A stretch of 64,000 bases of DNA from Anaerococcus nagyae (lineage in GTDB: Bacteria > Bacillota > Clostridia > Tissierellales > Peptoniphilaceae): the NCBI RefSeq assembly GCF_017874535.1, contig NZ_JAGGLS010000008.1, positions 1-64,000 on the forward strand, given 5' to 3'. Of the stretch, positions 1-64,000 are shown in pieces. Each line of letters begins with the position of its first letter. The stretch's first letter is position 1. Both the position numbers and the translations under genes were made by a program. Under the pieces are notes generated by a model that saw nothing but the letters and a program-made list of their open reading frames with translations, did no database searches and was not told where the DNA came from.

Positions 1-80
1 ATCTATAATTTTATCATAGATGATTAGGTTCATTTTTAAGAACTATGCTTAAAGCTGTTCTTATACTATTAGTATATGAG

Positions 81-190
81 CAAGCACAGTAAGTGAGTAC
101 CCACTTACGAAAAATTGATGAAGCAGAACCTTTATGGACTGCTTCTTTTTTTATCAATTTTACCTTGTTAGGGAGAGCCCTAAGACCCCA
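81..190. other. candidate transfer origin (oriT) region
   Basis: Three inverted repeats are packed just upstream of the mob genes. GTAAGTG (89-95) and CACTTAC (102-108) flank a 6-nt loop. GAAGCAG (120-126) pairs with CTGCTTC (139-145), followed by a T run. TTAGGG (168-173) and CCCTAA (178-183) flank a 4-nt loop. Nested repeats immediately 5' of a MobC/relaxase pair are the usual layout of an oriT; the middle hairpin could instead be a terminator. The nic site cannot be assigned by eye. Confidence 0.45.
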
Positions 191-215
191 ATATTTTATG
201 ATAAGGAGATATACT

Positions 216-572
216 ATGGATAATAGAAAAAGAAATAATCAACTAAAAATATATTTAACAGATGAAGAAAAGGAAGTTTTTGAAAAGAAAATGAAACTTG
301 CTAATTGCAAAACTATGTCCCACTTTCTTAGAAAGTGCGTATTAGAAAAAGAAATTTATGTAGTAGATTTAGAACCATTTAGAAACCTACAATGGCTACT
401 TTCAAATGCAACAAATAATATAAACCAGATTACAAAAGCAACTAATACAACTGGTGTTATTTACAAAAATGAAATTGAATCTATGAATAATCAGATAGAA
501 AAATTATCAAGAGAAATATGGCAGATCCATTCCCTACTTCTTAATAAATCAAAAGAAAGTTCTGGTGATTAG
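216..572 (+). CDS. mobC: MobC-like relaxosome accessory protein
   Basis: A 118-residue basic protein of the MobC/ribbon-helix-helix type that helps a relaxase bind and open oriT. An N-terminal strand (residues 7-15, LKIYLTDEEKE) is followed by helices with the phrase MSHFLRKCVLEKE and a C-terminal half around NATNNINQITKATN, typical of plasmid mobilization proteins. The start at 216 has AAGGAG (203-208) at 7 nt; a longer reading from 93 runs through the upstream hairpins and has no ribosome site. Its stop overlaps the leader of the relaxase gene, so the two are co-translated. Confidence 0.8.
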   Translation: MDNRKRNNQLKIYLTDEEKEVFEKKMKLANCKTMSHFLRKCVLEKEIYVVDLEPFRNLQWLLSNATNNINQITKATNTTGVIYKNEIESMNNQIEKLSREIWQIHSLLLNKSKESSGD

Positions 573-573
573 T

Positions 574-1908
574 ATGGCAATTACAAAAATACATCCTATA
601 AAATCAACTCTAAATTTGGCAATAGATTATATAACCAAGAGTGAAAAAACTGATGAAAAAGTCTTGGTTTCTTCATTTAAATGTCATCCATATACTGCCC
701 ATATTCAGTTTATGAAAACACGAGAAGACAATGATACTAAAGGTACAGTTTTGGCAAGACATTTAATCCAATCTTTTCTACCAGGAGAGGTTGATCCTAT
801 AAAAGCTCACGAAATTGGAATGGAATTATGTAAGAAAATTTTAAAAGAAGATTATGAATTTGTTCTTGCAACTCATATAGATAGAGGGCATATCCATAAC
901 CATATTATTTTTAATAATGTTAATTACAAGACTGGTAAGTGCTACCAATCTAACAAAAAATCTTACCACAAAATCAGGTATCAAAGTGATGAATTATGTA
1001 AAGAAAATAAGCTTTCAGTCATTGATGAATATTATGAAGCTTACAAAAGAAAATATAAAACTTCTGGTAAATCCTGGTATGAATATGAACAAAACAAGAA
1101 AGGAAATTCTTGGAAGTCTAAACTTCAATTTGATATAGATAGAATGATTAATAAGTCTAAATCGTGGGAAGAGTTTTTAGAAAATATGAAAACTCTTGAT
1201 TATGAAATTAAGTTTGGTAAACACATTGCTTTTCGTCATAAAGATAAGCAAAGATTCACAAGGGCAAAAACTATCGGAGAAGATTATACTGAAGAAAAAA
1301 TTAAAGAAAGAATAGATTTAGCTATTAAAAACAAAGCTAATCCTATTAAAAAACGTGTAGGAAATGTTATTGATATATCTACTAATAAAAAAGCTCAATC
1401 CTCAAAAGGTTATGAAGTCTGGGCAAGAAAACACAATATCAAAACAATGGCTGATTCAATAATTAAACTTCGAGAACAAGGAATTAATTCAATTACTCAA
1501 CTCGATGACCTGATCAAAAAATCTGCCGATGATAGACAAGATTTGTTAGATAAAATAAAGAAAATTGAAACTGAAATGAAGAGTTTATCTCAAGATATGG
1601 AAAATGTAAATACTATAAATAAGTATCGTGAAATCTACAAATACCATAAGAAAAATCCTGAAGATAAACAATTTGCAGATGAATATTATAGTGAACTTTC
1701 AGTCTACAAAATAGCTGCTAAAGAAATCTTGGAAAGCTATAATAAACTCCCCAATACAAAAGAAATATTAACCAAACTCGATAAATTGCAAGAAAAAAAG
1801 AACACACTTATGGAAGAGTATTCTTTAAATAAAGAACAATTTTCTGACCTAGTTCAGTATAGGAAAAACTATGAAAATTATTATGGGAAGGAAGTGGAAA
1901 GAACTTAA
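574..1908 (+). CDS. MOB-family relaxase/mobilization nuclease
   Basis: A 444-residue relaxase that nicks oriT and leads the single strand during conjugative transfer. The N-terminal ~170 residues carry the relaxase fold, opening AITKIHPIKSTLNLAIDYI, with the metal-binding three-His motif HIDRGHIHNH near residue 105 as in MobA/VirD2-type enzymes. The C-terminal half is charged and coiled-coil-like. The ATG at 574 gives the family's usual N-terminus; a GTG at 565 is an unlikely alternative. It sits 2 bp after mobC. No coupling protein or type IV genes are seen here, so the carrier is either mobilizable rather than self-transmissible, or is cut by the window edge. Confidence 0.87.
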   Translation: MAITKIHPIKSTLNLAIDYITKSEKTDEKVLVSSFKCHPYTAHIQFMKTREDNDTKGTVLARHLIQSFLPGEVDPIKAHEIGMELCKKILKEDYEFVLATHIDRGHIHNHIIFNNVNYKTGKCYQSNKKSYHKIRYQSDELCKENKLSVIDEYYEAYKRKYKTSGKSWYEYEQNKKGNSWKSKLQFDIDRMINKSKSWEEFLENMKTLDYEIKFGKHIAFRHKDKQRFTRAKTIGEDYTEEKIKERIDLAIKNKANPIKKRVGNVIDISTNKKAQSSKGYEVWARKHNIKTMADSIIKLREQGINSITQLDDLIKKSADDRQDLLDKIKKIETEMKSLSQDMENVNTINKYREIYKYHKKNPEDKQFADEYYSELSVYKIAAKEILESYNKLPNTKEILTKLDKLQEKKNTLMEEYSLNKEQFSDLVQYRKNYENYYGKEVERT

Positions 1909-1927
1909 TAAAACCTTCGAATATTTT

Positions 1928-2785
1928 CTATAAAGGTCTCTTGGAGTTGGTTAAATAAACGCCGTCTGTCAAGTTTCCTCTATATATTTCTTCCGCTAAA
2001 TAAGATAGTAGTTCTTTTTGTGAATCCTTGTCGTCAGGAAAAATTATTTTATTTTCTTCATTAATATCAATTTTTAAGTTTAATTTTTTTGCAGACTTAA
2101 TGATTTCATCTACAGAATTATTCTCAAGAACTCCAGAATCTAATATATATGCAATTTTTCTTCTAGTCCAGTTATTACAAGACTCAGCTACAGAATCTAT
2201 ATCATCTATAGAGAAGCACTCGTTAGAGCAAAATTTTTTTATATCATCGGTTGTTGCTTCTCTATAATATTTGTTTAGGTTAAATATTTGATTCGCCCAA
2301 TAATACGATTTAAAATATAGATTACCATATTCGTAGTATGCGTCTATACAATCAGTTATAACAATACCTGGTTTATTTTCACATGAAAATGTATGTTTAT
2401 TAAAAAAAAGTGTAAAATTATGGCTCTTCAGTATTTGTCTGTTAGGCAACCTTTGAAAGATTATTTTTTCGCAATCATCATAATCTGAAATAGGCACAAA
2501 GATAGCTTTAAGATCTAGCTCATTATCGGAGTTAACAGAAACTTGAGTCACTCCCAGAGGATTATTTATAGCTTCCGTTATTTCATTTGGCAGATCAAAA
2601 TTTTTTATTACTAAACTCTCATCATTCTCAGGCTTATATGAACCATCAAATTCAATTGTGTTATCTTTGTACCCTTCTATACTTTTAGTAAGTGAATTTT
2701 TGATACTTGCATCGTCTTCTCTTTGGGTCTCTATCATTTTTACAGATGTTGAATCTCTACCTGCATTTTCCAAAACATAAATCAA
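1928..2785 (-). CDS. KwaB-like DUF4868 protein (candidate Kiwa anti-phage system)
   Basis: A 285-residue soluble protein whose layout resembles DUF4868/KwaB. A variable N-terminal half is followed by the core ITDCIDAYYEYGNLYFKS, an aromatic helix, and a C-terminal IDINEENKIIFPDDKDS block ending in YLTNSKRPL. KwaB is the DNA-associated effector partner of the membrane protein KwaA in Kiwa defence. It is preceded by a small 4-helix membrane protein, as in Kiwa operons, with a 4-nt overlap. The start is a TTG at 2785 with GGAGG 7 nt upstream; the next internal ATG lies 16 codons later. It is shorter than the roughly 315 residues of E. coli KwaB. Assignment rests on pattern recall, not a search. 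Confidence 0.6.
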   Translation of the reverse strand: MIYVLENAGRDSTSVKMIETQREDDASIKNSLTKSIEGYKDNTIEFDGSYKPENDESLVIKNFDLPNEITEAINNPLGVTQVSVNSDNELDLKAIFVPISDYDDCEKIIFQRLPNRQILKSHNFTLFFNKHTFSCENKPGIVITDCIDAYYEYGNLYFKSYYWANQIFNLNKYYREATTDDIKKFCSNECFSIDDIDSVAESCNNWTRRKIAYILDSGVLENNSVDEIIKSAKKLNLKIDINEENKIIFPDDKDSQKELLSYLAEEIYRGNLTDGVYLTNSKRPL

Positions 2786-3303
2786 TATTCTACCTCCATT
2801 AATATATCTTCGAAAATACGTATTACTTTTCTAACGTCATTGCTTTTTCTAATATTTCTCTTGCTTAATAAAGTGAAATCTTTTCCTTGTTCCGTGCTAA
2901 TTTTATATGAGTTATATCCTACTATCCTAAGTATTGGATTGTTTGTTGTTTTATTTCCTAATACCAATAAAATAGCTGCAATACCCATTAAAATCCAAGA
3001 ATAATTATCTATTTCTTTTCTTAATAAATTTTTTATAAATGGAGAAAAATACGATAAAAAGCTTGCTATATACCAATTGTTTCCCTCATCATCAACATTA
3101 GTTACATTAACTTTAAATACTTGTAAATTATTTCTTAAATATTTAATAAATATTATTTGTGATATCGCTAATATAATGGATATCAATAAACATATCAATC
3201 CGACTATTGATTCCTTAGACATCAACGTGGACACTCCAATCGCAAGTATATAAGGAATAATAATTGATGAGTTGAAAAATACATGAGAAAACTTATTTAA
3301 CAT
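2782..3303 (-). CDS. KwaA-like small membrane protein (candidate Kiwa anti-phage system)
   Basis: A 173-residue membrane protein with hydrophobic segments near residues 10-29, 34-56, 78-94 (weaker) and 102-117. A conserved-looking NNPILRIVGYNSYKI segment follows, then a charged cytoplasmic tail. KwaA forms a membrane complex that senses phage attack and works with KwaB. Size, hydrophobic layout and the adjacent DUF4868 gene all fit. The ATG at 3303 has AGAGG upstream. The TGA stop overlaps the TTG start of the next gene, so the two are translationally coupled. Another two-gene membrane/DUF4868 defence variant is possible. Confidence 0.58.
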   Translation of the reverse strand: MLNKFSHVFFNSSIIIPYILAIGVSTLMSKESIVGLICLLISIILAISQIIFIKYLRNNLQVFKVNVTNVDDEGNNWYIASFLSYFSPFIKNLLRKEIDNYSWILMGIAAILLVLGNKTTNNPILRIVGYNSYKISTEQGKDFTLLSKRNIRKSNDVRKVIRIFEDILMEVEY

Positions 3304-3394
3304 AAATACCTCTACTAATTAAACTTTAACAACTTTCTATTATCAAAAGCACAATCCATAACATCCACAAAATAAATCGAATGCTTTATATTTT

Positions 3395-3616
3395 CTAGTA
3401 GTCGCCTTTTGCTTCCTCATTTCTATATTCAATAATATCTCCAATATCACATTGAAAATACTCACAAATCTTTCCCAATGTTTCCAAACTTACATTTTCG
3501 TCTCTTCCCATTTTTGCTATTGTTTTGGGTGTTGTTGCGATTGCACATTGTAAGTCTGTTTTTTTCATATTTTTATCTATTAATAACTTCCATAATTTAT
3601 TATATGAAAATCCCAT
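3395..3616 (-). CDS. small XRE-family HTH regulator
   Basis: A 73-residue Cro/CI-type DNA-binding protein covering little more than the helix-turn-helix: LWKLLIDKNMKKTDLQCAIA, then TPKTIAKMGRDENVSLETLGKICEYFQCDIGDIIEY. This layout is typical of YozG-like single-domain regulators. The ATG at 3616 is chosen because GGAG (3623-3626) lies 6 nt upstream; a TTG four codons earlier would overlap that site. It lies upstream of, and in line with, the KwaA/KwaB-like pair (91 bp gap), so it may control that module. This is inferred from position only. Confidence 0.82.
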   Translation of the reverse strand: MGFSYNKLWKLLIDKNMKKTDLQCAIATTPKTIAKMGRDENVSLETLGKICEYFQCDIGDIIEYRNEEAKGDY

Positions 3617-3727
3617 ATCATTCTCCAATTCTATATTTTACCTTTCTAAATGTATAGATTAACTACCTAATTATAGCATATAACGCAGATTTCTTTCAAT
3701 CGTATGATTTACTGCGTTAAACTAAGC

Positions 3728-3790
3728 AAAAAAATAAAGGCAGTCCGAAGACTACCAATTTTTATCTCTCATCTCTTTAATTATGGTAAG
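3728..3790 (-). pseudogene. 3' remnant of the OB-fold gene with its terminator
   Basis: The hairpin at 3739-3756 (GGCAGTCCGAAGACTACC on the plus strand, preceded by an A-rich run) and the following ~35 bases match the terminator and 3' end of the OB-fold gene at 11541-11600. Both read TTTATCTCT and then a similar tail ending ATTATGG/GTTATGG. One arm of this copy's stem has drifted, and no coding frame remains. Confidence 0.6.
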
Positions 3791-3809
3791 TAAATAAAGA
3801 ATTTTCCTA

Positions 3810-3885
3810 AAGATATGGAAAATATAAATACTATAAATACATATTATGAAGTTTATAAATACCGTAAAAATCCTGAAGTTAATTC
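3810..3885 (+). pseudogene. remnant of a second relaxase gene
   Basis: About 75 bases align with 1593-1668 of the intact relaxase gene: AAGATATGGAAAAT, ACTATAAATA, then a diverged stretch ending in AAAAATCCTGAAG. Substitutions are scattered and the reading frame is not maintained, so this is an eroded relic, not a recent partial duplication. Confidence 0.6.
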
Positions 3886-4102
3886 TCTAATAAATATCAA
3901 TATGTCTTAGTATCTTTTAAATTTTTAAACAATTTCCCAGTTCTATAGACAGGTTTAATAGGTTCTATTTTACAATTCAAAAATCGCATCTGCAAATTTA
4001 TTCAAAAATTTCATATCCAGTGAAACTGTGGAAATCATCTTATATTTGCTTCTATATTTTTTGATTAGTTCAGATATTTTTATAAAAATTTTCTCTAGTA
4101 TA

Positions 4103-5500
4103 TCACACGTATATCTTATTTTTTTCTAAATCCAATACACGATTGCAAATTAAACTTGCAAATTCAAAATCATGGGTAGCTATAAAAATAATTTTATCTT
4201 TTGAATGTGACTTTAATAATTCTACAGTTTTAATCATATTTTTATAATCAAGCCCACTTGTAGGCTCGTCTAAAATAAAAATTTCTTTGTTACACAATAG
4301 TCCACAAACTATGGCAAGTCTTTGCTTTTGTCCCCCAGACAAAGTGTTAGGGTGGCTATTTTTATAATTATATAAGTCAAAATCATTTAGAAGTTCATTA
4401 ATTAAATCATCTTTTACGTTCTTTATTCCTAATTTACATTCAGCAAAGACACTCTCAGCAAATAATTGATAATTAACGTCTTGCATAACCATATAAGATA
4501 TTTGTTTTCTTGCTTTTTCATCAATTTTTTTAGATTTTAAAATAAACTCACCCTTATAATCAGTATAAAGTCCACAAAGAGTTCTTAAAAAAGTAGTTTT
4601 CCCTATGCCGTTAGATCCTAAAACAGCAATAATATCATCCTTGTTTGCAGAAAAACTAAGTCTATCTATAAGGCATGTATCTTTCCTATAAATTGAAACA
4701 TTATTCACCTGTAAATAAGACTTATCTATAATTGATGATTTTTCTATTATATTTAAACTAGGTTTGTTTCTTGTTCTTAAACCCATAGTCTTAATTTCAT
4801 CTTCAGATAAACTTAAAAAATCTTTATTGGAAAAAATTTTATCAATTTTCCCATTCTTCATATAAATAATTCTATCAACTAAATCCATTATATAATAGAT
4901 TCTGTGCTCAGATATAATAACTGTTTTACCACTCTCCTTCAACATGGATAAGTGTTTTTTTAATATATCAATGGTCGGTATATCCAAATTAGAAGAAGGC
5001 TCATCAAGTAAATAAATATCTGGATTTGTTGCATAAACTGATGCAAAAGCAATTTTTTGTTTCTCTCCTCCAGATAAATGAAAAATATTTCTATTTTTTA
5101 GTTTATTTATTTCTAATTTATTGCAGGTTTCATCTAATTTCTCTTCTAAAATTTTTCTTTCTACTCCTTGGTTTTCTAGTGCGAATACAATTTCACTATT
5201 TGTATCTACATTAAAGAATTGGGTTCTAGGATTTTGAAAAACACTTCCGACATTTTTTGAAAGTTCAAACATTTGATAGTTAGATAATAATTTATCATTT
5301 ATTTTTACATCACCATTTAAATCTCCTTCATAATAATATGGTATCAACTTATTTATAAGCCTTGTAATAGAGGTTTTTCCAGATCCAGAAGAACCACATA
5401 TTAAAATAAACTCTCCTTTTTTTATTTCTAGATTTATATTATCTAGGCTAATATCCTTAGTGTTTCTATATTTGAAACAAACTTCATTTAACTTAATCAT
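4103..5500 (-). CDS. ECF transporter ATPase with two ABC domains (EcfA-type)
   Basis: A 465-residue cytoplasmic ATPase made of two fused ABC domains, equivalent to EcfA1-EcfA2. Domain 1 has Walker A GSSGSGKT (residue ~36), signature LSGGEKQK and Walker B IYLLDEP. Domain 2 (from ~265) has GSNGIGKT, LSGGQKQR and IFILDEP. It powers uptake of a small nutrient through the S and T subunits encoded just upstream. Its start overlaps the T gene by 8 bp, so it is last in a five-gene minus-strand operon. The single-polypeptide ATPase is typical of dedicated ECF systems. Confidence 0.93.
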   Translation of the reverse strand: MIKLNEVCFKYRNTKDISLDNINLEIKKGEFILICGSSGSGKTSITRLINKLIPYYYEGDLNGDVKINDKLLSNYQMFELSKNVGSVFQNPRTQFFNVDTNSEIVFALENQGVERKILEEKLDETCNKLEINKLKNRNIFHLSGGEKQKIAFASVYATNPDIYLLDEPSSNLDIPTIDILKKHLSMLKESGKTVIISEHRIYYIMDLVDRIIYMKNGKIDKIFSNKDFLSLSEDEIKTMGLRTRNKPSLNIIEKSSIIDKSYLQVNNVSIYRKDTCLIDRLSFSANKDDIIAVLGSNGIGKTTFLRTLCGLYTDYKGEFILKSKKIDEKARKQISYMVMQDVNYQLFAESVFAECKLGIKNVKDDLINELLNDFDLYNYKNSHPNTLSGGQKQRLAIVCGLLCNKEIFILDEPTSGLDYKNMIKTVELLKSHSKDKIIFIATHDFEFASLICNRVLDLEKNKIYV

Positions 5501-6209
5501 AAAAATACCTCAAATATATTGTAAATGCAGTAATCATTACTCCAATTATTAGAGATAAATAATCTAAAATTCCAAAATTAATTCTTATAATTGAAGTTCG
5601 TTTATTTGGTGATTCAATTCCTCTTGTGATAGAAGCTATAGTTAATTCATCTGCTGCTTTTGCTGCCATAATTATCATAGGAGAATAAATGCATTCTACG
5701 GTTAAAGAAGGGTTTTTTATAAATCCAAAAAAGGATGGAGAAATCCCTCTAAGCCCCATTGAATCTTTTATATATCGCCAATCTTCTTTTACTGTTGGCA
5801 TGTACCTAAGCATTACTGCTAGGGGAATAGAAATTTTTTTAGAAACATTAACGTAATCCATAGCAGATAAAAATTCCCCCACTTTCGTTGTGCTTAGTAT
5901 TGTCATAGAAAGCATACATACCGGATAAATTTTATTAACTAAACCCAAAAATGGCATAAATATGCTTCTAAAAGTATTACTTCCATATCTTACAGTTAAA
6001 ATACTAAGAAAATATACTAATAGATATATTAATATCCCAGTAAAAGCAATTTTGATTTTTCTATTTATAAGACTAAAAATAGCAATTAATGCTACAAAAG
6101 CTAATTCATATTCTATTGAGGGCAAAATACTTGATATAATTATGCACAAAAATAGCAAAACTATTTTTGTGCATGGATTAATATGTGTATTCAATTCTCC
6201 TGAAATCAT
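5493..6209 (-). CDS. ECF transporter T component (EcfT/CbiQ family)
   Basis: A 238-residue integral membrane protein, the coupling subunit of an energy-coupling-factor importer. Several hydrophobic spans occur (near 12-45, 55-72, 85-105 and a last one near 215-235). The cytoplasmic coupling segment contains MGLRGIS and LTIASITRGIESPNKRT, the A-R-G-like motifs that dock on the ATPases. It overlaps the S component gene by 4 bp and the ATPase gene by 8 bp, so the three are translated as a unit. Confidence 0.88.
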   Translation of the reverse strand: MISGELNTHINPCTKIVLLFLCIIISSILPSIEYELAFVALIAIFSLINRKIKIAFTGILIYLLVYFLSILTVRYGSNTFRSIFMPFLGLVNKIYPVCMLSMTILSTTKVGEFLSAMDYVNVSKKISIPLAVMLRYMPTVKEDWRYIKDSMGLRGISPSFFGFIKNPSLTVECIYSPMIIMAAKAADELTIASITRGIESPNKRTSIIRINFGILDYLSLIIGVMITAFTIYLRYFYD

Positions 6210-6805
6210 AAAATACCCGCCTTTTCAAATTGCTTTTTCAAAAGTTTAGAACCTATAAAAGCACTAAATAAAGCAACTAAAAAAGTTCCAATTACAATAA
6301 CATAAATCATCCAATCAGCAGCTGCTGCATTCATAGACTCTATATATGTTATATCTGTCCCCTTTTCTATCATTGCATTTGACCAAGACTTAGGATCCAT
6401 GAAATATACGACAAAAGTCCCTATATCTCCAAGTGCAAATACTCCAAAAGAAAGGATGTTAATATTTTTACTTTTATAAGCCTTGCTTCCTGCTATAAAT
6501 TCAGCAATTATACCCATAACTAAAGTTCCAAGACCCATAGCCCAATGCATGCCAGTTGCAAATCTCAAAATACAAATTATTATTGCCAAAATAGCAATCG
6601 TTCCTCTTTTAGACACTTTCGAAATCAGAAACATAAATATTATTCCTGACAAAAGAGCACTACCCATTGGCTGATAAAAGGTTAATACAGGATTCATTCC
6701 AAAAGGCATTCCCCCAATCATATTAAATATAAAATAGAGAGCTGTGAAAACCCCTATAGTAATCAAATCCTTTGTTTTTAGACCATTCATATTATTTTTA
6801 TTCAT
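6206..6805 (-). CDS. ECF transporter S component, MptD/Trep_Strep family
   Basis: A 199-residue substrate-binding membrane subunit. LKTKDLITIGVFTALYFIFNMIGG at the N-terminus is the usual S-component opening, followed by the PVLTFYQPMGSALLSG loop and FATGMHWAMGLGTLVMGIIAEFIAG. This matches the MptD/Trep_Strep type of unknown substrate that often travels with paired ABC half-transporters and an AraC regulator. It follows the second half-transporter by 9 bp. The substrate cannot be read from sequence; the Fur box upstream of the operon suggests iron or an iron-chelate breakdown product. Confidence 0.82.
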   Translation of the reverse strand: MNKNNMNGLKTKDLITIGVFTALYFIFNMIGGMPFGMNPVLTFYQPMGSALLSGIIFMFLISKVSKRGTIAILAIIICILRFATGMHWAMGLGTLVMGIIAEFIAGSKAYKSKNINILSFGVFALGDIGTFVVYFMDPKSWSNAMIEKGTDITYIESMNAAAADWMIYVIVIGTFLVALFSAFIGSKLLKKQFEKAGIL

Positions 6806-6814
6806 TTTTTCCTC

Positions 6815-8536
6815 CTAATAAATAAATTCTTCTGCCATTTTTGTCTTTTCTATTAAATTCTTGTAAACTTTTGATTTTTGTAGAAGCTCTTCATGTTTGC
6901 CTTGGCTTTCAACTCTTCCGTTTTCAAGAACTACTATCTTATCTGCATTTTCTATGGATTTCATTCTGTGTGAAATGATGACAACAGTCTTATCTTTAAT
7001 CAAATTATTTAAAGACTCTTGAATTTTTTTCTCGTTGTCAACGTCAAGGCTTGCTGATATCTCATCTAATATTAGTATCGGTGCATCTTTTAAGAAGGCT
7101 CTGGCTATTGATAACCTCTGTCTTTCCCCGCCTGATAGCTCAGCTCCGTTCTCACCAATAACTGTATCGAAACCCTTATCCATCTTTTCTATAAAATCTG
7201 TGCAGTTTGCAAGTTTCGCTGCTCTTTTAACTTCTTCGTCACTTGCATCTTGCTTTCCGATTCTAATATTTTCCATAACACTTTGATTAAAGAGAACAAC
7301 ATCTTGGAAAACTATTGAGACCTTGTCAAAAAGAGATTCTGTTGATATTTCTTTTATATCTTTGCCATCGATTAATATTTGTCCCTCGTCATAATCATAA
7401 AGTCTTGATATAAGTTTCAAGATAGTTGTTTTACCGCATCCGCTTGCACCTACCAAAGCAGTAACCTCTCCCTGCTTAGCTTTAAAGCTTACCCCATTTA
7501 AAACTTTTGCGTCTTTATTATAAGCAAATTCAACATCTTTTAGATCAATATCAAATTTTTTTAGTTCATAGTCTTCACCCTCTTGTAGATTTTGATTTTG
7601 GATTTCTTTTAGTCTTTCAATCTTTGGCGTTAAATAAAATATTTCCATCAAGCCCTCTTTAGATGCATCTAGAGAGTCTTTTATCTTCATAGCAGCTAGT
7701 AAATATCCTACAAGGTAGAGGGCACTTATCTCTTTACTAATAATTAGATTTACGCCAACAAGTATTACGACAGCAAGGGAAATAAAGCTAAATATTGATG
7801 AAAGTGACATAGTTAAAATATTTACTATCTCTGTCTTTAAGTGCACTTTTTCACTTTTATCCATTTTTTCATAGAGCTTATCTTTCATTACCTCTGATAA
7901 ACCATAGGCTTTGATCTCCATTTGCATCTCGATATTTTCCTGAAAACTTTCTGAGTTTTTTCTTAGAATATCATAATATCTTTTTTGTCCCTTAACCTGA
8001 TATTTTTTAGATAAGGGTATAAATATAAAACTTAAAAGAGATGGAATAATTACAGCTAAGCCCATCTTGACATTACCTATTAGCATCATGACGGATATAA
8101 GTGGGAAGAAGAGTGCCATGCCTCCTACTTTTGGTATTGAATGGCTCATTGCATGTTCTATACCTTCAATATCAGCCATAATTGTTTGCGCTAGGTCTGA
8201 AATATCATGTTTAGAAAAGTATGATAGAGGTAGTTTTGATAAATTCTCCGCTGTCCTTATTCTTAAATCTGCACTTTCTTGATAGGTTGTGCTATATAAT
8301 TTATCGTATTCGACAGAAAGCAAAATATACATTGCTATCAAGGTTAGAACTGAGAATACTATATAAAATCCCTTGCTTTTACCCATATTTTCCAAAACTT
8401 CCTGAGCAAAAATCATTAGTAATATCGCAGGAAGCATGTTTATACAGTAAACGAAAAATGAAGCCAGTGTTGCTTTACTTAAATTTCTTGCTCCTTTATC
8501 TGTAAGAGCAAATCTTTTTTTATAAAACTCCTTCAT
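6815..8536 (-). CDS. ABC half-transporter, YbtQ/IrtB-like
   Basis: A 573-residue exporter-fold half-transporter with six membrane helices in the first ~300 residues. The C-terminal ATPase has Walker A GASGCGKTT, signature LSGGERQR and Walker B ILILDEISASLD. It should pair with the product of the overlapping upstream gene. Such pairs next to AraC and ECF genes resemble the siderophore importers YbtPQ and IrtAB, which use the exporter fold for uptake. ATG 8536 is preferred over 8554 because GGAGGG lies 6 nt upstream. It overlaps the previous gene by 17 bp. Multidrug export is the alternative. Confidence 0.85.
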   Translation of the reverse strand: MKEFYKKRFALTDKGARNLSKATLASFFVYCINMLPAILLMIFAQEVLENMGKSKGFYIVFSVLTLIAMYILLSVEYDKLYSTTYQESADLRIRTAENLSKLPLSYFSKHDISDLAQTIMADIEGIEHAMSHSIPKVGGMALFFPLISVMMLIGNVKMGLAVIIPSLLSFIFIPLSKKYQVKGQKRYYDILRKNSESFQENIEMQMEIKAYGLSEVMKDKLYEKMDKSEKVHLKTEIVNILTMSLSSIFSFISLAVVILVGVNLIISKEISALYLVGYLLAAMKIKDSLDASKEGLMEIFYLTPKIERLKEIQNQNLQEGEDYELKKFDIDLKDVEFAYNKDAKVLNGVSFKAKQGEVTALVGASGCGKTTILKLISRLYDYDEGQILIDGKDIKEISTESLFDKVSIVFQDVVLFNQSVMENIRIGKQDASDEEVKRAAKLANCTDFIEKMDKGFDTVIGENGAELSGGERQRLSIARAFLKDAPILILDEISASLDVDNEKKIQESLNNLIKDKTVVIISHRMKSIENADKIVVLENGRVESQGKHEELLQKSKVYKNLIEKTKMAEEFIY

Positions 8537-10274
8537 TTGAAACCCTCCATTCATTCGTACTGTTAAACATCTCTTGCAGTCTCTTATACCTTGTATCTCT
8601 TGACATTAAGTCTCTGTCAGGGCCTCTTTCTATGATTTTTCCACTATCCATCACAAGGATTTCGTCTACATCTTTAATTGTAGAGAGCCTATGAGCAATC
8701 ATGATAACTGTTTTATCTTTCATCAGGTTCTTGAAAGCTTTCTGCAGCTCGTACTCATTGTCAGGGTCAATAGCAGCTGACGCTTCGTCCATAATAATAA
8801 TCTTGGAATCTTTCAAAATTGCTCTTGCAATAGCTATTCTCTGTTTTTCTCCCCCGGACAAATAAACTCCTTTTGAACCTATGACTGTATTTTCTCTTTC
8901 CGGAAATTTGTCTAATATTAAATCGCATCCTGCCAATTTTAAAGCTCTCATAACATCATCTCTTGTTGCATCTTTATTAGCTAAAGCAACATTGTCATAA
9001 ATGCTTTTCTTGAATAATTTCGAATCTTGAAAAACAAATGAAATAGCTTTAATCAAGGCTTCGTCAGAATATTCACTTATTGGAATCTCGCCTATCTTTA
9101 TCCTTCCTTCATTTACATTGTAGAAACCTGATATAAGTTTTGCTACAGTCGATTTGCCTGATCCCGATGAACCGACTAGCGCATAGGACTTTCCTTCTTC
9201 TAATTTAAAGGATAAATTTTCAATGACAGCTTTATCGTTATAAGCAAAGCTTACTTTGTCAAATTCTATATTGTAGTTTTTAAAATTATTGACATTGCCA
9301 TGGGCTAATTTGTCTTTTTGCATATCTTCGTAAAGAGCCTCTAAGGTATCTACTGCATAGTTGCCTTGAGAAATGTACATGGAGTACCACATCATTCTCA
9401 TGAATGAAACAAAGAGAACTCCTGATAAAAATAAAATCATGATAAGGTCAAGTAAAATCACCTTGGCGCTGCCTAAGCTAGTCATAAAATAAACTATTGG
9501 AATAATTAAAATTGCAATCAAACCAAAAAATAACCATTGATACAAAACATAAGGCTTTTTACAAGATAGTGAATAATTATAAGCATACTTTGAATAATCT
9601 TTAATCGCCTTGTAAAAGCTTTTAAATGACTCGACATTTGCTCTAAATATTTTTACAACTTGCATTCCTCTTACGTATTCAACAGTTTCAGCGCTTAGTT
9701 TAGATAGGGCTTCTTGGTATATCTTCATAAATTCTTGCTCGCCCATCATTGCCCCTAAAATTAGGCCGCCGATTATAGTGAGAGCAAGCAAGGTGATGCC
9801 AACTCTTATACTTACTATAAAGCCTAATACAAGTACAAGTATAGGTGTGATTATTGCCTGAGAGCTATCGGGAATCATGTGAGCTACAACCTGATGTGTT
9901 TGCGCGGCATTGTCATCTATGATTTTTCTAATTTGACCAGAAGGGTTCAAGTCAAAAAACCTAAAACTTGCTTTCTCTAAGCCATCAATCCCCCTTTTTC
10001 TTAAATTTGTTTCCAGCCTAAATCCCAAGATGTGTGAAAACATTCCTGAAACAAAATAAAATATTGCTCCACTCGTTAGTGTAATAACAGATTTTAATGC
10101 CAAGCTCTCTGCTCCTGATAAATTTGAATTAATTATTAAATTATCTAAAAATTTGTAGATTAAATAATATCCATATACTGTAAGTGCAGCAGATATAGCA
10201 GAAAAAACTATAGCTAAAAAGCCAAAATATTTTTTATCTTTCACATAAGCAAATAGTTTTTTATAAATCTTCAT
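8520..10274 (-). CDS. ABC half-transporter, YbtP/IrtA-like
   Basis: A 584-residue half-transporter. The membrane domain spans roughly residues 1-305. The ATPase has Walker A GSSGSGKST at 368-376, signature LSGGEKQR near 473 and Walker B IIIMDEAS near 493. It is the first gene of the operon, with AAGGAG upstream of ATG 10274. The partner half-transporter follows with overlap, so a heterodimer is expected. The putative Fur box 50 bp upstream and the AraC gene read divergently favour metallophore import over drug export; this is inference from context. Confidence 0.85.
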   Translation of the reverse strand: MKIYKKLFAYVKDKKYFGFLAIVFSAISAALTVYGYYLIYKFLDNLIINSNLSGAESLALKSVITLTSGAIFYFVSGMFSHILGFRLETNLRKRGIDGLEKASFRFFDLNPSGQIRKIIDDNAAQTHQVVAHMIPDSSQAIITPILVLVLGFIVSIRVGITLLALTIIGGLILGAMMGEQEFMKIYQEALSKLSAETVEYVRGMQVVKIFRANVESFKSFYKAIKDYSKYAYNYSLSCKKPYVLYQWLFFGLIAILIIPIVYFMTSLGSAKVILLDLIMILFLSGVLFVSFMRMMWYSMYISQGNYAVDTLEALYEDMQKDKLAHGNVNNFKNYNIEFDKVSFAYNDKAVIENLSFKLEEGKSYALVGSSGSGKSTVAKLISGFYNVNEGRIKIGEIPISEYSDEALIKAISFVFQDSKLFKKSIYDNVALANKDATRDDVMRALKLAGCDLILDKFPERENTVIGSKGVYLSGGEKQRIAIARAILKDSKIIIMDEASAAIDPDNEYELQKAFKNLMKDKTVIMIAHRLSTIKDVDEILVMDSGKIIERGPDRDLMSRDTRYKRLQEMFNSTNEWRVSNEGVL

Positions 10275-10324
10275 AATAACATCTCCTTTCCTTGATATTC
10301 CTTTTAGATATAAATTCGCTTAGT

Positions 10325-10339
10325 AGATAATAACTATCA
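10325..10339. promoter_or_regulatory. candidate Fur box
   Basis: AGATAATAACTATCA fits the 7-1-7 Fur consensus TGATAAT-N-ATTATCA with two mismatches. It lies between the divergent araC-type gene and the ABC/ECF operon and directly abuts the -35 of the araC promoter, where a bound repressor would block polymerase. Confidence 0.6.
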
Positions 10340-10368
10340 TTGCATTTCTATTATACATCGGTTATAAT
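10340..10368 (+). promoter_or_regulatory. promoter of the araC-type gene
   Basis: TTGCAT (10340-10345) and TATAAT (10363-10368) are separated by exactly 17 bp, 66 bp upstream of the ATG at 10435. The -35 touches the candidate Fur box. Confidence 0.65.
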
Positions 10369-10434
10369 TACTAATACAATAGTTTTAAATTAATAAGGCT
10401 AATTGGAATATTGTCTAAAAGGGATAGGTGCATT

Positions 10435-11427
10435 ATGACATATTATGATCTTGTAAAAGAATATATGAAAGTAGATGAATGTAAAAACAATAAGAAGTAC
10501 TCAAGTGCAGGTCATACATTTTGTTGGAGTAAAAATAATCTAAAAGAAGCAGAGGGACTTTACTGGTTTTATGAGGGAGATGGATTTATTATTGATATCC
10601 ATGATTTTTACATAAAAGAAGAATTAATTAAAGAAAGTACTTATAATATCTCAGACTATATTTCAATATATTCAAGTTATGTTGTCAGTGCAAACGGAGA
10701 AAAATTTAATCCATATCAAACACTTACTGCAAACTCATTATATACTCTTGATTTTGACAATATACGAGATGATTTTCTATTTTTATTACATGAGAATTCA
10801 TATTATCTTTGTGTTTCTATTGGATTTAAAAGAGAACTTTTAGAAAAACACCTATCATCTATTAACATTAATCTAAATTCATTTTATTCTTCTTTAATTG
10901 AAACGAATCAAATTATTCTTACTAAATCCTTAGAAAAAGTAGCAATGGAAATTTTAAATTGCAAGATGGACGCTCCTGCTGCTGATTTTTTCTTCAAAGC
11001 TAAGGCAAATGAGTGGATAAGTATAGTGATAGACACATACTTAAATAGAAAAAAATATAGAATTGAATCTGATGATAATAAAGCACTTGAAGATGTAGCC
11101 AGATTTTTAGATGATCATTTCGCCATGAATGTAAATCAGGAAACTCTTGAAAAAATATCTAAGATGAGCGGAACAAAATTAAAAAATCTGTTCAAAGAAA
11201 AATATGGTCAAAGCATCACTGAATACACCCAAAGAAAAAGAATGAATGTAGCTGAAACTCTTCTCTTAAATACCAAACTTCCTATAAAAGAAATTGCCGA
11301 ATCTGTAGGATACACATCCCATAGCAAATTTTCCATTTATTACAAAAGATACAAGGGAAAACTTCCTAGCGAGGTTCGTAATTTAGCTTGCAAGGATCAT
11401 AATTTAAAATGCGATTATTGTGATTAA
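10435..11427 (+). CDS. AraC-family transcriptional regulator
   Basis: A 330-residue regulator. The N-terminal ~225 residues form an effector-sensing part with no family I can name. The C-terminal ~100 residues are a double helix-turn-helix AraC domain: LEKISKMSGTKLKNLFKEKYG, then TKLPIKEIAESVGYTSHSKFSIYYKRYKGKLPSEVR. It faces away from the ABC/ECF operon, as YbtA-type activators do next to siderophore import genes, and probably activates it on sensing the chelate. ATG 10435 follows AGGTG; an earlier TTG at 10411 lacks a site. Confidence 0.85.
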   Translation: MTYYDLVKEYMKVDECKNNKKYSSAGHTFCWSKNNLKEAEGLYWFYEGDGFIIDIHDFYIKEELIKESTYNISDYISIYSSYVVSANGEKFNPYQTLTANSLYTLDFDNIRDDFLFLLHENSYYLCVSIGFKRELLEKHLSSININLNSFYSSLIETNQIILTKSLEKVAMEILNCKMDAPAADFFFKAKANEWISIVIDTYLNRKKYRIESDDNKALEDVARFLDDHFAMNVNQETLEKISKMSGTKLKNLFKEKYGQSITEYTQRKRMNVAETLLLNTKLPIKEIAESVGYTSHSKFSIYYKRYKGKLPSEVRNLACKDHNLKCDYCD

Positions 11428-11447
11428 AGTATTTTTTACAAGCCATG

Positions 11448-11505
11448 TTTTTATATGAGTTTAAGTGGATATGCATTTTTTATATGAGTTTAAGTGGATA
11501 TGCAT
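11448..11505. repeat. 29-bp tandem duplication
   Basis: Two consecutive 29-bp units (11448-11476 and 11477-11505) are identical, each running TTTTTATATGAG...ATATGCAT. They lie just past the araC-type stop codon. Perfect identity suggests a recent slippage or junction duplication. Confidence 0.85.
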
Positions 11506-11540
11506 ATATGACCTGAATAAATTATATTTAAAAAATGAGC

Positions 11541-11568
11541 AAAAAATAAAGGCAGTCCGAAGACTGCC
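11541..11568 (-). terminator. terminator of the OB-fold gene
   Basis: GGCAGTC-TTCG-GACTGCC on the minus strand (11551-11568) is followed by TTTATTTTTT. It is a strong UUCG-capped rho-independent terminator 6 bp past the stop codon. A drifted copy lies at 3728-3756. Confidence 0.9.
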
Positions 11569-11573
11569 GATAT

Positions 11574-12230
11574 TTATCTCTCTGCACCTTTGTTATGGTC
11601 TTTCTTAGTTGACTTAGCTTTGTCGTCTGTCTTAAAGCTTTTTATTTGTCCTAATATGGACTTTTTATCTTTATCTTGACTCTTTACTTGTTCTTTTGCC
11701 TTTAAGAGCTTAGAAGACAAAATACGAACATTTTTATGTTCTTTCCCGTTGTTGTCAATGCTTGTTTTTACTTGTCCGAAGATTTTAACAAAATCTCCTT
11801 GTTTTAGTTTCTCTAAATCTTTTGTCTTATCTCCATAGGCTGAACAATTGGTATAAACTTTATTTCCATCGTCATCTTTTGAAACAATTGAAAAGTTACT
11901 TACCTTGAACTTTTCTCCATTAGCATTTTCTCGTTCAAGATTTTCTACTTTGCCAGCTATATTACCCACGAGATTTATGAGGTCGTCTTTTTCTTCAAGT
12001 TCATTGGTATTTTCAACAATCTTACCTTGTTCTTTCATATCATCAATCATATAGTCAAAGTCATCACTTAGTAGACCTGTTGTATCATTGTTCATATATA
12101 AAACATAGACTTCTTCAAGTGCCTTTTCATCATTAACACCTTTTTCTATGCTCACAAGTGCTTTTATAAAATCCTTGTAGTTATCATTCATCATTTCTTC
12201 TAAGTTTTCTCTAATATCTTTGTATTCCAT
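11574..12230 (-). CDS. OB-fold/ssDNA-binding-like protein of a mobile element
   Basis: A 218-residue acidic-then-basic protein. An N-terminal helical part (~1-85) is followed by an OB-like stretch (~100-170: FKVSNFSIVSKDDDGNKVY, LKQGDFVKIFGQVKT) resembling single-strand-binding-protein domains. It ends in a lysine-rich, flexible tail. Such proteins are common cargo of integrative conjugative elements and may protect the transferred strand. ATG 12230 has AAGGAGG 5 nt upstream; an earlier ATG six codons back is less likely. It overlaps the small upstream gene by 20 bp. A 3' relic of a second copy lies at 3728-3790. Confidence 0.6.
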   Translation of the reverse strand: MEYKDIRENLEEMMNDNYKDFIKALVSIEKGVNDEKALEEVYVLYMNNDTTGLLSDDFDYMIDDMKEQGKIVENTNELEEKDDLINLVGNIAGKVENLERENANGEKFKVSNFSIVSKDDDGNKVYTNCSAYGDKTKDLEKLKQGDFVKIFGQVKTSIDNNGKEHKNVRILSSKLLKAKEQVKSQDKDKKSILGQIKSFKTDDKAKSTKKDHNKGAER

Positions 12231-12348
12231 AATTTCCTCCTTTTTCATAAAGCCGTCTATCTCTCTTTTTTCGTGCTTCCTCTTTCTGCTGACTGATGAG
12301 CTTCTTTCTTTTATTTTGTAACTGCTTGATTTCTTCTATGTTTTTCAT
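12211..12348 (-). CDS. small basic protein, unknown
   Basis: A 45-codon frame encoding MKNIEEIKQLQNKRKKLI and continuing as a lysine/arginine-rich coiled coil. AAAGGA lies 8 nt upstream of ATG 12348. It overlaps the OB-fold gene start by 20 bp, the tight packing usual in conjugative-element operons, where short coiled-coil proteins (DUF3847-like) occur. I do not recognise the family with certainty. Confidence 0.5.
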   Translation of the reverse strand: MKNIEEIKQLQNKRKKLISQQKEEARKKRDRRLYEKGGNYGIQRY

Positions 12349-12388
12349 TTTCTTTGTCCTTTCTTCTTGATTTTAAGCAATAAAAAAA

Positions 12389-12411
12389 CAGTAAACCGAT
12401 TTGATTTACTG
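12389..12411 (-). terminator. terminator after the flavodoxin gene
   Basis: On the minus strand CAGTAAA (12411-12405) pairs with TTTACTG (12395-12389) and is followed by seven T residues. It lies between the flavodoxin stop and the small basic gene, separating the two units. Confidence 0.8.
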
Positions 12412-12470
12412 CTTCGTGAATTGCTATCTTGTATCTTTTATTTGGTTATTTGAGTTTAATAAACTGGGAT

Positions 12471-12932
12471 TCATAAATTACTATCTAACCATGTTTTTAG
12501 TTCATCAAAACTGTAATCTCCTTTTAACGCTATTCCATCTTTAATAATTGAATTCTTACATTCCTTTTTGTAATCTTCAATCATTCTCCCAAAACCACCT
12601 CCGCCATGCGTGCAAAACGGAATAATTGTCTTTCCACTTAAATCAACCGTTCTTAAAAACGATAGCACGGGTGGGGCAAAAGTTTTAAACCAATTAGGAG
12701 AACCAATGAAAACCACCTCTGCATTTTCAATAGTTTCCGCCCCTTGAATAAGAGGTGGGTAATATCCTTTTTCAATTTCTTCTCTCGCTTCTTTTACAGC
12801 TGTATTATATGAGAATGAATAAGGCTTTTGTGGCTTCAGCTCTCTCAAATCTCCATCAATAATCAACGCAATATCTTCTGCTAATCTTCTTGTTGTTCCT
12901 GAATATGAATAATATACAACTAAAGGACTCAT
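12471..12932 (-). CDS. flavodoxin family protein
   Basis: A 153-residue FMN-binding electron carrier. The phosphate-binding loop YSYSGTTRRLAEDI lies at residues ~8-21, GSPNWFKTFAPPVLSFL forms the isoalloxazine-binding loop, and FCTHGGGGFGRM closes the site. Length is typical of short-chain flavodoxins. GAATTAAGGAGG precedes ATG 12932. It is encoded alone in the island, with its upstream region forming one copy of a ~120-bp repeat also found at 15307-15430. Its partner is unknown. Confidence 0.88.
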   Translation of the reverse strand: MSPLVVYYSYSGTTRRLAEDIALIIDGDLRELKPQKPYSFSYNTAVKEAREEIEKGYYPPLIQGAETIENAEVVFIGSPNWFKTFAPPVLSFLRTVDLSGKTIIPFCTHGGGGFGRMIEDYKKECKNSIIKDGIALKGDYSFDELKTWLDSNL

Positions 12933-12982
12933 TATAATTACCTCCTTAATTCAACCTAATTATTATATCATTTTTATTATAT

Positions 12983-13106
12983 AATGAGTATCCTAAACTT
13001 ATCCATCCTGTTCACTCCCCCTAAAATATACATAGTGTCTACACACCCTGTAATAATCTACACTTGAAATGTTCCCACAAGGTATTTTTCAAATAGAAAA
13101 ATGATG
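12983..13106. repeat. imperfect ~120-bp direct repeat, copy 1
   Basis: This stretch and 15307-15430 share most positions, including TAATGAG, ATAGTGTCT, AATCTACACT, GTTCCCA and AAATAGAAAA. I estimate roughly 75-80% identity. The copies bracket the AbrB-hydrolase pair and recombinase debris. Copy 1 ends in a GCCCGTTCAATGGGC hairpin (13127-13141). Confidence 0.65.
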
Positions 13107-13147
13107 CTTTCGGGTAAATGTCAATGCCCGTTCAATGGGCATAGCCG

Positions 13148-14275
13148 CTACTTCTGCTGCTTCATTTCAATCACTGCATCAACGAACTGTTCCGGTAAGT
13201 CAGCATGAATATCGTGACTTGATTCATAACCAGATTTAAGCGTACTGTTTTTGATTAAAGTATGAACTTCTTCTGCATCTTTTTCGTCCATGGCAGATAG
13301 CAGTATTCCATTATTATCATAATAGCTCGGCGCGGTTTCATTTGAAGGCGCAACATGAAGAATGATTGTCGGACATTCTATTTCGCTCAACATCTTTTTC
13401 TGGTCAACTCCATAAAACCAGGAAAAATCGTAAAAAGCCTCTCCGAATCGAAGATCATAGTTCCCTGTTCCGTCCTGCATGTTACGTGTTAAGAATATAA
13501 TTCCATTCAGCCCGATTTCAGGAGGATAATACCAAACAATTGGCATTTTTCCACTATTTTCCCTGATTCTCTTGGAAAAAGGATTTTTGACTATAAAGTC
13601 CCAATTATCTTTTCCATCTTTATTGAAAAGTGATTTCATGTAAGTATGATTAAGATAATATCTCGTATAATTTTTCTCCACTTTTTGCGCAAGAAAATCA
13701 TGGATTGTCTTAAACTCAAGATAAGAAAAAGTATTTTCTGCTCTAGCAGGCTCTGTAGAGAAGAAAGGTCCATCTTCAAGGAGAAGCCCTTTTACCTGTT
13801 CCTTTTCCTTTGCAGCTATTGCCGCTGATATTAAAGCTCCGGAAGAATGCCCCGAAAGAAATGTTTTATCACGGATTACATCTCTCATAAAATCAATCAA
13901 ATCATCACGAATGGGAATAAGCTGATATTTGTCTGGATTTTTAGATGATTTCCCATGTCCGTAACAGTCTACTGCAAAGATGTGAAAATGATTTGAGAGT
14001 TTCGGTAAAACTTTTGCATAATCTTCTTTCGATACCATCTGACCGTGAATTAGTAAAAGCGGCTCCCCATTATCAGGTCCTTCTAAGTATGATATCTCAC
14101 TGCCATCGTTCGCTTTGTACACTTTTTCTGTAAATCCTAATTGCTTCCCTTTTTTCTTCATAAACAGATCATTTCCATAGTCAAAGTAAATCGTTCGATA
14201 TGCAAAACCCACTAGAATCACAACTATTACAATCAAAATAACCATAATAATTTTTAATCGTTTCATACGTTTCAT
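13148..14275 (-). CDS. membrane-anchored alpha/beta hydrolase
   Basis: A 375-residue serine hydrolase with one N-terminal membrane helix (~8-26) and the catalytic domain presumably outside. Seen motifs: oxyanion loop LIHGQMV (~75), DCYGHGKSS, nucleophile elbow SGHSSGA (Ser ~144), and a late histidine in SSHDIHADLP. The substrate is unknown. It is coupled to the AbrB-type gene by a 4-bp ATGA overlap. Codon use is richer in G and C than in the neighbours, in keeping with recent transfer as island cargo. Confidence 0.82.
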   Translation of the reverse strand: MKRMKRLKIIMVILIVIVVILVGFAYRTIYFDYGNDLFMKKKGKQLGFTEKVYKANDGSEISYLEGPDNGEPLLLIHGQMVSKEDYAKVLPKLSNHFHIFAVDCYGHGKSSKNPDKYQLIPIRDDLIDFMRDVIRDKTFLSGHSSGALISAAIAAKEKEQVKGLLLEDGPFFSTEPARAENTFSYLEFKTIHDFLAQKVEKNYTRYYLNHTYMKSLFNKDGKDNWDFIVKNPFSKRIRENSGKMPIVWYYPPEIGLNGIIFLTRNMQDGTGNYDLRFGEAFYDFSWFYGVDQKKMLSEIECPTIILHVAPSNETAPSYYDNNGILLSAMDEKDAEEVHTLIKNSTLKSGYESSHDIHADLPEQFVDAVIEMKQQK

Positions 14276-14529
14276 AATATCTTTCCTTTAATTGCCTGTA
14301 GCATCTCAGCCATTTTATCACCACTTATCAATGCTATTCCCTGATCTTGATCACCCAGCAGGAGAATTGTGTCACCACTTTCTATATGGAACAAATTTCT
14401 TGCCTCTTTTGGAATTACAATCTGTCCTTTTGAACCAACTTTTGCAGTCCAAGCATAAAGCCCCTGTTCGTTTTTCTCAGTTTTATTCTCATATTCCAAG
14501 TTACTATGATATTGCTTGCTTTTTTTCAT
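14272..14529 (-). CDS. AbrB/MazE-type DNA-binding protein
   Basis: An 85-residue swapped-hairpin regulator. KVGSKGQIVIPKEARNLFHIESGDTILLLGD (residues ~31-61) is a clear SpoVT/AbrB domain. It is the first gene of a two-gene unit with the hydrolase and probably autoregulates it. The 4-bp overlap recalls antitoxin-toxin pairs, but the partner is a full-size hydrolase, not a toxin-sized protein. GGAG lies upstream of ATG 14529. Confidence 0.87.
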   Translation of the reverse strand: MKKSKQYHSNLEYENKTEKNEQGLYAWTAKVGSKGQIVIPKEARNLFHIESGDTILLLGDQDQGIALISGDKMAEMLQAIKGKIL

Positions 14530-14577
14530 ATTTTATCTCCTTGAGGGTTAGTATTCTTTGTTATACATTTCATACTA

Positions 14578-14605
14578 TTCATATCATAAATTATTGCCTT
14601 GTCAA
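14578..14605 (-). promoter_or_regulatory. promoter of the AbrB-hydrolase unit
   Basis: On the minus strand TTGACA (14605-14600) and TATGAA (14583-14578) are separated by 16 bp, about 50 bp upstream of ATG 14529. Confidence 0.6.
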
Positions 14606-14686
14606 GTAAAAATATGTTAATCCCAACTCGACAATGCCGTAGCAATTTCATATGCTTTTTATGTTTAAAGTATTCTTACAAAAAAT

Positions 14687-14711
14687 CACCTCGCCATTTC
14701 CTGACGAGGTG
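14687..14711 (-). terminator. terminator after the recombinase relic
   Basis: On the minus strand CACCTCG (14711-14705) and CGAGGTG (14693-14687) form a 7-bp stem, followed by ATTTTTTG. It lies just downstream of the decayed recombinase, as the original gene's terminator would. Confidence 0.7.
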
Positions 14712-14777
14712 CCCTATTTTAATATATTCTTTTCATCCATCTCCTTTTATCGCAAGGCCTGATTTGAATTCCACAAC

Positions 14778-14846
14778 CTATTTCTCATCGTAAACCGTAA
14801 TCTTTTCACTAAGTCGTCTGACCGGAAGTTCAGTGTATTCAGTAAT
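14778..14846 (-). pseudogene. C-terminal relic of a serine site-specific recombinase
   Basis: Read on the minus strand, this gives ITEYTELPVRRLSEKITVYD followed by two residues and a stop. The wording resembles the end of large serine recombinases with a DUF4368 tail (YTEI...LVEKIVV). Upstream the frame is interrupted by stops. Recombinases of this group commonly insert elements into rumA, and a rumA-like 3' end lies 250 bp away. The match is short and made by memory. Confidence 0.35.
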
Positions 14847-15093
14847 CTACCTGACCCGTTTGTCGAGAAATATACAATTGCAAACAGTTTTATTGTCTGA
14901 ATATCTCCAAAGCCACCTCCGACTACATTTCTGAAGTCTCAATACGTCAAAAAGCAGTTCCATACTTACATTTCCGGAAGACAGAACTGTTTTTAAAAGA
15001 TCTAAAAATGAGATTACGATGATGCACTTTTTCTTGGCAATACCATCAAAACCCGTTTATTTCAAGGCTTTTCTATACAGTTCAGTCCCTCAC

Positions 15094-15130
15094 CTTGACA
15101 TCAATACTATCGTCTCTACATCTGGTAGTT
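15094..15130 (-). other. second rumA-like 3' end (attachment-site duplicate)
   Basis: Sixteen bases at 15094-15109, CTTGACATCAATACTA on the plus strand, are identical to 15503-15518 inside rumA. Read on the minus strand the segment encodes PDVETIVLMSR and a stop, against HVESVVLMSRK for the real rumA end. This is what insertion of an element into the rumA 3' end leaves behind. Confidence 0.7.
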
Positions 15131-15306
15131 AGATTATATCTTATTTGTCTCTTATAACACAAAACAGCAACTTATATCTATTTTGTATTATAATTGTCTT
15201 CTCTAACAACTATTCTGGTCAGGCTATTTTTACATTTTATTGAGGTCATCTATTTTATTAATTTACTATAACCATTCATATAGCTTGAAGTTTCATATAT
15301 TATTAA

Positions 15307-15430
15307 TCTATAATGAGCAGCCTAATAGTATCCACCCTGCTCACTCCACATAAAATATCCATAGTGTCTTCATATCCTGTTATAATCTACACTCTAACTG
15401 TTCCCAAAAGGTGTTTCCCAAATAGAAAAT
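15307..15430. repeat. imperfect ~120-bp direct repeat, copy 2
   Basis: The partner of 12983-13106 in the same orientation. It contains a short palindrome, GAGCAG ... CTGCTC (15315-15342), and continues into a hairpin with arms AATGGCT and AGCCATT near 15427-15467. Function is unknown; it may be the regulatory region of a lost flavodoxin-like gene or an element end. Confidence 0.6.
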
Positions 15431-15495
15431 GGCTTTTAAGATTTTCTTAAAAATCCTAATAGCCATTGATTTCAACAGTCTTATAACCCATCATC

Positions 15496-16866
15496 TTATT
15501 TTCTTGACATCAATACTACACTCTCGACATGTCTAGAATTGGGAAATTGGTCTATTATTTCGTATTTTTTTATCTCATATCCATTTGCTATAAAGTCCTT
15601 TAAATTTTCTACCTGTGTTTTAGGATTACATGATATGTATACAAACTTCTTAGGATTTATAGCGATTATTTTTTTTAGAGCTTCTGGCATTATGCCTGCT
15701 CTGGGTGGGTCTAGGATTACTACATCGTAATTTCCCTTTACATTTTCAATTTCTTCTAAGACATCCCCACATAAGAAATTTATATTTTCAATTTCATTTA
15801 ATCCTGCATTTTCTTTTGCTTTTTCGACTGCTTCTGCTACTATTTCTATACCTGTAGCAGATTTTGCTCGGCTTGCCATTACTTGGGTGATGGTTCCTGT
15901 TCCAGAGTATAAGTCTAATATGTTCATACTCTCATCTATTTCTGCAAAATCAAAGGCTTTCTTGTATAGTTTTTCTGCAGTAAATACATTTGGTTGGAAG
16001 AATGAAAATGGAGAAATATTAAACTTAAGTCCTAGCATCTCTTCTGTGATATGCTCTTTACCATAAAGTAACTCAACTCTTTCAGGAACTACTGCATCTG
16101 CTGGGGAGTCGTTGATAACATGAAATATAGAAACTATATCAGCATCTAATTCTATATTTGTTAGATAATTTACAAATAGTTTTTTTCTCATATCATCAAA
16201 GCTATCCTCATTTGTAGTTACGAGTATTAGCATGATTTCATTTGTTCTAAAGGCTTTTCTAATTATAAAATGTCTAAGTAGACCCTCTCTACGTGACTTA
16301 TGATAAAAACTTGTCTTTTTTTCTCTAAAATAATTTTGAACAGCAAGTCTTATCTTGTTAAAATCATCATCTATTACATTGCAAACTATAGTGTCTACTA
16401 TCTCATAAAATCTATTTTGCCTATGTAAGCCTAAAACTAAATCTCCACCCTTTTTACTATCTCCAAAGGTGTATTCCATTTTATTTCTAAAGCCTTCTGT
16501 TATTGGAGACCTATTTATAGAAATATCACCGTCATAATCTATATTATTATCAGCAAATAGTTTTTTTATCATATCAAGTTTAAGCATTAATTCTGTTTCA
16601 TATGGAAGCTTTTGATAAGCACATCCACCACAAATATCTGCTACTGAACAATGATTTCTACTATTTTCTAGAGATGAATTCTCAATTAATTTTAAATATT
16701 TGCCCTTTTTGAGATCTTTTCTATTTCTCGTTATTTTTACTAAACATTTTTGTCCAAGAAGACCTCCCTTAAATTCAACTATATTTTCATTTTCATCTTT
16801 ACCAATCGATATATTTGGATATCTCATATCATAGACTGTCACTTCACTTGTCTTTGCTTTTCTCAC
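15496..16866 (-). CDS. rumA: 23S rRNA (uracil-5-)-methyltransferase, RumA/RlmCD type
   Basis: A 456-residue SAM-dependent enzyme that makes 5-methyluridine in 23S rRNA. An N-terminal TRAM-like part is followed by iron-sulfur cysteines C-x5-C-x2-C (residues 73, 79, 82). The SAM loop is ILDLYSGTGT (~315), then DPPRAG and the catalytic cysteine motif YISCNP (~410). Full length is retained. Its last codons hold a 16-base sequence repeated at 15094-15109, so the mobile island appears joined here without destroying the gene. It overlaps the helicase gene by 23 bp and is probably co-transcribed with it. Confidence 0.93.
   Translation of the reverse strand: MRKAKTSEVTVYDMRYPNISIGKDENENIVEFKGGLLGQKCLVKITRNRKDLKKGKYLKLIENSSLENSRNHCSVADICGGCAYQKLPYETELMLKLDMIKKLFADNNIDYDGDISINRSPITEGFRNKMEYTFGDSKKGGDLVLGLHRQNRFYEIVDTIVCNVIDDDFNKIRLAVQNYFREKKTSFYHKSRREGLLRHFIIRKAFRTNEIMLILVTTNEDSFDDMRKKLFVNYLTNIELDADIVSIFHVINDSPADAVVPERVELLYGKEHITEEMLGLKFNISPFSFFQPNVFTAEKLYKKAFDFAEIDESMNILDLYSGTGTITQVMASRAKSATGIEIVAEAVEKAKENAGLNEIENINFLCGDVLEEIENVKGNYDVVILDPPRAGIMPEALKKIIAINPKKFVYISCNPKTQVENLKDFIANGYEIKKYEIIDQFPNSRHVESVVLMSRK
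15503..15518. other. putative attachment core inside rumA
   Basis: CTTGACATCAATACTA, identical to 15094-15109, covers codons near the C-terminus of rumA. The rumA 3' end is an established insertion site of streptococcal and related elements that use serine recombinases. Confidence 0.55.
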
Positions 16867-19198
16867 CTAGTTCCTCCCAAAAGCTTTTTACTTCTTTATT
16901 AAAAGTCTTACTATCATTCACTATTTTTATATTTTTATTTTTCCAATGCTTGGGATAAAGCATGTAATATTTATATGAATTAAATCTATCATCTACAAGA
17001 TAAATTATTCCCTTATCATTCTCACTACGAATAACTCTTCCAGCAGCTTGAAATACTTTGTTTATTCCTGGATAAGTATAGGAATAATCAAATCCACTCA
17101 ATTGTCTTTTATCAAAATATTCTTTGATTAGATTCCTTTCATCCGAAACTCCTGGCATACCTACAGAAATTATCATAGAACCTATTAGCCTATCTCCTAC
17201 CAAATCTACTCCCTCAGAAAAAATTCCACCAAGTACTACAAAAGCAGTTCTATTAGATCCTTTTTCAAATTTTTTTAAAAACTTAGTAATTTCTTTCTCA
17301 CTCATAAATCTATCTTGGGTAGTTATATCATCGTCAAATCTACTTATATAATCATCATAGACGGCTGATAAATAAGAATATGAAGGGAAAAATATAAAGT
17401 AATTACCTTTTTTTGAGTTTATAAATTCATTTATAGTTTCACTTACTATGCCAATATTTCTATCTCTATCCTTATATCTAGTACTTATTTCACGAATGTA
17501 AAGATCAAAATTTTTATCATCAAAAGGCATATCCAGTTTAAGTTTTAAGCTATCTTCTGCTCCAAACATCCTAGTAAAGTAATTCATAGGAGAAAGGGTT
17601 GCTGAAAAAAATGCAGTAGATCTTGCGTTTTTATACGTATTAGCTAAAACTTCTGAAGGATCAATACACTTTATCTGATAAATTATATCGTCATTATCTT
17701 CGTCATAAGAGATTACACTGTAAAATCCATTAGAATATCTATCCTCTATCCTAAAAAATTTATTTACATCAAAGAACAAATTCAAAAGAGTATCATACAA
17801 AGGATCTTCTTTTTGATCTACTAAATATTTTTGCAATGGCTTTAAAAGTTTTATAAAGGCTTTGTCAAAATCATCAATAAGCTCTTCTTGATAGTAATAT
17901 AGTTTTTTACCATGATTAGCATAAATTTTATCGAATATTTCTATTATTTCATCTATTATTTTTTTAATCTTTTTATTTCTTTTAATATTTATATTTTTGC
18001 TTATTTGATAAAAACTAGCTTTACTAAAACTAAAGCTATACATGCCGCGTGATCTTTCTAATAGATTATGAGATTCATCAACTAAAAATATATACCTATC
18101 TATTACATCATCAAAAAATCTCTTCAAATAAGTATTTGGATCAAAAACATAATTATAATCGCAAGCTATAAAATCTGCATAAGATGAGATATCTAGTTCA
18201 AATTCAAATGGGCACACTCTATGTTTTTCTGCATAAGAAGTTATTATATTATAATCCATAATATCTTCATTTTCTAATATATCTTTAAGAGCTCCATTTA
18301 TTCTATCAAAATGCCCTTTTGCAAATGGACAATCTACTGGATTACATTTAACTTCATCATTAAGACAGATTTTCTCTTTAGAAGTTATGGACAAAGCCTT
18401 TATAGATAGTCCTTGATTCTTAAGGATATTTATTGATTTTAGAGCTTCTTTAGCCTGAGTATTTTTGCTAGTTAGATAAAAAATCTCATCAGATAGATCT
18501 TCCCCCATAGATTTTATAGAAGGAAATACTGCAGATATCGTTTTGCCAATTCCAGTAGGTGCATCTACAAATAGTTTTTTGGAGTCTAAAATTGCAGTAT
18601 AAACTGCGACAGACATTTTTCTTTGACCTTTTCGATATTCTTTATATGGAAAATCCAATTTTTTTATAGAATCATTTCTCTTTTGATTATTAATCGCAAG
18701 AATTTTTGAAAAGTTTAAATATTCTTCTAAAAGTTTATAATAAAAATCTTTGAGTTCTTCAAAGCTAAATTTATCTCTAAATATTTTTGTAGAATAATCA
18801 TCAATATTTACATATGTTAAAGTTATAGACATACTTTTAAGCTTATTATCTAAGGCATAAAAATATGCATAGCACATCGCCTGTGCCCAATGAAGTTTAT
18901 TACTATCATCAATTTCTGATAAAGCTCTAGTGGTAGACTTTATCTCATCTATGACAAAACCATCTTTTTCTGATATTAGCCCATCAGCTCTACCTTCTAC
19001 TCTAAATTCAACTTCATCAATGGTAGTCGTATTTTTAAGAGAATATTCTTTCTTATAATTTTTACCATATTTTTTTTGTATCGTCTGATGAGCTCTTATT
19101 CCCTCAATCATTCTAGTATTATCACGGAATCTGTTATCAACGTCACCAGATCTCATAACAAACTCTATAAGGTTTCTTACTGAAATTTTAACTAGCAT
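16844..19198 (-). CDS. PD-(D/E)XK nuclease-DinG/Rad3-type helicase fusion
   Basis: A 784-residue DNA repair protein. Residues 1-190 look like a Cas4/RecB-type nuclease, with GRADG (Asp72) and DEIKST (Glu85, Lys87) as its active-site strands. From ~205 a superfamily 2 XPD/DinG-like helicase follows: Walker A DAPTGIGKT (213-221), cysteines at 278, 285, 290 and others able to hold an iron-sulfur cluster, DEAH-like VDESH (~373), and a C-terminal AAGRVIRS motif VI. Such fusions occur widely in Firmicutes beside housekeeping genes. It lies 64 bp from the divergent nitroreductase gene. Confidence 0.85.
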   Translation of the reverse strand: MLVKISVRNLIEFVMRSGDVDNRFRDNTRMIEGIRAHQTIQKKYGKNYKKEYSLKNTTTIDEVEFRVEGRADGLISEKDGFVIDEIKSTTRALSEIDDSNKLHWAQAMCYAYFYALDNKLKSMSITLTYVNIDDYSTKIFRDKFSFEELKDFYYKLLEEYLNFSKILAINNQKRNDSIKKLDFPYKEYRKGQRKMSVAVYTAILDSKKLFVDAPTGIGKTISAVFPSIKSMGEDLSDEIFYLTSKNTQAKEALKSINILKNQGLSIKALSITSKEKICLNDEVKCNPVDCPFAKGHFDRINGALKDILENEDIMDYNIITSYAEKHRVCPFEFELDISSYADFIACDYNYVFDPNTYLKRFFDDVIDRYIFLVDESHNLLERSRGMYSFSFSKASFYQISKNINIKRNKKIKKIIDEIIEIFDKIYANHGKKLYYYQEELIDDFDKAFIKLLKPLQKYLVDQKEDPLYDTLLNLFFDVNKFFRIEDRYSNGFYSVISYDEDNDDIIYQIKCIDPSEVLANTYKNARSTAFFSATLSPMNYFTRMFGAEDSLKLKLDMPFDDKNFDLYIREISTRYKDRDRNIGIVSETINEFINSKKGNYFIFFPSYSYLSAVYDDYISRFDDDITTQDRFMSEKEITKFLKKFEKGSNRTAFVVLGGIFSEGVDLVGDRLIGSMIISVGMPGVSDERNLIKEYFDKRQLSGFDYSYTYPGINKVFQAAGRVIRSENDKGIIYLVDDRFNSYKYYMLYPKHWKNKNIKIVNDSKTFNKEVKSFWEELGEKSKDK

Positions 19199-19262
19199 TT
19201 TATCACCTTTTACTAGTATACCTTTTTAGGGTATAAATTGATAAAGAGTCTAGGAGGATTTT

Positions 19263-20009
19263 ATGAATGAAACTATAAACAAACAACTTGATCATAGAAC
19301 AATAAGAGAGTTTAAAGATGAAAAAATTGATGATAATACTATTCAAACCCTACTTGATGTTGCTAATCGAGCACCAACTAGTAATGGGATGCAACTCTTA
19401 AGTATAATTAGAATAACAGATCAGAAACTTAAAGATGAACTGGCTATAAATGGCAATCAAGAATACATGGCACGTGCCCCTTACTTGTGGGTTTTTGTAG
19501 TAGATTTATATAGGAATTATCAAATAGCAAAAGAAAATAATGAAGAAAATGATGAAATGATTGGTTTTGATAAATTTATGCAAGGCTATAACGATGCAAT
19601 GATAGCTTCCCAGAATGTTACAGTTGCTGCTGAAAGTCTTGGGCTTGGTGTCAATTATTTCGGTAATATCCATAATGATACTTCTAAAGTTATTGAACTA
19701 CTAAAACTTCCTAAACTAACATTTCCAGCTGTAGGGTTGGGGTTCGGTTATCCTAATCAGCAACCTCAACTTAAGCCAAGAATGGATATCAAACTCAAGA
19801 ATTTTGAAAATTCTTATGAGATTTTTGATAATTATAATGAAAAAATTTCAGATTATGATAAAGAAATGACAACTTATTATGATTTAAGAGATTCAAATAG
19901 AAGATCCGATTCATTCTCTAGACAAATACCTAAAAAACAAGGCAAGCTGATTGCAAATAGAGATAAGATATTTAATACTCTTATAAATCAAGGATTCCTT
20001 ATAAAATAA
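19263..20009 (+). CDS. NADPH-dependent nitroreductase/flavin oxidoreductase (NfsA-like)
   Basis: A 248-residue FMN enzyme. HRTIREFKDEKID near the N-terminus and ANRAPTSNGMQL (~37-48) bind FMN phosphate; GLGVNYFGNIHND and VGLGFGYPNQQPQLKPR are typical of the NfsA/FRP group. It reduces nitro compounds or quinones in the cytoplasm. TAGGAGG lies 6 nt before ATG 19263. It is a single-gene unit ending in a bidirectional terminator that its own stop codon overlaps. Confidence 0.87.
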   Translation: MNETINKQLDHRTIREFKDEKIDDNTIQTLLDVANRAPTSNGMQLLSIIRITDQKLKDELAINGNQEYMARAPYLWVFVVDLYRNYQIAKENNEENDEMIGFDKFMQGYNDAMIASQNVTVAAESLGLGVNYFGNIHNDTSKVIELLKLPKLTFPAVGLGFGYPNQQPQLKPRMDIKLKNFENSYEIFDNYNEKISDYDKEMTTYYDLRDSNRRSDSFSRQIPKKQGKLIANRDKIFNTLINQGFLIK

Positions 20010-20035
20010 GATGGATAGAACCATCTTATTTTTTT
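20005..20035. terminator. bidirectional terminator
   Basis: AATAAGATGG (20005-20014) pairs with CCATCTTATT (20021-20030), followed by T residues, and A/T-rich on the other side. It serves both convergent genes; the stop codons of both lie inside the stem. Confidence 0.85.
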
Positions 20036-20634
20036 AATACAGAAACATTAGAATTATCTTTTATATAAAATCTATAAGGATAATCTACTGCTTCTTTAGA
20101 ATAATCTATACCTATTCTTTTATCAATAACTATATTAAAATCTGAAGAATTATCTTCTAAATATATTTTATCTGAAAAAAGATCTAATCCATTAAGATCC
20201 TTATTAATTTCTAAAGCTTGAGTTAATTTCCCTGGACCATTTGTAAGATTCTTTTTCTGATAATTATTTAATTTATTAAAAATTTTTCCAAATCTATTAA
20301 TGCTTATATTATCAATTTTATTTAATGGTTCAATGGCCCTAATAAGGACTGCCTCTGGAAAATTTTCATCTAGTGTTACAAAATTCATCAAATAATGGAT
20401 ACCATAGGTTTGGTAAACATAAATAGTACCTGCTTTCTCATACATAATTTTATTTCTGTCAGTTTTTCTTCCACCAAAAGTATGAGCTGCTCTATCGTTT
20501 ATTCCAAGATATGCTTCAGTTTCTACAATTTTTGCTTTATAAGTAATTCCATTAGTATTTCTAACAATTATTTTTCCCAACAACTCTTTTGACACTGTTA
20601 AAGTATCTCTATTAAAAAAATCTTTTCCTATCAT
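20026..20634 (-). CDS. mpg: 3-methyladenine DNA glycosylase (Mpg/AAG family)
   Basis: A 202-residue base-excision repair enzyme that removes alkylated purines. The family signatures are present: KIVETEAYLGINDRAAHTFGGRKTDRN (~34-60, catalytic Glu in the ETEAY motif), MYEKAGTIYVYQTYGIHYLMNFV, EAVLIRAIEP, and NGPGKLTQAL. Length is normal. It is monocistronic and convergent with the nitroreductase gene. Confidence 0.93.
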   Translation of the reverse strand: MIGKDFFNRDTLTVSKELLGKIIVRNTNGITYKAKIVETEAYLGINDRAAHTFGGRKTDRNKIMYEKAGTIYVYQTYGIHYLMNFVTLDENFPEAVLIRAIEPLNKIDNISINRFGKIFNKLNNYQKKNLTNGPGKLTQALEINKDLNGLDLFSDKIYLEDNSSDFNIVIDKRIGIDYSKEAVDYPYRFYIKDNSNVSVLKK

Positions 20635-20684
20635 TTTCCCTCTTTTATTTTTTATGATCTCATATATATGTTATCATATAATTA

Positions 20685-20780
20685 TCAGAGTAGATAGGAA
20701 GCATTAAGTGTTAAGAAATGGGTTGTTGTTCTTAAACGAAGCATATCGCTATGATTTTCTGTCGCAACCGCTGCCTCTGA
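20685..20780 (+). promoter_or_regulatory. tetrahydrofolate (THF) riboswitch 1
   Basis: The outer helix pairs TCAGAG (20685-20690) with CTCTGA (20775-20780). Between them are the conserved blocks GAGTAGAT, GCATTAAGTG, AATGGGTTG, ACGAAGC and GCAACCGC of the folT-type THF aptamer. The helix ends 4 nt before an AAGGGG ribosome site for the TTG-started folT, so folate binding can hide that site. It is nearly identical to riboswitch 2. Confidence 0.92.
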
Positions 20781-20796
20781 TAGAAAGGGGATAAAT

Positions 20797-21318
20797 TTGA
20801 ATAAAAAAATAAGCACAAAGGATTTAACAACAATAGCCTTGCTGACTGCGTTATCTGTAGTTTTTAAATTTTTCAGTATAAACGTAGGTGATACTAGAAG
20901 ATATAGTTTTATATTACTACCTATAATGATTTCTGGAATTTTTTATGGACCGTTAGCAGGAGCAATCACTGGAGGATTAGGTGATATCATAGGAATCTTA
21001 GTTCTTCCTCAAGGTATATTTCATCCGGGTTTTACCTTGACAGCTATTCTTACTGGATTTTCATCAGGAATAATTAGTAAAAAGATTTCGAATACTAATA
21101 TTAAAAATAAAAATCTTGTAACAAGTTTAGCTTGTTCTATTTTTAATTTCTTGATAGTAGGACTTTTTTTAAATACTATATGGCTTTCTCAATTAACTGG
21201 AGCTAGCTATTGGCCACTTTTGATAAGTAGAATCATAAAATCAATTATAGAAATGGCTATGAATTGGTTATTACTATATTTAATCTTTCCAAAACTAAAT
21301 AAAATTATAGTTAAATAA
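20797..21318 (+). CDS. folT: ECF transporter S component, FolT family (copy 1)
   Basis: A 173-residue membrane folate-binding subunit that uses a shared ECF module, which is not next to it. It opens with STKDLTTIALLTALSVVFKFF, followed by LLPIMISGIFYGPLAGAITGGLGDIIG and the LPQGIFHPGFTLTA motif of FolT proteins. The start is TTG 20797 with AAGGGG 6 nt upstream. A THF riboswitch precedes it, which supports folate as the substrate. A paralogue with its own riboswitch follows 355 bp later. Confidence 0.92.
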   Translation: MNKKISTKDLTTIALLTALSVVFKFFSINVGDTRRYSFILLPIMISGIFYGPLAGAITGGLGDIIGILVLPQGIFHPGFTLTAILTGFSSGIISKKISNTNIKNKNLVTSLACSIFNFLIVGLFLNTIWLSQLTGASYWPLLISRIIKSIIEMAMNWLLLYLIFPKLNKIIVK

Positions 21319-21319
21319 A

Positions 21320-21489
21320 GGTCTGTTGCAAAACTATGAATAAATCGTCCCATCATTAAAAAGTTCTCTTAGAAAATTTTACCTCCCATGCTCGGTGGTC
21401 CAATTTTAGTCTGCCAGTGTCATGGCAAAATTTCCTTAGAGATTTTTATAATGACTTTGGGGCAATTTATTCATTCTATAACAAGCCTG
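21320..21489. mobile_element. MITE-like palindromic element, copy 1
   Basis: A ~170-bp imperfect palindrome. The left arm carries GTTGCAAAACTATGAATAAA, TCGTCCCATCATTA and AGAAAATTTTACC. The right arm read backwards carries GAATGAATAAATTGCCCC, TCATTATAAAAATCTC and GGAAATTTTGCC. A related copy at 22737-22889 shares arms but not the centre. No coding capacity is seen. It may be an element mobilised in trans, or a folded intergenic RNA. Confidence 0.65.
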
Positions 21490-21561
21490 ATTTTTTATTA
21501 TATAAACCTATTTTATAGACTATTCTTTTTAATATTACATATATATGTTATCATGTAATCA

Positions 21562-21657
21562 TCAGAGTAGATAGAAAGCATTAAGTGTTAAGAAATGGGT
21601 TGTTGTTCTTAAACGAAGCATATCGCTATGATTTTCTATCGCAACCGCTGCCTCTGA
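21562..21657 (+). promoter_or_regulatory. tetrahydrofolate (THF) riboswitch 2
   Basis: TCAGAG (21562-21567) and CTCTGA (21652-21657) close an aptamer with the same conserved blocks as riboswitch 1; only a few bases differ. An AAGGAGG ribosome site follows at 21661-21667. The upstream segment with TATATATGTTATCAT is also shared, so the whole promoter-riboswitch unit was duplicated. Confidence 0.92.
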
Positions 21658-21673
21658 TAAAAGGAGGATAAAT

Positions 21674-22198
21674 TTGAATAAAAAATTTACGATTAATAAA
21701 CTAACCAAAATAGCAATTCTAGCAGCATTGTCAATTGTTTTGAGAAGATTTTTCACTATAACTATTCCTGTCAATAAAAAAATTGGAATTGGTTATATGC
21801 CAATAATCTTATCTGGTATTTTCTATGGTCCATGGTTCGGAGGGCTAACTGGTGCTCTAGCTGATGTAGTGGGAATGTTAATCAATCCAGATGGAATATT
21901 TCATCCAGGTTTTACTTTAAGTGCATTTCTAATGGGATTTGGACCAGGTCTAATTTCTTTTTATTTTTTTAATGATAAAATAGAAGAAAAACTTAATTTA
22001 AAAATAATCTTAAGTTGTATATTTGGCTTTATGATCATTAGACTTTTATTAGATTCTATTTGGCTACAACAATACTCAAGAAATCCATATCGGATTTATG
22101 TTTTAAGAAGGGTTCCTAAACAACTTATAGAAACAGTTCTTAATACTATCATTTTAAAAATAATAGTACCAAGAGTCCAAAAATATGCATATGCATAA
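21674..22198 (+). CDS. folT: ECF transporter S component, FolT family (copy 2)
   Basis: A 174-residue paralogue of the previous gene: TINKLTKIAILAALSIVLRRFF, PIILSGIFYGPWFGGLTGALADVVG, INPDGIFHPGFTLSAF. The aspartate in the GALADVVG loop and the HPGFTL motif are kept. The TTG start at 21674 sits behind AAGGAGG, a stronger site than in copy 1. Protein divergence is far greater than riboswitch divergence, so the copies may differ in folate form recognised or in affinity; that is inference. Confidence 0.92.
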   Translation: MNKKFTINKLTKIAILAALSIVLRRFFTITIPVNKKIGIGYMPIILSGIFYGPWFGGLTGALADVVGMLINPDGIFHPGFTLSAFLMGFGPGLISFYFFNDKIEEKLNLKIILSCIFGFMIIRLLLDSIWLQQYSRNPYRIYVLRRVPKQLIETVLNTIILKIIVPRVQKYAYA

Positions 22199-22437
22199 TA
22201 TGATGTAAGCATCAAGCTTTAGGTTTATCAACAATGGAGATATATAGTCTTAGTAGAATATATAATATAAATTAATTTCTCTCTAATACTCATATCTTCA
22301 TTCTTTATTTTAGTCATTTATTTCTTATACTTACTATTAAATTGTCTTTAATTTCAACTTAATTTTTTATAATTTCTACTATAGTGTTACAATAAAATTA
22401 AGTGGTTTACTATGAAAAAAATTTTTCTTATAAAACG

Positions 22438-22487
22438 TACTGATCCCAAAAGTTGAACTAACAAATCAACTTAAGGAGGTCAGTACA
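22438..22487 (+). mobile_element. solo IS3-family end relic
   Basis: The segment starts GTACTGATCCCAAAAGTTG and ends CAACTTAAGGAGGTCAGTAC. It corresponds to the transposase-proximal end of the intact element at 57176-58727, whose reverse complement begins GAACTGACCCCTTAAAGTTG and continues CAACTTAAGGAGGTCAGC. No transposase sequence follows, so only the end survives. Confidence 0.65.
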
Positions 22488-22534
22488 ATCTATTAAGTAT
22501 AGCCTTTTATTTTTTATTGTAAGATTTTTTAACA

Positions 22535-22705
22535 TTTAGAAAAGAATTCGATATAGATGATAAGGCATATAATTATATGTATCCTATGTATGATTTTTCT
22601 ATAAAAATAAGTGTTAAAGATAGAAAAGGATTTGAAAGAAGTAAAGAATTTATGTTGGAAAATAAGATGATTGAAAATAATTTTGATATTGAAGAATTAT
22701 TTTAA
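22535..22705 (+). pseudogene. 3' fragment of an unidentified gene
   Basis: One frame reads FRKEFDIDDKAYNYMYPMYD, continues SIKISVKDRKGFERSKEF and ends ENNFDIEELF and a stop, about 56 residues, with no plausible start. Composition looks coding. It sits between an IS relic and a palindromic element and is probably the tail of a gene lost by insertion and deletion. I do not recognise the family. Confidence 0.4.
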
Positions 22706-22736
22706 AGCTAATATAATTTTACTTTCTAAATAAAAT

Positions 22737-22889
22737 GAGATGTTGCACAATGAATAAATCGTCCCAAAATCATTAGAAGAGTCCTACGAAAATTTTGCCT
22801 ACACGATACGACAGGCTATGTAAAAAATTTCCTAAGAGAACCTTCTAATGATAGGATGATAATTATTCATAGTTTTTCAGCAGCACTTT
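22737..22889. mobile_element. MITE-like palindromic element, copy 2
   Basis: A ~150-bp imperfect palindrome related to 21320-21489. The left arm is TGTTGCACAATGAATAAATC, then GTCCCAAAATCATTAGAAGA and GAAAATTTTGCC. The right arm reversed gives AAAACTATGAATAATTATCA, TCATTAGAAGGTTCTC and GGAAATTTTT. The loop differs from copy 1. It ends at the stop codon of the deoxyribosyltransferase gene. Confidence 0.65.
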
Positions 22890-22892
22890 TTA

Positions 22893-23396
22893 TTAATTTT
22901 CTTCAATAAATTTATTTATATAATTAACTACTTCATCTAAATATGAATCATCTCCCGCATAGCCAGTAATAAGATGTCCATGCTCTTTAACCTTACCTAC
23001 TATCATAAGATTTCTGTAGAGTTTATTTTCTCCTGTTCCTTGATATCTCATATCTGTAATTATTCCAATTATCATTCTAGGAAAGTCTATATTATTTTCT
23101 TTTTCAAATTCAGCCATAACTCCATGAGCCATAATCTCTCCTGATACACCATCATCTATGGTTAGTCCATCAAGACAAGCTATTAAAATATTTGATTTTT
23201 TTAGCTCGGCTGTATCAGCTTGAGAAATTTTAATGTCGGTAATTATATCGTCATTATTTTTCTTATCATTTATATCTGCATTTCGTTGAGGTACATATAA
23301 TTCTAAATTTGTATTATTTTCAATATATGATGCAATGTTTTCTGTCCATTTAAACATAGCATCATTAAAAAAATGACTTGCTAAATATCCTCTCAT
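22893..23396 (-). CDS. nucleoside 2-deoxyribosyltransferase
   Basis: A 167-residue enzyme that exchanges bases between deoxyribonucleosides in nucleotide salvage. It opens MRGYLASHFFNDAMFKWTE, has ELYVPQRN, ISQADTAELKKSNILIACLDG and DDGVSGEIMAHGVMAEFEKE, the region with the catalytic glutamate in this family. ATG 23396 has AGGAG 5 nt upstream. A longer in-frame extension reads as a tryptophan-rich artefact opposite the glycine-rich end of the TPM gene and is rejected. It follows that gene by 8 bp. Confidence 0.87.
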   Translation of the reverse strand: MRGYLASHFFNDAMFKWTENIASYIENNTNLELYVPQRNADINDKKNNDDIITDIKISQADTAELKKSNILIACLDGLTIDDGVSGEIMAHGVMAEFEKENNIDFPRMIIGIITDMRYQGTGENKLYRNLMIVGKVKEHGHLITGYAGDDSYLDEVVNYINKFIEEN

Positions 23397-23404
23397 TATC
23401 TCTC

Positions 23405-24274
23405 CTAAAAACTTCTTCCTGCGCCACCACCACCAGTGGTACCTCCACCACCTGTAAATCCACCAGATGAACCAGATCCACCAAATGATGAGCCACCTCC
23501 AAATGAAGATGAGTTGCCCCATCCAGATCCTCTAAATGGATCGGATCCTCCATAACGGCGGTAAGAATTATATGGATTATTATAATATCCTCTTCTATAT
23601 CTACGCCCCGGTCTACCATAAAAGCTATATCTAGTAAACATATTACTTATAACTATGAATATAAAGAACATAAAGATAATTGTTCCTAAGCTAAGACCGC
23701 CACTATAAGATTCTGAATCAGCATCTAAGTAATAATCATAATCTCCAGTAAGTTCAACTCCATATTCATCTGCTATTTCACCTACTATAGCATTAAAACC
23801 CTCATTAATAGCCGCAGAATAACTCCCACTTTTTAGATTAGACATCATAAAGTTGTCTATAATTCTACCTACCTTACCATCATTAAGTCTTCCCTCGATA
23901 CCATAACCTGTAGAGATAAAGACTTCTCTTTTATTAGTAAAGTCATCTTGGGTAATAAGCATCAGTACACCATTTTTTTTATTTTTATCACCTATTGTCC
24001 AAGAATTAAATATCTTTGTAGCTAAATCACTTGCAGGTAAACCATCTGGATTCTTCATAGTTACCACTACTACTTGAGAACCTGTCTTTTGTTCAAGTTC
24101 TCTATTTGTCTTAGTAATATTTTCTTTGGTATCTTCATCAATCATACCTAAATCATCTAGATAAAAGCTATTTGGTGGACTTGGTATGGATGTATCTGCG
24201 AAAGAAACTAAAGGAAAAAATAAAAAGATTATCGAAAATATTAAATTGATTCTAAATGATTTTTCCCTTTTCAT
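23405..24274 (-). CDS. TPM-domain (YgcG-like) secreted/membrane protein
   Basis: A 289-residue protein with a signal peptide (residues 1-26), a TPM domain (~35-180: YLDDLGMIDEDTKENITKTN, TGSQVVVVTMKNPDG, GVLMLITQDD, GYGIEGRLNDGKVGRII), a membrane helix near 197-213, and a glycine/serine tail rich in GGSSFGGSG repeats. TPM proteins form membrane-associated partners of LemA-family proteins; the exact role is unsettled. It follows lemA by 8 bp, the usual pairing. Confidence 0.88.
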   Translation of the reverse strand: MKREKSFRINLIFSIIFLFFPLVSFADTSIPSPPNSFYLDDLGMIDEDTKENITKTNRELEQKTGSQVVVVTMKNPDGLPASDLATKIFNSWTIGDKNKKNGVLMLITQDDFTNKREVFISTGYGIEGRLNDGKVGRIIDNFMMSNLKSGSYSAAINEGFNAIVGEIADEYGVELTGDYDYYLDADSESYSGGLSLGTIIFMFFIFIVISNMFTRYSFYGRPGRRYRRGYYNNPYNSYRRYGGSDPFRGSGWGNSSSFGGGSSFGGSGSSGGFTGGGGTTGGGGAGRSF

Positions 24275-24282
24275 ATTTACTC

Positions 24283-24879
24283 CTATTTTTTATCAGAATT
24301 AAAGTCAACTGTTGGTGCATCTTGGGCTTTTTCACTAGCTTGAAAATATTCTGCCTCTTTATATCCTGTTATTCCTGCAATTAAATTGGTAGGAAATCTT
24401 TTCAAGTCCGAATTATATTCTTTTACTGCTTGGTTATAGTTGCCACGTTCTACAGAAATTCTATTTTCTGATCCTGCAAGTTCATCCATTAACTGTGTGT
24501 ATTGGGTATTTGCTTTTAAATCCGGATAATCTTCTGCAACAACATTTATCTCCCTAACAGCTTGACTAAGTTCTTCATTTGCTTCAGCAAGTTCTTTTGG
24601 AGAACTAGCATGATTAATACCTGCACGGGCTTCTGTTACTTTTGTAAGTGTTTCACCTTCATAGTCAGAATAACCTTTAACAGTATTTACTAAGTTAGGT
24701 ATGAGGTCTGCCCTTCTTTGCACAACATTTTGAACTTGAGCATAAGCTTCATTAACATTTTCTCGACTTCCTGCAAGTCTATTATAGGTTGGAACTATAA
24801 GTATCAATAAGGCAGCCACTATTATAAGTATGATTCCTACTGCTCCAATACCTTTTTTCTTACTATATTGTCTATTCAT
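24283..24879 (-). CDS. lemA: LemA family protein
   Basis: A 198-residue protein with an N-terminal membrane helix (~10-30), then a helical outside domain with NEAYAQVQNVVQRRADLIPNL (conserved LemA motif), and RFPTNLIAGITGYKEAEYFQA near the end. LemA proteins are widespread, co-occur with TPM-domain proteins, and have no agreed biochemical function. AAGGAGG lies before ATG 24879. It is first in a lemA-TPM-deoxyribosyltransferase unit. Confidence 0.92.
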   Translation of the reverse strand: MNRQYSKKKGIGAVGIILIIVAALLILIVPTYNRLAGSRENVNEAYAQVQNVVQRRADLIPNLVNTVKGYSDYEGETLTKVTEARAGINHASSPKELAEANEELSQAVREINVVAEDYPDLKANTQYTQLMDELAGSENRISVERGNYNQAVKEYNSDLKRFPTNLIAGITGYKEAEYFQASEKAQDAPTVDFNSDKK

Positions 24880-24905
24880 TTTTCCTCCTTAAGATATATA
24901 TAGTA

Positions 24906-25403
24906 TTAATACCCATTATATAAAATAACTTGATTTGATTTTATGCTATTTTGAACATCAATAATTCTTTGATTACTAGATCCTCTAAAAGTTAAAGTCA
25001 AATCTTTTTTTTCTTCTATAAATGGTCCATCTACTAAAATATCAATTAAGGTTAAAAGCTTTTTTGAATCTTCATTTTTTAATAAATCTTCAAATATAAA
25101 ACCAGAGTATATCCATATAGACTTATCTATTTGATTCTTTATTTCATCTACTATCTTATATAAGTCTGCTGCATGCTCAAACGGCTCACCACCTAGGACT
25201 GTAAGTCCTGCTACATTCGGATCATTTAAATATGATATAACTTCATTTGTTGTCGATTTTGTCCATATATTTCCAAAGTTAGGATCTTGATAATCTTTAT
25301 TAAAACAATTTTTACAATTAATATGACAACCAGTAACAAATATACTTGTTCTTATACCAGGACCATTAGCTATATCATATTTTCTAATTTGTCCATAATT
25401 CAT
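24906..25403 (-). CDS. nrdG: anaerobic ribonucleotide reductase activating protein
   Basis: A 165-residue radical SAM enzyme that installs the glycyl radical on NrdD. The cluster motif is CHINCKNC (Cys 26, 30, 33), preceded by IRKYDIANGPGIRTSIFVTG and followed by VLGGEPFEH. ATG 25403 overlaps the nrdD stop by 4 bp (ATGA). Longer in-frame readings run into nrdD and are rejected. Confidence 0.95.
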   Translation of the reverse strand: MNYGQIRKYDIANGPGIRTSIFVTGCHINCKNCFNKDYQDPNFGNIWTKSTTNEVISYLNDPNVAGLTVLGGEPFEHAADLYKIVDEIKNQIDKSIWIYSGFIFEDLLKNEDSKKLLTLIDILVDGPFIEEKKDLTLTFRGSSNQRIIDVQNSIKSNQVILYNGY

Positions 25404-27520
25404 ATGTGTAAAACCCTGGCTTTGATTTCTTTTGTTCGTCCTTCGTTCCAGAAATTTTCTCCTAAATATCCACAAGTTCTTCTTACAACTGTAAGAGTGC
25501 TCTTATCCTTATTTCCACAATTAGGGCAATACCATTCATTTCCATCATTTAATAAAATTTCACCATCAAATCCACATTTACTACAATAATCCGACTTGGT
25601 GTTAAATTCTGCATATTGAATATGATCATAAATATATTTTATCATTGTTAAAATAGCTTCTATATTATTTGTCATATTTGGTATTTCTGCATAAGAAATA
25701 CATCCACCAGTTGATAACGATTGAAATTCTGATTCAAAATCAAATTTTTCAAAAACAGATATTTCTTCTCTAACATCTACATGGAATGAATTCGTGTAAT
25801 AACCCTTATCTGTAACATCTTTAATTTCACCAAATCTTTTTTTATCTATGCTTGCAAATCTGTGAGTTAGGCTTTCTGCAGGTGTTCCATAAACAGCAAA
25901 AGCTATATCATACTCTTTGCTCCATTCTTCTTTCTTTTCATTTAATAGCTCCATAATTTTAAGTGCAAAAGCCTTTCCCTCTGGTCTTGTATGAGATTTA
26001 CCAGTAACTAGTATGCTAGCTTCATAAATTCCTATATAGCCTATTGTTACAGTAGCATAACCATTTTCCAAAAGTGTTTTTATAGGTGTATGCTTAGGAA
26101 GCCTTGCTATCGCTCCATGTTGAAAATGTATTGGAGAAGAATCACTTGTTACTTTTGCTAAGTGTTCGTATCTTAAAAGACCAACCTCTTTTACAAGTTC
26201 TAACCTTTTTTCTAGAATTTTAAAGAATTTTTCTTCATCATTTTTAGCAAGAATTCCAATTTGTGGAAGATTTATAGTGCATACTCCCATATTAAATCTT
26301 CCATCAAATTTATAATTACCGTCTTCATCTTTGTATGGAGGTAAAAATGCCCTACATCCCATTGGAGAAAAAATATTACCTTCGTAATTTTCTCTCATTT
26401 TCTCAGCTGAAATATAGTCTGGATACATTCTTTTTGCTGTACACTTTCCAGCAAGTTTTGTAAGATAATAAAATTTACTATCTTCTATTACGTTATTTTC
26501 ATCTAGTACATATATTAATTTCGGAAACGCTGGAGTAACATATACTCCTGCTTCGTTTTTAATTCCTTGTATTCTTTGTTTTAAAATTTCTTCTATAATT
26601 TTCACAGTCTCATTTAGATAAGGATCTTTTTCATCTGTATGCATAAAAAGAGTTACAAATGGTGCCTGTCCATTACTAGTCATTAGTGTATTTATTTGAT
26701 ATTGAATGGTTTGAATACCTGATTCTAAATCTTTTTTAGTCATTGCCTTAGCCATATCTAAAGCAGATTTTTCATCAGCTAAGGTTTGCTTACAAAGTCT
26801 TAAATTTTTATCATAAGACTTTTTAAGATAAGGGCTTAAGCAAGATATATTAATAGATTGACCTCCGTATTGATTAGATGCAATTTGTGCTATTATTTGA
26901 GTCATAACATTGCAAGCCACTTGAAATGACTTTGGACTTTCTATTAACTTTCCGTTAACAACCGTGCCATTGTCTAACATATTTTTCATATCTACTAGGC
27001 AACAATTAAAAATAGGTTGGATAAGATAATCTAGATCATGAATATGTATTGCTCCTGATTCATGAGCTTCTACTAAATGAGCAGGAATTAATTTTCTTTT
27101 TGCTATGTCTTTTGCTACTTCTCCTGCTATTAAATCTCTTTGAGTGGATGCTATCAAAGGATTTTTATTTGAATTTTCATCCATAACGTCAATATTTGTT
27201 TGATTCAGTAAGCCTAATATATCTTTATCAGAGGTATTTTGTTCTCTTTTGTAAGCTTGTATAGATTTATATGATTCATAGGCTCTAGCAGTCGCTGGAT
27301 TATTTTTGCTAATTAATTCATAATAGACTGCTTCTTCTATCTCATATATAGATATTTCATCTTTACTCTCAAACTTTTCTTTTATTATAAATGCTATCTC
27401 TTCTGGCTGACCTTTTACATATATGCCGCTTGGTGAATTCATAGCCTTTAGAATAGCAGAACTTATCTTTTCTTTATTAAAATCAACTTTTTTTCCATCT
27501 CTTTTTAATACCGTTGTCAT
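25400..27520 (-). CDS. nrdD: anaerobic ribonucleoside-triphosphate reductase
   Basis: A 706-residue class III reductase that makes dNTPs without oxygen. The N-terminal ATP-cone (VLKRDGKKVDFNKEKISSAI) is followed by the barrel domain, a zinc site CSKCGF/CPNCGN near residues 661-681, and the glycyl-radical loop RRTCGYLG near the C-terminus. nrdG overlaps its end. Two NrdR-type boxes lie just upstream, so the pair should be repressed when dATP/ATP signals are high. Confidence 0.96.
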   Translation of the reverse strand: MTTVLKRDGKKVDFNKEKISSAILKAMNSPSGIYVKGQPEEIAFIIKEKFESKDEISIYEIEEAVYYELISKNNPATARAYESYKSIQAYKREQNTSDKDILGLLNQTNIDVMDENSNKNPLIASTQRDLIAGEVAKDIAKRKLIPAHLVEAHESGAIHIHDLDYLIQPIFNCCLVDMKNMLDNGTVVNGKLIESPKSFQVACNVMTQIIAQIASNQYGGQSINISCLSPYLKKSYDKNLRLCKQTLADEKSALDMAKAMTKKDLESGIQTIQYQINTLMTSNGQAPFVTLFMHTDEKDPYLNETVKIIEEILKQRIQGIKNEAGVYVTPAFPKLIYVLDENNVIEDSKFYYLTKLAGKCTAKRMYPDYISAEKMRENYEGNIFSPMGCRAFLPPYKDEDGNYKFDGRFNMGVCTINLPQIGILAKNDEEKFFKILEKRLELVKEVGLLRYEHLAKVTSDSSPIHFQHGAIARLPKHTPIKTLLENGYATVTIGYIGIYEASILVTGKSHTRPEGKAFALKIMELLNEKKEEWSKEYDIAFAVYGTPAESLTHRFASIDKKRFGEIKDVTDKGYYTNSFHVDVREEISVFEKFDFESEFQSLSTGGCISYAEIPNMTNNIEAILTMIKYIYDHIQYAEFNTKSDYCSKCGFDGEILLNDGNEWYCPNCGNKDKSTLTVVRRTCGYLGENFWNEGRTKEIKARVLHI

Positions 27521-27548
27521 TTTATAAGCCTCCTACTTTTAAAGTAGT

Positions 27549-27594
27549 ATACCATATATAGTTCTGTAAGTAAATAATATACTATATATAGTAT
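27549..27594 (-). promoter_or_regulatory. tandem NrdR boxes upstream of nrdDG
   Basis: ATACTATATATAGTAT (27579-27594) is a perfect palindrome matching the NrdR box ACACTATATATAGTGT; ATACCATATATAGTTC (27549-27564) is a second, weaker one. Their centres are 30 bp apart, about three helical turns, the usual spacing for paired NrdR sites. They lie 29-74 bp upstream of ATG 27520. Confidence 0.8.
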
Positions 27595-27620
27595 ATTACA
27601 GCAAAAAACCAGGAATAAAA

Positions 27621-27656
27621 TAAGGATGTTGCTATTTAGACCATAGAACATCCTTA
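27621..27656 (-). terminator. terminator of the clpB operon
   Basis: TAAGGATGTT (27621-27630) and AACATCCTTA (27647-27656) form a 10-bp stem. On the minus strand it is followed by TTTTATT, 15 bp past the clpB stop. Confidence 0.8.
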
Positions 27657-27670
27657 TAAACTTAAATTAA

Positions 27671-30256
27671 TTAATTTTTCTTAAAAGTTAATTTTTTTTC
27701 ACTATCAACATCTAAAATAGCTGTATCTTTGGCCCCTATCTTTCCTTCAATAATAAGTTTACCAAGTTTTGTTTCAACATTTGTTTGTAAATATCTTTTT
27801 ACTGGTCTAGCACCAAATTCTACATCATAAGAATTAGCTAATATATACTCCTTAGCTGCTGGAGTAATTTCAAGCCCTATATCCAGATCTTTAAGTCTTT
27901 TTTTAATATCTTCTACTTGTAAATCAATAATATTGTATACTTGTTCACTTGTAAGCGGACTAAACATTACTATATCGTCGATCCTATTTAAAAACTCAGG
28001 CTTAAATGAAGCTCTAAGTGATTCTTCTACTAAGTTTTTATTTTCCTCATCAATAGAACCATCATCTTTTAATCCATCTAAAAGATAACTTGATCCTATA
28101 TTTGAAGTCATTATTATAATAGTATTTTTAAAGTCAACTGTCCTACCCATACTATCTGTAAGCCTACCATCATCTAAAACTTGTAACAATATATTAAATA
28201 CATCTGGATGAGCTTTTTCTATTTCATCAAATAAGATTACAGAATATGGCATGCGGCGAACTGCTTCTGTAAGTTGTCCACCTTCTTCATATCCTACATA
28301 TCCTGGTGCTGCTCCTATAAGTCTAGATACAGAATATTTTTCCATATACTCACTCATATCAATTCTTATCATGTGATTTTCATCATCAAACATAGCTTCA
28401 GATAAAGCCTTTGCAAGCTCTGTCTTTCCCACTCCTGTAGGGCCTAAGAATATGAATGAACCGATTGGTTTAGATTGATCTTTAAGACCAGATCTAGCTC
28501 TAATAATTGCATCTGAAACAGATTCTACTGCTTGATCTTGTCCTATTACTCTTTCGTGAAGTTTTTCTGGTAGATGAAGAATTTTGCTTCTTTCACTTTC
28601 TACAAGTTTAGAAACTGGTATACCTGTCCAATTACTTACTACATCTGCCACATCTTCATCTGTAACTTGTTCTTTTATAGAATCAGCATTATCATTTTGA
28701 GAAAGTTCACTTGCTTTTTTAAGCTTTTCTTCTAATGCTGGTAAAGTTCCATAACGCAATTCGGATAATTTTTCAAAATCATAATTACGTTCAGCTTGAT
28801 CTATCTCTACATTGACCTTATCTATTTCTTCTTTTATTTTTTTTACATCATCAATAGAAGATTTTTGTTCTTTCCATTTTAGAAAATCTTCGTCATATTT
28901 TTCAGATAAATCAGCCAATTCTTTTTCAAGAATAGCAAGTCTTTTCTTAGATGATTCATCCTCTTCTTTTTTAAGAGCAGTAATTTCAATTTGTAATTGA
29001 AGAAGCTTTCTCTTTTGTTCATCAAGATAAGTTGGCATAGTATCAATTTCTGTACGAACTGTTGCACAAGCCTCATCCATTAGATCTATTGCCTTATCTG
29101 GTAAAAATCTATCTGTGATGTATCTATCAGATAACTCTGCAGCTGCTATTACCGCACTATCTTGAATCCTAATACCATGAAATATTTCATACTTATCTTT
29201 GATTCCTCTAAGAATACTAATAGTATCCTCGATACTTGGCTCATTTACCATTACCTTTTGGAATCGTCTTTCAAGCGCACCATCTTTTTCTATATATTCT
29301 CTATATTCGTTTAAAGTTGTAGCACCTATAACTTTGATCTCTCCACGAGCAAGCATTGGTTTCATAATATTTGAAGCATCCATAGCCCCTTCTGATTTAC
29401 CAGCCCCTACTAAAGTATGGATTTCATCAATAAACATAATAATCTGTCCATCAGAATTTTGAACTTCTTCTAATACTGATTTAAGTCTTTCTTCAAATTG
29501 GCCACGGTATTTTGCTCCGGCTACTAATGATCCCATATCTAAAGAAAAGATAGTTCTACCTTGAAGTGGTTCTGGCACATCATTATTTACTATCCTTTGG
29601 GCAAGACCTTCTACTATTGCAGTTTTACCTACACCAGGATTACCGATTAATACTGGGTTATTTTTCTTACGGCGAGACAAAATTCTAAGTGCATTTCTAA
29701 TTTCACTATCACGACCTATTACAGGATCAATTTTTCCTTCTCTTGCTTCTTGAGTAAGATCTCTACCAAATTTTTCTAGGGGATTATTTGTTTCTTCTGG
29801 ATTATCTGTAGTTACTTTTTGACCTTTCCTGACCTTATCGATAGAACTTTTAAATTCTTTATACTTTAAGCCGTAACTTTTATTTACGTCACTTACTTGT
29901 GTTTTTTCATTAAGTAAGGCTGAGAATATATGTTCTACTGATACAAAGCTATCCCCCATAGCATTTGCTTCATCTTCACTTTTTAAAAGAATTCTAGTGA
30001 AAGTCTGAGTTGGATATATATTTGATCCACCACTAGCTTGAGGAAGTCTTTCCATAAGATCTTTTATTTCATTCTTATATGCATCATAATCTACCCCCAT
30101 AGTTTTAATTACTTGAGAAACTATGGAATTAAAATCTTCTATGAGAGCATAATTTAAATGTATTTCATTTACTTCGGGATTACTATTTTTAATAGCAATA
30201 TTATTAGCATCATTGATAGCTTCTGCTGATTTTTGTGTAAATTTATTATAGTCCAT
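27671..30256 (-). CDS. clpB: ATP-dependent chaperone ClpB
   Basis: An 861-residue disaggregase of the Hsp100 family. It has an N-terminal Clp-N domain, a first AAA+ module with GNPGVGKTA, a coiled-coil middle domain (~400-530), a second AAA+ with GPTGVGKTE (~600), and a C-terminal D2-small domain ending [14 protein letters not shown]. It pulls aggregated proteins apart together with DnaK/DnaJ. It lies 3 bp after the J-domain gene, so both should be made from one heat-inducible transcript. Confidence 0.96.
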
Positions 30257-30259
30257 AAA

Positions 30260-31189
30260 CTACCCTCCTATTTCATCTAATTGTTGATATAACTTAATTG
30301 CTTCATCGGACAATTCTATTGGATTATCTATTATAATTTCAAGAAGCAAGTCTCCTTTATTTCCTTTTCTATCTTTATAACCGTATCCTTTAAGTCTAAT
30401 TTTTTGTCCAGAATTAATTTTTTCTGGAACATTAACCATTAAGCTCCCATTTAGTGTATCTACTTTTATTTTAGTTCCAAAATATGCTTTCCAAGGTGTG
30501 ATTTTTTCTTCTTGAATAATATCAATTCCATCTAACCTTCTATTTTCTTCGTCTTTTATAATAACTTTAGCTAAAATATATGCATTAATTCCATATTTTG
30601 AACCATCAATTTTTATTTTATTATTATTCTTAATTCCTGCTGGTACTTTAATCTCAACATTACTTGTAGTATCTTTATGTTTTATAGCTACATTTTTTTT
30701 AGTACCATTAAGGGCTTCATTTATAGTAATTTCTATCCTTGCATCCAAGGTTGATTTTTTCTTTGCATTAAAGTTTTTAGTTGATGCATTTGAAAACTTA
30801 CGAGAAGATCCTCTATTGTAGGTAGATTTTCCAAATCCTCCAAATAAACTATCAAAAAAGTCTGAAAATCCGCTATCACTGCCACTTGTATAAGTATAAG
30901 ATCCTCCACCAAAGTTTCCAAAATCAAATCCAAAGTCACTAGGATCGAAGTTTTGTCCTCCCGTAAAGTTGGCATTCTTTCCAAACTTATCATATTTTTT
31001 ACGTTTTTTAGGGTCTGATAAAACTTCGTAAGCTTCACTTATTTCGCTGAATTTATCTGCTGCATCTTTATCATCTGGATGAAGGTCTGGGTGATATTTC
31101 TTAGCAAGTTTTCTATAAGCTTTTTTTATATCAGCATCACTTGCTTTTTTATCTACTCCTAATACTTCATAATAATCTCTATATTTCAT
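30260..31189 (-). CDS. DnaJ-like co-chaperone (CbpA type)
   Basis: A 309-residue J-protein. The J domain occupies residues 1-70 with the HPD tripeptide in [11 protein letters not shown] (~33-35). A Gly/Phe/Ser-rich linker (~75-140) and two C-terminal substrate-binding domains follow. The zinc-finger region of type I DnaJ is absent, so this is a type II, CbpA-like protein. It is first in a dnaJ-like/clpB operon under a CtsR-type operator. GGAGG precedes ATG 31189. Confidence 0.92.
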
Positions 31190-31215
31190 ACTACCTCCAC
31201 CATTTTAGATTATAA

Positions 31216-31268
31216 TTTGACCATCTCTGACCTTAATTAAATTATACTATGCTTATGTATATATTCAA
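31216..31268 (-). promoter_or_regulatory. heat-shock promoter with CtsR-type operator
   Basis: On the minus strand TTGAAT (31268-31263), a 16-bp spacer and TATAAT (31246-31241) form a promoter. Just downstream, GGTCAGA-GAT-GGTCAAA (31232-31216) matches the CtsR heptad repeat GGTCAAA-N3-GGTCAAA with one mismatch, placed to block initiation. Confidence 0.8.
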
Positions 31269-31332
31269 GCTCGAATGTATAATTTTTATATTAAGCTTAA
31301 TTATATTAATAAAAACAAAATAATTAATTAAA

Positions 31333-31348
31333 GCCTTCAAAAGAAGGC
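31333..31348 (-). terminator. terminator of apt
   Basis: On the minus strand GCCTTC-TTTT-GAAGGC is followed by TTTAATTAATT, 6 bp past the apt stop. Confidence 0.8.
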
Positions 31349-31353
31349 CTCAA

Positions 31354-31872
31354 TTAATGGTCATATTTGACTACAGATATTACTTTATAATCGTTTAAAA
31401 CATCTCTACCATTTAAATCTTCTAGTTCTATTAAAAATTCAAAGGCAGCAACTTCTGCACCAAGACTTTCAATTAAGTTAGCAGCAGCCTTTGCAGATCC
31501 ACCTGTTGCTATTAGGTCATCTACTATCACAACCTTCTCTCCAGGATTTAAGGCATCCTTATGCATCTCCAATTCATTTTCACCATATTCTAGGTCATAA
31601 GAAATTTTCTCAATTTCTCCTGGAAGCTTTCCTGGCTTTCTTATTGGTATAAATCCTTTATTTAATCTATCAGCAAGAGGAGCTCCAAATATAAAACCTC
31701 TAGATTCTATACCTACTATATAATCGAAGTCTAAGTCTTTTATTTCTTTTTCAAGTAAATCTAATGACTCTTCAAATGCTTCTTTATTTTTTAATAAAGT
31801 AGTAATATCCTTGAAAGATATACCTTCAATTGGGTAGCCTTCTATAACTCTAATTGTTGATTTAATATCCAT
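31354..31872 (-). CDS. apt: adenine phosphoribosyltransferase
   Basis: A 172-residue purine salvage enzyme converting adenine and PRPP to AMP. It opens IKSTIRVIEGYPIEGISFKDITTLL and has the flexible-loop RKPGKLPGE, EYGENELEMH, and the PRPP-binding motif VVIVDDLIATGGSAKA (~117-132). Length is standard. It is monocistronic, with a terminator directly downstream. Confidence 0.96.
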   Translation of the reverse strand: MDIKSTIRVIEGYPIEGISFKDITTLLKNKEAFEESLDLLEKEIKDLDFDYIVGIESRGFIFGAPLADRLNKGFIPIRKPGKLPGEIEKISYDLEYGENELEMHKDALNPGEKVVIVDDLIATGGSAKAAANLIESLGAEVAAFEFLIELEDLNGRDVLNDYKVISVVKYDH

Positions 31873-31960
31873 TATAATCCTCCAAATAAATTATACCCTA
31901 AATAATAACATCTATTCTGATATAATAATATTATACTCGTATAAAGAATAGGAGTTTTAT

Positions 31961-33289
31961 ATGCTAAATGAAAAGTTAGATAAATATTTAAAAAAAGATT
32001 ATTACCCCTTTCACATGCCTGGAGCAAAAAGGAGCTCAATATTACGAAATGATTTACCTTATAAAAGGGATATTACTGAAATAGATGGCTTTGATAATTT
32101 AAATAATCCAAAAGAAATTCTACATGATTTAGAATTAAGTCTATCTAATATTTATAATGTAAATGAATCTATAATATCAACAAATGGTTCAACTTGTGGT
32201 ATATTGGCTAGCATTCGCTCATTAACTTACAAAAATAAAAAAGTACTAATACAGAGAAGTTGCCATAAAGCTGTATATAATGCAATTGAAGTATTTAATC
32301 TTGACGTTGATTATATAGATATTGTCACAAATGAAATAAACGCTGTAATTAATATAGACTATGCAGGCTTAGAAAAAAAGTTAAATAATAATTGTTATGC
32401 TGCTGTTTTAATAACCTCACCGTCTTATGAAGGTTACGTTTTAGATTTAGATAAAATCTATGAATGGTGCAAGAAAAACAATACTCCATTAGTAGTGGAC
32501 TTAGCTCATGGCTCACATTTTATTTTAGAAGATTTTTATAGTACTGCTTTTGATATAGCTATTACATCATTTCACAAGAATTTATCGGGTTTAACTCCCT
32601 CAGCTGGTGTACTAATAAATAATAAGTCTTTAGCAAAAGAAATAAGACGAAATATGGCTATATTTCAAACATCCTCTCCATCTTATGTAATAATGCAATC
32701 TATAGATGAAATGATAGAAAATTTTGATAAATTCTCAATTTTGTATAAAGATTTAAATAAAAATTTAAATGACTTATATTCATTAGAATTAAAAAATTTA
32801 AAATTAATAGATAATATAATTAAAGATAAATCCAAAATTTTAATTTCAACAAAAAATACAAATATTAACGGAATAATCTTACAAAATCTTCTTAGAAAAG
32901 AAAAAATTGAAATAGAAATGGCTTATCCAAATTATTGCCTACTAATTTCAACAATCTTTGATAGTAAAAAAGGATTTGAAAGATTAAAAGAAGCTCTAAT
33001 TAGCATTGACAAGAGTATATACAAAATAGAAAATGATGTAAAGTTTTCTTATACAATTCCTAAGCAAGCTATTAAAATATCGGAGGCCATACTAATGGAT
33101 AGTAAAAATGTTACCCTATCCAATAGCTTAGATAAGATATCAGCCTGTTTTGTATATGCCTATCCACCTGGCATACCTTTAATTACTCCAGGCGAATTTA
33201 TAGACAATAGAATAATAGATAACATTAATCAACTTCAATCTAGTAATGTTTCTTTAAACATTGATAAATATATAAGAGTAATAAATTGA
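31961..33289 (+). CDS. Orn/Lys/Arg decarboxylase-like PLP enzyme (short form)
   Basis: A 442-residue fold-type I PLP enzyme related to the YaaO/SpeA short decarboxylases. It opens FHMPGAKRS; the pyridoxal region includes STNGSTCGILASIRS, VVDLAHGSHF and the lysine motif TSFHKNLSGLTPSAG (~204). The C-terminal region with AYPPGIPLITPGE is characteristic. It should decarboxylate a basic amino acid; which one cannot be told. TAGGAG precedes ATG 31961. The scfA promoter overlaps its stop codon. Confidence 0.85.
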   Translation: MLNEKLDKYLKKDYYPFHMPGAKRSSILRNDLPYKRDITEIDGFDNLNNPKEILHDLELSLSNIYNVNESIISTNGSTCGILASIRSLTYKNKKVLIQRSCHKAVYNAIEVFNLDVDYIDIVTNEINAVINIDYAGLEKKLNNNCYAAVLITSPSYEGYVLDLDKIYEWCKKNNTPLVVDLAHGSHFILEDFYSTAFDIAITSFHKNLSGLTPSAGVLINNKSLAKEIRRNMAIFQTSSPSYVIMQSIDEMIENFDKFSILYKDLNKNLNDLYSLELKNLKLIDNIIKDKSKILISTKNTNINGIILQNLLRKEKIEIEMAYPNYCLLISTIFDSKKGFERLKEALISIDKSIYKIENDVKFSYTIPKQAIKISEAILMDSKNVTLSNSLDKISACFVYAYPPGIPLITPGEFIDNRIIDNINQLQSSNVSLNIDKYIRVIN

Positions 33290-33314
33290 CAAATAAATCT
33301 ATAACTGTTAAGAT
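33286..33314 (+). promoter_or_regulatory. promoter of the SCIFF genes
   Basis: TTGACA (33286-33291) and TAAGAT (33309-33314) with 17-bp spacing. The -35 includes the TGA stop codon of the upstream decarboxylase gene, so scfA can be transcribed independently. Confidence 0.65.
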
Positions 33315-33362
33315 TAAAATGTATATTAGATACATACATATTTATATATGAGGAGAATATAT

Positions 33363-33512
33363 ATGAAAAGAATTGTAACACTTAATACAAGAAATCTCCA
33401 CAAAAGTAAAAAAGACGGCGGATGCGGTGAATGCCAAACATCTTGTCAATCAGCTTGTAAAACAAGTTGTGGAGTAGCTAACCAAGAATGTGTTAGCAAA
33501 AAGAATAAATAA
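33363..33512 (+). CDS. scfA: SCIFF ranthipeptide precursor
   Basis: A 49-residue ribosomal peptide. The leader MKRIVTLNTRNLHKSKK is followed by a core with six cysteines at 21, 24, 28, 32, 36 and 43 in GGCGECQTSC and ACKTSC segments, the near-invariant six-cysteines-in-forty-five pattern of Clostridia. The maturase encoded next makes sulfur-to-gamma-carbon thioether links at the cysteines. GAGGAG lies 7 nt before ATG 33363. A terminator follows directly, so only readthrough or a second promoter expresses the maturase, giving excess precursor. Confidence 0.96.
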   Translation: MKRIVTLNTRNLHKSKKDGGCGECQTSCQSACKTSCGVANQECVSKKNK

Positions 33513-33533
33513 GGGTTTAACCCTTATTTTTTT
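33511..33533 (+). terminator. terminator/attenuator after scfA
   Basis: AAGGGTTTAACCCTT (33511-33525) followed by an ATTTTTTTT run; the stem begins inside the scfA stop codon. Confidence 0.85.
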
Positions 33534-33589
33534 CTTTGATATTTCCTAGTGTTTTACTATAATTTTAATATAAATTTCAAGGAGAAAAT

Positions 33590-34975
33590 ATGATACATCA
33601 ATATAAAGCCAAAGGCTTTAATATAGTTTTAGATACCTATAGTGGATCAGTCCATGCTGTGGATGATATCACTTATGAAATAATATCTTTATATGAAGAT
33701 CATGCTAAAGAGGACATAAAAAATAAACTTACTACATATAATCTTACAGATGATCAATTTGGTGAAGCTTATAAAGAAGTTTGTGATTTGGTAAATGAAG
33801 GAATGCTATTTACAAGTGATAATTTTGCTGATTTATCGATAGACGTTGTAAATAGACCTACAAATGTAAAAGCTATTTGCTTAAATGTAGCTCATACCTG
33901 TAATTTATCTTGTGAATACTGCTTTGCAAAGGGAGGTAAATACCACGGTCCAGATGCTATAATGACAACTGAAACTGCAAAAAAAGCCATAGATTTTTTA
34001 ATTGAAAATTCTGGTAATCACTATAATTTAGACGTAGACTTCTTTGGTGGAGAGCCTCTTATGAATTGGGATGTAGTTAAAGAAACTGTCGACTATGCTA
34101 GAAATTTAGAAGAAAAGTATAATAAACATTTCAATTTCACTCTTACAACAAATGGTATGCTCCTGGATGATGATAAAATAGAATATTTAAATGAAAATAT
34201 GAAAAATGTAGTTCTATCTCTAGATGGTAGGCGTGAAATCCATGATGAATTTAGAAAAACTATTGGAGGAAAAGGCTCTTTTGATACTGTAGTACCAAAG
34301 TTTCAAAACTTTGTAAGTAAACGTGGCGATAAAGAATACTATATGAGAGGAACCTATACTGCAAATAATTTAGATTTTACAAAAGATGTTAAAACTTATT
34401 TAGACTTAGGATTTAAGAGAACTTCACTAGAACCAGTAGTAGGTAATTCTAAATCAGATTATGCTCTAAAAGAAGAAGATTTACCTGTTCTTTTTGAAGA
34501 ATATGAAAAGTTAGCCGATATGATGATAGATGCTATAGATAATAATAACAAATTTATTTTCTACCATTATATGATAGATTTAGAAAACGGCCCTTGTGCT
34601 CACAAAAGAATCTCTGGTTGCGGATCAGGAACTGAATATATGGCTATTACACCAAGTGGAGAACTCTATCCTTGCCATCAGTTTGTAGGTAATGATGACT
34701 TTATTATTGGAGATATAAACCAAGGAATAATTAGAGATGATATTATAGAAGATTTTAAGAAATGTAATTGTTACTCTAAAGAAGAATGTAAATCTTGTTG
34801 GGCAAATATGTATTGTTCAGGAGGATGTGCTGCAAATAATTACAATGCTAATGGTGATATAAATGAAACTCATGATTATTCTTGTAAGTTATTTAAAAAA
34901 AGAATAGAAATGGCAATAGCTATTAAAATTTATGAGTACATGAAAGAATCTGAGAAAAAAGAATCTATAGCCTAA
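33590..34975 (+). CDS. scfB: SCIFF radical SAM maturase
   Basis: A 461-residue radical SAM/SPASM enzyme that forms thioether bridges on the adjacent SCIFF peptide. Residues 1-75 form the RiPP-recognition-like N-terminus. The cluster motif CNLSCEYC has Cys 104, 108 and 111. GGEPLMNW follows, and the C-terminal SPASM cysteines appear as CGSG, YPCHQF, CNCYSKEECKSC and MYCSGGCAANNY for two auxiliary clusters. AAGGAG precedes ATG 33590. No dedicated transporter or protease gene is adjacent. Confidence 0.96.
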   Translation: MIHQYKAKGFNIVLDTYSGSVHAVDDITYEIISLYEDHAKEDIKNKLTTYNLTDDQFGEAYKEVCDLVNEGMLFTSDNFADLSIDVVNRPTNVKAICLNVAHTCNLSCEYCFAKGGKYHGPDAIMTTETAKKAIDFLIENSGNHYNLDVDFFGGEPLMNWDVVKETVDYARNLEEKYNKHFNFTLTTNGMLLDDDKIEYLNENMKNVVLSLDGRREIHDEFRKTIGGKGSFDTVVPKFQNFVSKRGDKEYYMRGTYTANNLDFTKDVKTYLDLGFKRTSLEPVVGNSKSDYALKEEDLPVLFEEYEKLADMMIDAIDNNNKFIFYHYMIDLENGPCAHKRISGCGSGTEYMAITPSGELYPCHQFVGNDDFIIGDINQGIIRDDIIEDFKKCNCYSKEECKSCWANMYCSGGCAANNYNANGDINETHDYSCKLFKKRIEMAIAIKIYEYMKESEKKESIA

Positions 34976-35010
34976 AAATTTTTATATAAAATTTTTTATA
35001 TAAAATTAAG

Positions 35011-35056
35011 ATACCTAATAACATTTATGTGTTAAATATTTGTTATTGGGTATTTT
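35011..35056 (+). terminator. terminator after scfB
   Basis: ATACCTAATAAC (35011-35022) pairs with GTTATTGGGTAT (35042-35053) across a 19-nt loop, with one G-T pair, followed by TTTTATT. Confidence 0.65.
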
Positions 35057-35085
35057 TATTATATAAGAAAAAATGGAGGAATACA

Positions 35086-35583
35086 ATGACTGACGAAAAA
35101 AGAACATTCGAAGCTGGTAATGATACAAATAAAAATACAGATAATTTAAAAAAAGATTTAGATAAAAATGGAGAAAAGATAAAGGAATCTTTTGAAAATA
35201 CTTCTGAAAATGTAAAAGAAGGATTTAAAGAAACAAATGAACACATAAAAGATGACTTTAATAATGTAAAGTCTGATGTAAAAAATGATTTTAATGATGC
35301 TAAAGATAAAACCAAAGAAAAAGTAGATACTTCAGATTATAAGAGAGTCAATACAGAAGGAACAACAACTCATACTGATAATAAGCGAGATATTAGTGAA
35401 ACAAAGACTAACAATGTAGAAGAAAAGAAGCCATTCTATTCTAACTGGTGGTTCTGGGTTTTAATAGTTCTTCTTCTTTGGGCTTTATGGAAATTCGCCT
35501 TTAACAATGACAAAACTGAAACTACAGATACAACACCAAATACTACAACTACAGAAACAGTAGAACCAAAGGATAAAAACTAA
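35086..35583 (+). CDS. coiled-coil protein with a C-terminal membrane helix, unknown
   Basis: A 165-residue protein with a long charged amphipathic helix region (~15-85) built from loose 11-residue-like repeats around VKEGFKETNEHIKDDFNNVK. A Thr/Asn linker follows, then a single membrane helix WWFWVLIVLLLWALWKFAF (~127-146) and a threonine-rich tail. The repeats resemble apolipoprotein/YtxH-like stress proteins. ATG 35086 is chosen for GGAGG 5 nt upstream; a TTG 19 codons earlier overlaps the terminator. Its stop overlaps the convergent comF stop. I cannot name its function. Confidence 0.7.
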   Translation: MTDEKRTFEAGNDTNKNTDNLKKDLDKNGEKIKESFENTSENVKEGFKETNEHIKDDFNNVKSDVKNDFNDAKDKTKEKVDTSDYKRVNTEGTTTHTDNKRDISETKTNNVEEKKPFYSNWWFWVLIVLLLWALWKFAFNNDKTETTDTTPNTTTTETVEPKDKN

Positions 35584-36206
35584 GAAACCCTATGTTCAGA
35601 GGTGATAGATAAAACTACCACCTCTTTTACATTGGATTTTTCAAGACACTTAATTATTTCCAAAGCAGTAAATCCAGTAGTAATTAAATCATCTATCAAT
35701 AGAACTCTTTTTTCAGTTAAATCTTTATTGCAAACAAATGCCCCATTAAGATTACTAGCTCTATCCTCTTTTCCTAATTTATGCTGAGCTTTAGTATTTT
35801 TTATTTTATAAAAACCTTTAAGGTGCTCACAATTAGTTTTATCAATAAATAAATCAGTAATCATTTTTATATGGTCAAATCCCCTATAATTTATAGTTTT
35901 TTGGCTACTAGGAGATGATAAAATATAATCACATAAGAATAAATTATTCACCATCCCATAATCATATAAAATACTAGCGAATACTTTAGATAAAGAGGTA
36001 TTCCTATTAAATTTATAATCTCCTATCATTTTTTTCATATAGGCATTATAAAAATATACAGCATGTGCATCATATGATTCAATCTTAAATTTATTAGCTA
36101 CATAATCTAACTTTTTAAGACAATTCTTACATAGATAATGAGCAGCTATTTCTTCTTCTTTGCACATATAACACTTATTTTTATCAAGGAATAATAAATT
36201 AATCAC
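35580..36206 (-). CDS. comF: ComF family phosphoribosyltransferase-like protein
   Basis: A 208-residue protein with an N-terminal zinc finger (CYMC near residue 12, then CKNC) and a C-terminal PRPP-binding motif RVLLIDDLITTGFTALE (~167-183). ComF proteins assist uptake of single-stranded DNA in natural competence and interact with helicase and DprA. It overlaps recD2 by 8 bp and ends the long minus-strand operon, its stop overlapping the convergent gene's stop by 3 bp. Confidence 0.87.
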   Translation of the reverse strand: MINLLFLDKNKCYMCKEEEIAAHYLCKNCLKKLDYVANKFKIESYDAHAVYFYNAYMKKMIGDYKFNRNTSLSKVFASILYDYGMVNNLFLCDYILSSPSSQKTINYRGFDHIKMITDLFIDKTNCEHLKGFYKIKNTKAQHKLGKEDRASNLNGAFVCNKDLTEKRVLLIDDLITTGFTALEIIKCLEKSNVKEVVVLSITSEHRVS

Positions 36207-38355
36207 CTATTATAGTCTCCATTTCATTTATCCAATAAGACAAATTTGTAAATCTTTTGTTTGAAGTATTGTTATCTACCATTTGTTTTATAATGCGCTT
36301 TTCTCCAACCAAAACTACTATTTTTTTTGCACGAGTTACACCAGTATAAAATAAGTTTCTAGTCAATAACATAGGAGATACCTGCATCATAGGTATTATA
36401 ACTGCCTCAAACTCCGAACCTTGTGACTTATGAATTGTGATAGCATAGGATAAATCCAAATCTTTTATATCTTCTTTTTTATATTTTACAATAGAACCAT
36501 CATAAAACTCTACTTCAAGACTATATTCTTCATTATCTATATCTATTATAAATCCTATATCACCATTGTATACACCTTCAGCATCGGATAAAGAATTTTC
36601 AACCACTAGATCATAATTATTTCTAATTTGCATAACCTTATCGCTTATCCTAAATTTCTTATCATTTATTTTAATAAGTTTATTTTCAGGATTTATTATT
36701 TGCTGAATATTTGTATTTATATTAGTTGAACCCCATTGAGTTTTTTTACTAGGACATAAAATTTGAATATCTTTGACCTTATCTAGTCCATAATATTTCG
36801 GAAGTCTTTCATTTACTAAATTAGTGAGTATTTTGTCAAAGTTATTTTTATTTGCTTCTATAAAAAAGAAATCTTTACCTGCTTCATTTAATATTGGATA
36901 TTCACCATTATTAATTTTGTGGGCATTAACTATAATATTAGATTCTAATCCTTGTCTAAAAATTTTTTTTAACTTAATTGTATTTATATCAGTTTCTATT
37001 ATATCTTTTAATACATTTCCAGGTCCTACAGATGGCAGTTGATTACTATCTCCTACCAAAATAAGAGCTGTGGTAGGAGCAATTGCGCTTATTAGAGACT
37101 TCATAAGATAGATATCAACCATACTCATCTCATCAACTATAATATAATCTTTCTCAATAGGATTTTCTTCGTTATATTCTGCAAATGCCTCGTCTGGTTT
37201 AATGCCCAATAGTCTGTGTATAGTATAGGCCTCATCGTTTGTAGATTCTTGTATTCTCTTGGCTGCTCTACCTGTTGGCGCAAGCATAACATAACTTAAG
37301 TTATTTTTATTTAGAATCTTTTTAATAGCATTGATTATAGTAGTCTTACCTGTACCAGGTCCACCAGTTATTACTAAAAGCATGTTTTTAAACGCTTCAT
37401 TTATTGCTAATTGCTGCTCCTTGGAAAATGCAGATAAATCCTCATCTATATCAACCTCAAATATATACTCACTATCTTTCTTTTTTGATAGCTCCATAGC
37501 TACATATTTTTCAGCTTTATATAAAGAACTCTTATAAACATACTCTTGATCATCAATAACTACTATAACTAGCTTTCCAGCAAGAGAATCTTCTTTTATA
37601 GTGTTACATATTTCTTTATCAGAAACTTTAATTAAATAACTAACCTTATTTATTAAATATTGAAGTTTTAAAGATGTATGTCCATTAAATTCTGCTTCGT
37701 AATTTAGTATGTGGCTAATTCCTGCAGAAATTCTAAATTTAGAATTAGATTCCATTTGCATATTACGAGCAATATTATCTGCCATAGCAAAACCTACACC
37801 ACTAATATCATCCACTAATTTATATGGGTTAGATTTTATAATATCAACAGTGTTTTCACCATATAGCTTACAAATTTTCATAGAAAGATTATAGGATATA
37901 TTCAAAGATTGTAAATAAAGCATAGTATTTCTAGAGTCTTTAGAAACTTCGCTAGTTTCTTTAATATCTAATATTTTTTTATCTCCGATTCCCGGTATAA
38001 CTTTAAGTTTATCGGCTTCATTATAGACAATATCTATTGAATCTTCGCCAAATTTTTCATAAATTTGCTTCGCAGTTCTTTTGCCTATACCCTTAATATT
38101 AGAATTTGATAGAAAGTTTATTATAGCATCCTTCCCTTTTGGATTGATAAGCTTTATGGTTTTTACATTAATTTGTTCACCATACTTATCATGATATACT
38201 AACTCACCATCAATTTCTACATTATCTCCCTCATCAAAAAAAGGCATAGTGCCAACACAGGTGATATCAGAATCAGAAGTTTCTACAACAATAATATTGT
38301 ATCCATTATCTTTATTCCTATATACTATGTTTGTTACTATGCCTTCTATCTTCAT
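36199..38355 (-). CDS. recD2: RecD2-type 5'-3' DNA helicase
   Basis: A 718-residue superfamily 1B helicase that acts without RecBC. An N-terminal OB and helix-hairpin-helix region (~1-200, with NIKGIGKRTAKQIYEKFG and VIPGIGDKK) precedes Walker A VITGGPGTGKTTI (~337), Walker B IIVDEMSMVD, and the C-terminal YAITIHKSQGSEF and RNLFYTGVTRAKK motifs. It takes part in mismatch repair and fork maintenance. It lies 3 bp after murA and overlaps comF. Confidence 0.93.
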   Translation of the reverse strand: MKIEGIVTNIVYRNKDNGYNIIVVETSDSDITCVGTMPFFDEGDNVEIDGELVYHDKYGEQINVKTIKLINPKGKDAIINFLSNSNIKGIGKRTAKQIYEKFGEDSIDIVYNEADKLKVIPGIGDKKILDIKETSEVSKDSRNTMLYLQSLNISYNLSMKICKLYGENTVDIIKSNPYKLVDDISGVGFAMADNIARNMQMESNSKFRISAGISHILNYEAEFNGHTSLKLQYLINKVSYLIKVSDKEICNTIKEDSLAGKLVIVVIDDQEYVYKSSLYKAEKYVAMELSKKKDSEYIFEVDIDEDLSAFSKEQQLAINEAFKNMLLVITGGPGTGKTTIINAIKKILNKNNLSYVMLAPTGRAAKRIQESTNDEAYTIHRLLGIKPDEAFAEYNEENPIEKDYIIVDEMSMVDIYLMKSLISAIAPTTALILVGDSNQLPSVGPGNVLKDIIETDINTIKLKKIFRQGLESNIIVNAHKINNGEYPILNEAGKDFFFIEANKNNFDKILTNLVNERLPKYYGLDKVKDIQILCPSKKTQWGSTNINTNIQQIINPENKLIKINDKKFRISDKVMQIRNNYDLVVENSLSDAEGVYNGDIGFIIDIDNEEYSLEVEFYDGSIVKYKKEDIKDLDLSYAITIHKSQGSEFEAVIIPMMQVSPMLLTRNLFYTGVTRAKKIVVLVGEKRIIKQMVDNNTSNKRFTNLSYWINEMETIIGD

Positions 38356-38358
38356 TTT

Positions 38359-39633
38359 TTAAATTTCTACTCTCTTGATATTTGCTCCAAGTTTTGTAAA
38401 TTTTTCTACTAGATCACTATAGCCACGATCTATATGATATATATCTGAAATCCTAGTTTCACCTTCTGCAACTAAAGCTGCAATGACTAAAGCAGCTCCT
38501 GCTCTAAGATCAGTTGCTTTTACATCTGCCCCATGAAGCTTATCGACGCCAACTATGGTCGCACGATTGCCACTAGTAGCTATAGCTGCTCCCATTTTAT
38601 TGAGTTGTTCAACGTGCATAAATCTATTTTCAAAAACAGTTTCTTGAATTTTACTTTCTCCATCACAGATTGTCATTAAGGCCATGAATTGAGCTTGTGC
38701 ATCTGTTGGAAAACCTGGATATGGAAGAGTTTGGATATTAGTTGGTTTTAGCTTACTATCTACACTAACTTTTATAACATCTTCATCTTCCAACTCTTCT
38801 ACATTAGCACCCATTTCGATAAGTTTTGCTATTACAGGTCTAATATGACTTCCTATAACATTATTAATTGTTACATTTCCTTTTGTCATAGCTGCTGCAA
38901 TCATGTAGCTTGCTGCTTCTATTCTATCAGGAATAATAGTATGACGTGTCCCTGTAAGTTTTTCAACGCCTTTAATAACTATAGTTGATGTCCCAGCACC
39001 TTTAATCTTAGCTCCCATCTTTGATAAAAATGAAGCAAGATCTACGATTTCAGGTTCCTTAGCAGCATTTTCAATTGTAGTTTCACCATCTGCTAATACT
39101 GCAGCCATCATTATATTTTGAGTAGCACCTACTGATGGAAAATCAAGGTACACCTCATTACCTATTAATTCACCATTAGTCTCTATAGCTATTTCTTCAT
39201 CATTAACTCGACTTGTTGCACCTAAGGCTTCAAATCCTTTAAGATGAAAATCTATAGGTCTTGCACCAATATTACATCCACCTGGAGCTTTTGTATAAGC
39301 TTTTTTAAATCTTGATAATAGCGGACCCATTACAACAAATGAAGCACGCATTTTATCCATTAATTCATATGGAGTTTCACAAGTATTTATATTAGATGAA
39401 TCTATTTTAACAGTATCTTTATCGAGATAATCTACTTTAGCTCCAAGATGCCTTAGTACTTCAATCATTATCTCAACATCTTTTAACGCTGGCACTCCAT
39501 CTAAAATTATTTCTTCTGTACCCAATACACAAGCTGCAAGTATTGGCAAAGCTGAATTTTTAGCACCTGATATGCTTACCTCACCGCAAAGTGGACCTGC
39601 CCCATTTATAACTAGTAATTCTTTTTTATTCAT
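38359..39633 (-). CDS. murA: UDP-N-acetylglucosamine 1-carboxyvinyltransferase
   Basis: A 424-residue cytoplasmic enzyme for the first committed step of peptidoglycan synthesis, adding enolpyruvate from PEP. It opens GAGPLCGEVSISGAKNSALP; the catalytic Cys120 sits in KAPGGCNIGARPIDFHLKG, and FPTDAQAQFMALM is near residue 303. The cysteine (not aspartate) predicts fosfomycin sensitivity at this target. It is 12 bp downstream of upp in the same operon. Confidence 0.96.
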   Translation of the reverse strand: MNKKELLVINGAGPLCGEVSISGAKNSALPILAACVLGTEEIILDGVPALKDVEIMIEVLRHLGAKVDYLDKDTVKIDSSNINTCETPYELMDKMRASFVVMGPLLSRFKKAYTKAPGGCNIGARPIDFHLKGFEALGATSRVNDEEIAIETNGELIGNEVYLDFPSVGATQNIMMAAVLADGETTIENAAKEPEIVDLASFLSKMGAKIKGAGTSTIVIKGVEKLTGTRHTIIPDRIEAASYMIAAAMTKGNVTINNVIGSHIRPVIAKLIEMGANVEELEDEDVIKVSVDSKLKPTNIQTLPYPGFPTDAQAQFMALMTICDGESKIQETVFENRFMHVEQLNKMGAAIATSGNRATIVGVDKLHGADVKATDLRAGAALVIAALVAEGETRISDIYHIDRGYSDLVEKFTKLGANIKRVEI

Positions 39634-39645
39634 TTTAACAATCCT

Positions 39646-40278
39646 TTATTTTGTACCAAAAAGTCTATCTCCAGCATCACCAAGTCCTGGTACAATGTAA
39701 CTATTTTCATTTAAACCATCATCTAATTGGGCAACTATAATTTTTACATCTGGATGCTCTTCTCTTAATTTTTCTATTCCCTCAGGAGCTGCAATTATAC
39801 TTAATAGTTTAATTTCTTTACATCCTTTTTTCTTAAGATTTTCTATAGCATCACAAGCAGATCCTCCTGTAGCTAGCATTGGATCAACTACAATTATATC
39901 TCTTTTTTCTACATCATTAGGTAGTTTAGAATAATATTCTACAGGCATTAGAGTTTCTTCATCTCTATACATACCTATATGACCTATTTTTGCTGCTGGT
40001 AAAACTTCCAATACACCATCAACCATTCCTAAACCCGCTCTTAAAATAGGAACTATTCCTAATTTCTTACCAGATATCTTATATCCAGTAGTCTTAGTAA
40101 TTGGTGTTTGGATTTCATATTCTTCAAGATCTAAATCCTTGGTCGCTTCATAAGCAAGAATTATAGATATTTCTTTTATAATTGATCTAAACTCATTAGA
40201 TCCTGTATTTATATCTCTAAGTATTGAAATTTTATGTTTTATAACTGGATGGTCTAAAATTTGAACATTTTCTGTCAT
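39646..40278 (-). CDS. upp: uracil phosphoribosyltransferase
   Basis: A 210-residue pyrimidine salvage enzyme making UMP from uracil and PRPP. Visible are [36 protein letters not shown], and the PRPP motif [19 protein letters not shown] (~125-143). The C-terminal [16 protein letters not shown] binds uracil. AGGAGG precedes ATG 40278. It lies 8 bp after tsaC. Confidence 0.96.
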
Positions 40279-40286
40279 AATTCCTC

Positions 40287-41324
40287 CTAAAGGTAATATA
40301 CATTCCCGGATGCTGATTTTTTCATTCTATTCATTATACTCTTACCCAAATTTATATCCTCTACACCTTCTGCAATGATGATATCAACTGCATTTGCATC
40401 CATCTTTCTTAAGTTTGTAAAAAGGACATGACTCATGACCGTTAAATCTTTTTTGCTTCCTAAGGATAAGTTATAATACTCATTAAATTTTTCTATAGAC
40501 TCTTCAAAAGCTAAAATACCAACTTTTAATCCTTGATTTTTATACTCACTAGCCCTTTCTAATAATTTTTCATAAGCCTTATCTCCAACATAAACTTCAA
40601 CTTTTGCTTTAGGAGCGTAATGTTTATATTTTTGTCCTGGAGATTTTGGTATGCTTTTATCATCTATAAGGGCATCGTCAAGTTTTACGTTATCTAATAT
40701 TGTTCTTATATATTCATAAGTATAATAACCTGGTCTTAGGATTGTTGGTATATTCTCACTTAAATCTATAACTGTTGATTCTATACCTATATCTGCCTCC
40801 CCGCCATCTAAAATCATAGGAATTCTTCCACTCATATCAGCCAAAACGTCACTAGCCCTAGTTGGAGACGGTCTTCCTGATATATTAGCACTTGGTGCAG
40901 CAATTGGTGTATTTGATAATTCAATGAGCTTTAGAGCTATTTTATCTTTTGGCATTCTTATTGCAACCGTGTCTAGTCCTGCTGAAACCGTATCAGGCAC
41001 TACAGATGATTTTTTTAAAATCATAGTTAGAGGTCCTGGCCAACACAATTCCATAAGCTTTTTAGCTTCATAATTTACATTATCAGATAAATTATATAGC
41101 ATAGTTTTATTAGAAATATGTAAGATGAGTGGATTATCAGATGGTCTCCCCTTTGCATGGTATATTTTTTTTGTTGCTTCTGGATTTAAACCATCTGCTC
41201 CTAATCCATACACTGTCTCTGTAGGAAAAGCTACTAACTCTCCATTTTTAATTAAGCTAGCAGCTTCTTTTAATATATCTTCATCTATATTATTTTGGTC
41301 TATATCAAAAATCTTCGTAATCAT
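40287..41324 (-). CDS. tsaC: L-threonylcarbamoyladenylate synthase (Sua5 type)
   Basis: A 345-residue enzyme that makes threonylcarbamoyl-AMP for the t6A37 tRNA modification. The YrdC domain is residues 1-205 ([42 protein letters not shown]). A C-terminal Sua5 domain, from ~230, follows a linker with [16 protein letters not shown] 41324 overlaps the end of the CDF gene by 20 bp. Sua5 beside prfA/prmC is a conserved arrangement in Firmicutes. Confidence 0.94.
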
Positions 41325-42300
41325 TTTTCGCCTGTTTTTCTAATTGTTTTATTTGCTTATCAATTTCTTCGTCAATTAAAATAGTGTAAGTAGGGTCCAA
41401 GTGGATACTTAAATTTAAACCTACCTTATCTTTTACTTTTTTCTGGATATTTGTTATAAGTTGATGTGCTACTAATAAAGATAAATTTTGAGATATCTCA
41501 ACATCAACTGAACCATCCAAATGTCCTTTTCCATACTCGTGTATATGAAGATTATGGTAACCTACTATAAAATTATTATCCATTAGGATATCACCGACCT
41601 TTTTTTCAATCTCAGGATCTACTCTTTGACCAATCAAATATTCTATAGAATCTTTAAAGAGATCCAATCCTGGCTTAAATACAAAGCAAGCAAGTATTAG
41701 CCCCATAAGAGCATCAACACGTATATTAAATTTACTTTCTAATATGGCACCTATTATTATTCCTGTAGTTGCAAGTATATCATTTCTTGCGTCAACCATA
41801 ACTCCAAAGTTAAGATCAGAATCAAGTTGATTGTAAAGTCTTTTATTTAAAAAATAAATATAAAATTTAGCCACTATACTTAGTATTAGTACTAATATAG
41901 CAATCAAATTAAATTCAGTTTGATCTTCTAGGGCATAGTGATGTAGAGCATTAATAAAAAGTTTTGCTCCAACATACATAATTAATATACCAACCAAAAG
42001 TGATATTATACTTTCACTGCGTCCATGGCCAAACGGATGTTCTTTATCAGCTGGTTTCTGGCTAAGCTTTGATCCAAACAAAGCCATAAGAGAAACAACC
42101 GTATCTGATAGATTATTAAAACCATCATTTACTATAGCAGAAGAATTTGATGCATAACCTACACTAAGCTTAAATATAACCAAAATTATATTAATTATAA
42201 TAGCTATGGTAGATGACAAAGATATCAATTTTAATCTTGTATATGGATTTTCAATATTTTTATAATCTTTTATAAATTTACTTGCAAAGAAATTAAACAA
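41305..42300 (-). CDS. cation diffusion facilitator transporter
   Basis: A 331-residue metal/proton antiporter, probably exporting Zn, Mn or Fe(II). About six membrane helices occupy residues 25-225. Metal-site residues lie in NDGFNNLSDTVVS and KEHPFGHGRSE, then VDARNDILAT. A cytoplasmic domain (~230-310) has HNLHIHEYGKGHLDGSVDVEI. The TTG start at 42300 is supported by AGGAG 6 nt upstream. It sits 1 bp after prfA. Confidence 0.9.
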   Translation of the reverse strand: MFNFFASKFIKDYKNIENPYTRLKLISLSSTIAIIINIILVIFKLSVGYASNSSAIVNDGFNNLSDTVVSLMALFGSKLSQKPADKEHPFGHGRSESIISLLVGILIMYVGAKLFINALHHYALEDQTEFNLIAILVLILSIVAKFYIYFLNKRLYNQLDSDLNFGVMVDARNDILATTGIIIGAILESKFNIRVDALMGLILACFVFKPGLDLFKDSIEYLIGQRVDPEIEKKVGDILMDNNFIVGYHNLHIHEYGKGHLDGSVDVEISQNLSLLVAHQLITNIQKKVKDKVGLNLSIHLDPTYTILIDEEIDKQIKQLEKQAKNDYEDF

Positions 42301-42301
42301 G

Positions 42302-43372
42302 TTATTCTCCTATTTGTTCAAGCTTTCTTGTTTGATCTTCAGCTATAAGTGAATTTATCATTTCATCGATATTACCATTCAAAAAATCTTCTAGTTGATA
42401 AATAGTTTTATTAATTCTATGATCTGTTATTCTACCTTGAGGAAAATTATAAGTTCTAATTCTCTCGCTTCTATCGCCTGTACCTACTTGAGACTTTCTA
42501 TTATCTGCTATTTCTTTATTTCTTTTTTCTTCTTCAAGTTCATAAAGGCGAGCTCTAAGTACTCTCATAGCCTTATCCTTATTTTTAATCTGACTTTTTT
42601 CATCTTGACAAGTTACAACAAGGCCAGTAGGAATATGAGTTAGCCTAACAGCGGAATCAGTAGTATTTACAGATTGTCCACCATTTCCGCTAGACCTATA
42701 AACATCAACTCTAACATCATTTGGATCTATGGTTATATCAACATCATCAACCTCTGGAAGTACAGCCACAGTTGCAGTAGAAGTATGGATTCTTCCGCCT
42801 GATTCTGTTTCAGGTACACGTTGAACTCTATGCACCCCAGATTCATATTTTAATTTGGAATAAGCTCCTTCTCCTTTTACAACAAAGGTAGCTTCTTTAA
42901 TTCCTCCTACGCCTTGAGTGGTAACTTCAATTTCTTCTGTTTTAAATCCAACCTTATCTGCATACATGTTATACATTCTATAAAGGTCACCTGCAAAAAG
43001 TCCGGCTTCATCACCACCAGCTCCTGGTCTAATTTCTACAATAACATCCTTTGTATCATTAGGATCTTTTGGTATTAATAAAACTCTCATATCTTCATTA
43101 TATTTTTCTAAGTTTTTCTTTGACTCAGAAATTTCTTCTTTAAGCATATCAAGCATTTCGCTATCATCTGTTTCATTCATCAATTCTTGATTTTCTTCTA
43201 TAGTCGATTCAGCATTAAGAATCTCTTCATATTTTTCAACAATTGGCTTAAGAGAATTATATTCACGAGATATTTTTGTAAACTTGTTCATATCCGATAA
43301 TACTTCTGGATCAGCTAGTTTCATTTCCAAATCTTTATAATTTTCTCTTATATGCTCTAAATTTTCAAACAT
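42302..43372 (-). CDS. prfA: peptide chain release factor 1
   Basis: A 356-residue class I release factor reading UAA and UAG. The codon-recognition tripeptide appears as PET at residues 187-189, and the peptidyl-hydrolysis GGQ at 231-233 in SSGNGGQSVNTTDSA, whose glutamine is methylated by PrmC, encoded just upstream. AAGGAT precedes ATG 43372. Length is normal. Confidence 0.96.
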   Translation of the reverse strand: MFENLEHIRENYKDLEMKLADPEVLSDMNKFTKISREYNSLKPIVEKYEEILNAESTIEENQELMNETDDSEMLDMLKEEISESKKNLEKYNEDMRVLLIPKDPNDTKDVIVEIRPGAGGDEAGLFAGDLYRMYNMYADKVGFKTEEIEVTTQGVGGIKEATFVVKGEGAYSKLKYESGVHRVQRVPETESGGRIHTSTATVAVLPEVDDVDITIDPNDVRVDVYRSSGNGGQSVNTTDSAVRLTHIPTGLVVTCQDEKSQIKNKDKAMRVLRARLYELEEEKRNKEIADNRKSQVGTGDRSERIRTYNFPQGRITDHRINKTIYQLEDFLNGNIDEMINSLIAEDQTRKLEQIGE

Positions 43373-43374
43373 AC

Positions 43375-44169
43375 TTATCCTTTCTCTGCAATGATAAATC
43401 TATCAAAGCCATTAAAATCCTTTAAATTAATAATATTTTTAAAATCAGATTTGATCAATAGCTTATTAACTTCTTCCTTTTGATCATATCCAATTTCAAA
43501 AATCAAATGTCCTTTTTCATTTAAATAAAGAGAAGCATCTTTAATAATAGCCCTGTAAAAATATAAGCCATCATACCCTCCATATAAAGCTGATTTTGGC
43601 TCATAATATAATTTTTTATCCAGGCTCTCATAATCATTTCTATTTATATAAGGTGGATTTGAAATAATTATATCAAATTTTTGATCTACATTCTCAAATA
43701 AATCACTTTTTATAAAGTTCACATTATCTATTATAAGCTTTTTCTTGTTATCTCTAGCTAAAGATAAAGCAGCTTCTTCTATATCTACACCTAAAACTTT
43801 TGAACTTTTTAGGTTATAAGCTAAAGATAAGCTGATAGCACCTGATCCAGCACCTATATCTAATATACATTCTTTGTTAAAATTTGATTTTATTAAATAG
43901 TCCACTATAATTTCAGTTTCAAATCTTGGAATCAAGGCTCTCTCATCAACTATTAAATTTATATTATAAAAATCCCATTTTCCCAATGCATATTGTAATG
44001 GATAATTTTCATTTAATTTATTTTCTATATCCAAAATTTTTTTAGTGTTTTCTTCACTCAAGTCTTTATTGGCATTCAAAAATATGTAAGATTTTGGTTT
44101 TTCTAATACATAGCTTAAAGCTATTATTAAATCTTCATTTTTTTTATCAATTATATTCTTAATCTTCAT
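43375..44169 (-). CDS. prmC: release factor glutamine methyltransferase
   Basis: A 264-residue SAM enzyme that methylates the GGQ glutamine of release factors. The SAM loop is CILDIGAGSGAISLSLA (~110) and the catalytic motif ISNPPYI (~170) is clear. I favour ATG 44169 over a GTG at 44178; neither has a clear ribosome site. The gene begins 13 bp after the rpmE terminator stem, so its expression depends on readthrough. prfA follows 2 bp later. Confidence 0.93.
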   Translation of the reverse strand: MKIKNIIDKKNEDLIIALSYVLEKPKSYIFLNANKDLSEENTKKILDIENKLNENYPLQYALGKWDFYNINLIVDERALIPRFETEIIVDYLIKSNFNKECILDIGAGSGAISLSLAYNLKSSKVLGVDIEEAALSLARDNKKKLIIDNVNFIKSDLFENVDQKFDIIISNPPYINRNDYESLDKKLYYEPKSALYGGYDGLYFYRAIIKDASLYLNEKGHLIFEIGYDQKEEVNKLLIKSDFKNIINLKDFNGFDRFIIAEKG

Positions 44170-44181
44170 TATATACACAAA

Positions 44182-44207
44182 AATAAGGTTAGTTTCCTAA
44201 CCTTATT
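44182..44207 (-). terminator. terminator/attenuator after rpmE
   Basis: AATAAGGTTAG (44182-44192) pairs perfectly with CTAACCTTATT (44197-44207); on the minus strand it is followed by TTTGTG. The stem starts inside the rpmE stop codon. Confidence 0.8.
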
Positions 44208-44409
44208 ATTTTCTACCGTATCTTCTGTTAAATTTCTCAACATTACCACCACGTTCAGCAGTTCTTTGTTTCCCAGAGTAGAATGGATGGCAATTACTGC
44301 AAACTTCCACTTTGATTTCTTCTTCAGTAGAACCTACTTCAAATTCATTTCCACAAGAAATACATGTAACTTTTGCTTGGTGGTATTCTGGATGGATTTC
44401 TTTATTCAT
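44206..44409 (-). CDS. rpmE: 50S ribosomal protein L31 (bL31, zinc-binding form)
   Basis: A 67-residue ribosomal protein. Zinc ligands are kept: CISCGN (Cys 16, 19) and CSNCHPFYSGKQ (Cys 37, 40), so this is the C+ form that can be replaced under zinc shortage. AGGTGT precedes ATG 44409. It lies 70 bp after rho, the conserved rho-rpmE order. Confidence 0.96.
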   Translation of the reverse strand: MNKEIHPEYHQAKVTCISCGNEFEVGSTEEEIKVEVCSNCHPFYSGKQRTAERGGNVEKFNRRYGRK

Positions 44410-44479
44410 TTAAACACCTCTATTTCTCATTCAATAAGCATTTTTAATTATACCATCTTTTTTAGATATAATCAAGACT

Positions 44480-45784
44480 TTAAAGGGTTTTGTTGATAAT
44501 TTCAACAAATTTTTCATTTGAAGGTGTTTTCTTCATTATATCGATTAATTCAGTAATAGATTCAGTGTTATCTAGATCAGATTTGCGAATTTTATAAATA
44601 GATTCAAGTTCATTTTTACTTAAGAGTAAGTCTTCACGTCTAGTTGATGATTTTTCAACATTAATTGCTGGGAATATTCTTCTATCTGATAGTCTTCTGT
44701 CTAAGTGTATTTCCATATTTCCTGTACCCTTAAACTCTTCAAAAATGAGATCATCCATACGAGATCCAGTATCTACTAAGGCTGTAGAAAGAATAGTTAG
44801 TGATCCCCCATCTTCAATATTACGAGCTGCCCCAAAAAATTGTTTAGGACCAACCAAAGCCATAGGGTCTAGACCACCAGAAAGTGTTCTACCAGATTGA
44901 GGAGTTATAATATTATAGGCACGAGCAAGACGGGTAATAGAGTCTAGTAAAATAACAACATCTTTTTTGTCCTCAACAAATCTTTTTGCCCTTTCTAGTA
45001 TCATTTCAGCTATTTCTATATGATTTTGTGGAGGCATATCAAATGTTGAGGAAGCAACTTCTGTTCTCATATAGTCATTATTTGGATCTCTGTACTCATT
45101 GACAAATCTTATAAAATCTGTAACTTCTTCAGGTCTTTCATCTATGAGAAGAACAAATATTTTTATATCATCATAATTTTTTTCTATAGATCTTTCTATA
45201 TTTTTAATTAATGTAGTTTTACCAGCTTTAGGCTGAGAAACAATTAATCCTCTTTGTCCACGTCCAATTGGTGAAATTATGTCGATTATTCTACCAGAAA
45301 TATTCTCACTTGTAGTCTCTAGCTTAATTCTTTCTTGAGGATAAATAGGAGTTAGATCTTCAAAAGAAGTTCTATTGAAAGCTTCCCCAGGTTTTATACC
45401 ATTTACATCTGAAACAAATATTAAAGGTGCAAATTTATCTTTATCATGTTTTTCGCGAGCTATACCTTTTATGTAATCACCAGTTTTTAGTCTAAACATT
45501 TTAATTTGTTTAGGTGGTACGTAAATATCATCATCACCTTGTTCATAAAGATCACTTCTTAAAAATCCAAAGCCATCTGGGAGAATCTCCAACACTCCCT
45601 CACAATCAAACTTAGCTCCTAAATCATTATCTTGCTTTTCTTGTTTTTCTTCTTCTTTTTCTTTTTGAGCTTCTTCTATTAATTTTATAAGCTCATCTTT
45701 TTTATACTTTGTAACTGCTGAAATTTCTAATTCCTTAGCTAATTCTCTTAGTTCAGTTACCTTATATTCTTCATAATTTTCCAT
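44480..45784 (-). CDS. rho: transcription termination factor Rho
   Basis: A 434-residue hexameric RNA helicase. The Rho-N segment (VTELRELAKELEISAVTKYKKDELI) and a charged lysine/glutamate linker precede the cold-shock-type RNA-binding domain (~52-120: GVLEILPDGFGFLRS). The ATPase has SQPKAGKTTLIKN (~180) and LLDSITRLARAYN. The linker is short, unlike Rho proteins with long prion-like insertions. It starts the ribosome/wall operon. Confidence 0.96.
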   Translation of the reverse strand: MENYEEYKVTELRELAKELEISAVTKYKKDELIKLIEEAQKEKEEEKQEKQDNDLGAKFDCEGVLEILPDGFGFLRSDLYEQGDDDIYVPPKQIKMFRLKTGDYIKGIAREKHDKDKFAPLIFVSDVNGIKPGEAFNRTSFEDLTPIYPQERIKLETTSENISGRIIDIISPIGRGQRGLIVSQPKAGKTTLIKNIERSIEKNYDDIKIFVLLIDERPEEVTDFIRFVNEYRDPNNDYMRTEVASSTFDMPPQNHIEIAEMILERAKRFVEDKKDVVILLDSITRLARAYNIITPQSGRTLSGGLDPMALVGPKQFFGAARNIEDGGSLTILSTALVDTGSRMDDLIFEEFKGTGNMEIHLDRRLSDRRIFPAINVEKSSTRREDLLLSKNELESIYKIRKSDLDNTESITELIDIMKKTPSNEKFVEIINKTL

Positions 45785-45802
45785 AATATCCTTTAATTAA
45801 AG

Positions 45803-45836
45803 AAAGGACCAATTGGCAAAAGCAAACTGGCCCTTG
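45803..45836 (-). terminator. terminator of fba
   Basis: On the minus strand AAGGGCCAGTTTG pairs with TTGGCAAT-side bases (…CCAATTGGTCCTT) with G-T pairs, followed by TCTTTAATT. It lies 15-48 bp past the fba stop, between fba and rho. Confidence 0.6.
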
Positions 45837-45850
45837 ATTTTAAAATTTTA

Positions 45851-46714
45851 TTAATTAGCTGATCGTTCACAACCAAACATTTCTATTTTTTCGAAAATAG
45901 TTTCTTTGATTGCTTCAGTACCTGGTGCTAATAGTTTTCTTGGATCAAATCCCTTACCTTCTTTGTCTTTGCCAGCTTCAACATATTCTCTAGTTGCCTT
46001 AGCAAAAGCTAATTGACATTCTGTATTTACATTTATTTTTGAAACACCAGAAGATATAGCTTTTTTGATTTGATCTTCAGGTATACCAGTACCACCGTGA
46101 AGAACTATTGGCATATTTACTGCATCTGATATCTCTTCAAGTCTATCAAAACTTAATCCTTGCCAATCATCTGGATATACTCCGTGAATATTTCCAATTC
46201 CAGCTGCTAAGAAGTCAATCCCTAAGTTTGCTAATTGTTTACATTCTTCAACATCTGCTAATTCGCCAGCACTGGTAACACCATCTTCTGATCCTCCAAT
46301 GCCACCTACTTCAGCTTCAACGGAAATGCCTTTAGCATGTGCAAGTTCTACTATCTCTTTAGTCTTTTCTAAATTTTCTTCAAGTGGTAAGCTTGAACCA
46401 TCGAACATAACGGATGTATATCCAGCTTCTATACAAGCTTTTGCACCTTCGTATGTTCCATGGTCTAGATGGATAGCTACTGGAACAGTTATGTCTAACG
46501 AATCATGAAGGTCTCTTACTAAATCAGCTACTACTTTATAGCCACCCATATATTTATTAGCACCTTCACTTGCCGCAATAATTACCGCAGTTTGTTTTTC
46601 TTCTGCAGCTTCTAGAATTGCTTTTGTCCATTCAAGGTTATTTGTATTAAAGTGTCCAATTGCATATCCATTTTCATAAGCTTTATCTAACATTTCTTTT
46701 GCATTAACTAACAT
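45851..46714 (-). CDS. fba: class II fructose-bisphosphate aldolase
   Basis: A 287-residue zinc-dependent glycolytic aldolase. It opens MLVNAKEMLDKAYENGYAIG; metal ligands lie in AIHLDHGTYE (~80-89), EAEVGGIGGSEDG, and HGGTGIPEDQI. ATG 46714 follows AAGGAG; an upstream in-frame start has no site. Length is that of the GatY/Fba short class. It has its own terminator before rho. Confidence 0.95.
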   Translation of the reverse strand: MLVNAKEMLDKAYENGYAIGHFNTNNLEWTKAILEAAEEKQTAVIIAASEGANKYMGGYKVVADLVRDLHDSLDITVPVAIHLDHGTYEGAKACIEAGYTSVMFDGSSLPLEENLEKTKEIVELAHAKGISVEAEVGGIGGSEDGVTSAGELADVEECKQLANLGIDFLAAGIGNIHGVYPDDWQGLSFDRLEEISDAVNMPIVLHGGTGIPEDQIKKAISSGVSKINVNTECQLAFAKATREYVEAGKDKEGKGFDPRKLLAPGTEAIKETIFEKIEMFGCERSAN

Positions 46715-46754
46715 TAAAAACTCCTTTTTATTTCTCAACTAATACCATAATACC

Positions 46755-48470
46755 CTAAAATCTATCTAAATCTTCTTTTACAGAAGAAATAACTGTATTT
46801 ATTGCTTCATCTTTAGTGATTTTATAATTTTTCATTGCTTTTCTTGTTGAATATTCGACAATATTATCACTTGCATCTTTTCCAACTGTAATCCTATATG
46901 GAATACCTATAAGATCACGGTCATTAAATTTAACTCCAGCTCTCTCTTTTCTATCATCTAAAAGAACATCTATTCCCTTTTTCTCTAATTGTTTATAAAT
47001 ATCTTCACCAAGTTTAGATTGTTCTTCGTTATTTATATTTACTATTGTCACAATAGCTTCAAATGGTGCAACTGCAGTTGGCCAAATAATTCCATTATCA
47101 TCATAATTCTGTTCTACTATAGCAGATACAGAACGAGAAATACCTATACCATAACTCCCCATTATAAATGGTTGTTGCTTTCCATTTTCATCTAAGAAAT
47201 ATGCTTCAAGTGCTTCTGAATATTTTGTACCTAATTGGAAAATATTACCAACCTCTATACCTCTTGCAGATTTAAGTATTCCAGACTCATCATAGGCCAT
47301 ATCACCTTCTTTTGCCATTAATAAGTCTTCAACTACTTCTCCTGTAAAATCTCTATCATAATTCGCATTAATATAGTGATAATCAGTTCTATTTGCTCCA
47401 ATTACAACATTATTCATTTTTGTAATTGATTCATCTATAAGGATCCTTACATCTTCTAAACCTTTTGGACCAGTAAAACCAGCTTTAGCACCTGTAAACT
47501 TTTCTATAGTCTCGTCATCCATCATCTCTACATCGTGCTCAGCTACTTTTAAATATGATAAAAGTTTTGCATCGTTAAGTTCACGATCCCCTGGGATTAT
47601 TACAAATACAGGTTCTCCTTTTATATTTAAATCAACTGCCTTAGCAAACTTATTTGCTGGTATATTTAAAAATTCACTTACTTCTTCTATACTAGTAACA
47701 TCTGGTGTTTTGACTAACTCTAATTCTTTTTTATCTTCTGGAGAAAAATCAAATTTAAATCTTGCTTTCTCATCTGTAGCTGCATAGTCTGAATCTTCAG
47801 TATAAAATATTACTCCTTCTCCTGTTTCAGCTAAAGCTATAAATTCGTGGGAAACTCTTCCTCCCATTGATCCTGTATCGCCCTCTACTATTTTATAGTC
47901 AAGTCCCATTCTATCAAAAGCTTCTACATAAGCATCCCACATAAGCTTATAGCTTTCTTCCAAACCTTCCATATCTTTGTCAAAAGAATAAGCATCTTTC
48001 ATTAAAAAATCACGTGATCTATTTATGCCAAATCTAGGTCTTTTTTCATCTCTAAATTTATCTACTATTTGATATAAATTTAATGGTAATTGCTTATAAG
48101 AATTTAGCTCATCTTTTATAAGAGCTGTTAAAGCTTCTTCAGCGGTTGGCCCTAGAGCATATTCTCTATCGTTTCTATCGGTAAGCTTAAACATTTCAGG
48201 ACCAAAAGTATCCCATCTTCCACTCATTTCCCAAATTTCTCTATCTTGTAGAACAGAAGTAGAAATCTCAATTGCATAGTGATTGTCCATGGATTCTCTT
48301 ACAATATCAATAATTTTGTTTTTAACTTTTTGTCCAAGTGGTAAAAATGAATAAATACCACTCCCTTGTTTTCTTATAAATGCTCCACGAACTAATAACT
48401 TATGACTTGCTGTTTCCGCATCAACTGGGTTTTCCCTTAAAGTTGGCATATAATATTTTGATAGTCTCAT
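46755..48470 (-). CDS. proS: prolyl-tRNA synthetase (bacterial type)
   Basis: A 571-residue class II synthetase. Motif 2 region FRDEKRPRFGINRSRDFLMKDAYSF, an editing (YbaK-like) insertion at ~225-385 with KAVDLNIKGEPVFVIIPGDRELN, motif 3 GSYGIGISRSVSAIVEQ (~440), and a C-terminal anticodon-binding domain are all visible. The insertion marks the bacterial form that clears Ala-tRNA(Pro). No T-box leader is seen; the start is 9 bp after tex. Confidence 0.96.
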   Translation of the reverse strand: MRLSKYYMPTLRENPVDAETASHKLLVRGAFIRKQGSGIYSFLPLGQKVKNKIIDIVRESMDNHYAIEISTSVLQDREIWEMSGRWDTFGPEMFKLTDRNDREYALGPTAEEALTALIKDELNSYKQLPLNLYQIVDKFRDEKRPRFGINRSRDFLMKDAYSFDKDMEGLEESYKLMWDAYVEAFDRMGLDYKIVEGDTGSMGGRVSHEFIALAETGEGVIFYTEDSDYAATDEKARFKFDFSPEDKKELELVKTPDVTSIEEVSEFLNIPANKFAKAVDLNIKGEPVFVIIPGDRELNDAKLLSYLKVAEHDVEMMDDETIEKFTGAKAGFTGPKGLEDVRILIDESITKMNNVVIGANRTDYHYINANYDRDFTGEVVEDLLMAKEGDMAYDESGILKSARGIEVGNIFQLGTKYSEALEAYFLDENGKQQPFIMGSYGIGISRSVSAIVEQNYDDNGIIWPTAVAPFEAIVTIVNINNEEQSKLGEDIYKQLEKKGIDVLLDDRKERAGVKFNDRDLIGIPYRITVGKDASDNIVEYSTRKAMKNYKITKDEAINTVISSVKEDLDRF

Positions 48471-48479
48471 ATTTCTCCT

Positions 48480-50567
48480 TTAATTAATATCTTTCATTGA
48501 CAACCCTATTCTTTGTCTATCCTTATCAATTTCTATAACTTTTACCTTTACAATATCTGAATTGGTTAAAACTTCATTTGGATCTTTGATAAAATTATTA
48601 CTCATATTTGAAATGTGTACTAATCCATCTACACCTACTCCTATATCAACAAATGCACCAAAATCAGTTATATTTCTTACTTTACCCATCATTTCATCAT
48701 CAATCTTTAAATCATCAATACTCATAATTTCTGATTTTGTTAAAATTTCTGGATTGTCTTCTCTAGGGTCTCGCCCCGGTTTTTTAAGCTCTTCTATAAT
48801 ATCTTTAAGTGTAGGCTCACCTACTTCCAATTTTTGGCTAACTTCGCTTATATCTATAGTTTCTAAGTTATAATCTTTTAATTTTTTAGCAATTCTATAG
48901 CTTTCAGGATGAACAGCAGTATTATCTAAAAGCTCTGGTGAATCAGGGAATCTTAAAAATCCTGCAGCAAGTTGATAAGTTTTATCTCCTAGACCTTTTA
49001 CATTTTTAAGATCTTTTCTATATATAAGATTTCCCTCTTTAAATTCTTCTTCTATGCGTCTTGCTAATTTAGGACTAAGTCCAGATACATAAGAAAGTAG
49101 TTTATAGGAAGCGTTATTAATTGTAACGCCAACTTCATTTACTGTATCTTCAACAACCTTTGAAAGCTCCTCATCTAATTTTTTTTCATTTAGATCATGT
49201 TGATATTGACCAATTCCTATATGTTTTGGTTCAATTTTTACAAGTTCAGCCATTGGATCCTGCAAACGCCTTGCCATTGAAATTGCCCCCCTGATTGTTA
49301 CATCAAGATCAGGAAACTCTTCTTCACCTAGTGTTGATGCCGAATAAACAGAAGCTCCCGCTTCATTTACTACCGCATAAGCTATATCTAAATTATTTTC
49401 ACTTATTAGTTTATTTACAAAAATTTCTGTTTCACGACTAGCTGTTGCATTTCCTAGTGCAATTAAGCTAACATTATATTCCTTAATCAGATCAGTTAGA
49501 ATATCCATAGACTCTTTTTCTTTTTTATGGGGTTCTACAGGATAAATAACTGCCTTATTTAAATATTTACCGTTTGGATCAACAACCGCCACCTTACATC
49601 CCGTTCTAAATCCAGGATCAAGTCCCATTACTGTCTTGCCTTTAATAGGCTTTTGGAGTAAATAAGGTTTTAGATTATTAGAAAATACTTTAATTGATTC
49701 ATCTTCTGCCATATCAGTCAAATAATTTCTCAGCTCTGTAGTTATTGAAGGCAATATTAAACGTTTATAAGCATCATTTACACTTATATTTATTAACTCT
49801 CTTTGATAATAATTTGAGCTATCATAAAGGTCTGATATAAGTTTTTTATTATAGTCGTCTGAAAATTCAACTTTAACACTTAAAGCTTCTTCTTTTTCGC
49901 CACGATTAATAGCTAAGATCTGATAGGATTTTAAATCTCTTACTTTTTTATTAAAATCATAATAAGTTTGATATACACCATTAGAATCATCTTTTTGACT
50001 AGCTTTTAATCTAGCTCTCATCATACCATCACGCCTTACAATATTTTTTGCTTGAATATTATTTGAAATATCTTCTGCTAGTATATCCAAAGATTTTTCA
50101 ATCGCTTCTTTTGAAGAGCCTATATCCTCATTCAAAAAATCTTTCGCAAAGTTCGTAGCCTCTTCTGGACTTTTTGTTTCATCTAAGAGATATTTTAAAA
50201 GAGGTTCAAGTCCTAATTCTCTTGCCTTATCTGCACGAGTTTTACGTTTTTTCTTAAAAGGAGCATACATATCTTCAAGTAAAGTAAGAGAATTCGTAGC
50301 TAGTATTTGTTCCTTTAGCTCCTCTGTTAAATTATTTGAGCTTTCAAGAGCATTTATAATTTCTTCTTGTCTTTTTTCTATATTCCTTAATTTATTTAAA
50401 TTTTTCTCTATATTCCTAACATCAACGTCAGAAAGATTTCCAGTTTTCTCTTTCCTATATCTTGATATAAAAGCAACTGTCGACCCTTCATCCAGAAGAC
50501 TTATTACATTAGAAATATTTTTTTCGTCAATTTGTAACTGTTCTGATAAAATACTTTGTATATTCAT
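48480..50567 (-). CDS. tex: Tex family RNA-binding transcription accessory protein
   Basis: A 695-residue nucleic-acid-binding protein. The Tex N-terminal helices (LDEGSTVAFISRYRKEKTGNLSD), a YqgF/RNase H-like domain (GLDPGFRTGCKVAVVDPNGKY, ~317), helix-hairpin-helix motifs (FKEGNLIYRKDLKNVKGLG), and a C-terminal S1 domain (~622-690: GKVRNITDFGAFVDIGVGVDGLVHIS) are in normal order. It is thought to influence transcription; detailed function is unsettled. It lies 7 bp after the TraX-family gene. Confidence 0.94.
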   Translation of the reverse strand: MNIQSILSEQLQIDEKNISNVISLLDEGSTVAFISRYRKEKTGNLSDVDVRNIEKNLNKLRNIEKRQEEIINALESSNNLTEELKEQILATNSLTLLEDMYAPFKKKRKTRADKARELGLEPLLKYLLDETKSPEEATNFAKDFLNEDIGSSKEAIEKSLDILAEDISNNIQAKNIVRRDGMMRARLKASQKDDSNGVYQTYYDFNKKVRDLKSYQILAINRGEKEEALSVKVEFSDDYNKKLISDLYDSSNYYQRELINISVNDAYKRLILPSITTELRNYLTDMAEDESIKVFSNNLKPYLLQKPIKGKTVMGLDPGFRTGCKVAVVDPNGKYLNKAVIYPVEPHKKEKESMDILTDLIKEYNVSLIALGNATASRETEIFVNKLISENNLDIAYAVVNEAGASVYSASTLGEEEFPDLDVTIRGAISMARRLQDPMAELVKIEPKHIGIGQYQHDLNEKKLDEELSKVVEDTVNEVGVTINNASYKLLSYVSGLSPKLARRIEEEFKEGNLIYRKDLKNVKGLGDKTYQLAAGFLRFPDSPELLDNTAVHPESYRIAKKLKDYNLETIDISEVSQKLEVGEPTLKDIIEELKKPGRDPREDNPEILTKSEIMSIDDLKIDDEMMGKVRNITDFGAFVDIGVGVDGLVHISNMSNNFIKDPNEVLTNSDIVKVKVIEIDKDRQRIGLSMKDIN

Positions 50568-50574
50568 AATTTCC

Positions 50575-51348
50575 TTATATAAATAATAGTTTCAAAAAAT
50601 AAATAATCAATAAGTGAGCTGGATAAAATATGTAAAACGCCCACTTATTTTGTTTACCTCTTTGTCCATTGTATAACATTATTAATGGTACACTTAGGTA
50701 GACAAAACCATAACTTACAGCTATTCTATAACCTCCAATAGCAAATTCAAATGCAAAACCAATTATAATAGCAAGTGCTGTAAGGAATTTGCTATCTTTA
50801 GCAAGATAAATTAAAATTATTGCTAAAACACCCATAAATTCATAATCTGTTTGTAAAATAGATGCTAATAGCATGAATAATACTGATATTAATATTATCC
50901 CTATTATTCTTATAAATAAATTTATATCTCTTTTTAATAATAAATCTATAAAATAAATAGCTAAAGCTCCTATTAGTAAAGTAAATATAACATTTTGGCT
51001 ATCAGTATAAAATAAGCTTTCATGTATAGCTAAATCAAATGGAATTTCAGAAATAAGAGCAAAAATAAACATTCTCATAAAATATTTTTTAATATTACTA
51101 GTGTATATAACAGCCTGTACTGTAAAAAAGCAAAATATGGGCATAGATATACGACCTAAGAATACAAAAATATCAGCCATTGTCCAATAATCAGGTCCTA
51201 AATCATATAAAAACCCCGTTTGTGCTAAATGAGATAGAAACATAGTAAACATTGCTATATATTTTATATGAGCACTAGTTAAATATTTCCTATTTCTTAA
51301 CCGAGTTTTAGTATAATTGTTTTTATCTTTATAATCTATATTAGCCAT
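50575..51348 (-). CDS. TraX family membrane protein
   Basis: A 257-residue integral membrane protein with about eight hydrophobic segments. LTSAHIKYIAMFTMFLSHLAQTG near residue 24, FVFLGRISMPIFCFFTVQA and FALISEIPFDLA are the TraX/acyltransferase-like features. F-plasmid TraX acetylates pilin, but Firmicute homologues are chromosomal and of unknown target. It lies between a hypothetical membrane gene and tex, 7 bp from each, so is co-transcribed. Confidence 0.85.
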   Translation of the reverse strand: MANIDYKDKNNYTKTRLRNRKYLTSAHIKYIAMFTMFLSHLAQTGFLYDLGPDYWTMADIFVFLGRISMPIFCFFTVQAVIYTSNIKKYFMRMFIFALISEIPFDLAIHESLFYTDSQNVIFTLLIGALAIYFIDLLLKRDINLFIRIIGIILISVLFMLLASILQTDYEFMGVLAIILIYLAKDSKFLTALAIIIGFAFEFAIGGYRIAVSYGFVYLSVPLIMLYNGQRGKQNKWAFYIFYPAHLLIIYFLKLLFI

Positions 51349-51355
51349 ACATTCC

Positions 51356-52564
51356 TCAATTACCAGTAATAAAATTGACCTTATACTTAGGAAAATTCAT
51401 GCTGATTACTTTACCACTTACATTCGCATAATCTTTCTCATCTATATCATAAATATTAGATGGATCAAAAAAAATTATTGAGCTAGATATATTCATAGCT
51501 GGCTTAGCAATAAGTTCAAATTTATAGTCATTCTTAGACTTTGAGTATGTAAGCAAAATATCAATAAACCTACCATAATCATATTCATTTATACTCTCAA
51601 ACTCCAAATCTATTTTATATTCACTTTGCTCATGAATTTTTAAAATAGGTCGCTTGCTTGTATAAGAAATTTTATTCCCAGACTTAAGATTTGTTATTGC
51701 AATAGTTGTTTCATTTCTAGGGTCATCAAATCCTCCAGTTAGCATCCTTAATAATTCAGTATTCGAAATCTCTGGATCATCAACTTCTCTATTAATAGAT
51801 AGTTTAGCATGCTTAGAATCATTTAAATCAAAGTCATAATTTTTAACTTGACTTACTTGGCTAACCTTAATTTTCTTTCTAACATCTTTAGGTTCTATAG
51901 CTTGCGTAGGATCATCAACTTTGCTATTTAATGTTTTTCGTGTTTTTCTTCCTGAATTTTTAGAATTAGTTTTATTTTTACTTTTAGTATCTTCTTTTAG
52001 ATAGTCTTTAATTTCCTTAAAATCCATCTTATCTCCTAATACAATGCTTTCTTTAGTAGATAAGTACTTATAGGTAGATATTAAAGTTTTTATAAGCATA
52101 AATAAAAAAGCAGCTGATGTAAAAATCCTTGTAAGCTCTATACCTATATAATTCTCAATTTTTAGTAAATTAGCTATAAGCATAATCAAAAAAGGAGCCA
52201 TTCCGGTAAATTTTAAAAAATGTCCAATTTTAGAATCTGTTTTGTAGGGCTGATCAATATTAAGTTTACTAATCTTAATTAACATCTTAGCAATTTTGAC
52301 AAAAAATATCATAAACCCTACAACATATAGGATAGTTACAGCATTATAAAGACCTGGCACATTATAGTATAAATCAAAAGGTAATGACTTAATTGCATAA
52401 TCTATTCCAAATGCAAGAGCTAAAACAAACAGGCCAGTTTTTCTAAAAGTTCTAGATATTATAAAAATTAGAAGATTTACTATTATAAAAATAATAGGTA
52501 TGAATGATATTCTATTATTAGTTATAATCTCTTGTAATTGTCTAAAAATAAGTGAATAGTCCAT
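51356..52564 (-). CDS. uncharacterised multi-pass membrane protein
   Basis: A 402-residue protein I do not recognise. The first ~165 residues contain about five hydrophobic segments (SFIPIIFIIVNLLIFIISRTF, LFVLALAFGIDYAI, AVTILYVVGFMIFFVKIAKML, MAPFLIMLIANLL, FTSAAFLFMLIKTL). A basic linker follows, then a cytoplasmic C-terminal half rich in beta-type segments ending NFPKYKVNFITGN. ATG 52564 has GGGAG 5 nt upstream. It is first in the run leading to TraX, tex and proS. Confidence 0.75.
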   Translation of the reverse strand: MDYSLIFRQLQEIITNNRISFIPIIFIIVNLLIFIISRTFRKTGLFVLALAFGIDYAIKSLPFDLYYNVPGLYNAVTILYVVGFMIFFVKIAKMLIKISKLNIDQPYKTDSKIGHFLKFTGMAPFLIMLIANLLKIENYIGIELTRIFTSAAFLFMLIKTLISTYKYLSTKESIVLGDKMDFKEIKDYLKEDTKSKNKTNSKNSGRKTRKTLNSKVDDPTQAIEPKDVRKKIKVSQVSQVKNYDFDLNDSKHAKLSINREVDDPEISNTELLRMLTGGFDDPRNETTIAITNLKSGNKISYTSKRPILKIHEQSEYKIDLEFESINEYDYGRFIDILLTYSKSKNDYKFELIAKPAMNISSSIIFFDPSNIYDIDEKDYANVSGKVISMNFPKYKVNFITGN

Positions 52565-52727
52565 AATATCTCCCATATAATTATATCAAAAATAGGAATA
52601 CTTACAATATTCTTAAAACTAAAATATTTAAATTATCTAATAATCCTTATGGTATATAAGGCTAATTTATTAGACATGCCAGCTAATATATAAAAATAAC
52701 CTTTACTATATAAAAGCAAAGGTCTAA

Positions 52728-52803
52728 TGGAGCTTCAAACAGGAATTGAACCTGCAACCTACGGTTTACGATACCGTTGCTCTACCAATTGAGCTATTGA
52801 AGC
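52728..52803 (-). tRNA. tRNA-Thr (anticodon CGT)
   Basis: On the minus strand the acceptor stem pairs GCTTCAA with TTGAAGC, followed by T and an encoded CCA. The D arm is GCTC-AATTGGTA-GAGC. The anticodon stem ACGGT/ACCGT frames the loop ATCGTAA, giving anticodon CGT for ACG threonine codons. The T arm contains GGTTCAATTCC. It stands alone between the membrane gene and the ferredoxin terminator. Confidence 0.95.
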
Positions 52804-52874
52804 ATTTTATAATTTGATTATACTTTTTATTTCCCATACTAACAATCAATTAAGCTAAATTGATTTTCATAAAA

Positions 52875-52900
52875 AAGGATGCTAGATATCTAGCATCCTT
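52875..52900 (-). terminator. terminator of the ferredoxin gene
   Basis: A perfect 26-bp palindrome with arms AAGGATGCTAGAT and ATCTAGCATCCTT, followed on the minus strand by TTTTATG. It lies 34 bp past the ferredoxin stop. Confidence 0.85.
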
Positions 52901-52934
52901 TAAATTATAATAATATGTCTAAGTTTTATGTATC

Positions 52935-53108
52935 TTATTCTGGATCGATTGCGTCTACTGGACAAACTGAAGCACAAGTTCCACAATCAATGCAAGTATC
53001 AGCATCAATTTCGTATGCATCATCTCCAGCTGAGATTGCGTCTACTGGACATTCTCCTGCACAAGTTCCACATGAAATACATGTATCTGATTCTATAACG
53101 TAAGCCAT
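52935..53108 (-). CDS. 2[4Fe-4S] ferredoxin
   Basis: A 57-residue clostridial-type ferredoxin: MAYVIESDTCISCGTCAGEC and a second half with ADTCIDCGTCASVCPVDAI. Two CxxCxxCxxxCP motifs (Cys 10, 13, 16, 20 and 39, 42, 45, 49) bind two clusters. It carries low-potential electrons for anaerobic redox enzymes. AGGAGG lies 5 nt before ATG 53108. It has a consensus promoter and its own terminator; a Fur-like site lies further upstream. Confidence 0.96.
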   Translation of the reverse strand: MAYVIESDTCISCGTCAGECPVDAISAGDDAYEIDADTCIDCGTCASVCPVDAIDPE

Positions 53109-53136
53109 ATTTACCTCCTAATTATTTTGTAATTAT

Positions 53137-53165
53137 AGTATACAACAACTATTCAATTTTGTCAA
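53137..53165 (-). promoter_or_regulatory. ferredoxin promoter
   Basis: On the minus strand TTGACA (53165-53160), a 17-bp spacer and TATACT (53142-53137): a near-consensus sigma-A promoter 29 bp upstream of ATG 53108. Confidence 0.85.
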
Positions 53166-53219
53166 CAAATAAGCAAATATTTATACCCTTTCGTGCTTAT
53201 TTTCTATAAATATACAAAA

Positions 53220-53234
53220 TGATAATCGTTATCA
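53220..53234. promoter_or_regulatory. Fur-box-like palindrome upstream of ferredoxin
   Basis: TGATAATCGTTATCA matches the 7-1-7 Fur consensus with one mismatch. It lies 55 bp upstream of the ferredoxin -35 and 4 bp past the ricT stop. The distance is large for simple repression, so its target is uncertain. Confidence 0.55.
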
Positions 53235-53238
53235 TCTT

Positions 53239-54051
53239 TTAATTATCTATATTTATATCTTTTAGTTTATAAATTTTATCCTCATTTTGTTCGTCTTCCG
53301 CTATATATACTCTTACCTTACATTCCTCTTTAACATAGTCACTACTTATGACCACACCATCACCATCACACGTTTTAACTCTCTGACCATATTTTGGCAT
53401 AACTTTTTTCATTTTTGTATAAGAATCTTCTTCGTAAGATAAGCAACACATTAGTCTACCACATAACCCTGAAATTTTATTAGGATCTAAACTTATATTT
53501 TGATCTTTAGCATATTTTATTGATAGAGGAGCAAAATCATTTAGATATCTTGAACAACAACATTCTTGTCCACAGGAACCATGAGATTTAATAAGTTTAG
53601 CATGATCTCTAACTCCTATCTGTCTAAGTTCAATTCGAGATTTAAAAGTAGTAGCTAAATCCTTTACTAAATCTCTAAAATCAACCCTCTTATTTGCAGT
53701 AAAATAAAAAGTTATTTTACTTCTATCAAAATTATATGCACTATCAACAACTTTCATATTAAGTTCATAAGAATCTGCTGCTTTTTGACATATTTCAATC
53801 GCATCTTTGGCATCAATTTCATTTGAACAATGTTTATCTAAATCAGCATCATCAGCCACTCTTATAACTTCATTAAGCTTTTTATCAAATTTTTTCTCAT
53901 CAATCTCAAAATTAGTTAAAATAACTTCCCCAATATCTAAGCCATTATCCGTTTCTACTACAACTTTTTGTTTATATAAAAATTTTTTATTGTTCGAAGA
54001 AAAATAGTATATTTTACCAATTTCTTTAAATCTGACTCCAACTACATCCAC
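53239..54051 (-). CDS. ricT: RicT (YaaT/PSP1 domain) protein
   Basis: A 270-residue PSP1-family protein. The conserved cysteines are in SCGQECCCSRYL and GLCGRLMCCLSYE (residues ~175-215), which in B. subtilis hold iron-sulfur clusters of the RicAFT complex that affects RNase Y and mRNA maturation. The GTG start at 54051 shares a base with the holB stop and has GGGAGG 9 nt upstream. It follows holB as in B. subtilis. Confidence 0.93.
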   Translation of the reverse strand: MDVVGVRFKEIGKIYYFSSNNKKFLYKQKVVVETDNGLDIGEVILTNFEIDEKKFDKKLNEVIRVADDADLDKHCSNEIDAKDAIEICQKAADSYELNMKVVDSAYNFDRSKITFYFTANKRVDFRDLVKDLATTFKSRIELRQIGVRDHAKLIKSHGSCGQECCCSRYLNDFAPLSIKYAKDQNISLDPNKISGLCGRLMCCLSYEEDSYTKMKKVMPKYGQRVKTCDGDGVVISSDYVKEECKVRVYIAEDEQNEDKIYKLKDINIDN

Positions 54052-54842
54052 TATATTTGACCTCCCTTGTATATACTATATATGAGCTCTTCTAAGGCTA
54101 ATTCATAATTAATATTATTCTTAAAACCAGTTTTTATAGTATATAGCAAGTTAATTATCTCTTCTAGATTATCTAATGATATGCTCTCTAATTTTCTTAT
54201 ATTAAAATTAACATCTTCAATAATTAAATTTTTATTATATTTATAATTAACAATCTCTTGAAATATATCTATACATGCATCTACAATTGTAAATCTGTCA
54301 TTTTTATAATTTTCAAAGAAACTTTTATTTTGATAGTAGTATCCAATATTCCCTCTATAAACTTCTGCTATAATTTTGCTAAGTTTGTCATAATCTACAT
54401 CTCTTTTAATTTTTTTAGCGTTAAGATTTATGATTTGACTTCTTGATCTAATAGTGGGTAAAAGCAAGTTTCTGTTGGTAGTAGTAAATATAACAATATT
54501 ATATTCCTTAAGCTCTTCCACAGTTTTTAGTATAGCATTAGACCCTTCAGTTCTCATATTATGAGCATTATGAACTATATAAATTTTTATAAGTTTATTT
54601 TCTGGTTTATGGGCTATATCTTTAATCATAGCTCTAATTGATTCAATATCTATTATATCATTTTCTTTATTAATTATATATAAATCAGGATTAAGATTAT
54701 TTTCTATGTAAATACCTTTATCTTCAAATATCTTACTAGCAAATTCTTTCGAATACTCAAGGTTGTATTTGTCATTTGGAGATTCAAAGATATAGGCATG
54801 AGATAATAAATTATGTTCGATTTGATAATCTAATCCACTCAT
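54051..54842 (-). CDS. holB: DNA polymerase III subunit delta' (divergent HolB)
   Basis: A 263-residue clamp-loader subunit. HAYIFESPNDKYNLEYSKEFA occupies the P-loop position but lacks a Walker A, as expected for the non-ATPase delta'. IVHNAHNMRTEGSNAILKTVEEL and IFTTTNRNLLLPTIRSRSQII (arginine-finger region, SRS) are diagnostic. The zinc cysteines of E. coli delta' are absent. It overlaps darA by 4 bp and ricT by 1 bp. Confidence 0.88.
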   Translation of the reverse strand: MSGLDYQIEHNLLSHAYIFESPNDKYNLEYSKEFASKIFEDKGIYIENNLNPDLYIINKENDIIDIESIRAMIKDIAHKPENKLIKIYIVHNAHNMRTEGSNAILKTVEELKEYNIVIFTTTNRNLLLPTIRSRSQIINLNAKKIKRDVDYDKLSKIIAEVYRGNIGYYYQNKSFFENYKNDRFTIVDACIDIFQEIVNYKYNKNLIIEDVNFNIRKLESISLDNLEEIINLLYTIKTGFKNNINYELALEELIYSIYKGGQI

Positions 54843-55168
54843 AATCTAATATATTGATCAACATCTAATATAAATATAGTAGCCCCTCCAACAGATATAT
54901 CTACCGGAACAGTATTAGTTAGTAGCGAAGATTCAGCTGATGGATTAATAATAGTTGTAGTGGTATTTCTTTTCTTACAATTTGCTTCTATTATTGATAA
55001 AACTTCGTCAAGCTTTTCTTCTTCTACACCTATTAAAAGAGTCGTATTCCCCTTTTTTAAAAATCCACCTGTTGTAGATAATTTTGTTACTCTATATCCA
55101 CTTTCTGTTAAAGCATCCATCAAAAAGTTGACATCTGCATCTTGAACAATTGATATTAATAGTTTCAT
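54839..55168 (-). CDS. darA: DarA/PstA-type PII-like cyclic-di-AMP receptor
   Basis: A 109-residue PII-fold protein (YaaQ family). It opens MKLLISIVQDADVNFLMDAL; GYRVTKLSTTGGFLKKGNTT contains the nucleotide-binding loop, and LLIGVEEEKLDEVL follows. Homologues bind c-di-AMP; the downstream partner is unknown. It lies between tmk (1 bp gap) and holB (4-bp overlap), matching the B. subtilis order. Confidence 0.94.
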   Translation of the reverse strand: MKLLISIVQDADVNFLMDALTESGYRVTKLSTTGGFLKKGNTTLLIGVEEEKLDEVLSIIEANCKKRNTTTTIINPSAESSLLTNTVPVDISVGGATIFILDVDQYIRL

Positions 55169-55169
55169 A

Positions 55170-55793
55170 TTATTCCTCCAATAAATCCTCTATCAGCTCT
55201 AATACATTTTCACTTACTTGATCAATAGATAGACTAGCATCCACTTGCTTTATATCTTCTTTATATTTTTCAGATAGATCTATATACGCATCAAAAATTT
55301 TTTTATGAAAATCAAAGTCTTCTCTCTCAAGTCTATCCGCTGTGAAATTGGCTCTTTTTCTAATTAAAGCTGTCTTGTAGTCTATATTAAAAAATATAGT
55401 TAAATCAGGCTTTATAAATCCAGTAGCAAAATCATTTATTTTTTTAACTTCATCTATTCCTAATCCTCTACCAACACCTTGATATAAGAGAGAGCTTAAT
55501 ACAAATCTATCACACAATATGATCTCACCTCTATTTAAGGCAGGTTTTATTTTCTCCTCCACTAATTGTGCACGACTTGCCGCAAACAAAAGACATTCTG
55601 TTTTAGAATTCATTTCAATATTTTTATTATCGATTATAATTTCTCTAATTTGCTCACTTATAGAAGTTCCACCAGGTTCTCTTACAAGCATAATTGGATA
55701 TCCTAAATCTATTAGTTTTTCATTAATATTTTTTAATATAGTTGTTTTTCCAGATCCATCAGGTCCTTCAAACACGATTAGTTTTCCATTCAT
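55170..55793 (-). CDS. tmk: thymidylate kinase
   Basis: A 207-residue dTMP kinase. The P-loop FEGPDGSGKTT is at residues 8-18, VREPGGTSISEQIR contains the DR(E)-type loop, and CDRFVLSSLLYQGVGRGLG binds substrate. It supplies dTDP downstream of ThyX, encoded 5.5 kb away. It is first of the tmk-darA-holB-ricT cluster. Confidence 0.96.
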   Translation of the reverse strand: MNGKLIVFEGPDGSGKTTILKNINEKLIDLGYPIMLVREPGGTSISEQIREIIIDNKNIEMNSKTECLLFAASRAQLVEEKIKPALNRGEIILCDRFVLSSLLYQGVGRGLGIDEVKKINDFATGFIKPDLTIFFNIDYKTALIRKRANFTADRLEREDFDFHKKIFDAYIDLSEKYKEDIKQVDASLSIDQVSENVLELIEDLLEE

Positions 55794-55832
55794 AAGTATA
55801 TTATAGCAAATGATAGTGATTTATTGCAATAA

Positions 55833-55855
55833 AAAAGACCCTAAGGCCTTTAATT
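55833..55855 (-). terminator. terminator of rplY
   Basis: On the minus strand AAAGGCC-TTAG-GGTCTTT, with one G-T pair, runs into TTTTATTG directly after the rplY stop. Confidence 0.7.
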
Positions 55856-55857
55856 TA

Positions 55858-56508
55858 TTATTCTTCAGATGATTCTTCACTAGATTCTTCTGTTTCATCT
55901 ACAGTTGGTACATCCGCTGCATCAGCTTCTTCATCTTCTGGAATAACCTCTTCAGTAACTTCTTGTAATGAGCAAACAACTTCATCCTCTTCTGCAAGAA
56001 CTATAATGTTTTCATTTTTAGAGATATCTAAGTCTGCTACAATTCTGTTATCGCCGATTTGGAAGTCAGTAATATCTACTTCAGCAGTTTGTGGAATGTA
56101 TTTTGGTAAACATTCTACATCAATGTTATCCATATTTTGTACAAGTACTGAATCAGAAATATCTAAATCATCACGACCAAGTAAAATAACTGGAACGTTA
56201 ACTCTGATTGTTTCATTTTGGTTAATTGCTTGGAAATCTACGTGTAAATATTGATTTTTGTATGGATGTGTTTGATAATCTTTTATAAGAACATCTTTTT
56301 TATCTCCATCTATATCTAAAGTTATGATAGTTGATGTTCCAGCTTGTCTTAGGATTTTATCAAACTCTCTTGCTGTAAACTGTACGTTTAGATTATCTTC
56401 TCCTTTGGCATAGATAACGCCTGGAATTAATTCTTCTTGTCTTATTTTATTTACTTTATTTTTTCCAGTAGCTTCACGCTTATTCGCATTTAAAACTAAG
56501 TCTGCCAT
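55858..56508 (-). CDS. rplY: 50S ribosomal protein L25/general stress protein Ctc
   Basis: A 216-residue long-form bL25 that binds 5S rRNA. The L25 domain (residues 1-92: VLNANKREATGKNKVNKIRQEELIPGVIYAKGE) is followed by the beta-type TL5 C-terminal domain (~95-185) and an acidic tail rich in Glu, Asp and Ser. GGGAGG precedes ATG 56508. It is transcribed alone, divergent from the thiol peroxidase gene. Confidence 0.95.
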   Translation of the reverse strand: MADLVLNANKREATGKNKVNKIRQEELIPGVIYAKGEDNLNVQFTAREFDKILRQAGTSTIITLDIDGDKKDVLIKDYQTHPYKNQYLHVDFQAINQNETIRVNVPVILLGRDDLDISDSVLVQNMDNIDVECLPKYIPQTAEVDITDFQIGDNRIVADLDISKNENIIVLAEEDEVVCSLQEVTEEVIPEDEEADAADVPTVDETEESSEESSEE

Positions 56509-56636
56509 ATTCCCTCCTTATATATTCATACTGACTAATTATACCCTAAAAATCTATCCTTTACAATGGATTGTTTTTATAATATGATATTAATTAGATT
56601 AATATTATTATTGCTCGTAAAAAAGGAGATATTATT

Positions 56637-57149
56637 ATGACCTCACGAGAAGTAAAATTAGGTAAGATGTTCTTATCCGTAGATGGAAAAAAATTAAACA
56701 TTGGTGATAAAGCGCCAAACTTTAAAGCTATAAATAATGACTTATCAGAATATAACTTTTATTTAGAAGGGGATGAAAAGGTAAAAATAATTTCTGCATT
56801 GCCTTCAGTAGATACATCTGTTTGTGAATTACAAACTTATTTATTAACTAAAGAAGAAAAAGACTTTTCAGACAATTTGTTAGTTTTGAGCATATCAAAT
56901 GATTTACCTTTTGCTCAAAATAGATTTATTAAAGATAAAAATATTCAGAAAATAAAATTTGTTTCAGATTACTTATATAATGAGTTTGCAAAATCTTATT
57001 CACTTTATATTAATGAGATAAAATTAATTAATAGAGCTATATTTGTTATTGATAAAAACAATATAATTAGATATATAGAATATCTTGACCAAAATACTGA
57101 TTTACCAAATATTGACAAAGCTTTGGAAGTAGCCAAATCATTAATTTAA
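56637..57149 (+). CDS. tpx: thiol peroxidase (Tpx-like), single-cysteine variant
   Basis: A 170-residue atypical peroxiredoxin reducing peroxides. The peroxidatic Cys63 sits in PSVDTSVCELQ, the standard Tpx motif with its Thr and Ser. The resolving cysteine position in DLPFAQNRF-x is Ile98, and no other cysteine exists in the protein. Reduction must therefore use an external thiol. AAGGAG lies 8 nt before ATG 56637. An IS element begins 27 bp past the stop. Confidence 0.88.
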   Translation: MTSREVKLGKMFLSVDGKKLNIGDKAPNFKAINNDLSEYNFYLEGDEKVKIISALPSVDTSVCELQTYLLTKEEKDFSDNLLVLSISNDLPFAQNRFIKDKNIQKIKFVSDYLYNEFAKSYSLYINEIKLINRAIFVIDKNNIIRYIEYLDQNTDLPNIDKALEVAKSLI

Positions 57150-57268
57150 AATAACCCCCTATAGTAAAAATAAGGTGACCCCAAAAAGTTGGACTTAACA
57201 TCAGACGTAGATTTATATCTGTGTCTGATGTTTTTGTTTGTACTTTCCCCTAGGGGAAAGTCGATTTT

Positions 57269-58222
57269 TTAAGCAGCATTCCTTCTTCTATACTCTACTG
57301 GTGATAAGTATCCTAATTTTTCTTTTATTCTTTCTTCATTGTAGTATTTGATATACATTTCTAAGGATTGTTTTAGTTGTTCATAGGATTTGTAAGTTTG
57401 ACCATAATACATTTCTTGTTTTAGTATTCCAAAGAAGTTTTCCATAGGAGCATTATCTAAGCAATTACCTTTTCTTGACATACTTTGACTTATTCCATAT
57501 TGTTTTAGTCTTTGTGTGTATTGATTTATTTGATATCCCCATCCTTGATCTGAATGAAATATTCTTCTTTCTTTGCAGTCGCTTGTTATATTGATGGCTT
57601 CTTCTAGTGGGGTTAAGATTGCTTGCATTGTTGGTCTTTTACTTATGGAATATGATATTGTCTCACTATTATACATATCTAGAAATGCATTTAGGTACAG
57701 TTTATCTACTCTCATATTACCTTTATCATCAGTGGTGTAATATTTAAATTCTGATGTATCTGTTGTTATCTTTTGATGCGGTAGTTCTGATTTAAAATTA
57801 CGATTTACTAGGTTGTCTGATAACTTTCCTATATTTCCTTTATATGATGAATACTTAGATTTTCTTCCAAAGCTTGTAACTTGTAGTTTGAGCTTTTGGA
57901 CTAATCTTTGTACCTTCTTTTTGTTTATTATTATTCCTTGGTTTCTTAAATGACCATATATTCTACGATAGCCATAATTTTTATGATTAGCTCTAATATC
58001 TATTATTTTTTCTTCTAAAACAGCATCTTTGTTAATTTTATCGAATCTTTTTTGCCAATACATATATGTTGATTTTGGGAAGTTGAATTTCTTTAGTAAA
58101 TCTTTCAATTTGTATGTTGATCTAAGTTCATGTATTATCCTGGATATTTCTTCTTTCTGAGTTTGTCCCTTTGTCTCAATTCTCTCTTTTTTTTTAAGAA
58201 ATCTACTTCCATTTGTAGCCAA
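57269..58222 (-). CDS. IS3-family transposase OrfB (DDE domain)
   Basis: A 317-residue integrase-like catalytic protein. An HTH_21 segment (DIRANHKNYGYRRIYGHLRNQG) precedes the DDE core: TTDTSEFKYY (first Asp), FHSDQGWGYQ (second Asp) and SMSRKGNCLDNAPMENFFGILKQE (Glu). It is presumably expressed as an OrfAB fusion by -1 frameshifting within the A9 run in the overlap, because its own start has no good site. Intact, so the element may be active. Confidence 0.9.
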   Translation of the reverse strand: MATNGSRFLKKKERIETKGQTQKEEISRIIHELRSTYKLKDLLKKFNFPKSTYMYWQKRFDKINKDAVLEEKIIDIRANHKNYGYRRIYGHLRNQGIIINKKKVQRLVQKLKLQVTSFGRKSKYSSYKGNIGKLSDNLVNRNFKSELPHQKITTDTSEFKYYTTDDKGNMRVDKLYLNAFLDMYNSETISYSISKRPTMQAILTPLEEAINITSDCKERRIFHSDQGWGYQINQYTQRLKQYGISQSMSRKGNCLDNAPMENFFGILKQEMYYGQTYKSYEQLKQSLEMYIKYYNEERIKEKLGYLSPVEYRRRNAA

Positions 58223-58680
58223 TATACTTGATCTTCAAGTTCTTTGATTCTATCTTTTTCTTCTTGGCTATATTGTTTATCTGTTAATTTAATAGCTTTT
58301 TTATCTTCTTTAGTCATACTTGAAGTCCTTCCTCGTTTTTTGGGTTCTAGTCCTTCAATACCATACTTTCTATATTTGCTAACCCAAGTACATATCATAG
58401 ATGGATTTGAAATGCCTAAATTATTGGCTAGTTCTTGATAGGACCGTTCCCCTGTTAAGTACAACTTTACTACATTTCTTTTAAATTCTGAAGAATATGA
58501 TTGTTTTTCTCTAGATCTTTTCAATCCTTCATAACCCAGTGTTTGATATGCATTAACCCACACTCTTATTAATTTTCTATCTGGGATATTAAATGATTTG
58601 GCTAAAGATCTATAGCTTTCTTTACCTTCTAAATATTTCTTAACTACTTCATATTTGAATTCTGTACTATATTTTGCCAT
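58135..58680 (-). CDS. IS3-family transposase OrfA (helix-turn-helix)
   Basis: A 181-residue DNA-binding protein with two helix-turn-helix units (VVKKYLEGKESYRSLAKSFN and VVKLYLTGERSYQELANNLG) and a leucine-zipper-like end (RIKELEDQVYWLQMEVDFLK). It binds the element ends. It overlaps orfB by 88 bp; the run of nine A residues (plus-strand T 58187-58195) reading TTA-AAA-AAA-AAG is a likely -1 slip site. AAGGAGG precedes ATG 58680. Confidence 0.9.
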   Translation of the reverse strand: MAKYSTEFKYEVVKKYLEGKESYRSLAKSFNIPDRKLIRVWVNAYQTLGYEGLKRSREKQSYSSEFKRNVVKLYLTGERSYQELANNLGISNPSMICTWVSKYRKYGIEGLEPKKRGRTSSMTKEDKKAIKLTDKQYSQEEKDRIKELEDQVYWLQMEVDFLKKKRELRQRDKLRKKKYPG

Positions 58681-58758
58681 GAAAAAGCTGACCTCCTTAA
58701 GTTGGTTGGTCCAACTTTAAGGGGTCAGTTCAAAATTTTCTTACTAAGGGGGCATTTT

Positions 58759-59745
58759 TTATTTTATAAACTCATTGTATTTTTCTCTATCATATACAAC
58801 ATCTAGTTCACCCACAAATGTAGTATATCTATCAGGATAGCAAAATCCTTCTTTGAATCTATATAATCCATCTTTTGAATCTAAGGAAAAAGTTCCACCA
58901 AAGTCAAAATATTCATATCCATTTTCTCTTGACCATTTAATTTCTTCCCATATCATATTGAAATTAGGCATTTTATTGCGCATCTGATTAGAGCTAGCTG
59001 CATATAAATAGTAAACCTTATTGTTATATGGAACTAATAACGAAGCAGATAAAGCTTTGTCTTCAAAATAGGAAGTGAATATCACTCCTCCCATATTATT
59101 GATTAATCTTTTAAAATACTCTTTAGGTCTATGGCCTATCCCTTGTCGATCTGCCATAATTTTAGTTAGTTCATAGAACATGTCAAGAGTTTTATCATTT
59201 GTTTCTTTTATGGTTTTGATCTCATTTCTATAAGACTTTCTTATATTTCTACGAGTAGATGATGAAAAGCTTTCAAATAGGTCATCTTCACTCATTCCAG
59301 ATATCGGCAATATCATATTATATCTTGGCTGAGTGAAAGAGTGAGGATTTTCACCAAAAGTTCTTACATCATATCCACGTTTTTTATACTCATAGATAGC
59401 TTTTTCATGAAACTTTAGCTCTGGATCAATTCTTAATAGAAATGCATCATATTTATCTTTTAATACTTCCGCTTCTTTTATAAGAGAATCAACTAAATCG
59501 TAATTAGTAAAATCACATACAGGCCCTCTTGGTGCATATAGAAAATATTTTCCATTTGGATTTTTAATTCCTATTACACTCATTGCCGCAATTATTTGTT
59601 TATTTTCTTCTATATATATATAATCACTAGTCCAATTTTCTTTAACCTTCGACCAGTTTGTATCCTGCATTGGTCTAGCATATTGATTATTTCTTACAAA
59701 TTCATTATATCTATCTAAATCTTCTTTACTGTTTACTATTGGCAT
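58759..59745 (-). CDS. FemX/FemAB-like peptidoglycan branch aminoacyltransferase
   Basis: A 328-residue protein of the FemAB fold (two GNAT-like domains) that adds an amino acid from aminoacyl-tRNA to lipid II. Visible are PMQDTNWSKVKENW, APRGPVCDF, FSSSTRRNIRKSYRNEI (tRNA/substrate region, ~163-179), LYAASSNQMRNKMPNFNMIWE and FDFGGTFSLDSKDGLYRFKEGF near the end. No coiled-coil arm insertion is obvious. It is 9 bp after the folD-like gene. The residue added is unknown. Confidence 0.85.
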   Translation of the reverse strand: MPIVNSKEDLDRYNEFVRNNQYARPMQDTNWSKVKENWTSDYIYIEENKQIIAAMSVIGIKNPNGKYFLYAPRGPVCDFTNYDLVDSLIKEAEVLKDKYDAFLLRIDPELKFHEKAIYEYKKRGYDVRTFGENPHSFTQPRYNMILPISGMSEDDLFESFSSSTRRNIRKSYRNEIKTIKETNDKTLDMFYELTKIMADRQGIGHRPKEYFKRLINNMGGVIFTSYFEDKALSASLLVPYNNKVYYLYAASSNQMRNKMPNFNMIWEEIKWSRENGYEYFDFGGTFSLDSKDGLYRFKEGFCYPDRYTTFVGELDVVYDREKYNEFIK

Positions 59746-59754
59746 TGCCTCTCC

Positions 59755-60540
59755 CTAATCTATCAATCCTTGAAGTAGGGTCAATGTAGTAATCGCCCCT
59801 ATCCCTTTCTTGCATGTTAGGACTTTTACATCTAAATCTTCTAAGTCCTCATAATTAACGTCACCTTTTATCTTACCATTTACTATAGAAGTTCCAACAT
59901 CTATTATAGTTTGACCATCTTTGAAATAACTTTTATCGTAATAGTCAGCTCTTCCTATAGCGCTTATAAATATATGTGAATTTTTTATATAATCTATAGG
60001 ATTTTTTGTTTCACTATTTATAACAGTTACCGTAGCGCCCTTATTCATTAGATAGGTAGATAATGGTAGACCTATAAGTTCAGTCCTATTGGCAATAACT
60101 ATATTTTTTGATTTTAGATCTTCATTTTTTTCTAAATACTTTACTACTGATTTTGGTGTTGCTGGTAGATAATTGCTGTTTCCTGCCATAGCATGCCCCA
60201 TGGATTTATATGTAAAAGCATCTACATCTTTTAATTTTATATTTTCTTTTAAATAAGAAATTCCATCAAACTTGTCAAATGGCAACAATATAATAAATCC
60301 ATCTTTATTATTACAGGAATTTGTGTATGCAATTATATCTTCTTTACTAGCATATAAATCAAATTCCTTATAAAAATATCCTATTTCAAATTCCCTACAG
60401 CGTTTTATAATATAATCTCTATAATATAATTCTTCTTCTGAAGGATTCATAGCTAATATATGAAGATTATTTTCTATAGTAGATGTACTTAGCTCAGTAA
60501 TTAATTCTTTTTTAATATCATTAGTATTTAAAATTTTCAT
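59755..60540 (-). CDS. folD: divergent FolD-like methylene-THF dehydrogenase/cyclohydrolase
   Basis: A 261-residue, short and drifted FolD (usual ~280). Recognisable are DVDAFTYKSMGHAMAGN, PATPKSVVKYLEK, NIVIANRTELIGLPLSTYLMNKGATVTVIN (NADP site; usual GRS replaced by NRT) and IFISAIGRADYY with IDVGTSIVNGKIKGDV. The usual QLPLP is ILLPFD, and TPVPGGVGPMT has become TCKKGIGAITTLT. Catalysis may be altered or lost. It lies 21 bp after thyX, so a folate role is still likely. Confidence 0.75.
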   Translation of the reverse strand: MKILNTNDIKKELITELSTSTIENNLHILAMNPSEEELYYRDYIIKRCREFEIGYFYKEFDLYASKEDIIAYTNSCNNKDGFIILLPFDKFDGISYLKENIKLKDVDAFTYKSMGHAMAGNSNYLPATPKSVVKYLEKNEDLKSKNIVIANRTELIGLPLSTYLMNKGATVTVINSETKNPIDYIKNSHIFISAIGRADYYDKSYFKDGQTIIDVGTSIVNGKIKGDVNYEDLEDLDVKVLTCKKGIGAITTLTLLQGLID

Positions 60541-60561
60541 TATTTACCTTTACCTATGTCC

Positions 60562-61320
60562 TTAAAATTTAGAATATAATTCTCTTACTTCTTCAAGTTT
60601 ACCACAGGACATTTTCCCTTCAGGACATGGTCCATTTATACAATTAGGTCCAGCGTTTTTAAAAAGCGTTGGATATACCTTCTTGCATATTTTTACCATT
60701 TCAAAAGCCATATTTCTTATTTCCCACTGAGCTCTATTACAACATCTTAATGAAAAAAAGTGCATTAGAGATCTTGTATTCATGGTAAATACTATTTTTG
60801 TCTCACAAGCATTGGGAAACACGTATCTAGCATCTTCTATAGCAAGCTTTTCAGCTTTTCTCCTAGCTTCTTTTTCTGCAATACCCTCTTTAATAAAAGA
60901 ATTATAATTTTTATTAAATAAAACATCAGTAATCTGGCTATAGTTTTTTTGATCCTCTTGCATTGCTTTAATAAAGACTTCTTTAGCTTCTTCATTTTCC
61001 TCTATAGAAGGTGGTATTATGTATTCAAAATTATTTATCTTAACATAACGTTGAGATTGTTGCGAATAAGATGCTAATCTATGCCTAACTAACTGATGAC
61101 TAAGTGACCTAGATATACCTTCGGCAGCAAAGGTAAAACTTGCATGCTCTATAGGTGATTCGTGCCCTAAATTATTTAACATATTTATGTATTTTTGAAT
61201 AGCCTCTTTACTTAAATTTTTGTCTATTTCATCAACACCAACAGACGAATAACACAATTTACCTGCACTCGCTATAGTTTCTTCTGCGTTTTGTGTATAG
61301 TTTATCAATTTGATTTTCAT
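60562..61320 (-). CDS. thyX: flavin-dependent thymidylate synthase
   Basis: A 252-residue FAD enzyme making dTMP from dUMP with methylene-THF. The ThyX motif [14 protein letters not shown] (residues ~79-92) fits RHRxxSxNxxSxR with Gln in place of Asn. [12 protein letters not shown] precedes it and [24 protein letters not shown] follows. The product is tetrahydrofolate, so no DHFR recycling is needed. It heads a thyX-folD-femX unit. Confidence 0.95.
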
Positions 61321-61383
61321 TATATAAATCCTTTATATTGTTTAGCTAACGACTTATCTTTCTTTTATTAATAAATAGATATT

Positions 61384-61403
61384 AAAAAAGGCCCCTAAGG
61401 GCC
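61384..61403 (-). terminator. terminator of the NlpC/P60 gene
   Basis: On the minus strand GGCCCTTAGGGGCC (61403-61390) is followed by TTTTTT, 15 bp past the stop. Confidence 0.85.
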
Positions 61404-61417
61404 TGAACTATCAAATA

Positions 61418-63253
61418 TTAGAATATTCTCCTAGCTCCACTAAATACTTTTTGATAATAAGAACTGTATACATTATCGTACTTTACACCTGATTTTGGTG
61501 TTGAAGCATGGATGAATGTTCCATCTGAACTTACTACTATGCCAACGTGATCAAGTGATCCTCTATTTGAGAAAAATACTATATCTCCTGGTTGTAAACT
61601 ATTTATATTTACAGAATATCCTGAGTTAAATTGTGCTCCAGATGAATGAGGAAGATTTACACCTAGTTGTTGGTAAACATATTTTACAAGACCTGAACAA
61701 TCAAACCCAACTGATGGATTACTAGAACCCCATACATAAGGACTTCCTGCAAAGCCGCTTGCAATATTAGCTGCTTGCTGACCATTTACATTTGCAACAG
61801 GTGTAGATTGCTTTTTTTCTACAGCAACTTCTTGTTCATCTACTACTTCTTCTGAATCTGAGGATTGTTGTGGATTTTGATTGTTTTGAGTATTCTCTTT
61901 AACTTCTGGTTGACTTGCTACTTCTGTAGTTGAAAGATAAGCGGCTGATGTATAAGCAGTTTTACCCTTATAATCAAACTTAACCCAACCATTTAGAATT
62001 TCTCCACTAACTTTAGTACCTTTAGTTAAAGCACCTAATATTTTGCCATTTAAAGCTTTATCTCTTACATTTAAAGCATTTGTATTATAAACCCAACCTG
62101 TGAAAGCTTGACCTTTTTCTTCTTGTTTAGCTTCTTGATTTTTTTGAACATTTTCATTATTTTTTTCTTTTTTTACTTTTTGTTCTTTGGCCACTTTTGC
62201 TTCTTGTGCCTTTTTAGCCTCTTGATCTTTCTTAGCTTCTTCAGCTTTTATTTTAGCATTTTCTTCTTTTTGTTTAGCACTGACTTGATCAACTAAGCTT
62301 TGTGGATAATTATCAGAAAGATAAGAAAGTTTTAGATATCCATCATTGGTCTTTAACCAATCACCTTCAATAGCACCTGTAACTTTGTTACCTGCTAAAA
62401 GAGTTTTGATTACATTTGAATTATTATCCATAGACTTAGAATTTCTAAGATTTAAAGCTTCTACATTTACATATTTTACTGCTTGTATAACTTTATTTTC
62501 TTTTACCTTATCTTCTGAAGTATTTTCATTCTTCTTAGATTCTATAACCTCACTATTATTATCTAAATAATTAATGGAATCAGTAGAGTATGCAACTTCT
62601 TCTATGTCATTATCATCTTCACTTTCATTAGAATCTAGATCTTTATTATTATATTCAATAAGTTCATCTTCTTCTGACTTAGAATTGGAGTTATTAGTAC
62701 TTTCTGCTAATTCAACGCCATCATCAAGTTCTTCTTTTTCTTGATCAGTAGATTCTTCTTCTGGTTTAGATTCTTCAGTTGATTCTTTTTTTATGTCATC
62801 TGCATTTTTTTCTGAATTAGTGACTTCCAATTCTTCTTTAATAGGAGTAGCATCATCTGTTTTGCTATTATCAATAGTTTCTTTTTGAACTTCTACTTCC
62901 TTTTCTTCGTTATCAGATACTTCTTCATTAGAATCTTTTTCTTTTGCTACTGTTATATTAGTTGCTAAAATAGATTTTGCATTTTTTTCAATATTCGCAA
63001 CCTCTTCTTCAGTTTCTTTTGTATTTTGAACAGTTCTTGTTTCATTAGCAATAGCTGTATTTTTCAAATCATTAGTATAGTCTGCTTTAACCAAAGAATA
63101 ATAATCATAAGATTTATCTGCATAATTTGGTTGTATCATAGAGTTGGTATTTTTATCAGCATCTAAGTTATTAATTGTTGAAGCGTAAGCTGTAGCACCA
63201 GCTGTTACTGCAGCAACTACTGATAAGGCTGCACCAATCTTTTTTTTATCCAT
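61418..63253 (-). CDS. secreted NlpC/P60 peptidoglycan hydrolase with two SH3 domains
   Basis: A 611-residue secreted wall hydrolase. It has a signal peptide (1-25), a long acidic low-complexity region (~80-255, Glu/Asp/Ser/Asn), an SH3b domain (~260-320: VNVEALNLRNSKS), a lysine/alanine/glutamate helix (~325-375), a second SH3b (~385-445: GWVYNTNALNVRDKA), and a C-terminal NlpC/P60 domain (~500-611). The catalytic Cys is in GFDCSGLVKYVYQ and the His in LDHVGIVVS. It should cut D-Glu-diamino acid stem bonds. A WalR-type box and strong promoter lie upstream. Confidence 0.93.
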   Translation of the reverse strand: MDKKKIGAALSVVAAVTAGATAYASTINNLDADKNTNSMIQPNYADKSYDYYSLVKADYTNDLKNTAIANETRTVQNTKETEEEVANIEKNAKSILATNITVAKEKDSNEEVSDNEEKEVEVQKETIDNSKTDDATPIKEELEVTNSEKNADDIKKESTEESKPEEESTDQEKEELDDGVELAESTNNSNSKSEEDELIEYNNKDLDSNESEDDNDIEEVAYSTDSINYLDNNSEVIESKKNENTSEDKVKENKVIQAVKYVNVEALNLRNSKSMDNNSNVIKTLLAGNKVTGAIEGDWLKTNDGYLKLSYLSDNYPQSLVDQVSAKQKEENAKIKAEEAKKDQEAKKAQEAKVAKEQKVKKEKNNENVQKNQEAKQEEKGQAFTGWVYNTNALNVRDKALNGKILGALTKGTKVSGEILNGWVKFDYKGKTAYTSAAYLSTTEVASQPEVKENTQNNQNPQQSSDSEEVVDEQEVAVEKKQSTPVANVNGQQAANIASGFAGSPYVWGSSNPSVGFDCSGLVKYVYQQLGVNLPHSSGAQFNSGYSVNINSLQPGDIVFFSNRGSLDHVGIVVSSDGTFIHASTPKSGVKYDNVYSSYYQKVFSGARRIF

Positions 63254-63310
63254 GGGTTTTAAATTCCTCTCTCTTAATATATTTTAAGTCCTGAAATAAA
63301 ATCTGAATAT

Positions 63311-63362
63311 ATTTTATACTTTTTTAACAAAAGTGTCAACAATTTGTTACAAAAAAATTACA
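63311..63362 (-). promoter_or_regulatory. promoter with WalR-type box for the NlpC/P60 gene
   Basis: On the minus strand TGTAAT-TTTTT-TGTAAC (63362-63346) fits the WalR/YycF consensus TGTWAH-N5-TGTWAH exactly. Six bp further on lie TTGACA (63339-63334), a 17-bp spacer and TAAAAT (63316-63311). This is the layout of a WalR-activated promoter. Confidence 0.75.
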
Positions 63363-63486
63363 TTATATACAAGTAATTTATATATATTGTGTGAACCTAG
63401 CAAATTCTAACAATATATATAAATTAAATTATTAATATAATGTAAAAATAACAAAGATATATATAATGATTAGTAACAAATTGTTA
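63336..63486. repeat. nested inverted repeats between the hydrolase and rnpB
   Basis: The inner arms TAATTTATATATATTGT (63374-63390) and their exact complement (63410-63426) enclose a 19-nt loop. Outside them TTACATTATAT (63358-63368) faces ATATAATGTAA (63435-63445), and AACAATTTGTTAC (63338-63350) faces GTAACAAATTGTT (63472-63484). Spacers differ between arms. The region is very AT-rich, but a 17-bp exact match is notable. Confidence 0.6.
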
Positions 63487-63497
63487 CAAGTATGTAA

Positions 63498-63831
63498 GGA
63501 GCAAATCTATAAGCCGTGTTCTGTATTAGACAATCATCTATCTAGACTTACTGTCGCCAATAAGCTCAAGCGAACAACCATTCTGGATCAAAGCCGAGCA
63601 AACTTTGTTTATCATCCCTTCGTTCTTGCACTGGATGGGGTTTACATAGCCTATATGTCACCATATAGCTGGTGAGCTCTTACCTCGCCATTCCAACCTT
63701 ACCAACTATTGTTGGCGGTATACTTTCTGTTGCACTTGCCTGAAGATTACTCCTACTTGACGTTATCAAGCATCCTGCTCTATAGTGCACGGACTTTCCT
63801 CGTACATAGCCGCGATCGTCTGATTTACTCC
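63498..63831 (-). ncRNA. rnpB: RNase P RNA
   Basis: About 334 nt. On the minus strand the P1 helix pairs GGAGTAAATC (63831-63822) with GATTTGCTCC (63507-63498). Conserved blocks are GAGGAAAGTCCGTGC (P3/P4 side), CAGAAAGTATACCGCC, GGTAAGGTTGGAATGGCGAG, and AATACAGAACACGGCTTA near the 3' end. It is the catalytic RNA that matures tRNA 5' ends. Exact ends are inferred from the helix. Confidence 0.95.
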
Positions 63832-63873
63832 ATGTTTTAATATACCACAACAAATTTTTTTGTAAAATTTATA

Positions 63874-64000
63874 TTAAATAAAAGTTCTAAAAGTATCTTC
63901 TTTTGAATACGTATATATTTCTTTATCTATCAACTCATATATAACTTTTTCTAGCTTGTATATTACATGATTTTCACTAGCAAAGTGACCAGCATCTATA
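63874..64000 (-). CDS. Nif3-like dinuclear metal-center protein, 3' end only
   Basis: The last 41 complete codons of a minus-strand gene cut by the window edge: IDAGHFASENHVIYKLEKVI and on to DTFRTFI and a stop. The DAGHFASE motif with its His and Glu is the C-terminal metal-binding signature of the Nif3/YqfO family. Molecular function of the family is unsettled. Confidence 0.75.
   Translation of the reverse strand, partial: IDAGHFASENHVIYKLEKVIYELIDKEIYTYSKEDTFRTFI

Follow-up and report, generated by a model that had tools for sequence, protein, structure and literature searches.

A SCIFF cassette of the Gly37 lineage in Anaerococcus nagyae and its recurrent association with an OKR_DC-family gene

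Sequence comparisons place a SCIFF cassette of Anaerococcus nagyae (GCF_017874535.1) in a derived lineage, marked by glycine at precursor residue 37, in which a gene for an OKR_DC-family enzyme recurs beside the precursor and maturase genes. The window analysed here is a stretch of 64,000 nucleotides, positions 1-64,000 of the forward strand of contig NZ_JAGGLS010000008.1. In the joint explanation of this locus that we consider probable, scfA would have a strong extended -10 promoter of its own, which overlaps the 3' end of the OKR_DC gene, and most transcripts would end after scfA, at an intrinsic terminator with a weak stem that lies at the scfA stop codon. The maturase gene, scfB, would be expressed less strongly, through read-through, from a second promoter past the terminator, or by both. 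ScfB would bind the ScfA leader and install a radical thioether, whose position we infer to be Cys32-Thr34. The OKR_DC protein, a PLP enzyme, would be the third pathway member in the Gly37 lineage and would decarboxylate either a residue within the peptide or an amino acid in free form. SCIFF occurs very widely among Clostridia, and little is known of its role; the company of an OKR_DC gene provides a concrete handle on the pathway. The three genes are:

31961-33289, plus strand: OKR_DC, an Orn/Lys/Arg-decarboxylase-family PLP enzyme of 442 aa (PF01276, PF03711, 2x3l, SxHK motif, neighbourhood)
33363-33512, plus strand: scfA, the SCIFF precursor of 49 aa, with Cys at 21/24/28/32/36/43 (TIGR03973, PF13165)
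33590-34975, plus strand: scfB, the radical SAM/SPASM SCIFF maturase of 461 aa (TIGR03974, 5wgg)

A preliminary description of this DNA had named a SCIFF precursor and a radical SAM/SPASM maturase, and both pass the curated cut-offs. ScfA scores 83.2 bits against TIGR03973 (cut-off 50) and 80.4 bits against PF13165, and its six cysteines together with the profile match identify it as a SCIFF precursor. ScfB scores 728 bits against TIGR03974 (cut-off 425) and 523 bits against the CteB chain 5wgg, and contains the radical SAM (PF04055) and SPASM (PF13186) domains of a SCIFF maturase. The cassette is present in single copy in the genome. On one side its immediate neighbours are apt and the OKR_DC-family gene; on the other they are comF and a gene for a small coiled-coil-like protein. 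Among these there is no exporter or protease, as had been stated. A search with Rfam returned RNase P, one tRNA and two THF riboswitches within the window (4 matches in all) and no known RNA at the scfA/scfB locus. Across the bacterial family, ScfA was found in 117/130 genomes and ScfB, over its cut-off, in 116/130, and the two occur together. The sole mismatch among these genomes is G119, in which scfB is in two pieces. In a wider sample of the class Clostridia, 322 of the 391 genomes carry scfA.

The feature of the precursor that sets this cassette apart lies in its cysteine core:

33456-33473, plus strand: codons of scfA for Cys32-Lys33-Thr34-Ser35-Cys36-Gly37; Thr34 is invariant in SCIFF domains, and residue 37 is Gly, not Thr

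Thr34 is present in 200/200 SCIFF domains, and residue 37 is Thr in 109 of these and Gly in 91; window ScfA and all 31 Anaerococcus sequences have Gly37. For characterised SCIFFs, passages of PMC8326336 and PMC8172795 report a Cys32-Thr37 bridge in vitro and a Cys32-Thr34 bridge on co-expression. Because residue 37 of window ScfA is Gly, the Cys32-Thr37 link of the CteA/Tte1186a type is impossible in this peptide. Both residues of the CteA-type Cys32-Thr34 link are present, and the thioether would most likely join these two. Gly37 peptides provide a clean natural experiment on the two positions, over which the published reports conflict.

The maturases divide along the same line, with a single branch of the ScfB tree (support 100) parting the partners of Thr37 precursors from those of Gly37 precursors. 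One maturase residue also follows the division:

33896-33898, plus strand: codon of ScfB Thr103, which directly precedes the leading Cys of the radical SAM CxxxCxxC motif; Thr37-type maturases have Asp here

Residue 103 is Asp in 87/88 Thr37-type and Thr in 80/83 Gly37-type maturases. Since the Thr37 and Gly37 types parted only once, this co-segregation is no independent evidence of contact. Repeated independent switches at residue 37 were considered and rejected. The chances seem to us about equal that residue 37 is a neutral lineage marker and that maturases of both types give the same product: the ScfB tree needs one change only, and Thr34 is invariant in Thr37- and Gly37-type precursors alike, but most other cysteine-core positions are nearly frozen and ScfB residue 103 differs cleanly between the two types.

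The product of the upstream gene matches PF01276 (84.8 bits) and PF03711 (30 bits), has 2x3l as its closest solved chain, and carries the SxHK lysine motif, which is invariant in 7 representatives; the PF01276 match and the PLP lysine motif place it in the OKR_DC family. The short OKR_DC family of the 2x3l type is presumably the YaaO-like one. The window genome gave no match to the spermidine synthase profile TIGR00417, the mark of a canonical polyamine pathway, and among the 130 family genomes speE exceeds the cut-off in one, which has a second OKR_DC gene close to speE. A role for OKR_DC as a spermidine-pathway enzyme is unsupported.

The SCIFF pair named in the preliminary description was correct, but that view missed OKR_DC as a recurrent partner of Gly37 loci (46/47 in the family, 47/56 in other groups). 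Within the family, the OKR_DC gene is on the same strand and upstream in the fetched flank of 45/47 Gly37-type loci, being the immediately upstream ORF in 44 of the 47, and it is convergent and downstream in 1 more. Thr37-type family loci have OKR_DC in the flank in 9/70 cases, always downstream (Fisher p 3e-22, uncorrected for relatedness; downstream neighbours were readable in 87/116 family loci). SCIFF loci are related, so these counts are not independent. Among named Gly37 loci of other groups, 47/56 have OKR_DC, 15 upstream and 32 downstream, all on the same strand, and 9/56 have none in the flank; the named loci were chosen as the best matches to window ScfB and are rich in Gly37 for that reason. 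The gene also follows the cassette across genomes. OKR_DC (over cut-off) and scfA are jointly present or absent in 127/130 family genomes; the 108 good-quality genomes show no exception. In the class sample, OKR_DC occurs in 318/322 scfA-bearing and 27/69 scfA-less genomes (lists matched by hand).

These observations argue that OKR_DC, scfA and scfB are likely a three-gene system in the Gly37 lineage. Alternatively, the locus could be a plain two-gene SCIFF pair with OKR_DC as a bystander, its position reflecting inherited synteny in one lineage and its co-occurrence reflecting general gene content, a reading that we regard as possible though less probable. SCIFF was described as a two-gene cluster in 2024 (PMC11063209), and passages of that paper, PMC9231227 and PMC8102284 (the last searched on other terms) yielded no SCIFF-decarboxylase linkage. 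OKR_DC also exists apart from scfAB, since it is mostly distant from the cassette in Thr37-type genomes and is kept in 27 scfA-less genomes of the class. Of five unlinked OKR_DC genes fetched from Thr37-type family genomes, three are beside a thymidylate kinase gene and two are elsewhere; at Thr37-type family loci with short flanks, hand inspection placed scfA and OKR_DC on other contigs or far apart. Moreover, the only good-quality loss lineage in the family that stands beside Thr37-type relatives, where OKR_DC and scfAB are unlinked, is G059; the other family losses, read from a 24-row single-gene tree, could be one deletion of adjacent genes. Against a bystander, OKR_DC may precede or follow scfAB, every one of the 47 named Gly37 loci with the gene has it on the strand of the cassette, and it abuts or overlaps the end of scfB in L082, L097 and L165. 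The linked genes come from at least three deep groups in a tree that included 3 of the 5 fetched unlinked genes (two were missed by the motif filter). The control genes tgt and apt do not track the loss pattern: they are retained in the eight good family genomes that lack both OKR_DC and scfA.

Carrying the three-gene reading further, we propose, tentatively and at somewhat less than even probability, that SCIFF comprises two systems. One would be a Gly37 three-gene pathway with OKR_DC and a Cys32-Thr34 link; the other, the ancestral Thr37 lineage, would be tied to tgt-yajC, to secD/recJ and perhaps to an unlinked OKR_DC. If so, OKR_DC in the Gly37 pathway could act with ScfAB on the SCIFF peptide, or in response to it, a suggestion that we hold just as tentatively. 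The Thr37 lineage is that of CteA and Tte1186a, which have been studied in vitro.

Two elements flank the precursor gene and bear on its expression:

33286-33314, plus strand: scfA promoter, TTGACA at 33286-33291, a 17-bp spacer and the extended -10 TGtTAAGAT (-10 at 33309-33314); kept in 31/31 Anaerococcus
33507-33537, plus strand: intrinsic-terminator-like hairpin (33507-33529) and T-run spanning the scfA stop; found in the window fold and in 90/116 family loci

The exact pattern TTGACA-N14-TGnTAnnAT occurs 1 time in the window, with the extended -10 TGTTAAGAT, and on average 0.05 times over 20 shuffles made within 1-kb chunks; with up to 2 mismatches there is no excess (17 matches, 15.6 by chance). 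The promoter is conserved in all 31 Anaerococcus loci. The TGA of the OKR_DC ORF (33287-33289) falls inside the -35 hexamer, so the statement that the -35 uses the upstream gene's stop codon is true of this genome. As a conserved device it was rejected: among the 31 loci the OKR_DC stop lies in the -35 in 20, in the spacer or extended -10 in 8 and in the -10 in 3, placing it elsewhere in 11, and the exact register is not conserved: the promoter stays while the stop moves. The idea that the CTAGTNNTTTANTATAAT motif marks a regulon was also rejected, with 64 matches in the genome and 49 for the reversed pattern.

At the other end of scfA, the hairpin has ten pairs, three of them G-C, followed by TTTTCTTT, and its 5' arm contains the scfA TAA (33510-33512). 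This stem-loop and T-run have the form of an intrinsic terminator, which we class from its sequence as one with a weak stem and a good T-run. The preliminary description was right to place a hairpin terminator between scfA and scfB, but its word "strong" was generous for a fold of -9.7 kcal/mol that 1/200 shuffles equalled. The arrangement is a habit of the whole bacterial family, far beyond chance: a hairpin and T-run are present at 90/116 scfA loci (2.2% in shuffles) and in at least one member of 28/35 genera. The scan covered 116 of the 117 scfA loci, leaving out G122, in which scfB is 316 kb away; G063, whose scfB start is mis-called, was scored as without a terminator. Two wider samples gave 57/84 (shuffles 3.5%) and 21/31 (shuffles 4.6%), from 86 and 39 loci, the remainder being those in which ScfA or ScfB was not found in the stretch. 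Hairpin sequences are unrelated between genera. A terminator that keeps its place while its sequence differs by genus suggests selection for expressing the precursor above the enzyme. Literature searches for SCIFF together with "terminator" as whole words found no paper in the collection searched, and those for partial terminators in lantibiotic operons found no usable prior case. The hairpin might instead serve mainly to stabilise the 3' end of a short, abundant scfA mRNA, or to provide a site for RNase processing, with reduced scfB as a side effect. Its position at or shortly after the scfA stop and its variable sequence fit such a role, but at the 90 loci the hairpin is followed by a T-run, the arrangement of intrinsic terminators (the scan demands a T-run), and we think such a role unlikely.

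In the preferred reading, in which the hairpin terminates most transcripts, the "built-in attenuation" and "high precursor-to-enzyme ratio" previously read from the layout are plausible. The window strain has an additional element:

33536-33563, plus strand: candidate scfB promoter TTGATA-16-TATAAT, 11/12 matches, between the terminator and the scfB start

This is the best of 24 promoter-like sites in 32000-36000 (shuffles give a mean of 26.2 sites), and 0/100 shuffles of the intergenic region reached its score. Transcription of scfB in this strain may therefore start at its own promoter downstream of the terminator, which would reach the same precursor/enzyme ratio by another route. The stronger version of this idea, that the locus is two transcription units in which the terminator merely ends scfA and no read-through attenuation occurs in the window strain, falls only slightly short of an even chance in our estimate. 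An A[CG]TATA element lies near the candidate's position in 25/31 congeners (1.9 expected), but that motif was picked after the alignment had been viewed, and among Anaerococcus G011 is the one genome besides that of the window whose two-hexamer score exceeds 95% of shuffles. A genus-wide scfB promoter was accordingly rejected as unproven. From the T-run to the start of scfB there are 24-67 nt in Anaerococcus and 2-29 nt in 50/60 terminator-bearing loci of other family genera, in which read-through is the simpler reading.

The window locus resembles SCIFF ScfA-ScfB systems (TIGR03973-TIGR03974, class ranthipeptides) in passing both cut-offs and in its six cysteines, adjacent genes and single copy. 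Unlike most Thr37-type family loci, which have tgt-yajC and secD/recJ as neighbours, it has Gly37, a maturase of the derived clade and OKR_DC next door. It shares Cys32 and Thr34 with thermocellin CteA/CteB, of which CteB is the closest solved structure, and with Tte1186a/Tte1186. CteA and Tte1186a have Thr37, whereas window ScfA does not, leaving Cys32-Thr34 as the possible link of that pair. In lantibiotic operons, partial terminators separate the RiPP precursor gene from the modification genes, and the SCIFF locus is similar in having a hairpin and T-run between precursor and enzyme gene. It differs in that the hairpin keeps the same place in most family loci as its sequence changes, and in having no secretion or immunity gene directly downstream. 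Finally, the upstream protein has the short OKR_DC architecture and PLP lysine motif of the YaaO-like family (2x3l), but its gene is linked to scfAB rather than to a thymidylate kinase gene.

A preliminary description had named scfA and scfB as a SCIFF precursor gene and its maturase gene, an assignment that holds: both match curated SCIFF models above cut-off, and ScfB residues 1-449 align at 523 bits with CteB (5wgg), the maturase of the characterised SCIFF CteA (thermocellin). The window is part of an Anaerococcus genome, and its features are as follows.

20684-20775, + strand: THF riboswitch
21561-21652, + strand: second THF riboswitch, about 0.9 kb from the first
31961-33289, + strand: Orn/Lys/Arg-decarboxylase-family PLP enzyme gene (OKR_DC)
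33363-33512, + strand: scfA, SCIFF precursor, 49 aa
33507-33529: hairpin followed by a T-run
33536-33563: TTGATA-16-TATAAT, candidate scfB promoter
33590-34975, + strand: scfB, radical SAM/SPASM maturase, 461 aa
33604-33620: second hairpin, short and trailed by a T-rich stretch, near the 5' end of the scfB reading frame

All 31 Anaerococcus genomes carry scfB. In the family, scfA exceeds the cut-off in 117 of 130 genomes and scfB in 116; the tallies part only in genome G119, where scfB is in two pieces. In the class sample, scfA occurs in 322 of 391 genomes. Two loci, L042 (G119) and L145 (G029), have a split scfB, possibly through damage or sequencing error. Genome G122 (L180) is unique among the 117 scfA-bearing family genomes in that scfA lies ~316 kb from scfB (G122:C1:1828269-1829594).

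Two reviews report a Cys32-Thr37 cross-link in vitro for CteA and a second characterised SCIFF, Tte1186a; they also give a conflicting Cys32-Thr34 link from E. coli co-expression (PMC8326336, PMC8172795). The 200 distinct SCIFF domains compared, drawn from 267 loci, all have Thr34; 198 have Cys32 and 188 have Thr26. At residue 37, 109 carry Thr and 91 carry Gly. All 31 Anaerococcus have Gly at this position, so Cys32-Thr37 is impossible in the window peptide, and the cross-link of the Gly37 sub-lineage would have to differ from that reported in vitro. The ScfA core consists of two C-x-T-S-C units, C24-QTS-C28 and C32-KTS-C36, and because Thr26 is so widely retained, a further Cys-Thr bond between residues 24 and 26 would merit a search. 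Double-SCIFF precursors at L189 and L190/L202 (G103, G100) have Ser in place of Cys32 and Cys36 in both domains, beside an ScfB that looks intact (~740 bits); lacking the known donor cysteine, they would form another bond or none. Others retain every cysteine (L151 in G067, L105, L108, L111, L112 and L114), in another family genus and in Lachnospiraceae MAGs.

The maturases divide in the same way. A single branch (support 100) separates Thr37 from Gly37 partners in a tree of 171 ScfB sequences, and shuffling the residue-37 labels on this tree gave 57 changes. In an outgroup-rooted IQ-TREE phylogeny of 80 rows, six of them outgroup, Gly37 forms one clade (SH-aLRT 100) and Thr37 is the older state, with an unsure root and long outgroup branches. 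In ScfB, residue 103 precedes the first Cys of the CxxxCxxC motif. Thr37-type rows have Asp there in 87 of 88 cases, the motif not being found in the remaining row, and Gly37-type rows have Thr in 80 of 83. Because the residue-37 switch happened once, residue 103 is a lineage mark; it may possibly be a functional mark as well.

The Gly37 type also differs in its neighbour. In the family, 45 of 47 Gly37-type loci have OKR_DC 5' of scfAB and co-directional with it in the flank retrieved, as the directly preceding ORF in 44, and at one further locus it is 3' and convergent. The 70 Thr37-type loci have yajC (56) and tgt (54) upstream and OKR_DC downstream in nine; the difference in OKR_DC linkage has a Fisher p of 3e-22, with kinship ignored. 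Here tgt was labelled by family model, and yajC, secD, recJ and thymidylate kinase were verified on representatives; the last adjoins OKR_DC in three of the five Thr37-type genomes inspected. Other groups contribute 56 named Gly37 loci: OKR_DC precedes scfAB in 15 of them and follows it in 32, sharing its strand every time, and was not seen in the flanks of nine. Short-flank class loci have it upstream in 3/10 Gly37 and 0/55 Thr37 cases, downstream positions being mostly beyond the flank. An upstream OKR_DC is within 120 nt of scfA in 60 of 64 cases (836 to 1783 nt in four), and in L082, L097 and L165 OKR_DC touches or overlaps the 3' end of scfB. ORFs further out appear to differ among six loci drawn out, few of them checked by Pfam. 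Two Gly37-type scfAB loci adjoined by OKR_DC are outside Clostridia by title: L084, from Trichococcus palustris (Carnobacteriaceae), and L093, from a MAG titled Tenericutes.

On a midpoint-rooted tree with only three unlinked rows and many rows of odd composition, scfAB-linked OKR_DC splits into three or more deep groups (downstream Gly37, 20 rows; downstream Thr37, 7 rows; other Gly37, 39 rows), which suggests that OKR_DC joined scfAB repeatedly.

The two genes also tend to be present or absent together. Of the 130 family genomes, 12 have no OKR_DC above cut-off and 13 have no scfA, with 11 in common; the mismatched genomes (G063, G068, G097) are 73-81% complete. Among 108 good genomes, the same eight lack both, and all eight keep the controls tgt and apt; one, G057, has an OKR_DC match of 21 bits, below cut-off. 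In the class sample, 318 genomes have both genes, 4 have only scfA, 27 have only OKR_DC, and 42 have neither (lists hand-compared at E 0.001, totals agreeing; p 2e-33, kinship ignored); some genomes in the sets of 27 and 42 are incomplete or small. Losses fall at no fewer than three places on a 24-row tgt tree, and only one, G059, adjoins Thr37-type relatives, whose scfAB and OKR_DC are unlinked. Spermidine synthase exceeds the cut-off in one of 130 family genomes, near a second OKR_DC on the same contig; the family's single OKR_DC therefore does not look like part of the standard spermidine route.

The proposal that the scfA -35 element uses the upstream stop codon is borne out, the TGA of OKR_DC lying within TTGACA. 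A TTGAC(A/T)-17-TGnTAnnAT promoter stands at the matching site in 31/31 Anaerococcus, always behind a match to the window OKR_DC. Of these genomes, 20 place the stop codon within the -35, 8 place it in the spacer or extended -10, and 3 have it in the -10; it shifts while the promoter is kept, so what is constrained is the promoter.

The terminator described between precursor and maturase is likewise present. The window hairpin reaches only -9.7 kcal/mol, with a good T-run. Under one fixed definition, such structures occur at 90 of 116 family loci, against 2.2% when those scfA-scfB stretches are dinucleotide-shuffled, and in wider samples at 57/84 (shuffles 3.5%) and 21/31 (4.6%), counts that are not independent because the loci are kin. 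They are found in 30/31 Anaerococcus and in at least one member of 28 of 35 family genera, and the hairpin sequence varies between genera and even among Anaerococcus groups. On visual inspection, several of the 26 family misses show hairpins with a bulge or a long loop, uncounted; exceptions include nearly touching genes in genera g5 (6 bp), g31 (14-24 bp, 4/5) and g34 (1 bp), along with several loci of the class sample. This recurrence is good evidence that selection favours stopping transcription after scfA.

In other family genera, only 2 to 29 nt separate the T-run from the scfB start at 50 of 60 terminator-bearing loci, so the simple reading there is that scfB would be reached by read-through. 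The distance in Anaerococcus is 24 to 67 nt. The candidate scfB promoter is the top promoter-like match in a 4-kb part of the window, and 0/100 shuffles match its score. An A[CG]TATA element, picked from the alignment itself, occurs in 25/31 Anaerococcus versus 1.9 expected; two-hexamer scores 5' of scfB in congeners are mostly on par with shuffles. The layout would favour precursor over enzyme.

The recurrent PLP-enzyme partner, and the sub-lineage whose cross-link would have to differ from the one reported in vitro, are likely new. A limited literature search, with the primary SCIFF papers outside its reach, found no report of OKR_DC as a third SCIFF gene, and a 2024 paper treats SCIFF as a cluster of two genes (PMC11063209). 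In C. beijerinckii, disruption of the SCIFF pair altered sporulation and agr expression, according to a review (PMC8102284). A signalling role for the system would fit that account.
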